Below, piece after piece: positions 1 to 64,000 of a stretch of DNA of 64,000 bases (positions are counted from its first letter, which is position 1; the number at the start of each line of letters is the position of its first letter). Position numbers and translations under genes: made by a program. This DNA comes from Marchantia polymorpha subsp. ruderalis (taxonomy: Eukaryota; Streptophyta; Marchantiopsida; Marchantiales; Marchantiaceae): NCBI GenBank assembly GCA_037833965.1, contig AP031351.1:12970501-13034500 (forward strand). The letters run 5' to 3'. The notes below the pieces were generated by a model. The model was not told the origin of the DNA, did not search any database, and was given only the letters and a program-made list of their open reading frames with translations.

Positions 1-1500
1 AACATTTGTATGTATTTTTTGCTTTATGAGATGTATCTAAATATTGTCTTTATGTAGATATACAGATATTTCTTCTAAGTTATTTCATACTAATGAACTT
101 CAAAGTCAAACACTTGCAATTTAAATGTCACAAAAAATTTAATTCTTTTGAAAATTATATAATCATATTATTTAGGAAAGTTTATGCTTGGAAAAATATG
201 TTATTTTCAGACTTTAAATTAAAATTGTAAATATAAATTTTCAAAATCATACAATGTGTACGTTGTATATTTGTTAACTTTTTTTGATTGAATAAATATT
301 ATGCGTGTATTTATGAGAAAAAATTAACCTTTGAACATTATGATATGTAAATAGCTATTAGAAAGTTATTAATATTTTTGATATTTATTGTTAATAATTC
401 GTATTTATTCAAATTTATTTGAATTGATTTGAATTTTTTTCTTTCTCACTCAATGTTTAGCTTATGACTTTTGATTTGCACTTACAAAATATGAAATCAA
501 ATATCTTGAACTTTTTTTTATATTCGAAAAATTCATGAGAATGACTATATTAGATTTTAATCTTCAAGAGTTTTCAGGTTTAAATAATTATATAATAAAT
601 GGATGAACTTATTTATGATTCACTTAAAAGCACAATGTTTTATTTTGTTTGAGTTTCAATAAAGTGCTAGGCAATGCGTAGTGATAGTTCATATCGTTTG
701 AATGGTGAAACACTTGTTATTGAATTGTTGATGTTTGATTTCACAGTCAGGAATCATATATGTTAACAAATGTCAACCATAGCCTTTTAAATAGTATGAA
801 TATTAATATTTTGAACTACGAGGTTTCATTCGATTTACTATGTGAAAATTGCCATTATAAATTTTAACTTTACAAAAGTATGAAATGATACAAGAATGCT
901 ATACACTGCATATTAAAAATTGAAATATTATTGTTGATGAACGATGAATGAATTCAATAAATACAGAATTTAATAAATATGATCCTTATAATATTTTCAA
1001 AAAGTTAATCTAGAATTTGAATTATTATTGAACTTGGAAAATAAATAGTCGGTAAGTGAATTTTCATCAAGTAGGCTATCCGTTAATACAAGGTATGATT
1101 GCAAAGTTTCGTGACGTTGAAGCATGGCATATGCTTGGTCATCACGTATTTGTCCTGCAGCATAGTGTGAGGTTTATTTCAAAAAGATGAATTTCATATA
1201 TTCCAGTTAAAATGGTCTGTTATGTTATATATCCATATGTTATTCTTCATAGGGCAGTATGCGTATGTGTCATGAAGCCGAGGATTGAATGCATTAAATA
1301 TCAGGTCAAATATATTCAAATAGAATGTACTTTAAAACGTGCAGCCTAAGACGTAAAATATCACCGGATAATGCTGCCAGTGGTGTGTGCCAATAAACAT
1401 TGCTCCAGGCGTGCGAACTCTAGTAGTTGTGCTAAATCATACTCAGCAGCAAGAATGATCATATCTGTGCACCATACAATTGGCCTCGGAAAGGCTGCGA
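1..1500. other. AT-rich intergenic DNA, no gene seen
   Basis: The stretch is strongly AT-rich up to about 1040, then gradually less so. I see no ORF of useful length on either strand, no recognisable transposon domain and no RNA gene. It looks like old, decayed intergenic or transposon DNA. Confidence 0.6.
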
Positions 1501-2575
1501 GACTAATGACGCGACTAACGTCGTTTCACCATTGACCCTGTAGAAAATCGGACTGTTGGGAATATGGAAACCCTAATCGCAGATGGTTTACGTGGTTGTC
1601 GACACAGGTCGGCCTTTCACAGACGGAGCTCAGAAAGTCGTAGACATCCTTCCGCTCAACGAACATGTTGCGACGCGAGTGCCGTCGATTTGTCCTCTTG
1701 CGTGGAGCCGAGCAACGCAAGGGAGGCACGCGGGTCCTCGCGATGGTTCTCGATCCAGAGCTCAGGGGAACTCGCAGGTGTAGAAGGAGCCGGTCACTGG
1801 AAAGCCAAAAGATGGGGAGAGCCCACAGCGAAGAAAGTAGAGGCGACGGAAAGCTTAGGGGAGAATGAGAAATTATGAATATCGGATGCAGGTTGATATC
1901 ACAAGAAATTATTTATTATTTAATAGTTCGAGGGGAAAAAGAACTTCTTCGCTTCGATCGACTGATGCGAAGCAAGGAAGGAGCACCCAAGCCTGAAGGG
2001 AGGCCGGAACGTGTGGAGAGAGAGGGACCGAAGCAAGGCGGAAGGCCCATGTGCTGACGGGGGCCATGGATTCCAACGGCATCCTGCTGGTCACGTCTGA
2101 CAGCGCGAGGGACGGAGGGCTGGGCTCGGGCTCGGAGCAGCTCCGTGACCCGAGCAGGCCGGAATAAATTTGAATTTTGTTTGCGAGAGAAGTAATGAGG
2201 CCCGCTGGCATGTGCGGCCTCTCCAGAGGAGTAGCTCGCTACAGCTAGGCCACACCTCAGAATGGGGCGAGCCGCGGCAGGACGGGGGGAGGACTGGGCC
2301 GTCGATGGGCGCGCGCGAGGGCCACGATGGACTGCGGGCCAGGCGAGCAAATAAAGAGGGAAAGGTTTGTCCGGAGAACCGGCGAAACCGGTTAGGTTCT
2401 GCCAGTAGAGCCAGCAGGCAAAGGGTGCGGGCCATCCACGGTGGCCGTCGTGCAGAGCTCGATCGACGGCGCGCGGAGGCCCACTCTCCCGCCTGCCTCG
2501 CTTCCCTCCATCGTCCCTCGAGGGGCTCAGGCTCGGGAGCGGGCTCACAGAAAGAGAGGAAAGGCAGTCCGGGCT

Positions 2576-2652
2576 GGAGAGAGAGAGCGAGCGAGCGAGC
2601 AAGCCAGCCAGCGCGAGAGAGAGAGAGAGAGAGAGAAAGCGAGCGAGAGCGA
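2576..2652 (+). repeat. GA/GAGC microsatellite in the importin alpha leader
   Basis: An interrupted run of GAGA and GAGC units lies about 600 bases before the importin alpha start codon. Plant promoters and leaders often carry GA tracts, which BPC-type GAGA-binding proteins can recognise. That role is an inference here. Confidence 0.7.
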
Positions 2653-2686
2653 GATTGCTCTTCCCCAGGACCGGCTCTCTGCTTCC

Positions 2687-2726
2687 TGCCTGCCTGCCTG
2701 CCTGCTGCTGCTGCTGCTGCTGCTGC
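2687..2726 (+). repeat. CCTG and CTG microsatellites in the leader
   Basis: About four CCTG units run directly into eight CTG units (2702-2726), followed by CTT units. They lie in the presumed 5' leader of the importin alpha gene. On the minus strand they create a spurious poly-Gln/Ala ORF. Confidence 0.8.
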
Positions 2727-3239
2727 TTCTTCTTCTCGGTGCTGCGTCCGGCTTCCGGCCTGCCTTGCCTCCTCCGTTCTGCCCGTCCCTCCTCTGGCGC
2801 CTGCACTCGCCTTCATCAGTCGCGTTGCCTTCCGCCTTTCACTCGGATTCCCTCTCTTCTTCTCGACTCTCTCGATCTCTGACCTCTTTTCAATCTCTGC
2901 CTCTCCCCTCCGCTTCTGCTCCTCCTTCGCCTGGGCGGGACGGACTGCCGCGCTTCCTGCCCTCGTTCTCTTGCGTTCGTCGTCCATCGCTTCTGGGCCG
3001 CGAGCCCCGTCCGTGTGTTCGCAGATCTCTCGCAGGTCGGCTTCTGTCCAGGTTTGTAGCTGGCTTGTGGTGCTCGTGGTTGGATTGGGGATCTATTCGA
3101 TTCATTCCCCTGTTCTCGCTTGCGCTGTGGCAGCCTCTAAGCTGGTGTATCTGGTGGTTGTAGGAGCAAAAACTGCCAGTTCTGGTCCGTTCTAGGTTGG
3201 GATCGCCAGTCTCCTCTTTTCGGAAGTGACTTTCTCACC

Positions 3240-6200
3240 ATGTCTCTCCGCCCGAATGCCCGGACTGAGGTCCGGAAGAAAAGTTACAAGCTGGCCGTCG
3301 ATGCCGATGAAGCCCGCAGGAAGAGAGAGGACAACATGGTTGAGATCCGGAAAAACAAGCGGGAGGAGAGTTTGCTGAAGAAGAGAAGAGAGGGCATGCA
3401 GCCGCAGCAGTTTGCTTCCAGCGTTCACTCATCTGCCACTGAGAAGAAGGTGAGCTATCTGTACGGTAACGTGCCTCCAATCCTCTTTCGCCGCGGCCAG
3501 GCGAGAGCGGTTATGAAGTCGATCAGATTCTGCATATGCAAGCCCTCGGGTGCAGGGAATGCCCTGCTGCTTCATCGTCTTGTGGGATGTGTCTTGATGT
3601 CTCAAGCAGGACCTTTGACATACTGTCATGTGACAAGCCAATGGTTCTTGTTACCTTTCGCGGGAGCTAGACTAGCCTGGTGGTGCTTGGGATCTTGAAA
3701 CGAAGTCTCGATATGGATTCGCAGGAATGGACTTGTGAATGCCTGAATTTCGCACGATTCGAGATATATGTACTAACCGCGGTCGTGACTCTCTGGTTGA
3801 ATCAATCGTACATGCACATAAGTACTTGTCTTCAGTACTAAACATCCCCTTGATTCTCCAACCATTCACACGCCAGACCAAGGAGTCGCACTGAAAGTTC
3901 TGCAGAATTGATGGTTCACTGCCAGGGCGTTTAAACGTTTTTTTTTACTGTATTGTAGCAGCTGGAGAGTTTGCCAGCAATGGTCGCGGGAGTATGGTCC
4001 GAAGACGGAACCGCACAGTTAGAAGCTACCACGCACTTTCGGAAATTACTGTCAATAGGTAACTGCTGATGTCCTCTTCCATGCACGCTCTTACACCTTT
4101 CCAGATTTCCTTGCTTGTGGTGCCATGCCCAGCAGGATTGCATTTCTCAGTAGTCCCGATGCTCCCTCTAGTATGTTCACTGATGAGGTTCGTTGACCGG
4201 TCTATCTTTTGACTTTCTGAATTCATGAAATTTATATCTGCTCTGTCTACAGAGAGAAGCCCTCCTATCGAAGAAGTTATCGCTGCTGGAGTAGTGCCCC
4301 GGTTTGTGGAGTTTCTTGTGAGAAGCGACTTTCCACAACTTCAGGTGACCACGAGGCCCTTCTATCCTGTTTCCCTCCCTCTCCCGTCCTTGTGTACTCT
4401 GCACCATGCAGTTGTCAGTATTACTCCTCCGTTTGGGGCGGTTTAGTAAGAAGATAATTCACCCATGTGTGTGTAGTGAGAACGGGCAAGGATAGTGTTC
4501 CTCCTGTTTTGACGTTGCGGAAGTGGATATCAGGAGTGACACTGCTTGTCTATGGCGTAACGCAGGCAATGTCCGCCTTTTCTTAACTGGACTGAAACTG
4601 TCCAGCGGCCCTCTAGTTCACGTCGATTATTCCAGGAGTTCTGTCAGATACGATGTGATGCGCAATTTTGCTTTGCAACCCCTCGATCTCCATGCTAGGG
4701 ATTAGGGTGGTTCCCCATTTCTCTCGTTTGCAACCATTGGTCATGTTAGTTCTGAATGCGCTCGCACATCAACTAGGCTTGTGTGGAGTGCCTTGTATGC
4801 TGACTTCACTCGCTTAGCGAAAGAGTTTGATGATTTGAAGTAGTGTCATTCTCCGAGCCTGTCATCTCCGCCAGTTAATAAGGACAGATCGCACCTCTGT
4901 TGGCTTGACATAGTTACCTGTGCCAAGTTGTATTTATGATGTATTGTACTGCTTTGTCTAAGATAGTGGATTGTGTTGCTGTCGAATCCGACCTAATTTA
5001 GGTCTAGTAATTATTGTGGTTCACGAGAGACACGACAGAATTTCAAGGTTTCTCAAGAATTCTATCGGATCTATCGACTCGATCTTGTCTCGTATTGGTA
5101 TGACTAACTCTATGTGCATGGACGATTGCCGTCTCATGAGAAGAAGAATCTCTGCTGGACAGTGTGTAGGTCCCCTCATGGTTTATAAGGATCTTGTTTA
5201 ACGATGAACATGTTGCAGACAAGAATATGGACTACTAGTTGATTTGACTCTTCGCTCTCCAAACAATATATTCTCACAAGTCACCTGCCGTTTGCAGTTC
5301 GAAGCAGCTTGGGCTCTGACAAACATTGCCTCTGGAACGTCTGAGCACACTCGGGTAGTGATCGATCACGGAGCAGTACCTATATTTGTGCAGTTATTAA
5401 GTTCACCAAGTGACGACGTTCGTGAGCAGGTAAGGAATTTGTCTTCTGTGTCCAATTGGCGGTTTCCTTTCAAATCCTCGTTAACGGTGTCCCCATTCTG
5501 ACATTTTTCTTGACTTCCCACAGGCGGTGTGGGCTCTTGGGAACGTTGCGGGAGACTCTCCTCAGTGCAGAGATCTGGTTTTGAGTCACGGTGCACTCAT
5601 GCCCCTACTGAATCAGCTCACTGAAAATGCCAAGCTATCCATGCTGAGGAACGCCACATGGACGCTTTCAAACTTTTGCCGCGGCAAGCCTCAGCCTCTT
5701 TTTGAGCAGGTGAATACCTCACTGAGACGCGTATTTTCACGATCATGATTTCTTCAGAGGTTTAGCAATGCATTGTCGCCTTGCGAGCGCAGCAATTAAT
5801 CCTTCTGCTTTTTGCATGCAGTCCAAGCCGGCTCTTCCAGCACTGCAAAGACTCATCCATTCTTCGGACGAGGAAGTGCTCACAGACGCTTGCTGGGCCC
5901 TATCATACTTGTCTGATGGAACCAATGACAAAATTCAGGCCGTGATAGAGGCCGGTGTGTGCCGTCGCCTAGTTGAGCTGCTACTGTAAGTGCCTTTGAC
6001 TCTGGTACCTTTGAAGTTTTTTAATGGTCGGTTTTTTGTATATAATGTGACTGAAATTACATCGGATTCCGCAGGCATCCTTCTCCATCTGTGCTCATCC
6101 CCGCCCTGCGCACTGTTGGAAACATTGTCACTGGCGATGACCTTCAGACGCAGGTAATATGAGATAATTGTTGCTAGTTTTATTTTGTGCCTTCACTATG

Positions 6201-6979
6201 TTCCGTTCTCTACCCATTCAGTAGATTAATATTTTACCTTCTTGTTCCGCGCAGTTTATTATCAACAATCAGGCTCTTCCTTGCCTACTCACTCTGTTGA
6301 CTCACACGCACAAGAAGAGCATCAAGAAAGAGGCCTGCTGGACTATTTCGAACATCACAGCTGGTAACAAGGATCAGATTCAAGCTGTCATTGACGCCAA
6401 TATAATTCCTCCCCTGGTGCAATTGCTTGCGAGCGCCGAGTTCGACATCAAGAAAGAAGCCGCGTGGGCCATTTCGAACGCCACATCCGGTGGCACACAC
6501 GATCAGATTAAGTACGCTCGGAGATGGTCGCTTCGATGCTTTATCTCGCACTTGCTGCGTAGGTTAAACTCGTTTCTGACATTCTCAATTTTGATGGCAG
6601 GTACCTTGTGAACCAGGGTTGTATCAAACCCCTGTGTGATCTCCTTACTTGCACTGATTCCCGTATCGTTACCGTTTCTCTCGAGGGACTCGAGAACATT
6701 CTTAAAGTTGGTGAGGCGGAGAAGGATCTGGGCACCACAGGTGGAATTAATCTGTACGCCCGATACATTGATGAAGCAGAGGGTCTTGAGAAAATTGAAA
6801 ATTTGCAGACTCACGACAATAACGAAATTTACGAGAAGGCAGTCAAGATCCTTGAGACCTATTGGCTAGAGGATGACGAGGAGCAAAATTTGAATTCCAC
6901 TGGCGATCAAAATCAGCCCGGATTCCAGTTTGGTGGTAACCAGCCGTCTGTCCCATCCGGAGGCTTCAACTTTGGTTAA
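3240..6979 (+). CDS. Importin subunit alpha (karyopherin alpha), nine coding exons
   Basis: This is the adaptor that binds nuclear-localisation signals and joins cargo to importin beta for transport through the nuclear pore. I read nine coding exons, all with GT-AG introns and matching phases: 3240-3449, 3959-4058, 4253-4344, 5298-5429, 5524-5709, 5822-5985, 6075-6153, 6255-6511 and 6601-6979. The product is 532 aa, the usual length for plant importin alpha. Residues ~1-70 form the importin-beta-binding domain, with basic clusters such as RRKRED and LLKKRREG. The rest is a series of armadillo repeats with the Trp/Asn ladder that binds NLS peptides: [44 protein letters not shown] and [11 protein letters not shown]. 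One repeat has Tyr instead of Asn ([11 protein letters not shown]), as is normal for the family. The C-terminus is acidic and ends in GGFNFG. The start is fixed by the family N-terminus MSLRP. The gene appears intact. Which paralogue it matches cannot be settled here. Confidence 0.97.
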
Positions 6980-6982
6980 GAG

Positions 6983-7152
6983 GTGAGTTGTTTCCATACT
7001 TCTCTCTGCACTCTAAGGAACTGGAACGATCGTCAAATCGAAAAGCGGCAATGTAAAAGTGTAGGACATTCCACCATTCTGTATGAGATGGAAATCATTT
7101 TAGTGCACCTTTGGTTCTCTCTGGTCCTGATGTTCCTTGTTTCATGCCGCAG
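6983..7152 (+). other. Probable intron in the 3' UTR of the importin alpha gene
   Basis: A good donor (GAG followed by GTGAGT) lies three bases after the stop codon, and a pyrimidine-containing acceptor ending in GCCGCAG lies at 7152. If it is used, the intron falls entirely in the 3' UTR. No transcript evidence is available, so this rests on splice-site quality alone. Confidence 0.45.
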
Positions 7153-8880
7153 TTATATTGAAGATCGTAACTTACTGTGAATATCCTCGAGATGATGGGT
7201 TCGAGGAATCTGAGAGGCAAGCTAAGCGTTGCTGCATCACATGTGTACTCGAAACACCTCTCTGGCTCTGCTGACATGTTGGCCGCTGACAGTTACTTCC
7301 CGGTCGCGAGTCCTGACCACTGTGAAACGTGGTTGGTGAAAGCGAGGTCCTCAGTACAGGACTTGTCTGCTGTCTGACACAACTAACGGGTTTAAGCAAC
7401 ACATCTGGTTGGAGGTTACAAACTGCTGCCTGATGGTACTAATCTGCCTGTGCCACATACCGCGCGTCCCTCCAAGAACGTATGGTGAAGTGTGAGCAAG
7501 AGGTTCAGCAGTCCAGAACTGGGCATTGTTGTAAGAACTCCTGCTCACAGCGACAATTGACACTGCTTCGCCTTGAGGGGCTTGCATTACCTGACCCCTT
7601 AGTGTAACATAAACTGTTGCACTTTGATGCTCATTTTTGGCCACGCTGAATTTCGATGCATCTCAATCAGTGACTACTGAGTCCTGGTTTACTGACTGCC
7701 ATTAATGGTTCTTTCATGGTGGCAATCTCTTGCTCCATGAACTTGGAATTGAGCTCACTTTGATTGAGCACACTTCTGTTGACTCTTTTACTGAGCGTAT
7801 GCTGATTTGCATATGTAGTCAGCTGACATTACCTGCACGTTGCGCTACGAGTTTTCGTCAGGCGGAGCTTACTCATGATCTGTTTTGACTAACTTGTAAA
7901 TTTAACAAGTTACAATCACCTAGTTCGTACTCTGCGTGAAGAATGGGTTCTACCTGGCCAGGCGATCAAGAAGTCGCTTGCCAGTATAGAAGGATGGTTA
8001 TGCTAGCGCAGTTTCAAAAGATAATCTGGTCAGGCTGTATGAGAAGCCTGATCGTAGATTAGCTGATTTGACCCAGTAGTTGTGGTTATGATTAGTAGTG
8101 ATATGTTTCGGAGCCTTCAGGGGTCGGAATTAGGACCTTTGAAGACAGTTGTTTGCATCAGGTCAAGTGAAATTTGACATTGGTCTCGGTTTCTTCTCTG
8201 ACCACCTTGAGAACTATTCATCACTTTCATTGGAGGTTGAAGACTTCGCGGTTATCTTTACTTTGTGGGTCAGTTCTAGGACTTATGATTGCTAGCTAGT
8301 ATAAGAGTCCGAAATCCGAGGGAGGATACATACATGGACTGGAGAGATATACAAAGACCTCTTGTATATGAATTGTTGTAATTTGTGCCTGACAAGCCTT
8401 GATAAATGAGTTTATTATTATGATGAAATACATAGCGTATCTTGAAGTGTCGAAATGTGGAGTTGATCATTTGAAGATTTGCCCTCCCATATTGAATGGT
8501 AGGATCGTTCATTTATTCTCGGAATTGGTTCAGGAGATGATAGTGCACATACATGTGGAGAAAACGTGTGGCCTGCTAGCCGGATTTCAAGAGAAATGTC
8601 GAAGCCTAAAATTCATATTGCGTGCACTGTTTGAACTCTCACGTCGTTCATCAAGAATATTAAAACAGTTGATGAAATATTTGACAGTGAAATTTTATGA
8701 CGATGTTGTTTCCTCTATTGAAAGCAGCAAGTATCACATGGTGTACGCAGTTGCGTCTGCCTAAGTGTATGGTGAAACTGTAACCTACATGGTTGCGTCT
8801 GCCTATATGTTTCACGAACCTCTGACGCACATGTTTGGTAGCGTTCGTGAGAACCTTCAATTGACTATAGAGCGCCAGAT
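7153..8880 (+). other. 3' flank of the importin alpha gene; no second gene seen
   Basis: The DNA is of intermediate GC content and probably holds the 3' UTR. A 121-aa ORF at 8399-8764 on the plus strand has no motif I recognise. Its flank holds a repeated 14-mer (gttgcgtctgccta at 8750 and 8792). I regard the ORF as chance. Confidence 0.45.
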
Positions 8881-11800
8881 AATTTTCTTTGGTGTGTCGC
8901 CATTTTTTTAATGTTAGTTAAAAAAATTAACATCAAAAACCTGTTGTTTTTTCCATCATCTTTGATTCATAATTATCATACGTCTTTAAAATAAAAATAG
9001 AGCAGCTTTCGTCTCTAAACTTGATTGAAACTACGACTAATATACAGATTATTGTAAGTGAGAGCAATTTGTCAAGCCCAAGTCGCAGTGTAGTCTATTA
9101 CAAATTAATCAACACGCAAACGCAAACACAGACATGTAAACATTAACCCAGATCGCACATTTATGCCAAATGGTAAATGAGTTACTTATGAATAGGTTTT
9201 ACTGAAATAAATTAATTATACCTTTGAAGGAAGTGAAAACTCCTATTCTGTCCTTTCAAACTAGGATAAATACCGTTTGACTATATGAAACCGTAAGCTG
9301 ACTATATTACAGCATGCAATCGATCAAAGTAAACAATCAACCAGAGATTATTTACATGATTTGGAAATTCAAACGATAATTGAATGACTAAATTAGATGT
9401 AAATTTAATTTGGGATTTTACTCAAAACTACTGACAACCATACATTACCTACACTTCATTGTACACTTAATGTTAAACAAACCACTTTTTGTTTCACCTC
9501 TTGAAGCTTTGATTTACCACTGTCAGGATTGAGCAAAGTCTTCTTAATAATAAACTTCGCATAATTCAGTAGATTTTAGATAAGGAAATAAAATTGTGGT
9601 AATAACATCTTACTAAATTTGATGACTGCATTCTTAATAAATTGCAGGTAAATTCTTTGAGTAAGTTATATAATATTTGGTTGAAAAGAACTCATCAGAA
9701 GATTCAAGTTATAACCGAATTTATAGTGGTATATTCAAGTAAGTCTATTATCAATGCTTTTTAAGCAAAATACTAACATTGTTATTAGTTAGTCACACGT
9801 CATAAACAAGAACTCTTCACTCAAAATAATCTAATACTTTCAAAAGAAAAAAACTAATCCATTTGCTTTTCTTAGTTTTTCAATACTCCACATAGATCAT
9901 TGTTTCCATTTTTTTAGATTATGGATAATAATTGCCACGTTTTTCTTTGGTTGCAATTTAACCGATTAAACTTTTGACCATTAAACAAACAAAGAAAAGT
10001 CTTGGAAAGAAGGTAAAGTACATCTTTACATGGAAATACTGTTCCGATTGCTTTTCAGTCACAAACGGAAAGTTCGACGTGACTTATGCAACATACTTTT
10101 ACGAGCAGATGACTAGTAAATTAAAAAAGATGAATTCAAATGCATTCAAATTCATCTCAATCTTTTAGAGATGAACCAAAGTGACACCACGTTCATAGAA
10201 CAAAGTAACAGACAATTACGTATGAGTTTTTATCATGAATACATTTTGATGGAAAATTATGTAATTTGCGCTAAATTTGTAACAAAAATACTGGAAAAGA
10301 ATTTGTGTTTGAATTAAGTTTTTGTCATTTTTTTTCCTGAAAACAAATTATTTCAAACATGAAAAATACACAAAAATTTGGTGATTTGGAGGAACACAAA
10401 AAATTGGGCACTTTCAGTTTTGCCAAATCGTCAAATGGCAAAAAGCGAAATCAACAAATTGTGAAAAATACAGAACTTAACCGAAATGCAAAAGCGCCAA
10501 ATCAGCATAAGTTCAAAGTAACAAAATACTAAATAGTCAAAGTAACAAAGTAACAAAATACCAAATATTTAAAGTGATGAACTGTTAATTGTTGAAGCTC
10601 TTAAGGAGAAAATTGTTGAAAATGAAACATCTAAAGTGACAAAGATTCCAAATTTTTTGAATAAATTGATTGAAAAATTGAATGTTGAGTTATACATGAT
10701 GGTAATGACAAAAACCTTGTTAATGAAACATAATAATAATACAGTCAAAGATTTGAAATGATCACAAGAGTATTATTAGTATTTAGATATCTGTAATGTA
10801 AGCTTTTTTGCAATCAACAACTTCAATGTATTTATTCATCAAAATTTGATCTCAATAAATTTAACTTCTCTTGCAGAATTATAGCTTGAAATCGATTAAA
10901 ATTATAGCTTGAAAAACTGCATAAATATTCATTATCTTAGTTAAGTAGCTATAGCAGTTTTTACAAATTTTTTCTTTCATTTTTTACAAGATAAATATTG
11001 AATGTAAATACATGCTTGTGTAAAACTTAAAACAATCATACAGTGATTTTTTTGAATATATTCATTTTTTGTGATATGTAGTGATGTGATGTATTTTATT
11101 CTTAAAGAACAATTGAAATATTTACAAATAAGATTTTTGTTACTTTTTGTATGTATTTAAAGCACAAAGTTTGACCTGTATGTACCAGCAAGATAGTAAA
11201 TCCATGATTTTGTCCAAAAATAATCAATCAAGAGGTAATTTGCAAGATGATGGAGTATATCAACGCAAAATCTATAGATTCAAAGCGATATATGATTCTT
11301 TATTAGCTATGGGTCATCACAGTCCAAAATGCACAAGTTGATAAATTTATGAGGATGAATTCACATATCTATGCATTCAATCAAAAGTTTGAATATAATA
11401 ATTTCAATTATATGTACAAAAATCTGTTGATTTAGTTGATATACTGATTTTACATATCGAAATAAGGTGATACGCCTCTAGAAATGTTTTTTATAAGAAG
11501 AATATCATTCTATCATATTGCAATATCATTTTAATAGCTTCAAATGTTTTCAATTGCAGTTCAAGATGAGGTAAATTGCTTGTATAACTTCTTATAACAT
11601 TCATGTTACATTGTGCACATTTGCTGTTGACAATATAACACTTACAAAATAGAAAGAAAAATGCGTCATATTTTTTCACCTTTTTATACATTCTCACTTA
11701 AAATCTAAAATTTTACCCATGCCATTCACATGACATTAATTTAGCTCTAGCAGTTTACGCGTCAAAGTCAGCTTATACTTCTTGCAATCTATCAAACAAA

Positions 11801-12690
11801 TCTCTTCCTAGATGATTGATAGCTTTCATACACTATTAGTCAAAATGTATAGCATATGTATGTATCTCTAATAACATCATACAAATTTGATCTAGAGATT
11901 AGATCAATTTTTGTATGCAATTCCATGGTTATAATTTTGAGTTACAACAACATCTCAACAGAATAGTTGAGGTTGTTTGATATACATCTTGCATAGTCAA
12001 GTTTTGAAATTCATCAACAATTTTTTTGATAGATTTTCTTTTGTACCGTGAGTTTTTAAAATTTCACTCCAAAGAATGAAGTGGAAGATGCAAGGCTCCG
12101 CAAAAATATGCCAAACGGATGCGTGAAGTACATGCGGCGCGGACAAACAACATATGACGGATGTCTGAAGGATCAATTAAATTTTGAAATTTTCTTGCTT
12201 CAGATTTAGTTTCACGCGACTATCAAACCGGCATCCAAATCTGTTCAAAACCTGATGCTCATGCCAAACATATGATAACCTATTGAATCTTGCTGAATCT
12301 ATTCCAAACTTACGAACCTTCAAATCTTTCAAACATATTCTGAATCTAACTAACCTTGTTGAACCTAAAATCGGACGGAGTCTGACGAAGTCAGATGGAG
12401 ACGTAAGGACGTTGATTGTTGCTGACTTTAATCGTTAATCGCTGTCGTTGATCATGAAAATTATTAATTGAATAATTTCTCATAGGAGCTAGGAATAGTT
12501 TAAAATCTTTTGGGGAGACGATGTATGAGTGAAAAATAATCACACGTCACTGAACATTTTACTTTTCTTGCCACAACTTCTTGCATTTGTCGGATTGAGA
12601 TTTCAATATATAATGATGAAAGAGGAGGTTATGACATTGTCAATTACAATAGACGTGGTGACTATGTGCTTTGATAGAGAAAAGTCTAGA
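8880..12690. other. AT-rich block, no gene seen
   Basis: The composition is strongly AT-rich, with short degenerate repeats (for example the repeated caaagtaacaaaatac around 10510-10560) and an imperfect palindrome near 10128-10155. No ORF over 70 aa and no recognisable protein domain is present. It is probably decayed transposon DNA flanking the gypsy remnants that follow. Confidence 0.55.
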
Positions 12691-15100
12691 TGCAATTGAA
12701 GTCAATGGATCTTGACATGCTGTTGAGATTGAAATTGTCTAATTGGAAAGGTATCATCAATTGATTAATCTACTTCCTCATCATATGCTTGAAACATCAA
12801 GTCAGCATTAGCATGCTTCTTGCAAGGTTGATACTCAATAGTGTAATCAAAATCGGCGAGAATTAGCTTAAATCTAGTTATTCTTCCCTCAACATTAGCC
12901 TTGTTGATATTATATTTCAAAGTTTTGTGGTTAGTCACTATAGTATATCTTCTATCCAACAAATAATGTCAAAACTTATTAAGTGAGAAGATTATCGTTA
13001 AAACCTCACGATCTGTAACTAAATATTTTTTCTTCGCTCGTGCAATCTATTTACTAGTATGCACAATTGGATGATCATGCTTTTCATCATTAAATTAAAT
13101 AAAGGATGCATACTACAACAATATTAGATGCATTACTATGAAAAAAAAAGGATCAATTCCAATTGAGTTTTGTCAAAATTGAAGCCGTCATTAACGCTTG
13201 CTTGAGAATCTCAAAGGTCAAGTTTGCTTCTTCATCCTTGAAAATGAACTTGTTCTTCATCACTTCTTCATGTAGCTCGTCAATACATAAATTTTGTTGG
13301 AGAAGTACAAGATGAACCTTAGATAATACTCTACCATACCATATCAATACCTACGCCTCAACTTGATCAAAGTAGCCGTAAAAGATAACTCCATAATCCT
13401 TGTCATCTTCTCTAGATCCACCGCTATACTGGTTTTGGAGATTTGTACCAACAATAAATCTTACTCACATTCAAATATACATTTTTATGAATTGAATAAA
13501 GCTTTAGCTTTCTCCAAACGCTGGAGTATTTTGAACAAATGATCAATATGGTTATATTTTTTACTTACACAGGGAAGTTCTTAATGAAATCTCTCACAAA
13601 CTTTTCAATGAAAGATTAAAGCAATTTATTCATGAACATTTAAAAGGTGACTGAACCATTACATAAAACCAAATGACATCATTCTAATATGTGATAAAGA
13701 TAGTTTTATATTGATCTTCTAAAGCAATTTTAATATGATTATAGCCACTATAACCATCTTCAAAACTATGTCACTAATGGATTGTTATTTACTCTAGAAT
13801 CTCATCTTTAAATGTCAAAAGATAGTATTATTTTTGTGTGACAACATTCAACTTCTTATAATTTACACATACACGTTGTTTACCATTCTTTATTTTCATT
13901 ATCACAATAGGAGACATACATTCCAACTTTTCTACCTTGTAAATAAAGCTGGTTTCCCTCAACTTGTCAATCTCCTCATTCACTACCACAATTTTAGGAG
14001 GATTGATTCAGCGTAGTTTCAGATGAATAGGGCGAGCTTTCTTTTACAATTTTACTTTCAAATGTCACGGCTTCAAATCTTTGTAACAAAAGTCAAAGAC
14101 ATGAATAAATATATCTAAAAATCTGAACGTCTCCTTCATAATTACATTTGGATCAAACTTAAGGGTCGATAGTCTTTAACACATCTTCTCCTCCCTCATC
14201 TCCACTTTATGACGATCGTTTTTCACCCTTGGTCTGGAAAGCAACTCCATGGCAGCAACAACTTAAATTTGTACGTCATTGTCAGAAGAATCATATGATG
14301 ATGTTTTTTGATCAGAAGTTGACATGTCAATGTTAACTTTTGAAAACTTATCACTTTCATTGCTATCAGATTTTCAATATTCGTCAATCTATCTATCTGA
14401 TTTGTTAGTGAAATATTCCTACTCTTGTAAAAAAAAACCTTCACACAATGATTCTTTGGAACTATAAGTAGGTAATACTTATGTCATCGATATTTGATCC
14501 TTACCGTCCAACCAAGGACGTCCCAATAGCAAATCGTAACTAGCTTTCTTCAGTACTTGGAAAGAAAGCAAAGTTTGAACTCTCGTCACACTTACCACAA
14601 CTTTGTCAGTCACACCTAATGGTCTTACCTTCCGTTTGTTGGTCATATCAAAAATTATACTAGAAGGTTTGAAAAGTTGCATCACCAAGTTCAACAACAA
14701 TCTTTCATACATTGCATTAAAAGCATAACCACAATTTATCAACACGTCTAGTACAACATGTCCATCAATCATTACTTTGATCTTTGAAGCATGTGTACAT
14801 ACTTCAAGAGCAACTGCATCCAGCACATCAACTTCCACATTTGTCATGTGAACATTCACCTTATGATCTCTGCCTTTTGATACTTATGGAATCAAAGTCT
14901 CCTCTCGACTCCTTCGGTATGGTTGAATTCAAAGCAATTAGCTGGCCAAAGATATTGGATTTCTAACTTTCTACATACTCCACCAGGTCATACTTAGCTT
15001 ATGAGAACAAAATGAAAAAATTGTCAATTCCCAACTTCTTTCTTGGTACTTGTGGTCGGCTTACTCCACTTGATTGTATACCATGACTCGGCATGTTCTT
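12690..15100 (-). pseudogene. Ty3/gypsy retroelement remnant: gag/protease/reverse transcriptase/RNase H
   Basis: Reading from high to low coordinates on the minus strand, four domains appear in the normal order. A gag-pro linker lies near 15000-14890. A retropepsin-like domain at 14860-14479 ends in LLGRPWLD. The reverse transcriptase core follows at about 13910-13150, with SPIVIMKIKNGKQR, VNYKKLN and DGYSGYNHIKIALED, and a C-terminal part at 13347-13153. RNase H is at 12975-12765, with VTNHKTLKY, EGRITRFK and DFDYTIEYQP. The catalytic Asp of the protease is replaced: the D-[ST]-G region reads INCG. Many stops and frameshifts break the frame, so the element is dead. No integrase follows RNase H at lower coordinates. 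I could not define LTRs. Confidence 0.85.
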
Positions 15101-16760
15101 CATGGAGATGGATTACTCCACAAATCTTGCACGGTTTTTCTCATGAGCAAGAATATCTACTTTGAACTTTGAGCATACTCTTTTCTTGAAAGTGCATTGA
15201 TGAGGGAACACATGATACAAAGTGTGTAAAAGATGACATGATGCAAAGTTTTGAACATGATTATTCCACGGCATATTGTCACGGCCCTCAAACATGAGCA
15301 CCATAGATGTCAAATTTTTTTGCAACCTCAATATAATGCTCCCTGCAGACACATCTGAGATAGTACGAGTAGTTTCTTGGAAGTATACAAAATCATGAGG
15401 AGCAAGTATTCTAATGTTGGGTCTTTAGCTTTCTCCACAATGATTGAATATATGAGTTTATCACAATGCTGAACAATGGCCAAGTTCTAAAATGTCATGG
15501 ACATAACACTGTGGAATGGTTTTGACCTCTAAGAACGCATTTGAATCTAAACACATGGATCATCATTAATCCACTAAGCTTTCTCAAAATTGCGGCAAGT
15601 AACTCATGCTCTTTACCAAATAGCAACATATACGCTAAAGAGTAGGCCAAGAAGGCTTGCTTACTAAACCAATAATCCATGATCAACGAGGATAGTTGCA
15701 AATTCCAATCACTTACCATAAACCATATTTGCGTAATGTGCTCTTCATTGTCTTCACAATTATTTTAGCCATATCGTCTAATTTTGGATGATCCCGCGAT
15801 TTGATGCAATGATAAATCAATCATTTATTGAGTATATCTTGAAAAACAACAAAAAATTCTATACCTTAATCAGTCAACATATCCAGTGGAGCATCAAATT
15901 GGCTAAGTGTGCTATCTAAAAAAGCATAAACTACATCCTTACTATACTTATCTGGTTATGGTAGTAGCTCAAAGCACTTGGAAAAATGCTCCATCATAAT
16001 AAGCCCATAATTGATAATGAATGTAGTTATAATGTGAAAACTTTGAATGACGCTCTTATCTGGTCATACACCATGCACTTTGCTATAAATTGTTTAACTT
16101 CAATTTGCATTTGTGGTCCAATTAGGACTTCGCTATGGTATGATTCTTTTCATTGTTTCTGAAGTCATGTTTTTTTTAAGTTTTCTTTTGGGCTTTTTTT
16201 CATTCTTCTTTGGCACCTACGATTGAGATCGGAGCTATTTGGCCTCCAAAAGGTATTTCTGTTTTAGATCCTTGGAAAATTCCTTTTCTAAATACCCTTA
16301 TACTCCTTTAATCTGGAGTTGCCATAACTTGGGCTCATCATGCTATACACCATCAATATTGTCCTTAGAGTAAGCTATGTGTATGCTTCAATCTAAAATG
16401 TTCCAATTCCTCGTGAGCATGCCAAATCAATCTGATTCTTTTTAAAGTATATGAAACATACTCGCTCGTGCTTTCACAAGCTTAGCGTATATGATACTTT
16501 CCACTTGAATCTCATTGCTCTTTGGAGAATCTGATCAGGCTCATTGTCATCAGTTGTGACTTCCAAAATACCACAATGCAAAAACTTCACAATAGTTTAA
16601 TCATTGTAGATGTCTAAGCCTTCAATCAAGTATTCAATAGACTATGTATCTACGTCATCTGACTTTGTACTTATAGATTGAGACGATATCTTGTCACAAC
16701 AGCACATGCAGTTAGTCTTGGCTTAAATTTGAAATAAATCAACTCCATACTCTTCTATTA
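15100..16760 (-). pseudogene. Ty3/gypsy retroelement remnant: RNase H-integrase linker, integrase and integrase C-terminus
   Basis: On the minus strand from about 16690 down, the linker to integrase is visible (EYLIEGLDIYND, QILQRAMRFKWKV). The end of the integrase zinc-binding part follows (FIAKCMVYDQIRASF, near 16100), then the core: MMEHFSKCFELLP, FDAPLDMLTD, a stop, GIEFF, and KSRDHPKLDDMAKIIVKT. The core Asp of the LTD motif is kept, but the third acidic residue position reads Lys (DDMAK), and stops interrupt the frame at several places. After it come FSKQAFLAYSLAYMLLFGKE (15720-15495) and the family's C-terminal tail (AGSIILRLQKN, FEGRDNMPWNNHVQN; 15352-15113). There is no intact ORF. 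It is the same orientation as, and directly upstream of, the protease-RT remnant. Confidence 0.85.
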
Positions 16761-17317
16761 AAATGAAAAGTTATGTAGCTGCGTGCCAACCAAGTACCAC
16801 CTCATCGTACTCATGTTTTCTTGCACAAGTAAAATCTTGCTGATTTTTACGGAGGGGGTGAAAAATTTAGTAATTATATGCAAATTCATATTGTAGTCAA
16901 AGCAGCGACTGTAGGAGTGGAACTACCAAAAGAAGGTGAGGATGCTAATTCATGTGGAATGGTTGGAAAAATCTCCAGCCTCGCTCCTCTTGATACTGCA
17001 TAACAACCAATGTTGAAGTCTTTTCTTCTAGAAGCATTTATCCTTGAAACTTGGGAGCTTGATATAAGATATAAGCTCACATGTGTATAGAGAAGATTAG
17101 AAAGATAATTTTTACTAAGTTACAGCAATTGTTTGCATTTAGGATGGAAAATATGAAGGTTGAAGGAACTAGATATTAGGATTGAATTAGAAGTTGATGC
17201 ATCAAATTTTTGGCAATCCTATAGATAATGAAATGCGGAGTGGACATTGATCAAAGCTAGATGCCAAGATCTTCTTGGAGTAAGGCTTGTGGAGAATCAG
17301 ATGATGAATATGCTTTT

Positions 17318-17471
17318 ACTATTGTACTGCCAGACAAGAATGATGTGCATGGCAAATAGTCTGAAAGACGGATGTGTGGAGACTATCACCCTATCGACAA
17401 GCATACCGGGTCAATTTGATATATCACGCTCACTTCAAAGAAAATTTTTGAGGATAAAAAATTGTCTACAT
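17318..17471 (+). pseudogene. Ty3/gypsy reverse transcriptase fragment
   Basis: A single reading frame on the plus strand gives VLPDKNDVHGK, a stop (17357-17359), SERRMCGDYHPIDKHTGSI, another stop (17417-17419), then YITLTSKKIFED. This matches the N-terminal part of a gypsy-type RT (the ERRMCGDYRP region). It is a short, decayed fragment in the opposite orientation to the two neighbouring remnants, so it derives from another insertion or an inversion. Confidence 0.75.
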
Positions 17472-18229
17472 TGGTACCATGAATGTAGCAAATGAGTTAA
17501 TGACATCAAAATGCATCATTAGAGATTCAAAGAAATCAATACTAGTACAAAGAGATCTTTTATGAATATTTTCATTGGCAATTCAAATTTGATGGTAGAT
17601 TTTACTCACATCAACTTGATGAAGTATTTCATCAACATCAATACTAATTTCATTGCAAAATAATATCACAAATTTATTCTGTTGTTCAAGGATTAATTAA
17701 AATTCTCACATTGTGTATTTTCATCATCCCATATGTGAAAATAGTTTAGATTTTTTTTTCTACTTCCTTGAGCTTTCAGCCTTTGTCTTTTTTCAAAACA
17801 CACATTTTCTTTATTTTGTGGAGCAAGTAAGGCCATAAGTCAAGTTTATTATTGATTTTTTTCTGATCTTTGTCTTATAAATCTATATTTGATATAATAG
17901 ACAAATTCAGCAATCATCATTCATATGAAATTATATTTGTGATCATCTTCAAAGATAATTTCAAGTGTTACAATCTTGAAAGATGCTTTCTACAAGATCT
18001 CTACTTGTTTTTTAAAATATTTATCATCACATGAATTAGTCAACAATTGAGATATCAAATGCAAAAGGAGCTCAGACTAAGATATATGTTTTCACTTCTG
18101 TGTTTCATTGACATCTAAATCATGTCCTTGAACATACTTGTATAAAACAACTATGGTATTGGCTAGATAAATGCAAGTGATTTGAATGATGTATTGTGAA
18201 AGTCTTCTCAATGCTCACTAAAACTTATA

Positions 18230-18283
<54 letters not shown>

Positions 18284-18800
18284 TACGTATATATCTTGGT
18301 TTTTTATTAGCCATATGCATGTCTCAAAGAACCTTTGACTTCAAGTGTTATATAGTATTTCTAAATGTTAACTTGGAAATAATTGCATGATAATTTTCTT
18401 GGGGCAAGCTATGTCTTCACATTCTTAAGGTTGCAAGTAGTTGATTGTCATAGGAAGCAATGTCAAGGATTTGATTGTCATATTTGAATTAGTTATATAT
18501 AATTTGTAATAGACTCATATCCAGTGTTTGCAATGCCTGGATAAACTATTGATTGATGTGATTGCTTTTTATTTAGCTTAGCGTTTTCTGCATGACTATT
18601 CATGTCATTTAAGAACACAACCAATTGCTAGTGCATAGATAATCCAATTTGAGGAGTTTTCTAGTTTTATTCAGAAGAGAATAGGACGGACAAATACTGA
18701 ATTTACATCCCCAGTGTATTCAACGACTTTTTCCAAATACGAGTTCAACAACCTACAATTGACCCACTTGTGCATTATTAGAATAGCGATTTTGGAGAAT
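17472..18800. other. AT-rich block, no gene seen
   Basis: This AT-rich stretch follows the RT fragment and contains no recognisable domain. It holds one long dinucleotide microsatellite, listed separately. Confidence 0.5.
18231..18276. repeat. Compound (TC)n(TA)n microsatellite
   Basis: A run of about 11 TC units passes directly into about 12 TA units. It should be length-polymorphic. There is no gene nearby. Confidence 0.95.
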
Positions 18801-21510
18801 CTTACGACGCTCTCATCCCATGTACTCTCTGATTAATTGTAAATGGCACAGTACTAGGAAAGTGAGACTGGACAAGAGTCTCGCTTAGGTCTGGGAGTAC
18901 TAACTACGTCAAGTGCTTCCTGTCAAGACCTGACCTGGCAATTCGGGGCAGGAGGCAGATGCATTTCTTGTATCGCCCTCCTTTTGTCGGCATCAAAGAC
19001 AGAAGAACACAAACACGGACAGCTACGCCACGCTAGGACGGTAGAAATTCGCACTGCTAGTCCTTACACCGGTGATGATGTGACATTGCAGTAGGATACG
19101 CTAATAATGAAGGGTGTCCTAGATGTGGTCGGTCAGGACCGCCGTAGTTCAGAAAAACGGATCTCGAGTTCGCAACCGCCGGCCGGCTCTGCCAACGCAA
19201 TCATCTACGGCGTTCCCTCCAGTGCCCATCATGGGCACAACACAACACGTTAAACTACCTCGAACGCCGCGGGATGCGTTTGGGCTCTGATTGTGGCCTA
19301 GTAGCCCCAGAGTGGCAGACAAGGCCGACGCTGACCGCGGTGCACTTCCTGACCGCGCACTCAAGTTTTCCAGGCGGCACGGCCTGCACAGGAGTCAGTT
19401 GCGCCGTACGTGGCAACTCACGTCACCGCTACTCCTCTACGACGCGTACATGACGGCTTAGTGTACTTCGTACGTTCAGTTGCTAGCAAAGCATCCGTCC
19501 ACGAATCTCGACGGCGTACGCTCTTCTCTTCGCGTCTTTGCTTGGACTTCTTGCTAACTCCGTCTGTGAGATGTGGTCGACGAAGGGTAGGTGTATTCTC
19601 CTGGCAAGTACGACAGGATGGTGTGTAGAAAGACTTCATTCCCACCTCGATCTTTCCATCCTACGGAAGGAGGATGATGATTCCATCCGTCTCAGTCGTC
19701 GTAGAGTAGGAGTGTAAGAAATTGTCTGCATCAGTTGGTGCAGTAGAGTAAAGTGGTTCGCAGTCGCACGGGAACATGTTGTACAACCAGTCAGCTGAAG
19801 TTAGTGAGAGTCTGGATGGCGAAAGGAATACGATGCATTGTACCAGACTGCCCAATGTCCCGTGTCCGAGCTCATATCTCGTCGAGGTCTGGAGGGACGA
19901 CACAGGAAGGAGACTTGCGGGTGAGACGGGCCTTCGCCATCTTGAAATGCGAGTTTCTCTTTCAACAAGTAAGACCACCGGGAATTCAGAAGAGGACGGC
20001 AACTAAGATCGCCATGTGAGGAGGGCGATGCTGCCTACATCATGTAAAGCACAGATGAGAGATAGTCAATTAACCACACGAAGTTTCAGCGGCAGATCAC
20101 ACGACAGACAGCAAGCATCTACAAGTGTTGCGTACATGGATCTCCTCAAGTGGTTATTGATCTTTGGTGAATCCAGAACAACGTTGGTGGTCGTGACGAA
20201 TAGTCACATCTCATATTTTACAACGACATTACTCGTATGAGCTTTCGGTGAATATGCCTTCAGGATCGTAAATTGTAAATGCAGGATGACGTTCAACGTT
20301 CTGAGCACCTAGATTTCCAACCTGCAGTTACGGCCTATCGAATGTTGTGTTTGTATTATAACAAGACAGTGCTCGCTTAGTTGGTGAGATATTGAAGGTG
20401 GTTGAGAGACAAAGCCGTTCTTTCTGGAGAAAAGCTGATAGAGCCGATTCTGATCAGCTTCTGTCCAGAGAGGAGGGATGCAAGCACGCTAATCCCTCTC
20501 CCATCACTCTCTACTGCCAACTTTCTTGACTGATATGAAACACGTTATGTATAAAGTCCAACATCGTCCCTACTTCGTGAAACTATCTTCTCTACGGCTA
20601 TAGAGGGTCTCAAGGGTAAAGGCTTGTGCAGACAACACTGCTTTTATCAAAACAGTCAGCTGCTAGCATAGCACTCAGGTTGGAAACATCCTCATCAAAG
20701 TCTCAAAATCGTTGACTCGTTGCTCTCTGTCTGACTACTATCACACGGCACCACCTTCACTCGAGTTGTGTCATGAAAAAAATCCATCAAGCTCTAAATC
20801 TAGGTGTGGTTCTGCAAATCCATCAAGCTCTTAGTCTAGTTGTGGTTCTGCTGTGAAGTGGTAGTTCTTGCACAAGGTACAAGCCTGAGGAGAAATCTGA
20901 CCCTTCTTTGGCGTCTGAGCCGTTGGATTTTGATCTGTCAAAAGTAGATGACCACATCAATAGTCAGTCCGAGAGCAGAGACTGCACAATGACTTGATTC
21001 CTCTTGATCTACAAAACAAGGATCTGAGATGCATAAAAGGAGCTATCTAACGTCTTAGACAAGACTACAAGACAGCGGACTGACTTATCACGAATAGCTC
21101 TCTTCCAACCGAAAAATGCCGGAAAGAAAAAGACCTACTGATCAAACCAAGCGTGAAAAGGTGCACACCTTCTCTTCATCAACTTTCTGTACTCTCCAAC
21201 ACAGCAGACGTGATTCCGTTGGAGAAGACTTAACACGAGGTTCCACCCTCCTTGACGTCGAGGAGGGGAAACATGACGAAATTGCAGAGCAAATTATAAA
21301 TCTTTTGACCTCCGGCGGGTGACTGAAAAGAATTGGACAGCGTCGACGAGTCAATGGCCACAAACGCACGTCCGAGAATGTTTTACGCGTATAGAACGCA
21401 GCAAAATAAAGCAGGTCAACATACTTAAATCTCTGCAGCATACAGGGTAAACGAATGGAGCTGGCGATAACAACATTCGCATGACAGGGACTTATAGCGG
21501 CCAAGGACGC
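18800..21510. other. Intermediate-GC region, no gene recognised
   Basis: GC content rises compared with the preceding block. Several ORFs of 60-113 aa exist on both strands, but none shows a domain, a codon pattern or splice sites that make a gene model. The right end may include the 3' UTR of the minus-strand STICHEL-like gene, whose stop codon is at 21511-21513. Confidence 0.45.
20781..20852. repeat. Two-copy tandem repeat, 36-bp unit
   Basis: The unit beginning aatccatcaagctct is present twice, at 20781 and 20817, with only a few substitutions between copies. No function is apparent. Confidence 0.85.
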
Positions 21511-24500
21511 TTACTTATTTTGTGTCTCTTGTTGTTCGAAGCTGGCAGAGTTTCCGCTATTGACGTCCCGGAACTTTACACTCTTCTTTCGGGAAGAGCC
21601 ACAAACGATATCAGTTTGAAGATCGTGGTTAGGAGTGTCCACACTGTCATCAAACTGATGGATGGCTGTTTTTAAGGGGACCTTGCCAGAAGTTGTCCTA
21701 TTAACAAACCCAGGGGCATATCTTGAACGTTGATTCTCGGGGTGGAGGTGAAAGTCGTGTGGAGGACCTGTGATTCTCTTGCCATCTCGATACCAAACCC
21801 CATCTGCTCTTTCCTCTTCGTGACGACTACCCGCCCTTGCCCATTTAGAGGAACCGACAACAGGGAGTATTTCCGGTTTGAAACCTTTGCTGTCTCCCAT
21901 AACCGCATTGTATAGTGAATTCGAGATTTCAACAGAATCTGAAGAACGCTGGTTTCTTGAGCTTCTGTTCCTTCGTCTATATGGTCGTCCCTCGGGTGTG
22001 GAGTTTTTACTTTTCGATTTCTCCCTTTGCCAGGTCTCGAACATTTGGGCTTGATCCTCATAGCTAGTGAAGTTCAACTGGGGTCTCCCTCCGTCTTGTT
22101 CACCCGGCATGCAGGCCAGCGTTATCTGCAGTTCTACCGGACAACCCAGGGCCATCTGGAAAGCATTGCAGATTCTGGAACGGGAACGCTCGGCACGTGC
22201 TTTGTGCTCAGGATGTCGGAACTCTAAGTGGGCTACTGCAAAAGCTGCGCATCATCAAAACGCAAGACAGGTATTAGCTTCGCAGAAAGACTCCAGGGAC
22301 AAATACATTAATTCTTTTGATTGTCTCGGAGGATCGTCGTCAAGCAGCAGGTTTGTCGAGTACTGGGCTTCTCAGCAGACCATGATGGCTACGAAAATAG
22401 CCACCTTCCCTGCAGATAGTTAGCCGTGGCATTGAGAGCTCTCTGAAGGAGTCTCGTGTTAGTTAAGGCAGCTGACTGAATAACATTATTAGTTGATCCA
22501 GTCAATCAAGTTTAGAGGGCAGGTGAGTTATATAACCAACCTTCTGCCAGGAGAAGAGAGAGCAGTTTCCCTTGGCCTTGAAGCAGCTGTCTCAGCACGT
22601 TGGAGCGACTTCCCTGCAGCACTCTCTGCCACACCTCTTCTAGTTTTCGTTGACTCATGACAGTGTAGTCCTTCTGAGTGAGATCATCAATGCTGCCTGG
22701 CAACAAAGGTTCATCGGACCTGGCGTTACTTGGCCTCCCTGACCTCCTGTCTACAGGACTAGTACTCACACCGGTAATTAGCGGCGACTCTGAAGGATGG
22801 ACCTTGGCTTCGATATAACTGGGCATGGCACCACTTCTCTTCCGTGTATCGTTGAAAGAAGCTCCGTCTCTACTATTGTTGTCAGGATTGTAATGGATTT
22901 GTTCCTCACTCGTCCATGGCTGCACGGATTCTCCGACTGTCTCCTTCTCGCTTGTATCGTTCAGTTGTGCAACCGGACTTGCCAACACACTCGTCTCGAC
23001 AGAAGATGGTTGATAAGATCTGTCCGGTGCAAATTGCAGAAGAGCGGCAGTTAGCCACGTAGGCTGATCACTGGAGGTTCTCAATTGCTTCTCGGCTTCA
23101 GAAAGGATTCTCAAAGCTTGCCTCAACCTTACTGCCTCCTCTTTTTTACCTGCACGTGATCACATGAAAAACTTGCCAGATCAGTCACTCGAACACTCTT
23201 GAACATGAGTTCTATAGAACTCATAGTTCATGAGTTCTCCTTTCAAGTCCATAAATCGATTGCTGGAAGTATTGCATCGACCGAACAGAGCTCATCGGCA
23301 ACCTACCACATCGTCTAAAGAAAAAGCCGCGCATTTGCTTGTCGCGGGGAATAATGAAGCTTCCAGCTAAAATGTCGGTGATAAGAGTGGCTAGCTGAGA
23401 TACTAAAGCCAAAGGCTCAACACCCCCGTCCAAAAGATCTCGCATGCAGCGCACGGTACTAACTGCGTCTGCCGACAGCGCCAAGTCTAGGAGATCGATT
23501 AACTTGTCATCTGATACCAACCCGACCTGGAAGAAAGAATTCCAGAACAAACAGGTCACAGTCCAGGTCAGTCAGGATGAATGCGCTACTTACTTTCCGA
23601 CATTTCCAACAAAGCTCAGATTTGAGACAGGACAGCAAGATCGGCACAATACAACAGATTTGTTCCATGGATTTTGAAGGCAATCATTGCCCACAGATAC
23701 ATGGCCACCAAGAGACACGTGCGGATCTCACGATGGGCTCATTAAAATAAGAAAGGTCGTGTACACTGTCTGTTTGAGAAGAAAAACGGAGTCATCACTC
23801 ATACCATCTCCTGTACCATGGCCGGGGTAACTTGCTTTCCCAGTAAACTCAGCTGGTCCAGTGTCGTTTCAGCATCTCTGAGGGAGCCGTGAGCCTGGGC
23901 CGCTACCAAAGCTAAGGCCGCGTCGTCCACCTCCAGACCCTCCATTCGAACCAGAATTTGGAGCCTATTTACAATGTCCGCCTCCTTGATTTTGCTGAAG
24001 AGGAACTTTTGACAGCGGGACATGGCATTTCGAGGAATTTTGTCGGGGTCAGTTGTGATAAGAATGAATACAACATGCCACGGAGGTTCCTCCAAAGCCT
24101 TGAGAAAGGCATTCCACGCTTCTGGTGTGAGCAGGTGACATCCATCGATGATAAAAACTTTACACCGTGAAGTTGATGGAGTCGCAAGCATGCTGCCCAT
24201 CAGGGCCTTGACGCTCTCAATACCGTTATTGCTCGCGGCATCAATTTCCCTAATGTCCGGCGAAGGGTGCGTGCACTCTTTGCAATATCCGCATGGACGA
24301 TTCATGTGGGCTACGTCCGAAACACAGTTTAGCGCATGGGCGAAGATTCTGGCGGCCGATGTTTTCCCTGTTCCACGAGGTCCTTGGAAGAGGTATACCG
24401 GTGCGATTTTGCCTTTAAGTATGGCCGTGCTCAGTGATTTGACCACCATGCTCTGACCGACCAGTCCGCTGAATGATCTGGGTCGGTATTTTTGGTTCAA

Positions 24501-26330
24501 GCTTCTAGGTACCTCCGGCGCTGCGATAATTTGCTGCATGTGAGGTCCTTCCTCGTAAGCTGGGGACGTTGGCAATGAAAGACCACTGAGATCTTCTCTA
24601 GTGGAGCCGAAAATCAACTCCCCAGAGCGCTCGGCAGTGAGAAGTTTGCCATCAGCTCTCGGCGAGCATGGGCTGTCGTTACCGTCGAAATTACTGCGAT
24701 TATCGAGTTCCTCAGACTCCCTATCTGTGAGACCCGATCTATCGTTAAGTGGACTTTCCGCAAGAACTATAGCTCGACGGTTGATACTGCTGGAAACCTT
24801 ATCAGAGCTCTTCACGGTTTTCCTCTTCGAGCTCTCCGGAAAGCCACATGCTAAGCTCCTGCCAGCAATGTCCAGAAACCTTCTTCCTTTGTACTTGTGC
24901 ATTCTTGTCCAGTACCAAGGGATGCCACAGCCGTTTCGTGGCAGCTCCGAAACCTCCAATTCACCCTCCATACCGAATACTGAGTTATTGTCCGGGGTCA
25001 TGTTGGGGCGCAAATTCGATCTACGACCTCTCAATCTTCCCTGCGTGTTGCCTGTAACTCTCAAATTAAGCCCTTCTCGGTGTCGCGGTCCATCTCTCGA
25101 GCTGGCACCTTTGGATTTCCTCCTTCCGCCCCTCGAGTTGCGATCTGAAGTCGTCATCGAGTCTCTGTACAGGAGCGGAGATTGCGCATGGGAACTCATG
25201 TGAGACGAAGAGAGCGGCTTGAGCCCATGTCTGAGACTAATCTCATCTTCGTCGCTGTCTCCATACTCGTCTCTCTCGCTGTCAGGGCCTCCCAAGTCCA
25301 ATCCCGATATGGCTTGCTCGTGCGAGGAGTGTGCCTTATTGGAGAAAACGGGAGATGAGAGCTGAGAGCCCTGATGTCTCAACTGACTGGCGGCAGTCTC
25401 AGATATGACTCTCCTGGCGATTTCGGCTCGCCGTTCCGTTTCGTCCCAACCGCTGTCGGGCCGCCGAATGGATCCTCTCTGAAGCCTGTCATCTTCCACC
25501 ACATCCCGTTCTAGCGAGCGCACATGGCCATCGACTACCCTCTCCCCGAGGACTGCGCCTTCGAATGGTGCGGATGCATCCTTCTCCGACTGCTGCAGGT
25601 CCGACGAGCCTCTAGATCGCCGTGCTTGGGGCTTGGACGGGTCTTCCTCTTCGGACCCTCCAGCAGTTCCAAACCGGGGGTAACTCCTGGACTTGCCTAG
25701 TCTTCGCCCCTTCTTTCCTTTACTACTGCTTTTGGTCTCGCTCCCCCGAAGCTCGCCGCTGCTCGTATTGGTGTTGAGGTACGTATCCCTCATTTCATTT
25801 TTCAGAACATGATTCTCCTTCTGATCAAACCCACCCTCCAGAGCTTCGTCCCCGAAACAGTCAGCAACCCAATGATGGGTTCCACCTCTGAGATCAACCT
25901 TCTCGCGTTTGCTAGGCTTGGGGGTGGAATCGCTTTCCTGCAAATGCAGCCTTCGAGCATCTCGCCTGTAATCGCTACCTGCCAATTTGGTTTCTCGACC
26001 CTCATCTTTCATCATAGAGCTAAAATCTCGAACTTTCCTGCTACCATGAGAAGCCGAGCTCCATGCAGGACTTGTCGACGGATCCCGAAGCGAGCGGGCT
26101 CTCCTCAGAATGGTCAGCTCCTTCATGAGCGGAAGCTCGGCTGAATTGCGAGCCTCCATCAGTATCCTGTGCCTCTGCACGTGGAGCAAATTTCTGAGAT
26201 GAATATTGTTGGTCAGGTGGACGTGGCTGCGAAGATGATGCTGCGTTTGGTGTCGATGATGATAATGGACCTCTCGATTGTCTGGCGTACGGGCTGTTGA
26301 GCTGGATGCATCCCCGGAGTCTTCGTTCAT
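21511..26330 (-). CDS. STICHEL-like protein (DnaX / DNA polymerase III gamma-tau-like AAA domain), four coding exons
   Basis: This is a plant protein of the STICHEL family, large proteins with a bacterial clamp-loader (gamma/tau)-like AAA domain. In Arabidopsis, STICHEL controls trichome branching. I read coding exons 26330-23805, 23526-23307, 23149-22541 and 22244-21511, all GT-AG and in phase, giving 1362 aa (Arabidopsis STICHEL is about 1200). The start is the first ATG after an in-frame stop two codons upstream, and the family N-terminal motif LMKELTILRRARSLRDP follows at ~68. Residues ~90-600 are long, polar and Ser/Arg-rich, with basic KKGRRLGKSRSYPRFG-type stretches. The clamp-loader module starts near 620 (KYRPRSFSGLVGQ). 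It has Walker A GPRGTGKTS near 650, a zinc motif CGYCKEC, a Walker B region IIDGCHLL near 730, and the sensor/arginine-finger segment NAMSRCQKFLF. The C-terminal family region (VGLVSDDKL, LSEAEKQLRTSSDQPTWL, FRHPEHKARAERSRS) is intact. It is probably regulatory and cytoskeleton- or membrane-associated, not replicative. Confidence 0.93.
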
Positions 26331-27600
26331 TGATTAAAAATCCCAATATCGTCCCAGCAGATAATTTGATCAGACATCGAATACAAACTGGTGGCAATGG
26401 TGGCGTTGAGGTATATTACGGGTGGTACGAGAAGAGAACTCACTGTCGGTTGGGAGCAAAACAACTCTTTTCCTCGTGCAAGAAGGAAGACTGACAATTC
26501 CAGCCTGCTCGAGTGTCAACTCCAACTCCCACTCAAACCCAAACCCAGGCGCGTTCGCCATCGCCCGCCCGGAGGAAACGCCCGTCGCGAGAAGAGCTGA
26601 GGCAACACCCTCCTCTTCCTCCTCGCACATCCCCGGGGTAGACAGGTTGACTCGCGATGTTGTGACCTACTCACAGGCAGTCAGTCCAAGTCCTTTCCTT
26701 GCTCGCCACGTTCTTCATTTTCAAGCCATGAAGACAACAACCAACTCCGCCTGAGTGACAGTCTGCAGCCGGATTTGTCTCAACACTGCTTACAATGACA
26801 ATGTGATGCACACAACCGTCTTCGACTCCGTACATGTCCACCATTCGTCTTCCAGACTCTCAGCTCCTCTTTCTTGAGCTCCAGTCCCACTACATTACTA
26901 TCAGTCCAGATCCAGACGTGCAGTGACATCGAGCCCCGCTAACAGTAACCAAACATGCACGATACGGATTTTGCTCTCAAGACGACCACAACTGCTACAT
27001 CATGCGAGCACTCACCAACTCACTCTCACGCGCCCTCGGACAACCTGATAGCGCCTCTCTCTTCTCCTCCCTTCGACCGCGAATTCAAGACAGTCGTTAG
27101 TAGGGCGAGCATTCGAATCGGTCGGGCCCAGCACCAAACCTCACGTCACCCCTCCTTTATCTCCCAATTTCTTTCGCGATGACGACAACTATCAGCAGGT
27201 ACCACTTCCTTTCCTTGCCAGTACTTTCTGACTCTGACCCCGTGAGCAATATCCTCTTCACAGTTCGTGCGAATTGAGTCCGGTCGGGTCTTGTCGAGTC
27301 GAGTCGAGAGGAGTCACTGCCACTCTCTCTTTCACTCAAACCTGCTTGGCCCTCCTCTCCTCTCCTCTCGTCTCCTCCGTACTAATCCCAGCAGGAGGCG
27401 AGGCAGTGCAGTGCAGTACTCTCTCACACACTCTCACTCTCTCTCTCCCTCTCTCTATCTCTCGCTCAGAAACGATGCTCTCGTCGATGGAGGTGGGGGA
27501 TTACTAGCGACCAACCGGGTACATTATCGGGATACGAACACCTTGCGCCACTTTTATCATCAGCTCGGTCAGTGCTACAAGTAGATACTAGACTGTGAGA
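26331..27600 (-). promoter_or_regulatory. 5' leader and upstream region of the STICHEL-like gene
   Basis: The DNA upstream of the start codon is GC-richer than the flanking blocks. On the sense (minus) strand it carries a GA-rich tract at 27419-27470 about 1.1 kb upstream. Short ORFs here have no recognisable domain. A leader intron is possible but I cannot place it. The arrangement resembles the importin alpha leader. Confidence 0.4.
27419..27470 (-). repeat. GA-rich microsatellite upstream of the STICHEL-like gene
   Basis: On the plus strand it reads as interrupted TC/CTCTC repeats, so it is GAGA on the sense strand of the downstream gene. It may serve as a GAGA-type promoter or leader element. 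That role is inferred from position. Confidence 0.75.
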
Positions 27601-30180
27601 CGAGAGACAGACGAAGACAAGACAAAGAGAAGTTACAGAACAACGAAGACAATAATCTCTTTCTCTTGGCACCTTTGGATCCTTTGGCTCCTTGTCCTTG
27701 TGTTTGTCGTGGTCTCGCTCGTAGGACCAGCCCAGTGTACAGCACAGTAGAAGGATACATGGCACTAAACTACTAAACTACTAAACTACTGCGACAGTCG
27801 GGCCAGGGGGAGGACCCACTGCGGCCCCCAGGGCCCCTCGCGTCGCTTGGCTCCAATCCACGCACGAGCTCTTTTCCACCTTAAACTCAGAGTGCCTTAT
27901 CTTAGTCTCCTGTTCCCCCGTCTGCAACACTTGGTCGGTCCCTGCGAAGGTGCGACCGATTCCGATTCCGGCACATAACCGCATTTCAACAACTGTTGTC
28001 GGTATTTACTCTCATGATCGAGCCTTTACGTCAGGAGTTTTAACTCGGACAGCAGTAACCGCATGTGGTGTTACCGGTAGTGGCCCGTTGTGGGACGAGT
28101 CGCAACGTGACGGCACGCGTGATTGCGCTTGAGGAGGGAGTACTATTACTTACTCGAAACTGGCCGTTGGCAGGAGGATGATTAAGGGGCCGACGAGTTT
28201 ATAGCTGTCTTCCCCCAGAATGGATGCTTCCTTTATTGTGCACATTAACATGTCTTAAGGTCGACGGGATCTTAATTTAGGGAGTGACGTTCTATAATAA
28301 GTTTCCCGTGGCTTGTTTTAAATGGTGATCTCGGCTGATGATGAAGCAAGCAGTTCGAGGGACGACGGAGGCGCGGAATCTGACAAACGGCACCACCTTT
28401 TCACGTGAATATGCGGAGTTTGGAGGTGCTATCAACACAATCCGGTGAGACCACTAGAAATGTGGAGAGGAGCTGACATGACAAATGGCCATCTGAGACC
28501 GAGAGATGGAGAAGATCAGTTACGGAAAACCATCAGTACCCGTCCCTTGATAATGATTCAACATTGATACCTGAAATCATTCACTCTAAGACCAGCGAAC
28601 CAGACCTAATCATTGTCTTCGCAGTAGAAATAAAGCATAGGCCTAGGGCCAAACCAGATGTTATCCTCCTCATTAATGGCCAGTGTCGTTTTACCAGAAT
28701 CTTGCTCCATCCACAGTTCATCCATCCACTTCTCTCTGATGTCTGCCTGTCATTCAACTCGTCCCAATCCTCATGATACAGTCAGTGCATGGTGCCTCTA
28801 GCATCCTTCCATCCATCCCATCTCCGTCTCCGTTCTCGAACCCCGAATCTCCATCGGTTCGAAAGATCGGAAACTCGAACCAATATGGGGTCGTGAAGCA
28901 GCGATCGCAGAGATCTAACCCCGGTCCCAAACCGGGAAGCTCTGGACACGACATGTAGGAAACACACGATGAGTCAGTCCGCATTCCGTTAGAAGGAAGG
29001 GGGGACAAGGGACAAAGAGACACTCATTTCGTTGCGACGGGTCATGGGAAGTTGCGTTGCCTTGCGTTCACGTCAATCATCGAGACAACTAAAGCCACTC
29101 GAAAGCAACAATCGAGCACGCGCTTCGCGTCAAAAGAAGAACGCAAGCATCGATTCTTCCAACACTTCTCTAGAAAGATTAGATGGGATGAGATGACCTG
29201 GGCTGGTCTTCGTCTACAGAGCATAAGCATAGGTCGGAGATGCATGTCTCGTTCTTTGACTTGCTAAACATCATGAACATATCATCCACCTGCTCCCTCC
29301 AGTGTCTCACGTAGACGTGGAGTTCGCTCTCACCAAATCCAGATCCCCAACATTCCTTCCAAACTAACATCCTCATGGATCTCACTGGACCAGGAACAGT
29401 ACGAACTTCAAGCGCAGCATAATCCCCTCCATTCGAACAGGCCGAAACGACAACTTGAAGGCACAAATGATATTCACTTAGGGCTTCACTTCTCAAACAC
29501 CAATCCATGCCGCAAGAACACGGCAGATCTGAGGTCGGTCTAGCTATGAAGGCTGGAACATACCATACCATACCGGATTTCGTCCGCTTCGTGCCTTTTC
29601 CTCTTTGTTAAAGTCGTCGGGCGACCTGCGAAGATGCTCGATCGCTTTCGCCGTCCAGCACCATCTGCCCCCTCGTGCAATCCTCGGCTCATTCATTTCT
29701 TGACCGAGTTTTTGAATCGAGTTGTGCATATTACGTCGACCGGAGACGGAGACGGGTGCGGCAAGAAAGAAGCGGCCGGCCTGTCCAATTTCTGCCGCCT
29801 TCCTTGCCTAAGGAACCTCCTACATTTCGCATTCAATGGGGCTTATTAAAAGTTTTGGTTTGAATTCAAATCTGACCAGCGGGGGTTCGGCTTGGGGCTA
29901 CGGTGAACCCACCAAATGATCTGGAGTTGCGAAAAACCCTATAAATACACGCAATTATGGACGCATAGATCCCAGGCCCCTGCTTTGCTTTATTTCTCGT
30001 TCCCTGCCGAGCCGTGTCCAGCACTCTACTTGCTAGCTATTCGAAAGCCCATTGATAGTCGAACGCCGGTGGCGCCAATTATCTTCGGCCGATAATATTT
30101 CCTGGCTTCTATCTTTAGTTAGTGCTCCGCGCCTTTATGTACAAGGCCACAATGGGGTCGACTCGTATGATCCGACGAAT
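27600..30180. other. Intergenic DNA, no gene recognised
   Basis: Intermediate GC content. ORFs of 60-130 aa occur on both strands without domains. A small tandem repeat of CTAAACTA units lies at 27765-27790. Nothing else stands out. Confidence 0.45.
27765..27790. repeat. Short tandem repeat, CTAAACTA units
   Basis: Three copies of an 8-base unit in intergenic DNA. It resembles, but does not match, the plant telomere unit TTTAGGG, so I do not call it telomeric. Confidence 0.8.
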
Positions 30181-30884
30181 TTCAAGCTAGATTTTTTTCT
30201 TTTCGATTGTAGATGATGAATGTCTTTTTCAACCTCCTCCGTTCCCGAGATCTTTCAAGTACATCGTTGGGCATTCACAAAATGTTCTTCAACCTACTCT
30301 AAATCCCTTGTACCTATGTTGGACAATCAATAAATTTCTATCCTCCGGTGTCTGGGAATAGAAGAAGCGGACTGATAAAATAACTGGATAAACAAATATG
30401 ATTAACATTAGCTATTCATAAACTTGCAAGCACCCCAATCCCATGATTATATAAAGCTTTCTGTGGTCATGAGTAAAACTTTGAATGAGTTAATAAAAAT
30501 AATTATAAAATATATTTTTTTCCTGTCTAAGCATTTTCAAATACCTCACTTTAAATAAACCTGCCACTGTCCTGTGGCTTTATTCAATGCTAATGAAGTC
30601 AGAGCCTGTGACTTTTTTTGAGCAATCTAATTTTTTTTTAAGTAAATAAACTGTAGATAAAAAAATATATCATTTAATGCAATCGCAAATGTTTACAGGA
30701 TTCAATTCGGTATGATTTTTAATCTTATTACATTTCAATATTGATACAAAAAATCGAAAAACATGAATGAACCCAAAGCATAATTATTTATGGTATTTAT
30801 CTAAATATATCAAAAAAATGATTCAAAATACGAGTAATGTCTCAAGATAGTTCTCAAAGTCAAACCTGTAAAAATACGTCATTT

Positions 30885-30921
30885 CATGCTACTACAGACA
30901 TATTTGTCTCTTAGTAGCATG
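30885..30921. repeat. Small inverted repeat (hairpin)
   Basis: Arms catgctacta (30885-30894) and tagtagcatg (30912-30921) are perfectly complementary across a 17-base loop. Confidence 0.7.
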
Positions 30922-31079
30922 ACATGCAGGAAAAAATAGTGTCTTTTGTAAAATATTGATCAAAAAATTAAAAAAATCTTTATTTATGATGATATTTAAT
31001 TATTCAATATGAGAATTAAATTAAAATATTGGAAAAAAAACGTATAACAGAAATCAAAATCTGCATAATCAAATTCATG

Positions 31080-31470
31080 AACAGAAAATTGAAAAAAAAT
31101 GTATTATTCTCATATTGAGCCAATCAAATATCTGGAATTTTTCTAATAACAAAGTCAAGCTTGTAAAACAATTTAAAAAAATTGCTAGTAGAAATTTTTC
31201 AAGTTTTATTCAATCATGTTGAAGATTGTGTCATCAAAAAGCTGAACAAACAACATAGAAAATTAATTAGCACATGATGAAGAAACTTGTAAAGAAAATG
31301 TAATATTGTCATATTGAACCGATGAATTATCTTATTTTTGTTGATAATAAATTCAAGCTTGTAATATTTATTGAAAAATTGCTAGTAGAAATTAATCAGG
31401 TTTCATTAAATCATGTTGAATGTTATGTCATCAAAAAACTGAATAGACAACATAGAAAGACAATTATTGA
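31080..31470. repeat. Two-copy degenerate tandem repeat, about 199-bp unit
   Basis: Anchors recur with a constant offset: catattgagc at 31111 against catattgaac at 31309-31310, and caagcttgta at 31156 against 31354. The phrases attgctagtagaaat, atgttgaa, gtcatcaaaaa and caacatagaaa also recur in the same order. The copies have diverged. It may be a satellite seed or a transposon-internal duplication. Confidence 0.75.
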
Positions 31471-34400
31471 TGAAATGACATAGCCCAGATGTGAACTCCA
31501 AACCCTATGAATAATATCATTAAATACATGCTGAAATATTTCACTACAGGATGGAATCTTTGGGTTGTGTAAGAAATCAGATCAATTTGTAGTTTTTTAT
31601 ATTATAAAAGAGTATAGTATTTGAAGTTGATTATCAATGTTCGTCTTAAGATTCCAAGTTCATACTTATCAAATTACCAAATTATTAAATTTTATATTCT
31701 TCATGCTAATCTAGAAATTAAGATCACTTACTTCAAAATGAATATCTTTGAATAAATAAATAAGACTTGGATGTGTATGGGTATTTAATTCCAGTATCAC
31801 GGATAATCAAACCGTAGTAATCACCTAAGATTTAAGATCTGAGGAAAGTTGGAAAAATTGTCATCCAAATGAAATGAAAGATCCTACATTCCACTAATTT
31901 ATTTTTTTGAAATGATGGTACTTCCGATTATTGTTCTTCCACATGTTATCCGTTACTCCTTCAGTAATTGAACCTTCGGCTTCTCTTTTAAGTCTTCATT
32001 GCACAATCGGCCTTGAGTCTCTTTTGCTTAACTTTAAGCCCCATCCAAACCCAGCTTCCAACTTGTTCACCTCAATGATGTACATACTTAAATTTGTCAA
32101 GATAGAACAACAATATAATGCGCGTCAATCCAGCAATTTCAATCAATTATCTGAACTGTTCCCATTTATCTATACGACTAAAGTGAAATGTTCAATTAAA
32201 ACAATGAACTCAGAAACAGGTATGATTCTTTCATAACGTCAAGTGTGCGTGAAAAAGTGTTCTTTTTCGGAGTTTACAATGACGAAAATCGTCAAAGAAA
32301 ATCATTTACAACTTATGTTTTCAGGCGGTATCGTTTTAGGATCTCACGGTTGGTTCCTCCTTTACTCATGAACAATGTACTGTACAGGAACGACATATAT
32401 TACTGTTGAGTTATAGGCCCAGTTTGTCTATTGAAACTTTCATCATGTGCACGAAAAATATTTTTTTACAAAAAATTTCGAAAAAACAAAATAAAATATA
32501 GGACTGAAGGCTTAGATAAAATTATACTAAATATTTTTATAAACAATAAAATATAGTAATAAATCTCGCTTTGTCAGAGATTGATTCAAAGCAAGAAAAA
32601 TTTACGTGTTAGGTTCAAATAACTAATAAAAATACTGAATTGATATTTTTAACGGAACAAAGATACATTAAACTTTTGGTTGAGAGAACAAGAAAGAGTC
32701 ATCCTATTTTCTCTAACTGAGTACTTATTGGTGTAGCAATACTTTATTGCATGCTATTTATAACTACCAGTTCTAGCAGTTTGTTGAGTTTAAGGAATTG
32801 AAGAACCTGCTAGATGCTTTATTCCTGAACGCAATACCCGTCCCGCATAGTGATGGAATTGATGTTTCCTCTTCCCACGTATCAGTTCCCATACACATCG
32901 TATAATACAACGTATTATACAGAACGCATTGAGGATATTAGGGCTTGAAGGGAGTGGAGATTACCTTGCAAGAGCGACCATAATTCTGGCAGTCATATGA
33001 TTGATTAAGTCGGAGTGCAGGCGATCGGACAGAAGACTTTTGTCTTGGGACTTTGTCGAGACTGATGAGGCCCAAGGGTCCAGCGCCCTCGTTGTCACTC
33101 CCCTCTACGAGGTGCCCCTACGAGCAAATGATCACAACTGCGGCGAGCCACTTTTCTCTGCACTTTCATGCTCGGTGGCTCTTTTCTTCAGGCCTGGACA
33201 CTCACGACGCCGCTAGCGTTCAGGAGCCCAGAGATGTAGACGTTGGCACTATTGCGTGCTTTTGCCGGTGCTCGCGCGGCCCTTTTAACGATGACAAGTT
33301 GGAGCTCGGGAGGGGATTTTTATAACAAGCATCGATCCCGTTGGGGGACGCATAAATATAAAAGAATGATCAGGGCAACTGTGGAGCGGAATCCAAAGGG
33401 GGATGGCGGGCGGTACGAACTCGCGCTCTCACTCATGACTCGACCATCGGACGGACGGCCGGGCGGGCGGGCCGCCTGCCGTCATGCGATGGATGGTCCA
33501 AAGCAGCAGGGAGAGCGGAGGGCAGTCGCTCCGACGCAAGCACGCCAAAATTGATGGACAAAAGAAATATTAATATTAGTCACTCCAATTTCCACAGGAT
33601 TCACGGGATCATATCCGATTGCCTTATCGCAGAGTATCTGAAATCCTGTCCTGCGACGACGGAATCGAGATTAGCAATTGATTACAGCAAAAGCGACCAT
33701 GTGCCACCCTCTACCCCAAATTCTTGGAGCCCCAGGTCCCCTCCCGGTCACCGGGATCCGGGAGCCGTCGGCCGGCGTCATGTTGCAGGCGAGAAGATCG
33801 TACTGCAGCGCGGAGGCAGGACGACATACGGCACTCGGCTCCAGCGGCCGGGATTTCGATTTCAGTCATCGTTGTGCGGTGCGAACGGCGACGGAAATCA
33901 ATGCGCGAGCCCAGGGATCAGGGCTCCAGAGGAGCCACGTTTTCGAGTTTGCGGGCGGGCGGGCATTTCATGGGCCGCAAAGGTCAATGGGCCTCTCGCC
34001 CCTAATTAAGGTTGATTATGAGGCGCCTCGGGCAGCCGAGTGGTGATGATAGCAGAGGCCGCCTTGAACCCTTGAACGCGCGACTCCTTTTCCGGCCGGC
34101 GGTCTTGGATTCTGCCACCAGACCGACACGATCTCGAAGCACGGACGCCAGGCGGAGCCCCAACATTCGGTCGAGCCCTCGCAGCCTCGCCGTACCTTAT
34201 TCTAGTGCGGGTCAGCTCAGGTCGCGGCTGCTGCCCGATATACGGTCGTTGCCTTTTCCTTTTCGGTTCGTGCTTGTCCGTCCGGCCAAATCATACACCA
34301 CCTGTCATTAGTCCACCTGCCACCAGATTCCAGCATTCTGCCACACGATGCCAAACGGACGACTTCAGGTTGGCTCGCACGTCTACCGACCGTCGATCGG

Positions 34401-34972
34401 GGTCCGCCTGCCTGCGATGGCCTTCTCTTCTCTTGTGCAGCCGGTGACTCCGCTGCCGCTCTAGTCCAGTCAGGCCCCGGCGTAGAGCGGAGTCCAGTCG
34501 CCGTCAGTCCACTGACTCCGGTCCAGCCTACGGCGGGGTGGCCATACTGTATCGCTCAGGTCTCGCTGTGTTGGTCTACTGTCTACTCTCGGTTGCTCTC
34601 GAGGAATCCCGAGGCCTCCCACTTGAGTACCGGCGTCGCCCTTTCCTTGACCTGGGACCAACACTCGTCGAGACAGAAGTTGCCTCACGACTACAGTCTC
34701 GCAGCATTAACCAGGGTTAACCACGTCACGTAACCCAACAGCTAACTTCACAAACAAAAGTGCAAGTGTACAGAATACCGACAAAGTTGTGTGTGCACCT
34801 AGGGAATAACGGGCGAGTGTAACCTAACGGGGTATGAGAACCAGCCAAACAGAGGGGGAAAATAAATTGCATTTTTAGAGATCATGTTTGTTCCAGAGTA
34901 TTACTTACTGCTAGCAAGTTAAGTCCCATCCCTGTTGTCCTTGCAATGCCCTTGACGATAATCCTTAAGCCA

Positions 34973-34993
34973 GGGAGGGAGGGAGGGAGGGAG
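34973..34993 (+). repeat. (GGGA)n tract
   Basis: Five GGGA units in a row. G-runs spaced like this can form a G-quadruplex in principle. There is no gene nearby to suggest a role. Confidence 0.9.
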
Positions 34994-35537
34994 ATCAGAA
35001 CAGACTGGATCCGGCTGGTGCTGCTGTGCCTGGCGATGGATGTGTGCGGGGTGAGTGTTTCATTACCTTGGGATAATAGGAAATAGTACGAAAGCGGGTC
35101 GGTGGTGGGCGAGAGTTTGCTTAATCATTACCGATGGATGATTGATGTGTTTGGAGTTTAACAGTCCAGTCCAGTCCAGACCAGAGACTCGAGCGAATGG
35201 TGAAAGCATCCGTGCTCGACATCCAGCTGGCTGCATGAGTCTTGTGAATTGATATCACTGAAGTTCATCTGAGCACTTCATTATTAGCGTAGTGCGAGCA
35301 GACTTGCCCTCTTCACCAAAGACGAACTACGGGCGAACTATGAGCTTTCCTCTCCCTCCATCCGAGGCTAACAAAAAAAACTGTCCGTGCAGCTCATTTC
35401 TTCGCCATGTCTGGACGCCGGACATGATCGTTCTCGAGCATTGACGGGCGTGAATTGACGCGGTGCAGTTCCTTTGCTCACCACCTCAACGACATGGTGC
35501 ATGATCTGGGCGAGTCATGTCATGTCTCGACGACCTC

Positions 35538-35576
35538 CGGGAGGGCGGGAGGGAGGGAGGGAGGTGAGGGGGGAGG
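35538..35576 (+). repeat. Interrupted GGGA/GGAGG tract
   Basis: A run of GGGA units followed by GGTGAGGGGGGAGG. It has potential quadruplex-forming character, like the tract about 560 bases upstream. Confidence 0.85.
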
Positions 35577-38053
35577 CAAGAGCGTTGCGGCTGAAACACC
35601 GCACCTCTGTACTACCCACTCGAAAAGTCGGAGCTCAGTCATTCACCGGAGGACCTCGCATACGCCCAGATGTCAGCTGCGTGCAGCCTTCTTCGGCCCG
35701 ACGCAATCTATCGATGGGAGATTGATGGCCTCACCACTTGGCATTATGTCCGAGTGTGTGTGGCCGTAGGCTCAGAGCCAGTAGAATATGTAGGCTGTCT
35801 TTTTTCGCACATGTACTTTCCGACTCTACAGTTCTGCTCTACGCAAAGGAGCAAGTCTGAGGATAATGTCAGCGTTGCGTTGCGTAGTGGACATGGGCAT
35901 GATATGAGGCGAACTACTACTACCACTGTGTGCGAAAAGGGGGGCGTGGGCATTGATTTGGTAGAAAGTCGAAAATAATTTCATGTACGCTTTCCCCATC
36001 TGGATGTTTGCAACACGAGGAATGAACTTGAACTGAATAGGCTGTAGGATCGTACGCAGGCACATGCTTACGTATATGACCCCAGCCACATGTGATAATG
36101 AGCCGGGATCGAATCAATGTACTAGTCAATCAGGGTTTCTCCTCTTCTGATCACACTTGCAACTGGAACATCATCGGAGCTCTGGAGTCGACGACGGTTC
36201 TCCGTTCATGCACCTTGAGTCCGAGTCGATGCGCACATGGATGGAATCGAGGGGACATGTGGAGCCCCTTGTAGGCCTTGTGGGAACATACCGAATGAAT
36301 ACCAGATGACATGTCTCAGAGCCTTGAACGGGTGTACAATATCATGTGGTACATGCTACACAGAAGAAGGTCATGCCTGGGACACCAACATTGTGCTGGA
36401 CTCGACGATGGTGGAAAGACTTGGCACAACAGACTAAGTCTAACTCATGAACAAGAACATGGTCGAGCATTAACGCATTGTAGGTCCTCCCTCCCCTTCG
36501 TTGCCTGGCTATGGTGGGTACAAGGAACGCATGCATCTCGGAGGTGTTACATTGGCAGCATCACAAAGGGCATTATGACTTTGACGTATGCACGGTTGGA
36601 TCTAATCTGAGGTTTGGATTCTCGCCATCGCTTCGTGTACCCCGTTCAGAGTCAAGATCTGGAAAATTTTGGTCGCTCACTGATCCGCGTGGATGGATCA
36701 CGTGTACTTACATGGGATGGAGGGAAACCAAGACATGAGCAAACAAAATCCTACAGAAGCTCACCTGTTGTCAGTCGTGAAACCTCTCGATCTGCTCACC
36801 AATCAGCGCGATTCTTCAATAAAGAACAGAACAGCCTCAAAGGGCCCGAGTACACGGTGAGAATATTTATTCCCCAACTTCTATCAAGATTCAAGTTGTA
36901 ACATGAAACTCCTCTCGTTCATTCGTCCTCACCTCAGGTTCATTGACCCATGGTTTGCGTCCACCGTGTTTCAAGCACGTTGCAGGCAGGCAGTCGACGA
37001 GGCTGCCTCCCCTTCCCTTTTTGTCCCAATGATACATCTGAACGTCAAAGACAAAAAGGCTCTCTCGGCTCTCTCATCATGTCTGAAACTGGGCGAGCTC
37101 GTTCACCAGAAAGATCCAAAGGCCTCAAGCTTAGGCCTTTCATTCCTTCCGAGGACTGGTCACAAAAGTGGTCTTTGCTTACCAGAGCCTGTACTGCTCT
37201 GCTCACGGTCGTTATCGAACTTAGATCCGATTTGTTAAGGCCTCTGCGGGCGGTCTAATGAACAGTATCTATGAGGCTCGCTGGCCTTCGCTTTCAGTAC
37301 TGCACACGTTGACAGCAGGCTTTGGGAGACCAGAATGGACCTGGGCGCTTTTCCTTGCTTTTTTCACGATCTATAGTTCAGGGATCTGAACACTCGAGCT
37401 CCCTACTGCGTCGCAGATATCGGAGAAAAGTAGGATTGCGTGGAAGCTGTTGTGAAGAGGTAAGATAATCAGTACACTGACTTGACATCTGTCTGAGAGA
37501 TTGCAGAAGAGCAGCTACGCTTGGAGGGGGGGGGGGGCGTCTGGAAGACCTCGAGTATCTAACGTTACGTGCATAGTACGGGTGATTAATGAGCACCCTC
37601 GACACAGGTCTAGGCTCCGCTAAGCGGGGTTACTTTATTTCAAAAAGAGAGGAGAATTTGGGTCCAATAATGAGCCTAAATTACTCTCTGGCAAAGACGC
37701 GGAGCTTCGATGGGTCTCTGCACGGTGAGAAGGCCATCATGGAGATACTTTCGAGCTCTCCAGTCAATGGCCTTCAGGATTCAGGTCATCCGATAGTCGA
37801 ATCATGTCCATGTATTCCAGTTCAAACAGAATAAACGTGAATTATTGATGGATGATGACTGCATCAACAGAAGGCCTCAGCACCGAGGATACACTTCTAA
37901 ACATCTCACAAGGCTCCATAATTTAAGAATAACTAATTCGTACATGCATGATCGGCGCAAAACCTATCACCAATACCACAACCAGGCTTGAGACATCTCC
38001 ACCTCATTTATTGAATTTTTAATCTAAAATGTTGCGCGTATGTAATGAATGAA

Positions 38054-41000
38054 TCACAGTTCACTCTGCTCTGTTTCGTCGATGCAAACGAAATCACTAA
38101 TATTTGCTTCAATGCTTCCTCCCATGTAAGCCAGATTAAGGTTTCTCACCAACTGTCTGAGTTGAGAGTCAGATTTTGAAAGAGACAAACATGGCAATCT
38201 GCTGATTAGTGAGTTTATCATACAACGAGCTGTGTTCACAGTGTCAGACACTTCCGGAGCTGCCGCGTTCTTCACGGGTGCGAATTCGTCCTCTCGTCTG
38301 ACTTCCAACAGAGCAACCTGAGACACACCGGATAGACAGAAAACAAACTTGCAATGAGAACACGAGAAGAAACCGAGATCTCAGTATGGTACACCCGTCT
38401 AGAAGCAGGTGGATGCAAATTTAAAGTTTTGTACCTTGTGTAGATCACAAAACTTGAAGGAGTCAAATATGAACCGTTCCAGCTTGACTCCATTTGGTCT
38501 CTCTGGTATCACTTCTACCCATTCTTTGCCTTGCTGCTTTACATGCTTAATTTTCTTCGAGACTGGATGAAACTGGAGCTCGTTCTTCGGAAGCCCGAGC
38601 ATCTTCATCAAACTAAGAGAGAAGATATTCACGCAAATGTGGGCAGCTCGGAACTTCAGCTGCCTTCCTTCTATGGTATCTTCAGTGGCATACTTTAATG
38701 AATTGGAAATCTGACTGTACTCCAAGACACTGTAATGAGCCTTGTCAATGTAATTGACAGTGTCAGAGTACACGGAGCCCTCTTCCTCCACCATCTCATG
38801 GTTGATACACACCACCCCGACGGCTTCGTCGGGAGAAGTTTTGGTGACAACTTTGACTCCGATGTCAGCACCACGTTCGTTCGTATAACCAAAAAAGACT
38901 GGATCTGCCACTCTTACCAGGGCATTATCAACAGCATACACCTGCATGGGTCCATCAAGCAAAAAGACGATATGGCTTTAGTACTTGACGTAGACTGTCT
39001 TCACATTTACGTCATACTAATTGAGCAAATAGTCATGAACAAGTTCATGACAGCCATTTCATTTTCAAAGCCGACGTTCTGGGGGTGTACTTCTTGTTCG
39101 ATAGTTCACTACTATTCACTTGTATGCACTTTCAGCGATCTATCGATATTAACAGCACATCCTGTTGCACTCAAATCAATAGTTGCTTAACCCTTGTACA
39201 TAACAGTCTTACCTGTACATAATCCACACCCTCTTCAGCAAGTCGATCAATTATCCCTTGAGCATTTAGAGCAGTAAAAAGGCCCCCGTTTCCGCCCGGT
39301 GCCTGTGCTACTTTCCAAGGAGTCTCCAAAAGAATGCGATGGCGGTCCTCAATCATATCAAGATCAATGCATGGCATACTGTCTTGCTTGACGAACCAGA
39401 CCTGTTCCGGCAAACTTTACAACAGTCAATAACCGGATTATGTTAAGACTCACGAGGCAACTTCTTATATCAAGGGCAAGTCGGTCAGCACTCAAGCGAA
39501 AGGGAAATAAGAAGTAAAAGAAGGATAGACCTGAGCACTGTCGAGGCCAAAGAATTCGTTGTCCTCGAAGTATGCCTGGGTGTACTCGTCCGTGGCATCA
39601 CTTGTCATCACAATCCATGGAATACAAGGCCTTGATTCAGAACCTGTTACCTGTAAAGAAACATCTTAAGTTAGTACAACAGAAGACCCTTCATCCGCTA
39701 ATAACCAACGTCTTCAGGCGGATGTGAGTAAGGTCAAAGATGCTCAATTTCAAGAGGAAAGTACCAGTTTGGCCAATTCTTGTACAATGAGCAATCGTTC
39801 TGCCTGCAGCTGAAATAAGGACTTCCCGCTTACAAGACCTAAGTCAATTGACCCCTTTACAGTTGAAGCATTATCACCCAGTCTTGTGCTCTGCCCTCCT
39901 GCGAGTACCACCACAGCAACTCTCCCATCAGCTATGAGCTGTAGCCCGTCTGTCCACCATCTACATACATCGCCGTTCTCCGTTGAACTTTCCTCTTGAT
40001 CAAGCCAGGTGTGAAGCTCTTGCCAGTTTGCACATGGAAAAGCGGAAGGTGGCTCTCGACGCGAATCATGTCCTTGCTGCCTGCATTCACGAAGACGAGT
40101 TGATATACATAATGCATAATGGAATGTTCGAACCAATACGGTCTTACATTCTGAGGCAAAAAGTTGGCAACACAGAGAGTGAAACTTATCAACTTGCTCC
40201 ATCTGATGTTACAATATGTATGAAGAGCCCACAGCAAAATAAGGGATGAACTCGAATCAAGTATGTCGAGAGGGGACATGGAAAAGCAGAAACTTGCAAG
40301 TGATTCTTCTATCAAGACGTGAGAAAAAAGGACCCGGCAGCCTGTGTGGCAACTATGATCATATATGAACACGAAACGGGGATATGCTTCATGCAAGGAA
40401 CACCACGCATCCATCAAGGGAAGAATAACAGAACAGTTATGATACAACAAAGACAAACACCTCTATATGATTTCCTCAGCGCACGTCACGCTGGTGTCAA
40501 AGTGATGGAAAATAGAGTATCTCTCGTCACCAGTTTCCTAATTACTCATAATCTGCCATACTTATCAGCTTTCTAAGCTTCTTCCTAATCCTGCGCCTCC
40601 CTTCCCAATCAATCATCCTTAACAATCAGGTTACCATACCGATAAAGAAGCAAAAGAGGAGGAACGGAACGGTGCAGTAGATTCTATTCAGATTGCACAG
40701 AGGCACGAACCTAAACCATCAACAACGTTTCAACTCCTTACAGCACATCTCGCTTGTAGAGTGGCATAAATAAAACGAACTGCACTCAAGCTACAAAAAG
40801 CATCCAATTGAATCCCCGTTGGATGCATGTTACAACAAATTTTTTTGTCCTAAATTAACCAGACACGAATGAAGCTTCAAACAGCAGTCAAGAATCTCAC
40901 CTTGGACTCAAGTCCGGCAAGGGAAGAACGTCTTGTAGTGCACGCTGGAAGGAAGCAAAGTCTATACTTAGTAGCTGGTTGACCAAATCTTGTTGTTGAG

Positions 41001-43768
41001 ATTCGGTACCAGACAGCAGCCCCTCGAGGATGTGTGTTTGCCCAATAGCTGTCAACCTTTTCTTCAAGCCTGCAAACCTCTCTCGAACTTTCCTTTTCTC
41101 CTTGAGCTCCTGCAGGGACAGTAACTTTTAACTGCGATTCAAGAACGTAGTTCACCCAAACGTACAGAAAAGAGTATGGACACAATTAACCATAGCTGGA
41201 GAAATCGACAGGACTTCCACTGCTTTAAATGACCGGTTTGATCGACGGCCAACGTAAGTTTTGAGAGTTATCAGCATATCGCAAATGTCATTGTAACTAC
41301 ACCTGGACTTTACTTCGACCTTGTTTCTTGACACGGAAAAGGAACAGAGGTCACAGCAGAGCAGATATTGATGCCAGGTCGTACGAAACTATCTTACTAA
41401 GAAGCAGAAATAACATGACGCCGCAGACCACTAAAGAAGTCGCTCTGGTACGTCATATATATAGGACAGTAATAGACGGTTCCTATTGAAACCTGCGACG
41501 CGATCACGGGAAAGTCTCCTGCAACATTCAGCTCTTCGGAATATGGGTAACAGCTTTTGAACTTGCATTAAAAAACCATAAAAAACGAGGCACATGGAGT
41601 ACTACATTTATATTCCTGATGCAGACAAAGTGTACTATCACGTCTCCATAAAAAAGGCTATCGCCATCTGCCGAAAGAAGTTGATATAAGAATAAGCTTA
41701 AAACGGATGAGAAGTGAAACTAGAATAAGAGAAGATAAGAGTTACGGTCCACTTTACCTGCTTACGTTTAACTTTCTCATCTTTGCTTTCACCGGGAGAA
41801 TTGAGCTCAAGAAGGCCAGCGGGTGGGTTAATTTCGACCCGCCTTCCGTCCTTGTCAACAATCGGTACGATCTCCTTGACAAATGGTATCCAGATTTTTT
41901 GGCTAGAAGATCCGTCAGTTCGTTTCACTTGCAAGAGGTCAGTATCACCACCAGTGTTGTAGACATCCACTATTACACCGATTTCTTGACCGCTTTCCTG
42001 TGCAATGATGCGTTTTAATTATGCAAAGATTGAACAATAGACTTTGAAAATAAAGCAAAAGAATTCCGAACTTTGCAGGGGAACACAGACGATACTGATG
42101 CAACAAGAATCAAACAATGGAACACGATAAAGTTAAGTACAAACTCACGACATAAGCAGGTTGAACCTGATATACCTGAAGAATGACAGCCATTCCTACA
42201 AGATCAGGTATATAGAACTCGTCGTCACTCAAAGAAGGTCGTTCTGTCACAACCAGGGTTGATCCAACGAGATCACTGGCCTGCATGACTTAAAAGGTTA
42301 CTTCTCCATGAGAAGTTGTATTGAAAGAGAAAGACCCTTGAACCTAATATCAAGCCTTGAACTCTTTTCCATTGAGAACAGAACAATAAACCACTACTCA
42401 GAAGAGAAAATAAAGAGATGTGCATATAAAATTGGCAGTCTGGTTTCACGACCAGACGAGAAAACGTAAGAATCAAACAGGGCAATCCACATGAATGAGC
42501 CACACAACATGTTAAAACAGCTGTACCTTCTCAATCGAGTTGAAGCCCTTTAGTTTGATGAGCCACGAAGGACGTTTCCCTCCTACTTCCCTCCCTTGCA
42601 GGAGCTCCACCTCGTGATACACATGCTTACCCATGGCTTTAGAACGCACCCACCGTTTACCTGGCTGAATTTCCAACGCTATTCGATTGTCAAGCTTAGT
42701 CTACTCCTCGCCATCATGTAAACGCTAAATCGAACTACTTCTCCTTTGTGACCAAGAGGTTCACGACATTCATGATTCTCAGCGGGTGTAAACAGTAACT
42801 AAGTAGCTTACGAACAATATGCGAATGATATGAATCGTCAATATAACAGTCACATAGAACTGAAGCTTCCGAAACTGTGAAACAACACATATCAGTGTGG
42901 GGTTGATGACAGTCACCGTCTCAAAACGTTCCTCTGGGAAGTCCGTAAGAGAATAAACGTGAAGTTCCCCATGCACTCCATGTGTGTCGGCAATGTATCC
43001 CACTTCCACAAAGTCACCGGAGTCTCTGACTTCCGTTTCCAAGATAGGACTCGCGAAAGAGCTGATTACTGCAACCATGGCGCCATGAACGAATTCTCAA
43101 CACACTCTCGAGTGAGCCAGAGACTGATGGCACGAATGTCGGGTTCTATAATTCGAGATGTAAATGAGGGCGCTTCAAAATTCCTCAGTGTTGGAACGTA
43201 ATGATGTATCACTTCCAAGTTGTATTGAATTGATGTGAAGACAATAATCAATAATGCGAGCTTTGGATACCTCTTCTCTGAAAAGCCGGAGAGGGCTTGC
43301 TTCTGACATTCAAGCGAGAAACTAGCCTTGAAAACACGAACTTCTCCACAAGTAACCTGTACGACTTCACCAAAATAGGACAAGATGCAAAATCATATTG
43401 TCAGTGAGGCAGAAAATTTCGTTATCAGGGACATGTGATAGAATTCACTTCCCAACCAAGATCGTCCGTGGAAAACAAATCTCTAAAAAATCGAAGGAGA
43501 AGCTCGTCGGGTTATTCGCCAAACCTCCGACCGAGCAGCGTCCTTGACAAAACGTGTCGCGAATTCCATTCCCAGCACGGATTTACGAGCTCGAGCCACG
43601 ACGAGGCCATACCTGAGAGTGAGAGAGCACTAGAGCTGGGGAGGAAGCGGATGCAGCGTGGAGGCAACCAATTCGCATGGCGTAAGCGTGCCCCCGGCTT
43701 CCTGCGAACACAAATTCTTGCAGTGGCCCGGGCACACGAGCACATGTGCTCCGCAAGGCCATGGCCAT
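38054..43768 (-). CDS. RimM-like 16S rRNA maturation factor fused to a UDP-sugar pyrophosphorylase-like domain, probably plastid-targeted; 12 exons
   Basis: I read 12 coding exons, all GT-AG and in phase: 43768-43613, 43356-43271, 43061-42917, 42664-42527, 42280-42176, 41997-41758, 41109-40901, 40080-39765, 39650-39531, 39401-39213, 38941-38435 and 38317-38054; 824 aa. Residues 1 to ~90 are basic, Ala/Ser-rich and poor in acidic residues (MAMALRSTCARVPGP), like a chloroplast transit peptide. Residues ~95-205 are the RimM N-domain (FVEVGYIADTHGVHGELHV, FPEERFE, WLIKLKGF). Residues ~205-275 are the PRC-barrel part (YIPDLVGMAV, VDVYNTGGDTDLLQV, IWIPFVKEIVP). A charged helical linker follows (ELKEKRKVRERFAGLKKRL). 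From ~400 the protein resembles AGX-type UDP-GlcNAc/GalNAc pyrophosphorylase: VVVLAGGQSTRLG (~415-428), QAPGGNGGLFTAL, VYAVDNALVRVADPVFFGY, PNGVKLERFIFDSFKFC and EVRREDEFAPVKN. RimM assists small-subunit assembly. The transferase half may bind a nucleotide sugar; activity is uncertain. As I recall, Arabidopsis has one such fusion. Confidence 0.92.
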
Positions 43769-44090
43769 AATTCCCGAATGCGACCGACTCCAAATTGTGC
43801 TCTGCTCTGCTGCTCGAAGCTACAAGACCCGCGACATCTATCTGCTCGTTAAATCCTCGACCTTAAACCCTCGGACACGGCGCGGGACGTTTGTCGGATG
43901 ATGTCGAAAAGGCAGACCCCGCTGAACTGGCGGAATCGGCTGAGCAGAGCAAAGCACGGGGACCGGTGTACAAACGGCTGTTTCTGGGCCGAAAGGCAAA
44001 ACCCCACCCCAGCCCTCGCAAAATTGACCCGCCAGAGGTTTCATAGCGCTCACAGTCATTTACCGTAATCATGCTACTAGCGTCGTCGAA
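43769..44090 (-). promoter_or_regulatory. Upstream region of the RimM fusion gene
   Basis: A short GC-rich stretch precedes the start codon and gives way to AT-rich DNA at about 44090. The promoter and leader must lie here or just beyond. I see no clear TATA box. Confidence 0.35.
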
Positions 44091-47000
44091 TGAAAAAACC
44101 TTCTAGACTGTAAGTAAGTTCAGACACCTGCCCGTGGTCATATAGTAAGCACCACCTCCAATCATCGGCCGCTCGATCGAGATTGCAGTTGCCAAGTACA
44201 AATGCAATCACAAAGTTTAGTACAGATCAATTGGACTGGAGTGTTTCGCCCTGTCAACATGCTTACAATTGTGTGCATTCCAGATACACAAATCTACCCA
44301 TAAATTGTTGCTCGCAAAACAACAATTAATTTATACTACAATGTATGCTGCCAATGACAACATCAGGTAGAGTTATTGATCTCATAGGTAGGATTAACAA
44401 GGACTTTTATAAAATACTAATATTCTTCTTGAAATAAATAATACATTTATATTAAATTTAAATAAAATTTTTACATAATAAATTGTGATGTAAATTTTCA
44501 ACAACATTTCAAAATTCACATATAGTTGTGTATATATTCAATGAAAAAATTAATCCTTAATTTTCAATATTTTCATATGTTTGAAAATCTTGGCTATTTT
44601 CACATTTCAGGGATTTCATAAATGATTTCATCAAAGAATCTTCACATTTTCAATAATGATTTGGAACTATCAAAACAATCATAAATTCATCATATTTTCC
44701 ATCAATTACAATTTTCTTCCATCACAATCTAATCAATACTCTTTCTCTTGATCTAAAGTTTAGATTATATTTATTATAATAACATTTGTGGTGAAATTTT
44801 CATCATTGTCACAAATAATAAACTTACTCTAAAAACAAATAATATTTTACTGCGCGATCGTATAACTCGAGTGAATCAATGAGTGACGTAAGTATAGTAG
44901 GGTGAGGGTTAATTAGCACTAGGTGAGGAATAACTAGCCTCCCCTATAAATAATATGATTTTGTATGCACATCTCATGCATATGGTTCAAATACAAGTCA
45001 TTCTACAATCATTAAGGAAAAACTAACAACAATATAATAATTTTTATTAATAAAAAACCTACGTTTTATTATAAATAAAAAAAAATTATTTTTCATCTAC
45101 CAAATCTTCAATGAAACATTTGAAATGTCATGATACACTAATTTGTTAACAAACATACATGATATGCAAATTAAACATATTAAAATATGATAAAAATAAT
45201 GATTGAAAGCAGAATCATTCACTAAATATAAATGCATTGATGAGGTATTCTTAAAATTTATATATCAAACACCAATTATCAATCAATATTGAAGTATAAT
45301 ATTATATACAGTAAGTAAATATCACCTAATAACACTCTCATACTATACATCAAACCATGTTTCATGTTATGTTTACTTTAGTAGTTATATGCTATATAGA
45401 TGTAGTTATTTGTGTGATCAACATCATTATCATTGGCACTATAATTAAAATCTACAGCAATGTTAGATTTATAGTGATAAAGGATATAGTTCAAATTATA
45501 ACTCATGAAAGTTTATATTTTAAATTTAAGTGTTAAAAAAGAAATATATGATGAAGAATAGATCTGATTGGATTAACATGGAACCTTTACACTACAAACA
45601 GTCAGGACATGACATACGATAGAAATGATAGTGCAGAGTCGATGCCAAATTTTTCCAAATTTGTAGCAGGTGTCAAATTTTTCCAACTTCATAGTCAATG
45701 ACAAGTTTTCAACTTTAGAGTTCATAGTAGTGTCATAACTATATATATAAAGAATTTTGGTACATTGTACCTCAACTTCGTAAACACTAGTTTTACAATT
45801 CTTCCAATATTGATTTGACTTTCAATTTTCTTGCTTCAAGTGTTATCACTTTTAATTTTCTCGCTTCAAGTGTTACTCTTTCTAGTTTTGAAGCTTGAAA
45901 TGCACATTAATCCAAATATAATTTTAATAGAATATACATTAATCTAAATCTTCTTATAATATTTACTTGTTGGTTTTGTAAATGATTCTTTAGAGTCATA
46001 AAAGATGTCCCAAAACAATCAACTTACAAATTTTCTTTTATCCTAAGTTTCTTTCGGTGTTACAAGGAACTCTTACTCATCGTAATGCTTATCGTCAGAG
46101 CTGCTATCATACTCTTGAATGTACATAGTTCATGTTACTTAAACTATGGTTTTCCGAATGAAAATCATCTCATTAACTTTGTAAGACACTCTCGACTCCA
46201 TCACTTTAGTCATAAAATTTGCATCCCAACAAGCCATAAGATACATCAAAAAATGATGTTTATATCATGCAACCAAGTTGAATATCAAATAGGTTAGGTA
46301 TCCCCTAACAAGCATTTGGATTGCTTACGTGATGTCCCCAACTAACACACTAACTAACACACTCAATTCTTATCCAACAACCTTACAAACTGTTGACGTG
46401 TCATTCTCAAATATCACATTTATTCTCTACCTACAAAGCACGCGAGTCATTGACGTGGCAGTATGACTAATGCACGCTAAATCAACTATATAAACATTTT
46501 GAGTAATTTCTATTTTAGTTCTATCTAACTAAAAATGATTTCACTACGTGTTTTGTGAATTTTTTCACGTGTGCATTTTGTGTCGTGTGAATTTTCACAA
46601 TAATTGATATAAGAGTAAAACAAAAAATAAAAAAAGCAAAATAAACGAAAGAAGAGATGAACAAGAAAGCAACAGAATGAACCTTGTGTAGTTCATTTTC
46701 ATGCTCGTTTCGTCGAGTTGAGTCTATTGTTACAACTCGTGCGGTGGTGTTATGATCAATTAGCTTTGTTTGCTCCAAAAAACAATGCTTCTACTTTGTG
46801 ATGTTATCTTTATCTTCTTTAGTACATGCATTTTGTGATAGAAATTGACGTAAACTTGGTTAAAGCTTACAAAAATTTTAAAATTTTGCCTTGACCATAT
46901 GTGACTTGTAGATCATGAATTGCAATGTAATCTTTGTGAACTTACTCCAAACCTTGACTTCGTTGGTTGAGACAATTTGTGAAGATTGTTTTGCTCGTGC

Positions 47001-49560
47001 ATGCCACATAATATCTTATTTCGCGACACAATCTGCACATTTTTGAAAAAATTAGATTTGTAATCGCAACGATAGCCAATTTCCCAACAAGATCATTTTC
47101 ATTGATGTCTTTTGTCTTTGATCCAATCGTGTTTGATTTGAATAGATTGTGATCGTGAGCTCTCGTGAAGCATTGATAGCAAAGGTGAAGCCTTCTATTT
47201 TTGTGTGTAACTTGATCTTGAGTCACAAAAAAGCAAGGTAGTGGACTTTCATCATACACATTCCAACTCACATTTGTCTTGCAATTCAAATGTATGTGCA
47301 AAAGTTGTTTAAATCAATAATTTTGTGCACATATTTAGGCCTCACATTTTATGTAAACTCCATCTCTTGTTGATTGAAATACAAGAAAGTTTTTGTCTTC
47401 GCGTGAACTTTGTTGTGTAAAATTTAGACCAAAAAATTGAATGAACAAAGAAATCAACTGTCATCGAATCATAATCTACTTCTTCCTAGATTTCAACAAA
47501 AAGATAGTGACGAGATGGAAATTCTTATATCATTTGGAAATTAATGTCATACTCAGAGAATATCTATGCATATTATTGAAACATAATGAATTATTGAGAT
47601 CAAATTAGAAAATTGTATCACAATCATCACTTTTTTCCTCTTCATAAATCATATGTAATCCTTTGATGTAATTGTATACTTCAAATTTACTTGTTTGGTG
47701 TTTGAGTATTATAAACGTCTTGGGCTAATGTAATATTGTTGCAACATGCAATGGATTATTGATAAAGAAACATTCATCTGTAATCTACTTTTTTGCAAAA
47801 TTTTTGCGGCATGATCAATGATAACATTTGATCATAACCTCTTCACTTGTTCACCTAGACCAACGTGCTTTAATAATTCTTTTGTATATGTTCAAAGTTC
47901 AAATCCACTGTTTTTTGTAGCAAACATGCGTTTTGAAATCCATGAAAGATGGAGAAGTTTATTGACTTGCACTTGATCAAATTACCTTTGAAATAAAATC
48001 CACTTTTTCATTAAGAAGATTCTTACATTTTTTTTCCATTCCTTCATTGTCATTTTTCATTTGAATTTTGTTATCTAGATGAAAGATGTTTGAAAGATGT
48101 TTAGAATTAAATAGATACAAATAATAGTAAGGTTACGGTCTTTAGAGACGTTGGAATTATCTTTATGTAGCAAGATAAAAAAAAATATTTTGCAATCAAC
48201 TTCATTTTGTTGTCGATTACTTCATTCTACTGTACTTCTATAGTTCTTGGTTTGAACATATCATTATGGAAAGATGAAAATCAATAAAAAAATTTTAAAT
48301 ACTCTTGAAAATTTTTCTGGTTGCAGAACTTTAAAAGCTAGGAGTTGATTAGCAACATCAAAGAATTCTTCACCGAGGCTATATGCAAACAAAGTCATAG
48401 ATATTAGAAGCCATGTTTGAGTTCAAGCCAGGTTAATGCAATGGATTGCGCTAAGTGAATTATTTCACTGAAATTGATATCTCCAATAATCTAATTTTGA
48501 ATTCATATACAAAGTGCAACAACCTCCATATATTGCATGCATTCAATGCAACTATGCACTTAGGGCCTAAGACGTTACATATACATGATTACCGACTTTA
48601 TTAAAAAAAAGACATATTTATCAGTAGCAAATTGGTCAAGTAGTAATTCAACAAAGCATAATCAAGACATTAAAATAGATCTCAATTAAATTTTAATATT
48701 TTTTCTTGCAAACCACTCTAAAATATTCAAACTATATTGTAATCTTGAATTTTAAACTATGCTACATTAATCATTTTGAAAAACATTAACATTGTAAGAA
48801 ACAACAATAATTATTTTGAAGTTTTGTAACATTATAAATAGAAATGTAAAACAAATTTTTTTTATTTACTAAGTATATTGATAGAAAAAATGTCTATTTA
48901 AAATTGAAATATTATGACGCACTATGTTTGATGAATGTATCATTATTTTTTTGTCCTATTCTTGCACAAAAAAATAATGTGTAGGAATAAATAAACTCAA
49001 AAACTTCTTTTGCAGAGCAAAACATGGAATAATTTTATTGTGGAATTATTGTTTGTATCATGTTGATGTAAAATCTTGTTAACTCTTTCAATGGTCTAAG
49101 CCGCTTGCATACTTATGATTCTTAGAGTCTACTAGATCCATTCTATAAATTTTGGACATAAAGTTGTTCAAATTTTGAATGTTTTAAGGGGTGGAAATCA
49201 TTGAGCTAATATCTTGGAAAAGATTGAAGTATATAAAATATTTTTGAAGATGGAGATGCGCAAAGATTAAATGTAAATTTATAAAACTTATATCCATCAA
49301 CGAAGATGAAACAAACCATAAATAGAAAAGATTATGAATGCAAAAAAATATTCTTTAAAGTTTAATTGCATCATCACTAATTTGATAAATAAAAGTATAC
49401 CTAGATTTATAATAAATTTTGAACTTGCAAGGTATGCACATCATCACAAGCTACTAAAAGGCTTGTGAGTAGGTAAAGCGTCGGTATGTTGACTCATGAG
49501 TCTGTGAGAATGTTTTTCACAAAAATATTGTTTGAGATACATATTTGAGTACACTTGAGC
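44090..49560. other. Long AT-rich block with no recognisable gene
   Basis: Strongly AT-rich throughout. I could not find integrase, RT, transposase or other known domains. Minus-strand ORFs at 47301-46942 (119 aa) and 46778-46521 (85 aa) are the only notable coding potential and are described separately. It is probably old transposon DNA. Confidence 0.5.
46942..47301 (-). CDS. Unidentified ORF with CxxC pairs, possible transposon remnant
   Basis: The 119-aa frame contains two Cys pairs, LCYQCFTRAHDHN and MCRLCREIRYYVAC, spaced like a small metal-binding region. The ORF between them reads KDINENDLVGKLAIVAITN. A second ORF (46778-46521) follows about 160 bases downstream on the same strand. 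I do not recognise either. The AT-rich setting and isolated position suggest a decayed mobile-element gene, but a chance ORF remains possible. No splice sites join the two convincingly. Confidence 0.25.
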   Translation of the reverse strand: MHIHLNCKTNVSWNVYDESPLPCFFVTQDQVTHKNRRLHLCYQCFTRAHDHNLFKSNTIGSKTKDINENDLVGKLAIVAITNLIFSKMCRLCREIRYYVACTSKTIFTNCLNQRSQGLE

Positions 49561-50363
49561 TGTGTGTTGGCTCCATATCGTGGGTTAAGACTCTGGTCTG
49601 CAACCTCCGGGCTGACTCTCACTCAAGTTTACCTCAGATGGTTTTTTGGTAGCTCATCATGATTCTAGAAGAGTAGTATTTCGCATCATACTCATAACAC
49701 CCTCTCACACAATCTCTCAAGGTATCCTTCCAACTCACCCCCTCATCGACACTCAAAAGTACTGAAAATTTGTCACTTTTTCATATATGAAACAAGTCTC
49801 TACAAATGAACTCTCCAAACTTGCTTGAGAGTCTCTTCCCTACCTCTCTATATATACTACTTGAGAATTTACCATAATAACAAATGGTAATTCCTTTCTA
49901 ACTTACTCTTACAAAGATAAACCATAGTAATTTTGACTAGTTATCAATATGTGGCAACATGCCATTGGCCTCTTAAACCTTCTAGATCTTTACTAATCCC
50001 TAGATTGAGGTGGCGACATGCCATTTGTGCCTTTCCAACTTCTAGAACCTCCACTTTCCACTAAGTCAACAGTAGACTTACTCTAACCAATGAAGTACTC
50101 CTTACTTAAGTCAAACCAATCAAAACTAAACATGAAGTCCAAAAGTCTTTTCTCTTGGAATTTAGACTTTTGTACAAGACAAAATAGAAGTGCTCACTCA
50201 AATCTTCTAGAACTTCTCTAGTTATTCCGCCAAGTATAGACATTATAGCTAAACTAACTAGACTTAGTCATAACTAGCTAGATTTAGTTATGACTATCCT
50301 AACCATGATTAACTTCTTGGCTAATTTTAGTTCTAGTTCACACATACAACATTAGGTCTTACA
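49561..50363 (-). mobile_element. Candidate solo or truncated LTR
   Basis: On the minus strand the segment begins TGTAAGACC at 50363 and ends near 49561-49565 in ...CCAACACA, so the ends have the TG...CA form of LTRs, with about 800 bases between. About two thirds along it has a TATA-box-like tatatatagagagg, followed by a stretch like a transcription start and R/U5 region. No retroelement coding region adjoins it on either side and I see no matching target-site duplication, so it would be a solo or truncated LTR. The call rests on overall form only. Confidence 0.35.
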
Positions 50364-51430
50364 GGTCAGTTTAGATTGGCATGCGATTCTCCTCATTTTG
50401 CCGCTTCTCCGTCCTCCGGTTTGTCTACTTCCGCTCTCCGTGTGGTTTCTGGCGGCCCTTTTTTCCACTTGTTATGCAACTGATTTATAAATCCTCCTTT
50501 GCCGGATTCGGGCCGGATGCATTTAGCAGGCCTCGGACAAAAGATCTAATACCAGATGTCTTTGTACATTGTCCTTTCCGACCTACAGTCCTTATCTCTC
50601 GCCACGGACTTTCCGATGATCTCCTTTCTTTTGTTCGAGAGGAGAAAGAAGACTGCGACGACGGAGGGAGCAACGGAGAGGACAGAAAGCTACCAACGCC
50701 ACTCGCTTGAACAACCTCGACCGTATGCTCTCCGGGATGACGGTATACATACACCATTTGTCAGTCACCGTCACCGTCACCAAGTGGATTTCACCGTCAC
50801 TGTCGCTAGGTTTCGCGCTTCTCGCTCAAAACAAGACCGTCCGGCGTTTCTTGCAAGACATTTCTTGTCGATGGCGGATCGATGTCGATGTCGATGGCAG
50901 AATTAAGATCGATCGATGGCGAATCGATGTCGATGTCGGAATTAAAATCGATCGGAGCGGTTGCTGAGAAGTGGAGCTGAGTCTTCACGAAATGGCGCTT
51001 ATCAAATCGCGCTTATCCGGTATGAACGAAGATATCGGCTTAAAACGAAGATAATAATCTCCCATTCGTAAGAAAGAGACTGTAAAAACCGATAGGTTGT
51101 GTTCATGTGTTTTTTGTTCTTCTTATTGAAAAATCTTGGCCTCTGTTTGTAAGATTTGGAAATTTTTGGGGCATTTTTTCAGTTGTTGTGATATGGCGAT
51201 GGTCACTATTATCTACGATGCGAATGCCGGACTGTAATGTAGAACGGAGAGAAGTGTGGGCTCGATGAGTTTGGACCTGTGCAGGAGTGAAAGAGAAGTC
51301 AGAGAGATTCATCGCACCGCAATCCGCATACGGATTCAGCTCACGCTTCGCTACCGGGGCAGTGGAATGCCGAGCTAGGATTTCATAATTGCATCACTTC
51401 ACACAGTCTAGATTCACCACGAAGGTAGTG
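50364..51430. other. Intermediate-GC DNA, no gene recognised
   Basis: A short island of higher GC content between AT-rich blocks. It contains ACCGTC-type repeats (about 50759-50800) and a two-copy repeat at 50870-50953. A 109-aa ORF at 50381-50710 has no domain I recognise. Confidence 0.4.
50870..50953. repeat. Two-copy tandem repeat, about 39-45 bp unit
   Basis: Copies gatggcggatcgatgtcgat... (50870-50914) and gatggcgaatcgatgtcgat... (50915-50953) differ by a small indel and a few substitutions. Each is itself built from repeated tcgatg units. Confidence 0.8.
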
Positions 51431-51435
51431 ATGAG

Positions 51436-51517
51436 TCCAGACCACACGAATGCACTGTTCATACGAGGAATAAATTTGTATGGAAGGAAGAAATGAGCTT
51501 ATGTAAGTTGATTTCTT
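51436..51517 (+). repeat. Direct repeat, copy 1
   Basis: An 82-base segment containing aggaataaatttgtatggaa. It is closely matched by 52561-52642 with few substitutions and no length change. Confidence 0.85.
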
Positions 51518-52560
51518 CCCTTACTCTCCTGGGTATATATACTATCAGGAACAGCTCCTTAGAGCTCCAAGTCCACTATGGCCACGAAAGGGATGATTGG
51601 CACTAGTTACATGTCGTAGTACACTTGCAGTTCATTTATCTTGGCTTGTATACAATAGATGGTAGATATTGCATAGTAGGTAGACTGCCTCTATATCTAC
51701 CAGTACCTGTAGATAATCACTTAAAACTCTACTGAATGCCTGCACTAGCACATGCTCATTTTAGCGCAAAATGTCAAGTAATTTAACCGATTGGTCAAGC
51801 TTAATGGCTTAATGACTTGGTCAAGCCATTATGCAAGACTAAAAACCATATGGAAACATGATCAAGTGTACTTTACACTTTCAGTGTGATCATTGATTGA
51901 CCTTAGACATGCATTTTCCTACAATACCACTTGGGCATGCACATCCAGTCAGATTAGCCCCTTTAGTAAACTTTATCTTCTTCTGATGCCAACACAAATC
52001 TCATGTGCGACGGTAGCTCAACAAGGAGATGTGATACACATTTTTTTTTACTCATAGGTTGCCTGAACTTCTCCGTTTGTACACCCTTGTCACACAGGCA
52101 ATTAGTATTAAATAATTGTCTTTTCTGGCCAATATTTTATGTCCAGATTTTGATTTCGTATTACAATTTTTGTGTTGAGATTGTTTCACTTTGACATTTA
52201 TCCTCTATTTGGCAGTAGTGATAAATTACATGTCTCACTTATTCATAAGTGTAGATTTCACGAGAGTTTTTCCGTAACACATCAATTTTCTACTTTAACA
52301 TAAAGACATGTTTTTACGATTATTCCAAACTATTCTATTCCACTAGTTTTATTTGTGACTTTTTCCACATATGTTTTAGGTTGTACATATGTTGGTATTT
52401 TTTTTCCTTTCTGAATTATGACGTTGCATGGAATATAATTACATTTTCTTGGGTATTATGAAATATTGACGTGATCTTTTGCATTAACCTTTATTTTAGT
52501 CTGCTCTGATCGTGAACTTATGTAAGCTGTAAACTACCTCCGCAACACCTTAATGGTGTT
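51518..52560. other. DNA between the two direct repeats, no gene seen
   Basis: AT-rich, particularly after 52000. No protein domain or long ORF. It may be the body of a small non-autonomous element bounded by the 82-base repeats, but nothing internal proves that. Confidence 0.35.
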
Positions 52561-52642
52561 TTCAGACCACGCAAATGCACAATCCATACAAGGAATAAAT
52601 TTGTATGGAAGGAACAAATGAGCTTATGTAAGCTGATTTCTT
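52561..52642 (+). repeat. Direct repeat, copy 2
   Basis: Same orientation and length (82 bases) as copy 1, exactly 1125 bases downstream. A perfect 18-base inverted repeat starts six bases after it. Confidence 0.85.
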
Positions 52643-52647
52643 TTGCA

Positions 52648-52719
52648 ACAAATGTATGTGAAGTTTTTCATAAATTCACACAATCTCATTATGAAGTTTT
52701 CAACTTCACATACATTTGT
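52648..52719. repeat. Inverted repeat with 18-base perfect arms
   Basis: Arms acaaatgtatgtgaagtt (52648-52665) and its complement (52702-52719) flank a 36-base loop. It could be a small foldback element or a cruciform-forming site. Confidence 0.85.
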
Positions 52720-53007
52720 GATTGTATAGCAGTGTCAGTTCAAAACAACATGGCACTTCAGAGGTAGTTATATTTGTTGAAGTTGTTTGATCAATATCGT
52801 TGTGCTGCAATCAAACAACATGTAGCTTGTTCTGCAGTCATAATGGTATCAGGTTTTGTACATGGATCGCGATAGAGTTGGTTCATTATTGAGCCCGTCC
52901 TTTTTTTCTTTTCCATATGCGTGCTTATGCATTATGTAGGCTTGTAGGGTAGGTTAGAAATGAATAAAAGGCGAGGAACAAAATTATTTTTTTTGTTGTT
53001 GGCTGTT

Positions 53008-53078
53008 CGCAGTATAGAGTAATTGGTAACTCTTCAGGCTCATAATCTGAATGTTGTGGGTTCGAATCGTTTACTGTT
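53008..53078 (+). tRNA. tRNA-Met(CAU)-like sequence, probably a pseudogene or SINE head
   Basis: A 71-base segment folds roughly as a tRNA. The acceptor arm CGCAGTA pairs with TACTGTT (five Watson-Crick pairs plus one G-U). The D arm is GAGT-AATTGGTA-ACTC. The anticodon arm is TCAGG-CTCATAA-TCTGA, with anticodon CAT at 53041-53043. The T loop sits in GGGTTCGAATCG, which also fits a Pol III B box. The T stem pairs poorly (GTGGG against CGTTT), so a working tRNA is unlikely. The D and anticodon arms resemble organellar initiator tRNA-Met. It could be a nuclear copy of an organellar tRNA or the tRNA-derived head of a SINE. Confidence 0.45.
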
Positions 53079-54008
53079 TTTTGCACATGCAAGACCTTCG
53101 GGGAGTTCAAAATTCATTTCTTTCTTTATCCTACACATACATGTATAGAAATTGGCTTCTGACCATTATGTCCAATTGCAGTCTTCTGGAATATTACCAT
53201 ATTCTACAGCGCGTACATTAGCAAGGTGTTGTGGAAAAGCTTGTGTGGTTCATATGTGGGTCCATCAATGGGAAGGTACTATAACTATTTGCTACACGAT
53301 TCCAGCTTCCTTCCAGCTTCACATGCTCTTGCTAATTATGTCATGTGTTTGAAGTGAAGTTTCTTTGTAATTTTAGATGAATTTTTGTCTTGTCAATGAA
53401 ATATAACTTTCATTTGATTCAATTGTTTACAGGAAAAATAAACGCAATGGATAGTTTAATTCATGTTCAATCACCTTCTTCAGGCATATTCCATGCAAAT
53501 GATTTGCAATGAACTTGGAAAATGCGTCATTCTCTTGTGGAGATAGCTCGTATCCAAGTGAAAGGGTAGATGATTTTGTAGATGGTGAAGGCAGAAGTAA
53601 TATAGAGTTTGAGACAACCTTTTGTAAAAGGCGAATAAATGATAAACCAAGTTCCAACACGGATTGTTTCAAAATTGTAACTTATTGATGTGCTTTTGGA
53701 ACATTCAATCAGCCATCTTGAATTCAAGACAGAATAACTAGAAAATGCACCTACCCACCTCTCGGTAAATGTGACAATAGAAGACCACTATCGAGAAAGA
53801 TAAACTTCAATGATCATCTGAAAAGAGTATGTGTTTGTAACTTTATTGTTACATACTATAAATTTGAACCTGATATTGCAGTTATATATTACAAAAAAAG
53901 GTGTATGTATTTTGTTTGAATCTTTTTATAGTTTAAATTTGTTGATGTATATATTATCATTGTGTGTTATTTCATGTATATGTATTCATTTTAAGTTGAT
54001 TTTTACAC

Positions 54009-56967
54009 TTGTATTGCAAAATTCATTGTAATGATAAAGGCGAAAGGTGTCACGGAAGAATTGCAAAAATTGAAGATGATCCTTGGAGTCCTAAGTGTGC
54101 ATATGCTCCACAAATTACAAACGAGCTCAGACAAAATTTAGAGCATTTGTTTAGATGGGGTTGGACTATTACACAAGTTTTTGATATGCATTTAAAACAG
54201 CAGATTCAAATAGGAGATCCATAATGTACTTTCAATAATCCAGCTCCGATTCCGTGGTCCATTAGAGAAGCTAGAGATGACTCCATTCATCTGAAATATC
54301 TGCATAACATAAAAGCAAAGTTGGCGAGCAAAACTATATGTTTCATGACAACGATCAACAATCTGTGCAGATTTGGATCAATGTGCATCCTCATTTTGTG
54401 CTTCTACATCAACAGTATAAATATGCAGATATGTCTTAATATTTCATGTTGGTTCTTCAATCTAAATGGCAATTAGGTATGATCATTCATTATTGTCGAA
54501 ATAAGCCTCTAGCATTGGATAGCACGTTTGCGACAACCAAATATGACGTAAGTTTTGATTAAGTTATATCTTGAGTTGTTGAATCTGTTTAGGACATTGT
54601 GTAGTGAAATGAGTCATAGAGTAACATCTGTATTGCTTATTTTGTTCTTAGTTTTACATTATTATATATTGCACATTTTTTTTAATTCCTTTTGACTAAT
54701 AATATGTTGTGTGTTGTTACAATGCAGTTTACTTTTTTTACATTTATTGCATTTGATAGTCATATAGGACAAATGGGATTGCCCGTTGCCTGAAGCATTC
54801 AACAAAAAGAGACTAAAGAGTTGGTAGTGAACTTTTTGCAAAAGATTAAAACGGCAGCATTAGAGTTGGAGCCTGATTAGAAACCAAGTTGTTTTATAAT
54901 TGATTGTGCTACTCAAGAGGTTGCTTCATTGAAATCTATGTTTCTATGCGTTCCAGTCATATTTTGCACATTTCACATTCAAAGGAAATTTTGAGATGTT
55001 TTTTTGTTTAATACAATGATTTATATGCAGATCCACATATAACGTTTAGAGTATTACAAAGATATCTTTTAGTAGTATTTGCATATTGAAATCTAATTCA
55101 TGTTTTATATGTGTTCAGAGCATGAAAGGAAAATTTGATACAGAAAGTGAAAAACCAAAAGCTTATATTGAAAATGTCTGATGCTTTTTGAAAAATGATG
55201 TATGCTGACAATGAAATTCTGATGTGGGAACGTTGGATGCAATTTCAAACGAGATTTGTTTCAAAAACTGAGTTTTTGAATTATTTCAAACAAGAATGGA
55301 TCAAAAAAATTGGTATAGTATCTTATCTGAGATGATTTTATTTAGCTCATCTATGTTACCTTTACGCTACTTTCATAAGTTATGTTTTTATTGTTTTTTA
55401 ATTACAATATTTAACGAATGTTTTGTATGTTGATTTCATAGACAAATGGTTGGTGATTTGTTGAAATTTTGATCACGCAAACCAGATGACAAATGGGGCA
55501 ATAAAAGCTTGGCATCTAACCATGAAAAAAATTGTTTCAAAGGATGATAGGTGGTTTGAAAGCTCGTCGTTTGGACAGATTATTAGACATGCTTTTTGGA
55601 AGCATGTTGCACTTCTTTCTATATAACATTTGTAGAAAGTCAATGGGATTGGTAGTCAATTGGAAAAAGGAAGAAGTTGCTATCTCCAGTGTATGTGCAG
55701 CAGAAAATGAAATGAAATACGCTAAGATGAAAATTCGTATGATTTTGCATTTGTATTTATTTATTTTTGCTTCTATCATATAAGTCATTATAACTTTTTA
55801 TAAATTGTGTTTTGATCATAAATAATGATATGTTTTCTATGCTGTATTCACGTGGCGTTTCCATATCCCCCAAAACCAAATTTTGCTGAGGTAACATGTC
55901 CAAAATAAAAAACTCAGTACATTGTTCGAGATTGTTATTCTATGCTGCCATCGTGTGATTGTTAGTGGGCTGTGAGAGTAAACATGTGCAAACAATGCAA
56001 AGCTTTGATGTGCAAAGGGCACCAAGGAGTATTCATTATTCAACAACATGGAACGTGGGCTGGATCCCAATAAGAAGGTTTTGTATATGATAAGGATCTA
56101 GAGTTCTTAGAAAATAATCCTCAACTGTTAGTAGGATATAATGAAGAATTGCAAGGAGAAAAAGATTATGAAATGTTAGATGTGAATCAAGATAACCGAG
56201 ATTCGATATTAGAATCGAGGTTTAATGAGAGAAACATTTGTGTTGAAAAATCAAGAGAAGCTTGGATGCAAATAGAAAAAATGGCATCGAATAGTGATAG
56301 CATAGTGCAGAGCACACTAGCTGTGATGAACAGATTTTTGCATGACTTGAAAGTTCAAGAGCAATGTCAATTAGAAACAGGAGAGTACACATTCACAACA
56401 ATCGACATGTTCATCAGACCAAGTGGCTTGACATTGAAAAAAAGATTGGGGATGGTTGACAAGTATAATGGCGCAAAAAGAAGCAATTCAATTGTAAAAA
56501 ACTATCTTGAAAAAAAATGTCGTCTGATACAACCGAGAGTTTTTTTGGTAAGTGTTTTTTAACATGCATTGAATTGAATTGTTTATAATATATTTGGATG
56601 TATGTATTAGTTTTGTCTTTGAATTTATTCATATATTTATTGCAACTAATGTATTATCACTTGTGAAAACTTGCAAGATTTGGATCACACATCAAAAATT
56701 AGAGTATTAGAGATCGGAGATGTTATTAGTGATGACAATATTCTTCTTGATGTTATTCCAGAAGTTCGGGGAAAAAAAAGAGAGACAATTAGGAAGGAGT
56801 TGTTCAGACGTAGCACTCAATTGCGAGGAAAACGTAAAAGTAGGAAACCACAAACTGATTTGAATAGAATCTCTTTACCTGCAACTAGAATTTTCATGCC
56901 AAAACGTCTAGGCAGAGAGTTTTCTGTTGGTACAAATATGATTCATCTAAATGATTATCAAGTGTAA
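54009..56967 (+). pseudogene. MULE (Mutator-like) transposase gene, decayed
   Basis: Pieces of a plant MULE transposase appear in order on the plus strand. The N-terminal part is at 54009-54224 (GERCHGRIAKIEDDPW, APQITNELRQNLEHL). The start of the DDE core follows at about 54470-54547 (KWQLGMIIHY, KPLALDSTFATTKYD). An intron with good sites spans 54548-54727. Then comes FTFFTFIAFDSHIGQMGLPVA and CFIIDCATQEVASLKSMF (54728-54994), WERWMQFQTRFVSKTEFLN (from about 55200), ARRLDRLLDMLFGS (55550-55620) and a decayed SWIM-like zinc region near 55970-56020 (NMCKQCKALMC). Two better-preserved C-terminal exons, 56149-56550 and 56679-56967, are joined by a GTAAGT donor. In-frame stops at 54791, 54878 and 54992 and several frame changes show that it is inactive. 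Terminal inverted repeats were not found by eye. Confidence 0.8.
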
Positions 56968-59900
56968 TGAACTGATTGATAATTAGATTTCATAGTGCTG
57001 GATCAAAGCTTCTTCTTTTTAGAAACAAGTGTGATTCTAGATTGTGAGAATTATTCAGAGAGATCATTTGTATTCTAAAAAGAAAAGAGATATAATTCTA
57101 TTTGTGTACTGTTCAGGGGATTATTTATCTTTCTATCCAACTGCGCATCAATGAACTAATGTGTGGTTTCATTTTAAATTTTGAGTTCCTAGTACAAGTT
57201 ATTGAGGGTATTTCTTTTGCACTTTTCTCTCTAATATTTCCGACCTTGCACTTTTCCTCATAGGGCAAGGTGTTCTTTGTATGCTCCTCTATTGGATGTG
57301 GTAGCATATTCTGTTATGAGTCCGTAGGTGTCAGCTTTGTCATTCTCTTTTGTATCTTGTCAAGTTACTGGATCGTTCAATGGTAGTTGGATTGTGGACG
57401 GGGTTGTGTATGGCAATCTTTTTGGTCTCCTTGGCAATCTCCTTGTTCGCAGAAGTAAGGAGCTATGACAGAGACTCTAGTAGGCATCACTACCTACTAC
57501 TTTTCATGAGAGTTGTTCAGCTCCCTCTTTTCTTCTCGCTTGGCAGTCTGTAACTCTGTTCAGTACAGTAGTGCAAACCATGACCAAGGCTCCGATCGAA
57601 ACCAATCTCTTCCCCTCTTATGACATACATTCTTTTTTCGTTTGTGAGCTTTCACTTGTGAAGTGCTTGCGGTTCCGGGGAACTCATTCAAAGTTGTACT
57701 GTAGCAGGGTCATGATGGTTTCTTACCTAGGTTGAGGCTGGAAATTATAGAAACGTAGTTTATTTTGATCCGAAATTACAGTTTTTGATCGTACTTTTAC
57801 CTAGGCTTGTATTGAGATGATGTAGTGATAATCTAGTGATAATCTAGTGGCTACCGTGCTCAGTATATGGAGTCTAGCAGGAGATATTTTGCGTCACTTA
57901 TTGAACGATACACAAGGCGAGACTTTTCCTGCTCCTCTTTTGCCAAAGAATTTTGGACGGGACAGATGAATGTGCCAAGGTCAGGGCTGGTCATTTTTCT
58001 GTTGCACAATATCTCTGCTGCAATGTGTTCCGCATTATGGATTCGTCATTAGAGCAACTTGAAATTACTGTTGTGAATTACCAGCTGGTTTTGCTGGGAA
58101 GTGAAAGAAATGATGGCATGTGAAGCAGATTTCTTCATTCACTTGGCGGAAATGTCGTACTTTCAGCCGGATCATTAATCTTGTAATTTGCCTGTATTGA
58201 GAACTGTAATATGCATGGATATTTCTGTTGCTTATTCTCCTCTGCTATACTCGGAGGTTCTCTCACACCTATACATGTGATACATTGATTTGTACACCCA
58301 TCTAAATTCATCAAAAATTCCTAGAATCCACTCGATTATGTTTGCCGCTATCGAAAGAATCTGGTCTGAAAATTGATTTTGAAACTCTGAGAATTGTTAT
58401 GAAACGCTCTCGACACATCATTAAATCTGACAAATTTGTATAAGCTTCGAATGCGTGCTTACAGTTTTGTTTCCAGGATTACTTTTTGACTCCACAAAAT
58501 GAGATGTCTTCTACCGAAAGTACCATAACAAAAATGAGTTATCGAATGACTAGCATTAGCAGCATTGGCATCAGCAGCATTGGCAGCAGCCACAGATGAG
58601 ACAACAAAAAAAAGTCCCTCTCAACTTTTCGACCCAGAAACGCATATACTCGCGTTTGCATTGCAGGCACAAATAAACTCTTCTGCCTTGAGGTTTCTTA
58701 GTCTTTTTAGTGGAGATTTGGTATTTGAGCAGCAAGATAATCTGGTCGTCACAGCCTCTCGAGCATGTGAGCGATTGCGGTGGAGCCATAGTCGGTCAGA
58801 CATCTACAATTCATGCAGTAGTAGTGGTAGTAGAGTAGTAATTGACAATGGGATGCTGTTGCTGCTGTGCTGGCGAGGCCCACTCATTCAGCTCATCTCA
58901 TCTGATCAATGTCATCTCAACAAATGCTCGGCTCGGCTCCGAACCACTTCCCTTCCCTCACCCCATCCACTAACATCTCGCTGCTGCTGGACATCGAGTA
59001 CTGAATGATCTACCCCACACACCGATCCTGATAGGGACTTAACGAGCAAAGTCGAATTTCACCCACTGCCATGAGCCCATTAATACGAAACTCTATGAAA
59101 CTTCTTCCCCTGTGAAACACATCTCACTACATCCCTCCCTCCCCCTTTGAAACATTACTCTATTTTGTACTCGTGTTATGTCCTTCCTGTCTTCCTGTCT
59201 ACTACATGATGGCCTCCCTTTCCCTTTGCCCCGACCTGGAGGGCATGGTGAGCCGTGGGTTGCCGAATCAATGGCTTTTCTGCAACGCGAGTCGCTTGTT
59301 GAATAGCCACGAGCAGCAGCAATACGCAGGCCGCTCTGCTCTCGTGCTGCTCACTCGGCCTTCGGCTTGTCTTGGCTCAAGCCGGGCCGGGCTCGCGGCG
59401 CTTTGCATCGCGCCGACACGTGTCTCCCATCGGTGCACATGTGTTGAATTTGAATACCAAAGGGTGCCCTCTCGACGGGTGACTTCTTGAGGCGACGGTG
59501 TAAAAGGAGAGACTGTCACGACGGTGACCGTATGCCGTCAGCGCACAGTCATACGGTCGGGGTTGTTCTAGCCTGCAGTCTACCAACGCGCAGACCGCTG
59601 TCATCTTCGAGGTTGGTATCTGTTTTTCCCGCCCTCTTTGTGCAATTCCTTAGTGGGGAGGATTCCTTTACTGAAGAGAATGACTCATTGGAATGACTCA
59701 TTCCTCTTCATTGGTTATTCCGACTGACCAATTCCGAGAATATCCCGTTTTAAGTGGGCGAGTTGCAACACATCTTCTATTTCTTAGGGCCTAGCCCATG
59801 TTTTAACTTTAGTTTCACCTATCAAATCAGAAATGATGGATATTCCATCCTTTTTGTTCTTGGGCTTTTTTCTTCTTCGCTATTAGCCTGCCAGACTAGA

Positions 59901-60540
59901 ATCAGAGAGCTACGAAGTGAATAAAGTAGATAAGTAAATAAGTAAATACAACCTCATTTTGCAAAGAGATTACTTGAATCTTGTATGTCGTATTAACCGC
60001 AGTTCGTCTGCCAGCCGAAGGACCATGTCATTTCGCACTGATATGCGGCACATCGTGTCAGGCAACATGATAGCTACCCTCAATATCGATCTGTATCTAC
60101 TCATTCTGTCGTTCATGGTGGGTGTGTTTTAGGCGGGTGAAGTTCTTATAATGGACTCTTGCGTCTACAGGAATCTCTAGAGAAAGTGTCTTTCTTCTCT
60201 GTCCCGAAATACTGCTTCCACTGGGTAGTCTTGTAAAATTTCGCATTGTCTTGCTATTGTCTCGCTTGTCAGGTCATTGGCATGATTTGAGCCAAGAAGT
60301 GTTGCAAAACTCGGCCCATCTTCCGTGCTGTTCTCCACAGAATTATCATTGCACTGTGTTTCGTGTTCCCCGTTTCTTAATTTTTCCAGAGCAGGGTCTT
60401 ACTACGTAATATGATCAAGAATATTTGGCAGTTTCTCTCACCCGTTCGTTTGCGACGGTGATCTTGGGTGTGTAGTGGGAGTTTTCGCATCCCGACGTGT
60501 GCCTAGTAATATTCGAAGTTCTCGTAGTGGAAAGGTTGTA
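56968..60540. other. Intermediate-GC DNA, no gene recognised
   Basis: ORFs up to 147 aa occur (for example 58565-59008 on the plus strand, Ala-rich because of GCA repeats at 58555-58600), but none has a domain or supportable splicing. Small direct repeats are present: agtgataatct twice at about 57824-57845 and gaatgactcatt twice near 59680-59702. Confidence 0.4.
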
Positions 60541-60547
60541 TGATCAT

Positions 60548-60590
60548 GTCAATTTACCGTGATCGACTGCGTCGATCACGGTAAATTGAC
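60548..60590. repeat. Perfect inverted repeat, 20-base arms and 3-base loop
   Basis: Arm gtcaatttaccgtgatcgac (60548-60567), loop tgc, and the exact complement at 60571-60590. It would form a very stable hairpin in RNA or a cruciform in DNA. Confidence 0.97.
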
Positions 60591-60592
60591 CT

Positions 60593-60620
60593 GAATCCAT
60601 GACCTTAAGGTCATGGATTC
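60593..60620. repeat. Perfect 28-base palindrome
   Basis: The sequence from gaatccatgacctt to its exact complement (aaggtcatggattc) has no spacer. It lies two bases after the preceding inverted repeat. Confidence 0.97.
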
Positions 60621-61130
60621 TTCAGTATTCAATACATCATAAAGTACTTCCTTTTAGCTCCTTTTGATTATCATCCCACGTAGTCACTCAATTGTGCTTC
60701 GACTACGACATTCGTGACCGTTCGTGGTTGTCATGAAGAGTTATGGTAGACTCAGTATGGATTTTGCGTTTCTAACTTTGTTTAAATATTATCAAATGGA
60801 CGTATGATACGGATCGCGCTGATTATTATGATGGATGTGCGAACGGCTGAATCTAACACATCTAATCGACAGGGCACCTTCCGAATTTAGTAAAGTTGGA
60901 TGAGTGGCCAAGACTCCTGCACGAGGGTGTGGTGGAGCCCGGACATCTACTGGAGGTTTACATGCCTCGTGCAGAAGGCTCTATGCAACACAATGGTTAA
61001 GGGTTGGCGGAGTATCGATCAGAAGAGAGTGCACGATAGGCCCTGAACTTGTTATCAGGTCGGATTACATTTTACAATCGGGTTCCCCGCCTTCCAGTAA
61101 TGCCGCCGGCATTCATCTTCCATTCCTCAT
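60621..61130. other. DNA after the palindromes, no gene recognised
   Basis: Intermediate GC. A plus-strand ORF from 60904 to 61284 overlaps the repeat described next and has no recognisable domain. I consider it a shadow. Confidence 0.35.
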
Positions 61131-61310
61131 TATCAGGGTAGCGTCCGCTTCGCTTTCCTCATTCTCTGGATACTTACCTGTCGGTGCGGCTGGCTCTGCC
61201 ATCTCTATATTCTCCGAGGCCCATCAAACCTGCTGCTTACCTGGCGGTGTTGCCTGCTGTGCGATCTCTTCGTCCTCCGAATAACTTAGAAAACATACTA
61301 TTCTCAGTAA
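61130..61310 (-). CDS. Possible minus-strand exons with repeated acidic motif, partial gene
   Basis: Two related segments of about 42 bases on the minus strand each end in a good donor: ACCGCCAG followed by GTAAGC (near 61242) and CCGACAG followed by GTAAGT (near 61180). In one frame they code SEDEEIAQQATPPG and SENIEMAEPAAPTG. A third, more diverged unit reads ENEESEADATL and the frame then ends. The shared coding motif and splice sites suggest duplicated mini-exons, but no upstream or downstream exon can be joined with confidence and no domain is known. It could also be a simple tandem repeat in non-coding DNA. Confidence 0.25.
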
Positions 61311-64000
61311 AATAACCCCAATCATCACTTGAGATAGTCTTGTTAGCTTCGGGAAATTGCTGTTACCTTTGACTGATAAGTGTCACGATTCCTCTAACAA
61401 CGCCCTCCGTGTTGTACTTGAGTTCAAAAAGTTGCTGGTAGCTTCCAACAATTAATCTTAAACAAAGATCTTAATTATCACATGCCGAGATTATTACTTC
61501 TGCAAAAAGGCCAGCGACTTGATCAACTTTAAAGCCTTTGCTCTGTACTGCGTTGTACTGCGTGTCTGTAGTATATCCCAATAAACTTAATTTCATCTTA
61601 TAGGTATTACACACTCTTTAGTTCTTACCATGGTGATTTGTGAATACTAATTAGCTGGCACACACTCCAAGTACAGGATGCTTTTAGACCAGATGGGATC
61701 ATATTTATGCTTCTTCATTTCGGGTTAGAACACTACAACTGGTAACAACAGGAAACTTTGCCGGGTAAATTTTTGTATATAGCACTTCATCTGACGTGAG
61801 TCAGTGTAATCTAGTGTTAAGCTAATCTAGTTTTCAGGAGTACTGTATCCCATGCTTCAACAAATCAATCCATAACGGGAAGAGAAGGTCCACTCACTAC
61901 TTTCCAGCGATTGAAGAAAGGAAACAAATTGCTGATCTTACTCCGACACCGGACCTTCATCTTATCGAGAATCGCCAAGAGAGAAAACAACCAAACGCCA
62001 GAGACAACGGCCAATTCAAGGCAGGTTATGCATCTCAGTAGCGAGGTCAAGATTCGTGAGAAAGATAAATGACACATCATAGACATAACTTCTACTAACA
62101 GCAGTGCATCAGAGTAATACGGATGGTATGAGAGCGTAAAGACCGGCTGAGTATGGAGCAAAGTTTGCTAAGGCTTTTTCAACAAGCGGAGGTTTTGAAT
62201 CGCACAGAGGTTGGCTACCGTCTACTTGTGGCTACTTGGCCGGTGTAAATGAACAGGATTGTTACTACGTCTACCCATGGCAGCTTGGCGACTGCGTCAG
62301 GTTTTCTGAAACATTCCTGTGAAGCAAGATGTACGCAAAACCCTTTGAAAAGTGCAAACTACAACTAAAAGAGGAAAAACGTAGTCATGTGTGCAAAGCC
62401 AAAACATCTTCCGAAATTACAAAAGGAAGCAATCACTGCGGAAACAAAACTAAATGAACGGGGCTGGATGCCCGTTACTACCGTCAGGTATCTCGTTTAC
62501 TTTACCAGTCAACTGGTAAAGGCAGCTTCTCCACGTTCTTACTCTCATGATATTTCCACAAGGAATCCCAAGTTTCAAGAGCAACTGAAAGATCTTAACC
62601 TTGACATAGAAACATACGTCTACAAAATATCTCATAGGCCTATATACACCAATTTTCAGCAAACACTGGCCAAAAGCACTCACACCTGTTTACACATTCG
62701 TCCTCTAGGTATGACATACCTGAATTTTGCAACTTTTTGTCACCAGATATAGGAGAGTCGAAGAAGGTTTTGCGCTCCTACTGACTTCGCCAAAAGTGGA
62801 AGGCTCCTTGTAACTTTAAGTAGAACAGCCACAGGCCCACTTTCCAGACATAAGATATATACAATACGTCGTTATCCGAAGCAAGCTTGCTTGAGCGATA
62901 AAAATGCTTCCTTGACAAGAGTGTATCATGCCTGTGGTCATCATAAACAAGTAAGAAGAATAAACGGAAATTCCACAATCTAGAGATCCTCAAGACAGAA
63001 TATAAAAACACGGGGTGGCAGAACTGATTCTTACAACAGAACATGTAAGTGTAATAAAAACTCTCAGTAGCATGAGTTCACAGAAAAGACGAAATGCTAC
63101 CTGACACAGGATATTCCTTTCCCACCATTGCTGCACGCAATGCCTCATGAGAAAGAGAACAAAACTAACTGCACTCACGGTCGGTGGAGAAAAGACAGGT
63201 TGAAAATATACGAATTCATAAGTCTTTTGGCAAGTAAATAACACACCCTCGGTCCTGGACTTCCAAGCAGCTACCCATATTTCGCCGAATAGATATGTAG
63301 AGGACTCTCCTGATTAGAGTTCCCCATCCACTTGTCTTCTTGTCAATACGTTTCTTAGAGACCGAAAGTTGGTAACACACTTAGCCGCAAGGGTCAGGTT
63401 TGTCGCTTCCAATCAGATGGAGCATATGACTTCCTTCAACTAGTCTGGTAGTCTAGCCCTAGCATATAATTCTTAATTGCACCATCCAAGGTGAAGTATC
63501 TATATCCCCACAACGGTTGTGATAATGGGACGAACTTCAGGTGGTGACTTTCAAGATTTCACATCTGTATGAAAATTTCCTACACATTCATGTTCTACAA
63601 TGGACATTTGAAGCTACAAAAGACTTTCGCAGCTACACATCCTCTCCGCCCAGCCATAAAACAGTAAGCATTCCTAGAAGCTCAAGGCAGACTACTCGGT
63701 TATACATCTTGGAAAACTGAATTATCATAAGGTGAACCGAAGAATGCTCAACCCTTCGAAAGGTCCAATCTTGAAAGAGATAAAAATCTTCACATAGTTT
63801 GAAGTGAACGACTTATCATCTTGATGTAACCCTGATGAGCCTCTAGGAAACATGCATTCTAGGAACAGACAGAACTCCTCGAAGACAGCTTATCGACTAC
63901 TAGGAGTTCACATAATTTAAAAAATCTTCTCAAGGAAGAACGACCACACAAAGTAGAGGGATTGCCTTAGCAGATATCCAACTACTAAAGTACTTGAATC
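61311..64000. other. Right edge of window, no confirmed gene
   Basis: Intermediate GC with short ORFs only. One weak exon candidate on the minus strand (63143-63101) codes ALRAAMVGKEYPVS between a pyrimidine-rich acceptor and a GTAGCA donor. If real, it would belong to a minus-strand gene extending beyond the window, possibly with the segments at 61130-61310. I cannot build a full model. Confidence 0.35.

Follow-up and report, generated by a model that had tools for sequence, protein, structure and literature searches.

A Marchantia gene that joins a complete RimM to a UDP-GlcNAc-pyrophosphorylase-type domain with an altered nucleotide loop

Why should one plant gene join a ribosome-maturation factor to a nucleotide-sugar enzyme, and what might the enzyme half now do? 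The question is raised by a gene in the window analysed here, a stretch of 64,000 nucleotides from Marchantia polymorpha subsp. ruderalis (GCA_037833965.1, contig AP031351.1, positions 12,970,501 to 13,034,500). The gene model runs on the minus strand from an ATG at 43768 to a TGA ending at 38054, and encodes 829 residues in 12 exons (Table 1). All 11 introns are GT-AG and the frame is free of stops throughout, so that the intact 12-exon frame joining both domains is borne out, with the predicted coordinates exact.

Table 1. Exons of the fusion gene, in order of transcription (window positions).
Feature	Position	Strand	Content and basis
Exon 1	43613..43768	-	Start codon, N-terminal extension, putative transit peptide; frame unconfirmed by codon statistics
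Exon 2	43271..43364	-	N-terminal extension; splice choice uncertain, one alternative; codon statistics ambiguous
Exon 3	42917..43068	-	RimM N-terminal domain begins; gene model, Pfam, codon statistics
Exon 4	42527..42664	-	RimM N-terminal domain; gene model, Pfam
Exon 5	42176..42280	-	End of RimM N-terminal domain and start of PRC barrel; EFYIPDL against E. coli DYYWKDL
Exon 6	41758..41997	-	PRC barrel to end of RimM model (VEINPPAGLLEL), then charged linker
Exon 7	40901..41109	-	Linker and N-terminal helical part of UAP-like domain (GQTHIL)
Exon 8	39765..40080	-	Nucleotide-binding loop with altered signature (AGGQSTRLGDNASTVKG, residues 425-441)
Exon 9	39531..39650	-	UAP-like core (IPWIVMTSD)
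Exon 10	39213..39401	-	UAP-like core; APGGNGG sugar/uridine-site motif
Exon 11	38435..38941	-	UAP-like core: VDN, EYSQ, RAAH, RPNGVKLERF; 19-residue extra loop
Exon 12	38054..38317	-	Catalytic-lysine motif FAPVKNA, divergent C-terminal tail, stop TGA

Codon statistics prefer the model frame in exons 3 to 12, ten of the twelve; for the first two exons a different frame slightly outscores it. These two exons, their frame unconfirmed, fall in an N-terminal extension of about 100 residues that is Ser/Arg-rich by eye, and an alternative splice is possible at the exon 2/3 junction. Given the ambiguous frame and the alternative splice, the N-terminus can be called transit-peptide-like only by inference; the protein may be targeted to the plastid. 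In this model from genomic DNA, introns 7 (820 bp) and 6 (648 bp) exceed the other nine in length, as might be expected had two separate genes or transcripts been taken for one; this is nevertheless very improbable, since every junction is in frame and RimM, after reaching the end of its model, is followed by a charged linker with no intervening stop. Moreover, Met is absent between residues 210 and 485, a span that extends past the nucleotide loop at residue 425, which leaves the second half without a start of its own in this model.

Pfam places RimM at residues 106-193, PRC_RimM at 206-277 and UDPGP at 418-760, all in the one protein. RimM is an assembly factor of the 30S head, and the predicted ribosome-maturation domain proves to be a complete one, scoring 116.4 bits against TIGR02273 (equivalog cut-off 66.2) over model positions 2-166 of 166. 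In the genome it is the sole RimM N-domain match found (one match from two scored candidates). This kind of gene is already known in plants, and we take its Arabidopsis counterpart, AT5G46420, to carry a UDPGP-type C-terminal half. AT5G46420 and maize GRMZM2G165694 appear under 'RimM family' in a list of plastid factors for rRNA processing and assembly, their function being cited from prokaryotes (PMC4046486). The Arabidopsis RimM-family protein is reported from the stroma (PMC4138088), and in clpc1, a chloroplast-protease mutant, it over-accumulates (PMC6136230, Table 2). In the open-licence PMC literature we found no publication linking the two kinds of activity.

The second half had been described as UDP-sugar-pyrophosphorylase-like, and the nucleotide-sugar UDPGP fold is indeed upheld, but the type is UAP/AGX rather than USP. 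In a PDB search with this domain the best 11 of 15 matches are UAPs (top E 3e-79); two MbUSP chains, presumably UDP-sugar pyrophosphorylase, match far more weakly (1.5e-15 and 1.6e-15). USP belongs to the UDPGP superfamily (PF01704), as does the second domain of the fusion. Over about 420 residues the domain is 40% identical to human and Aspergillus fumigatus UAP, and in a tree that omitted eight bacterial rows (for length) and mouse UAP it groups with these two (support 100/96), on an end branch of 1.46 against 0.75 and 0.72 for the two eukaryotic UAPs. Placement with a planctomycete group is rejected (p-AU 0.0156), a value to be read with the group having been picked after the tree was seen and with a long branch in play. 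A prokaryotic origin of the second domain is disfavoured, as the fusion groups with eukaryotic UAPs. Judged by its sequence, the second domain is a fast-evolving eukaryotic copy of UAP/AGX (UDP-GlcNAc pyrophosphorylase) type.

The bacterial relatives came from a scan in which 529 stretches matched patterns made from the motifs LFQ[IL]QAER or IPW..MT, 429 of them encoding relatives, of which the best 80 were kept; the set is thereby biased to genes with either motif, neither of which spans the loop residues G113 or P121 (AGX1 numbers) discussed below. Within these 80 loci, with flanks of up to 4 kb, no match to a RimM profile was found beside the UAP-like genes at E <= 10. The profile, built from the fusion together with two RimM chains of the PDB, recovered an E. 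coli rimM control at 1.3e-70, although this control is closely related to the profile members and a divergent RimM could escape detection; tblastn with the RimM part of the fusion misses the same control even at E <= 10. In 76 of the 80 loci the UAP-like open frame does not exceed 501 residues; in the other four it is 987 residues long, with a partner other than RimM in the two examined. Two scans of a viral sequence collection gave no confirmed relative.

The UAP-like half is altered in its nucleotide loop, which reads LAGGQGTRLGVAYPKG in AGX1 and LAGGQSTRLGDNASTVKG in the fusion: GGQGTRLG has become GGQSTRLG, and PKG has become VKG with two extra residues before it. The UAP signature GGxGTRLG...PKG is thus not matched. 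The last Gly of the signature and the Lys are separated by 6 residues in the fusion, and by 4 in each of the 79 sequences, out of 83 others, that cover the loop region. Alignment with AGX1 and the 83 UAPs confirms the original prediction of an altered signature (Ser for Gly, and TVKG after a two-residue insertion), and likewise the retention of the Lys, GGNGG and VDN. The loop lies inside exon 8 and away from the splice sites, and so the change is not a splicing artefact.

Both of the invariant columns that the fusion has lost, G113 and P121, fall in this phosphate loop; they are invariant in all 79 other sequences that cover them. Since the loop stretch holds 9 of the 32 invariant columns, both changes would land there by chance in about 7% of cases; their coincidence in the loop is in itself not improbable, which counts against the binding-module reading favoured below. 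Mio (1998) reportedly saw severe loss when the corresponding yeast residues were changed to Ala. This yeast result and the invariance of the two columns weigh against a working plastid nucleotidyltransferase of changed substrate, which would make a UDP-sugar in the plastid and to which the RimM fusion would be incidental or merely co-localising. E. coli KdsB, a cytidylyltransferase, nevertheless reads ASTRLPGK, with Ser before TRL (positional equivalence judged by eye), and for this reason we reject the argument that an altered signature means a dead enzyme. The earlier interpretation is upheld in part: the single gene, the complete RimM and the altered nucleotide loop stand, a role in sensing or in binding substrate and a link with 30S assembly would be plausible, and a loss of catalysis read from the Gly-to-Ser change alone is weakened by KdsB and by the ligand contacts that are kept.

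Beyond the loop the domain is largely conserved. It keeps 30 of the 32 columns invariant in the 83 other UAPs (80 bacterial and 3 eukaryotic rows, four of the bacterial ones lacking the loop region). Another 7 of 27 nearly invariant columns are changed, however, all outside the loop, which likewise counts against the favoured reading. Of the 16 published ligand contacts of AfUAP1, 13 are kept, including K148, Y330 and K437, mutants of which had a raised Km or no activity. These three residues correspond to K440, Y648 and K758 (the catalytic lysine) of the fusion, all retained, as are R115, K122, D253, E303, K377 and K407 in AGX1 numbers. With its kept lysines and EY pair, the domain could still be an enzyme. 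A contact to GlcNAc-1P, AGX1 N327 (AfUAP1 Asn355), is lost to His674, which tells against the enzyme reading, although His occupies this position in 17 of the 80 bacterial homologues as well. Other changes relative to AGX1 are C251 to Ala, D221 to Gly and E306 to Gln; 19 extra residues form a loop in the UAP-like half, and the EISPL motif, seen in the four bacterial tails listed (as EISPH in one), is missing from the C-terminal tail. The long branch, the altered phosphate loop, the changes at C251, N327 and E306, the 19-residue loop and the divergent tail would all suit a structural pseudoenzyme that has lost nucleotide binding and acts, on the plastid pre-30S, as a platform for contacts with protein or RNA. 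The invariant columns and ligand contacts retained go far beyond the needs of a scaffold, however, and we regard this alternative as distinctly unlikely; the same retention argues that the domain is not simply an eroded pseudoenzyme.

If the domain were catalytic, it would be a candidate source of UDP-sugar inside the plastid, and in bryophytes the product could be UDP-GlcNAc for plastid MurA. In moss, peptidoglycan precursors build up from UDP-GlcNAc onward; in M. polymorpha, chloroplasts are fewer and larger in murA and murF mutants, which the authors take to show a chloroplast-peptidoglycan role. The moss and spruce papers on plastid peptidoglycan begin at UDP-GlcNAc, and the words GlmU, pyrophosphorylase and uridylyltransferase are absent from their main texts. 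On the other hand, Arabidopsis has a RimM-family counterpart, yet according to a 2025 paper no angiosperm has the full Mur set. A working plastid enzyme is the main rival explanation, worth taking seriously if on the whole unlikely.

The reading we tentatively favour, while holding it somewhat short of probable, is that of a nuclear-encoded, plastid-type RimM with a UTP- or UDP-sugar-binding, UAP-like module that regulates its 30S work. The RimM part would dock on the head of the immature plastid 30S, the UAP-like domain would be a regulatory module responsive to a nucleotide or nucleotide-sugar, and occupancy by ligand, or else simply the presence of the folded domain, would modulate RimM on the particle. 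On this reading the UAP-like domain would have kept its ability to bind UTP or a UDP-sugar and would no longer be an ordinary UDP-GlcNAc synthase; that it regulates RimM is pure conjecture. It is tempting to go further and envisage a metabolite-gated assembly factor, in which a UAP-derived domain without ordinary catalysis, its triphosphate loop rebuilt, still has UTP or a UDP-sugar as its ligand, and RimM-driven plastid 30S maturation thereby tracks the nucleotide-sugar (carbon/energy) state of the plastid, though we consider this specific version doubtful. Were the second domain to bind a nucleotide sugar, the protein would connect plastid metabolism directly, at the molecular level, to ribosome assembly; with the loop rebuilt and nearly all substrate-contacting residues kept, a binding or sensing role becomes testable.

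Among known systems, AT5G46420 and GRMZM2G165694 resemble the fusion gene, by annotation, as members of the RimM family; both are listed as plastid factors. Like bacterial RimM (E. coli, TIGR02273), the fusion has both the N-terminal and the PRC-barrel domain complete, with FY in place of the YY aromatic pair of E. coli; unlike it, the fusion adds an N-terminal extension and a UAP-type domain. That domain matches USP much less than UAP. With eukaryotic UAP it shares 13 of 16 ligand contacts and differs in having Ser for G113, P121 lost with two extra residues, His for N327 and a divergent C-terminal tail, and, unlike UAP1, AGX1 or AfUAP1, it sits fused behind RimM.

The gene model of the fusion agrees exactly, in its coordinates and its 12 exons, with the original prediction, and has 11 of 11 GT-AG introns and no internal stops. 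Codon statistics, trained on the neighbouring 844-aa open exon, prefer the model frame in exons 3-12; in exons 1-2 the model frame is unsupported and another frame scores slightly better. The N-terminal extension as modelled is uncertain, since one more splice option is present at exons 2-3.

Positions of the fusion gene and of other features in the window
Feature	Position	Strand	Description
Fusion gene	ATG 43768 to TGA 38054	-	12 exons, 829 aa
Large open exons	21511-26333	-	Include the 844-aa open exon: DnaX-type clamp-loader (Pfam DNA_pol3_delta2 and DNAX_ATPase_lid), presumably typical of the plant STICHEL family
Importin-alpha-like exon	3141-3698	+	Importin-beta-binding domain; likely start of an importin-alpha gene
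Simple repeats	2577-2727		GAGA and CTG, upstream of the importin-alpha-like exon

The proposed RimM domain is matched end to end, by Pfam RimM and PRC_RimM as well as by TIGR02273 (116.4 bits, cut-off 66.2; model positions 2-166 of 166), and the fusion gene is the sole match found to the RimM N-domain in the source genome (241 Mb, 9 contigs; two candidates scored). Beyond it the frame runs on through a charged linker into the second half without a stop, and methionine is absent from the model protein from residue 210 to residue 485. Because the nucleotide loop of the second half lies at residue 425, a separate second gene would require an unseen first exon.

Among solved structures, the best 11 of 15 matches to the second half are UDP-GlcNAc pyrophosphorylases (UAP; top match 3e-79), as against 1.5e-15 and 1.6e-15 for two chains of MbUSP, which we take to be a UDP-sugar pyrophosphorylase, and 5e-5 or weaker for UTP-glucose-1-phosphate uridylyltransferases. 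The domain is thus a sugar-nucleotide enzyme domain as predicted, but not of the UDP-sugar pyrophosphorylase type. It is 40% identical to both human AGX1 and Aspergillus fumigatus UAP1 (AfUAP1). Of the 429 bacterial relatives that a genome scan yielded, the best 80 were kept for comparison. In a 75-row tree, where eukaryotic UAPs are represented by the human and A. fumigatus sequences, the fusion groups with these two (support 100/96) on an end branch of 1.46, flagged as long by the program, versus 0.75 and 0.72 for theirs. Constraining it into the planctomycete group, which was picked after the tree was seen, is rejected (p-AU 0.0156). Acquisition from bacteria is disfavoured by both results, and the second half seems instead to be a eukaryotic UAP copy. 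When midpoint-rooted, the tree joins eukaryotic UAPs to planctomycete and lentisphaere UAP-like proteins (100/97), with Bacillota and Fibrobacterota apart.

Against 83 other sequences (80 bacterial and three eukaryotic; columns at ≥85% coverage), the fusion keeps 30 of 32 invariant columns and loses AGX1 G113 (its Ser429) and P121, reading GGQSTRLG and VKG in place of GGQGTRLG and PKG. Its Ser437 stands in the P121 column, Val439 immediately precedes the lysine, and six residues separate the signature's last glycine from that lysine, versus four in all 79 others covering the stretch; the altered signature and two-residue insertion noticed originally are thereby borne out. Alanine at the equivalents of G113 and P121 reportedly lowered activity of the yeast enzyme severely. 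Serine before TRL is nevertheless not fatal in the wider fold, since Escherichia coli KdsB reads ASTRLPGK (equivalent place judged by eye). The phosphate-loop stretch contains nine of the 32 invariant columns, so both losses would fall there by chance in about 7% of cases. Outside the loop, 7 of the 27 columns that are nearly invariant differ as well; a concentration of changes in the loop is suggested, not proven. A plain enzyme should retain the signature that is altered here.

Of the AfUAP1 contacts listed in PMC8386105, ten for UTP and six for GlcNAc-1P, 13 of 16 are identical in the fusion (8/10 and 5/6), the exceptions being G139S, C277A and N355H. Position 277 is variable among bacterial homologues, and 17 of the 80 carry histidine at 355. 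The same source reports that mutation of K148, Y330 or K437 raised Km or abolished activity; the fusion keeps all three equivalents. A plain dead domain should have lost these lysines. On the best reading of the sequence, the plastid 30S assembly factor carries a domain that would still bind UTP or a UDP-sugar and whose catalysis is reduced or altered. The rival readings, an active enzyme of changed specificity and a pure scaffold, would also be compatible with the sequence. The fusion also has 19 extra residues forming a loop after VGVVC, and its C-terminal tail is without EISPL, a motif present in four bacterial tails inspected (one as EISPH). Across the 80 bacterial loci, the GlcNAc-site residues AGX1 N223 and N327 vary, partly by phylum (N/N in 8/8 Fibrobacterota; His at 223 in 11/11 Planctomycetota), which suggests bacterial UAP-like enzymes with several sugar specificities.

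No bacterial counterpart of the fusion was seen within 4-kb flanks and the reach of a small RimM profile, which recovered its positive control and gave no match at E ≤ 10 at the 80 loci. In 76 of these the UAP-like open frame is ≤501 aa, too short to hold both parts. Four loci (L053, L067, L069 and L070; three on contigs from Clostridia, the fourth on one with a Tenericutes label) have a 987-aa open frame with the UAP-like enzyme first; in L053 and L069 the remainder resembles phosphoglucomutase by eye (TASHNPPQYNGYK), suggesting a bifunctional sugar-nucleotide gene.

The Arabidopsis RimM-family protein presumably also carries a UDPGP domain. We found no publication in the open-licence literature searched on RimM joined with UDP-sugar pyrophosphorylase. 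RimM-family genes of Arabidopsis and maize appear in a list of plastid factors, where their function is cited from prokaryotes (PMC4046486). The Arabidopsis protein is reported from stroma (PMC4138088); its level in clpc1 is raised to 4.7 and 2.3 times wild type in two batches and is close to 1 when the mutant is complemented (PMC6136230). Among plastid-peptidoglycan studies, those of moss and spruce take UDP-GlcNAc as given, and a liverwort study reports MurA with UDP-GlcNAc and PEP. A plastid enzyme of the UAP type would, if active, close a gap here.
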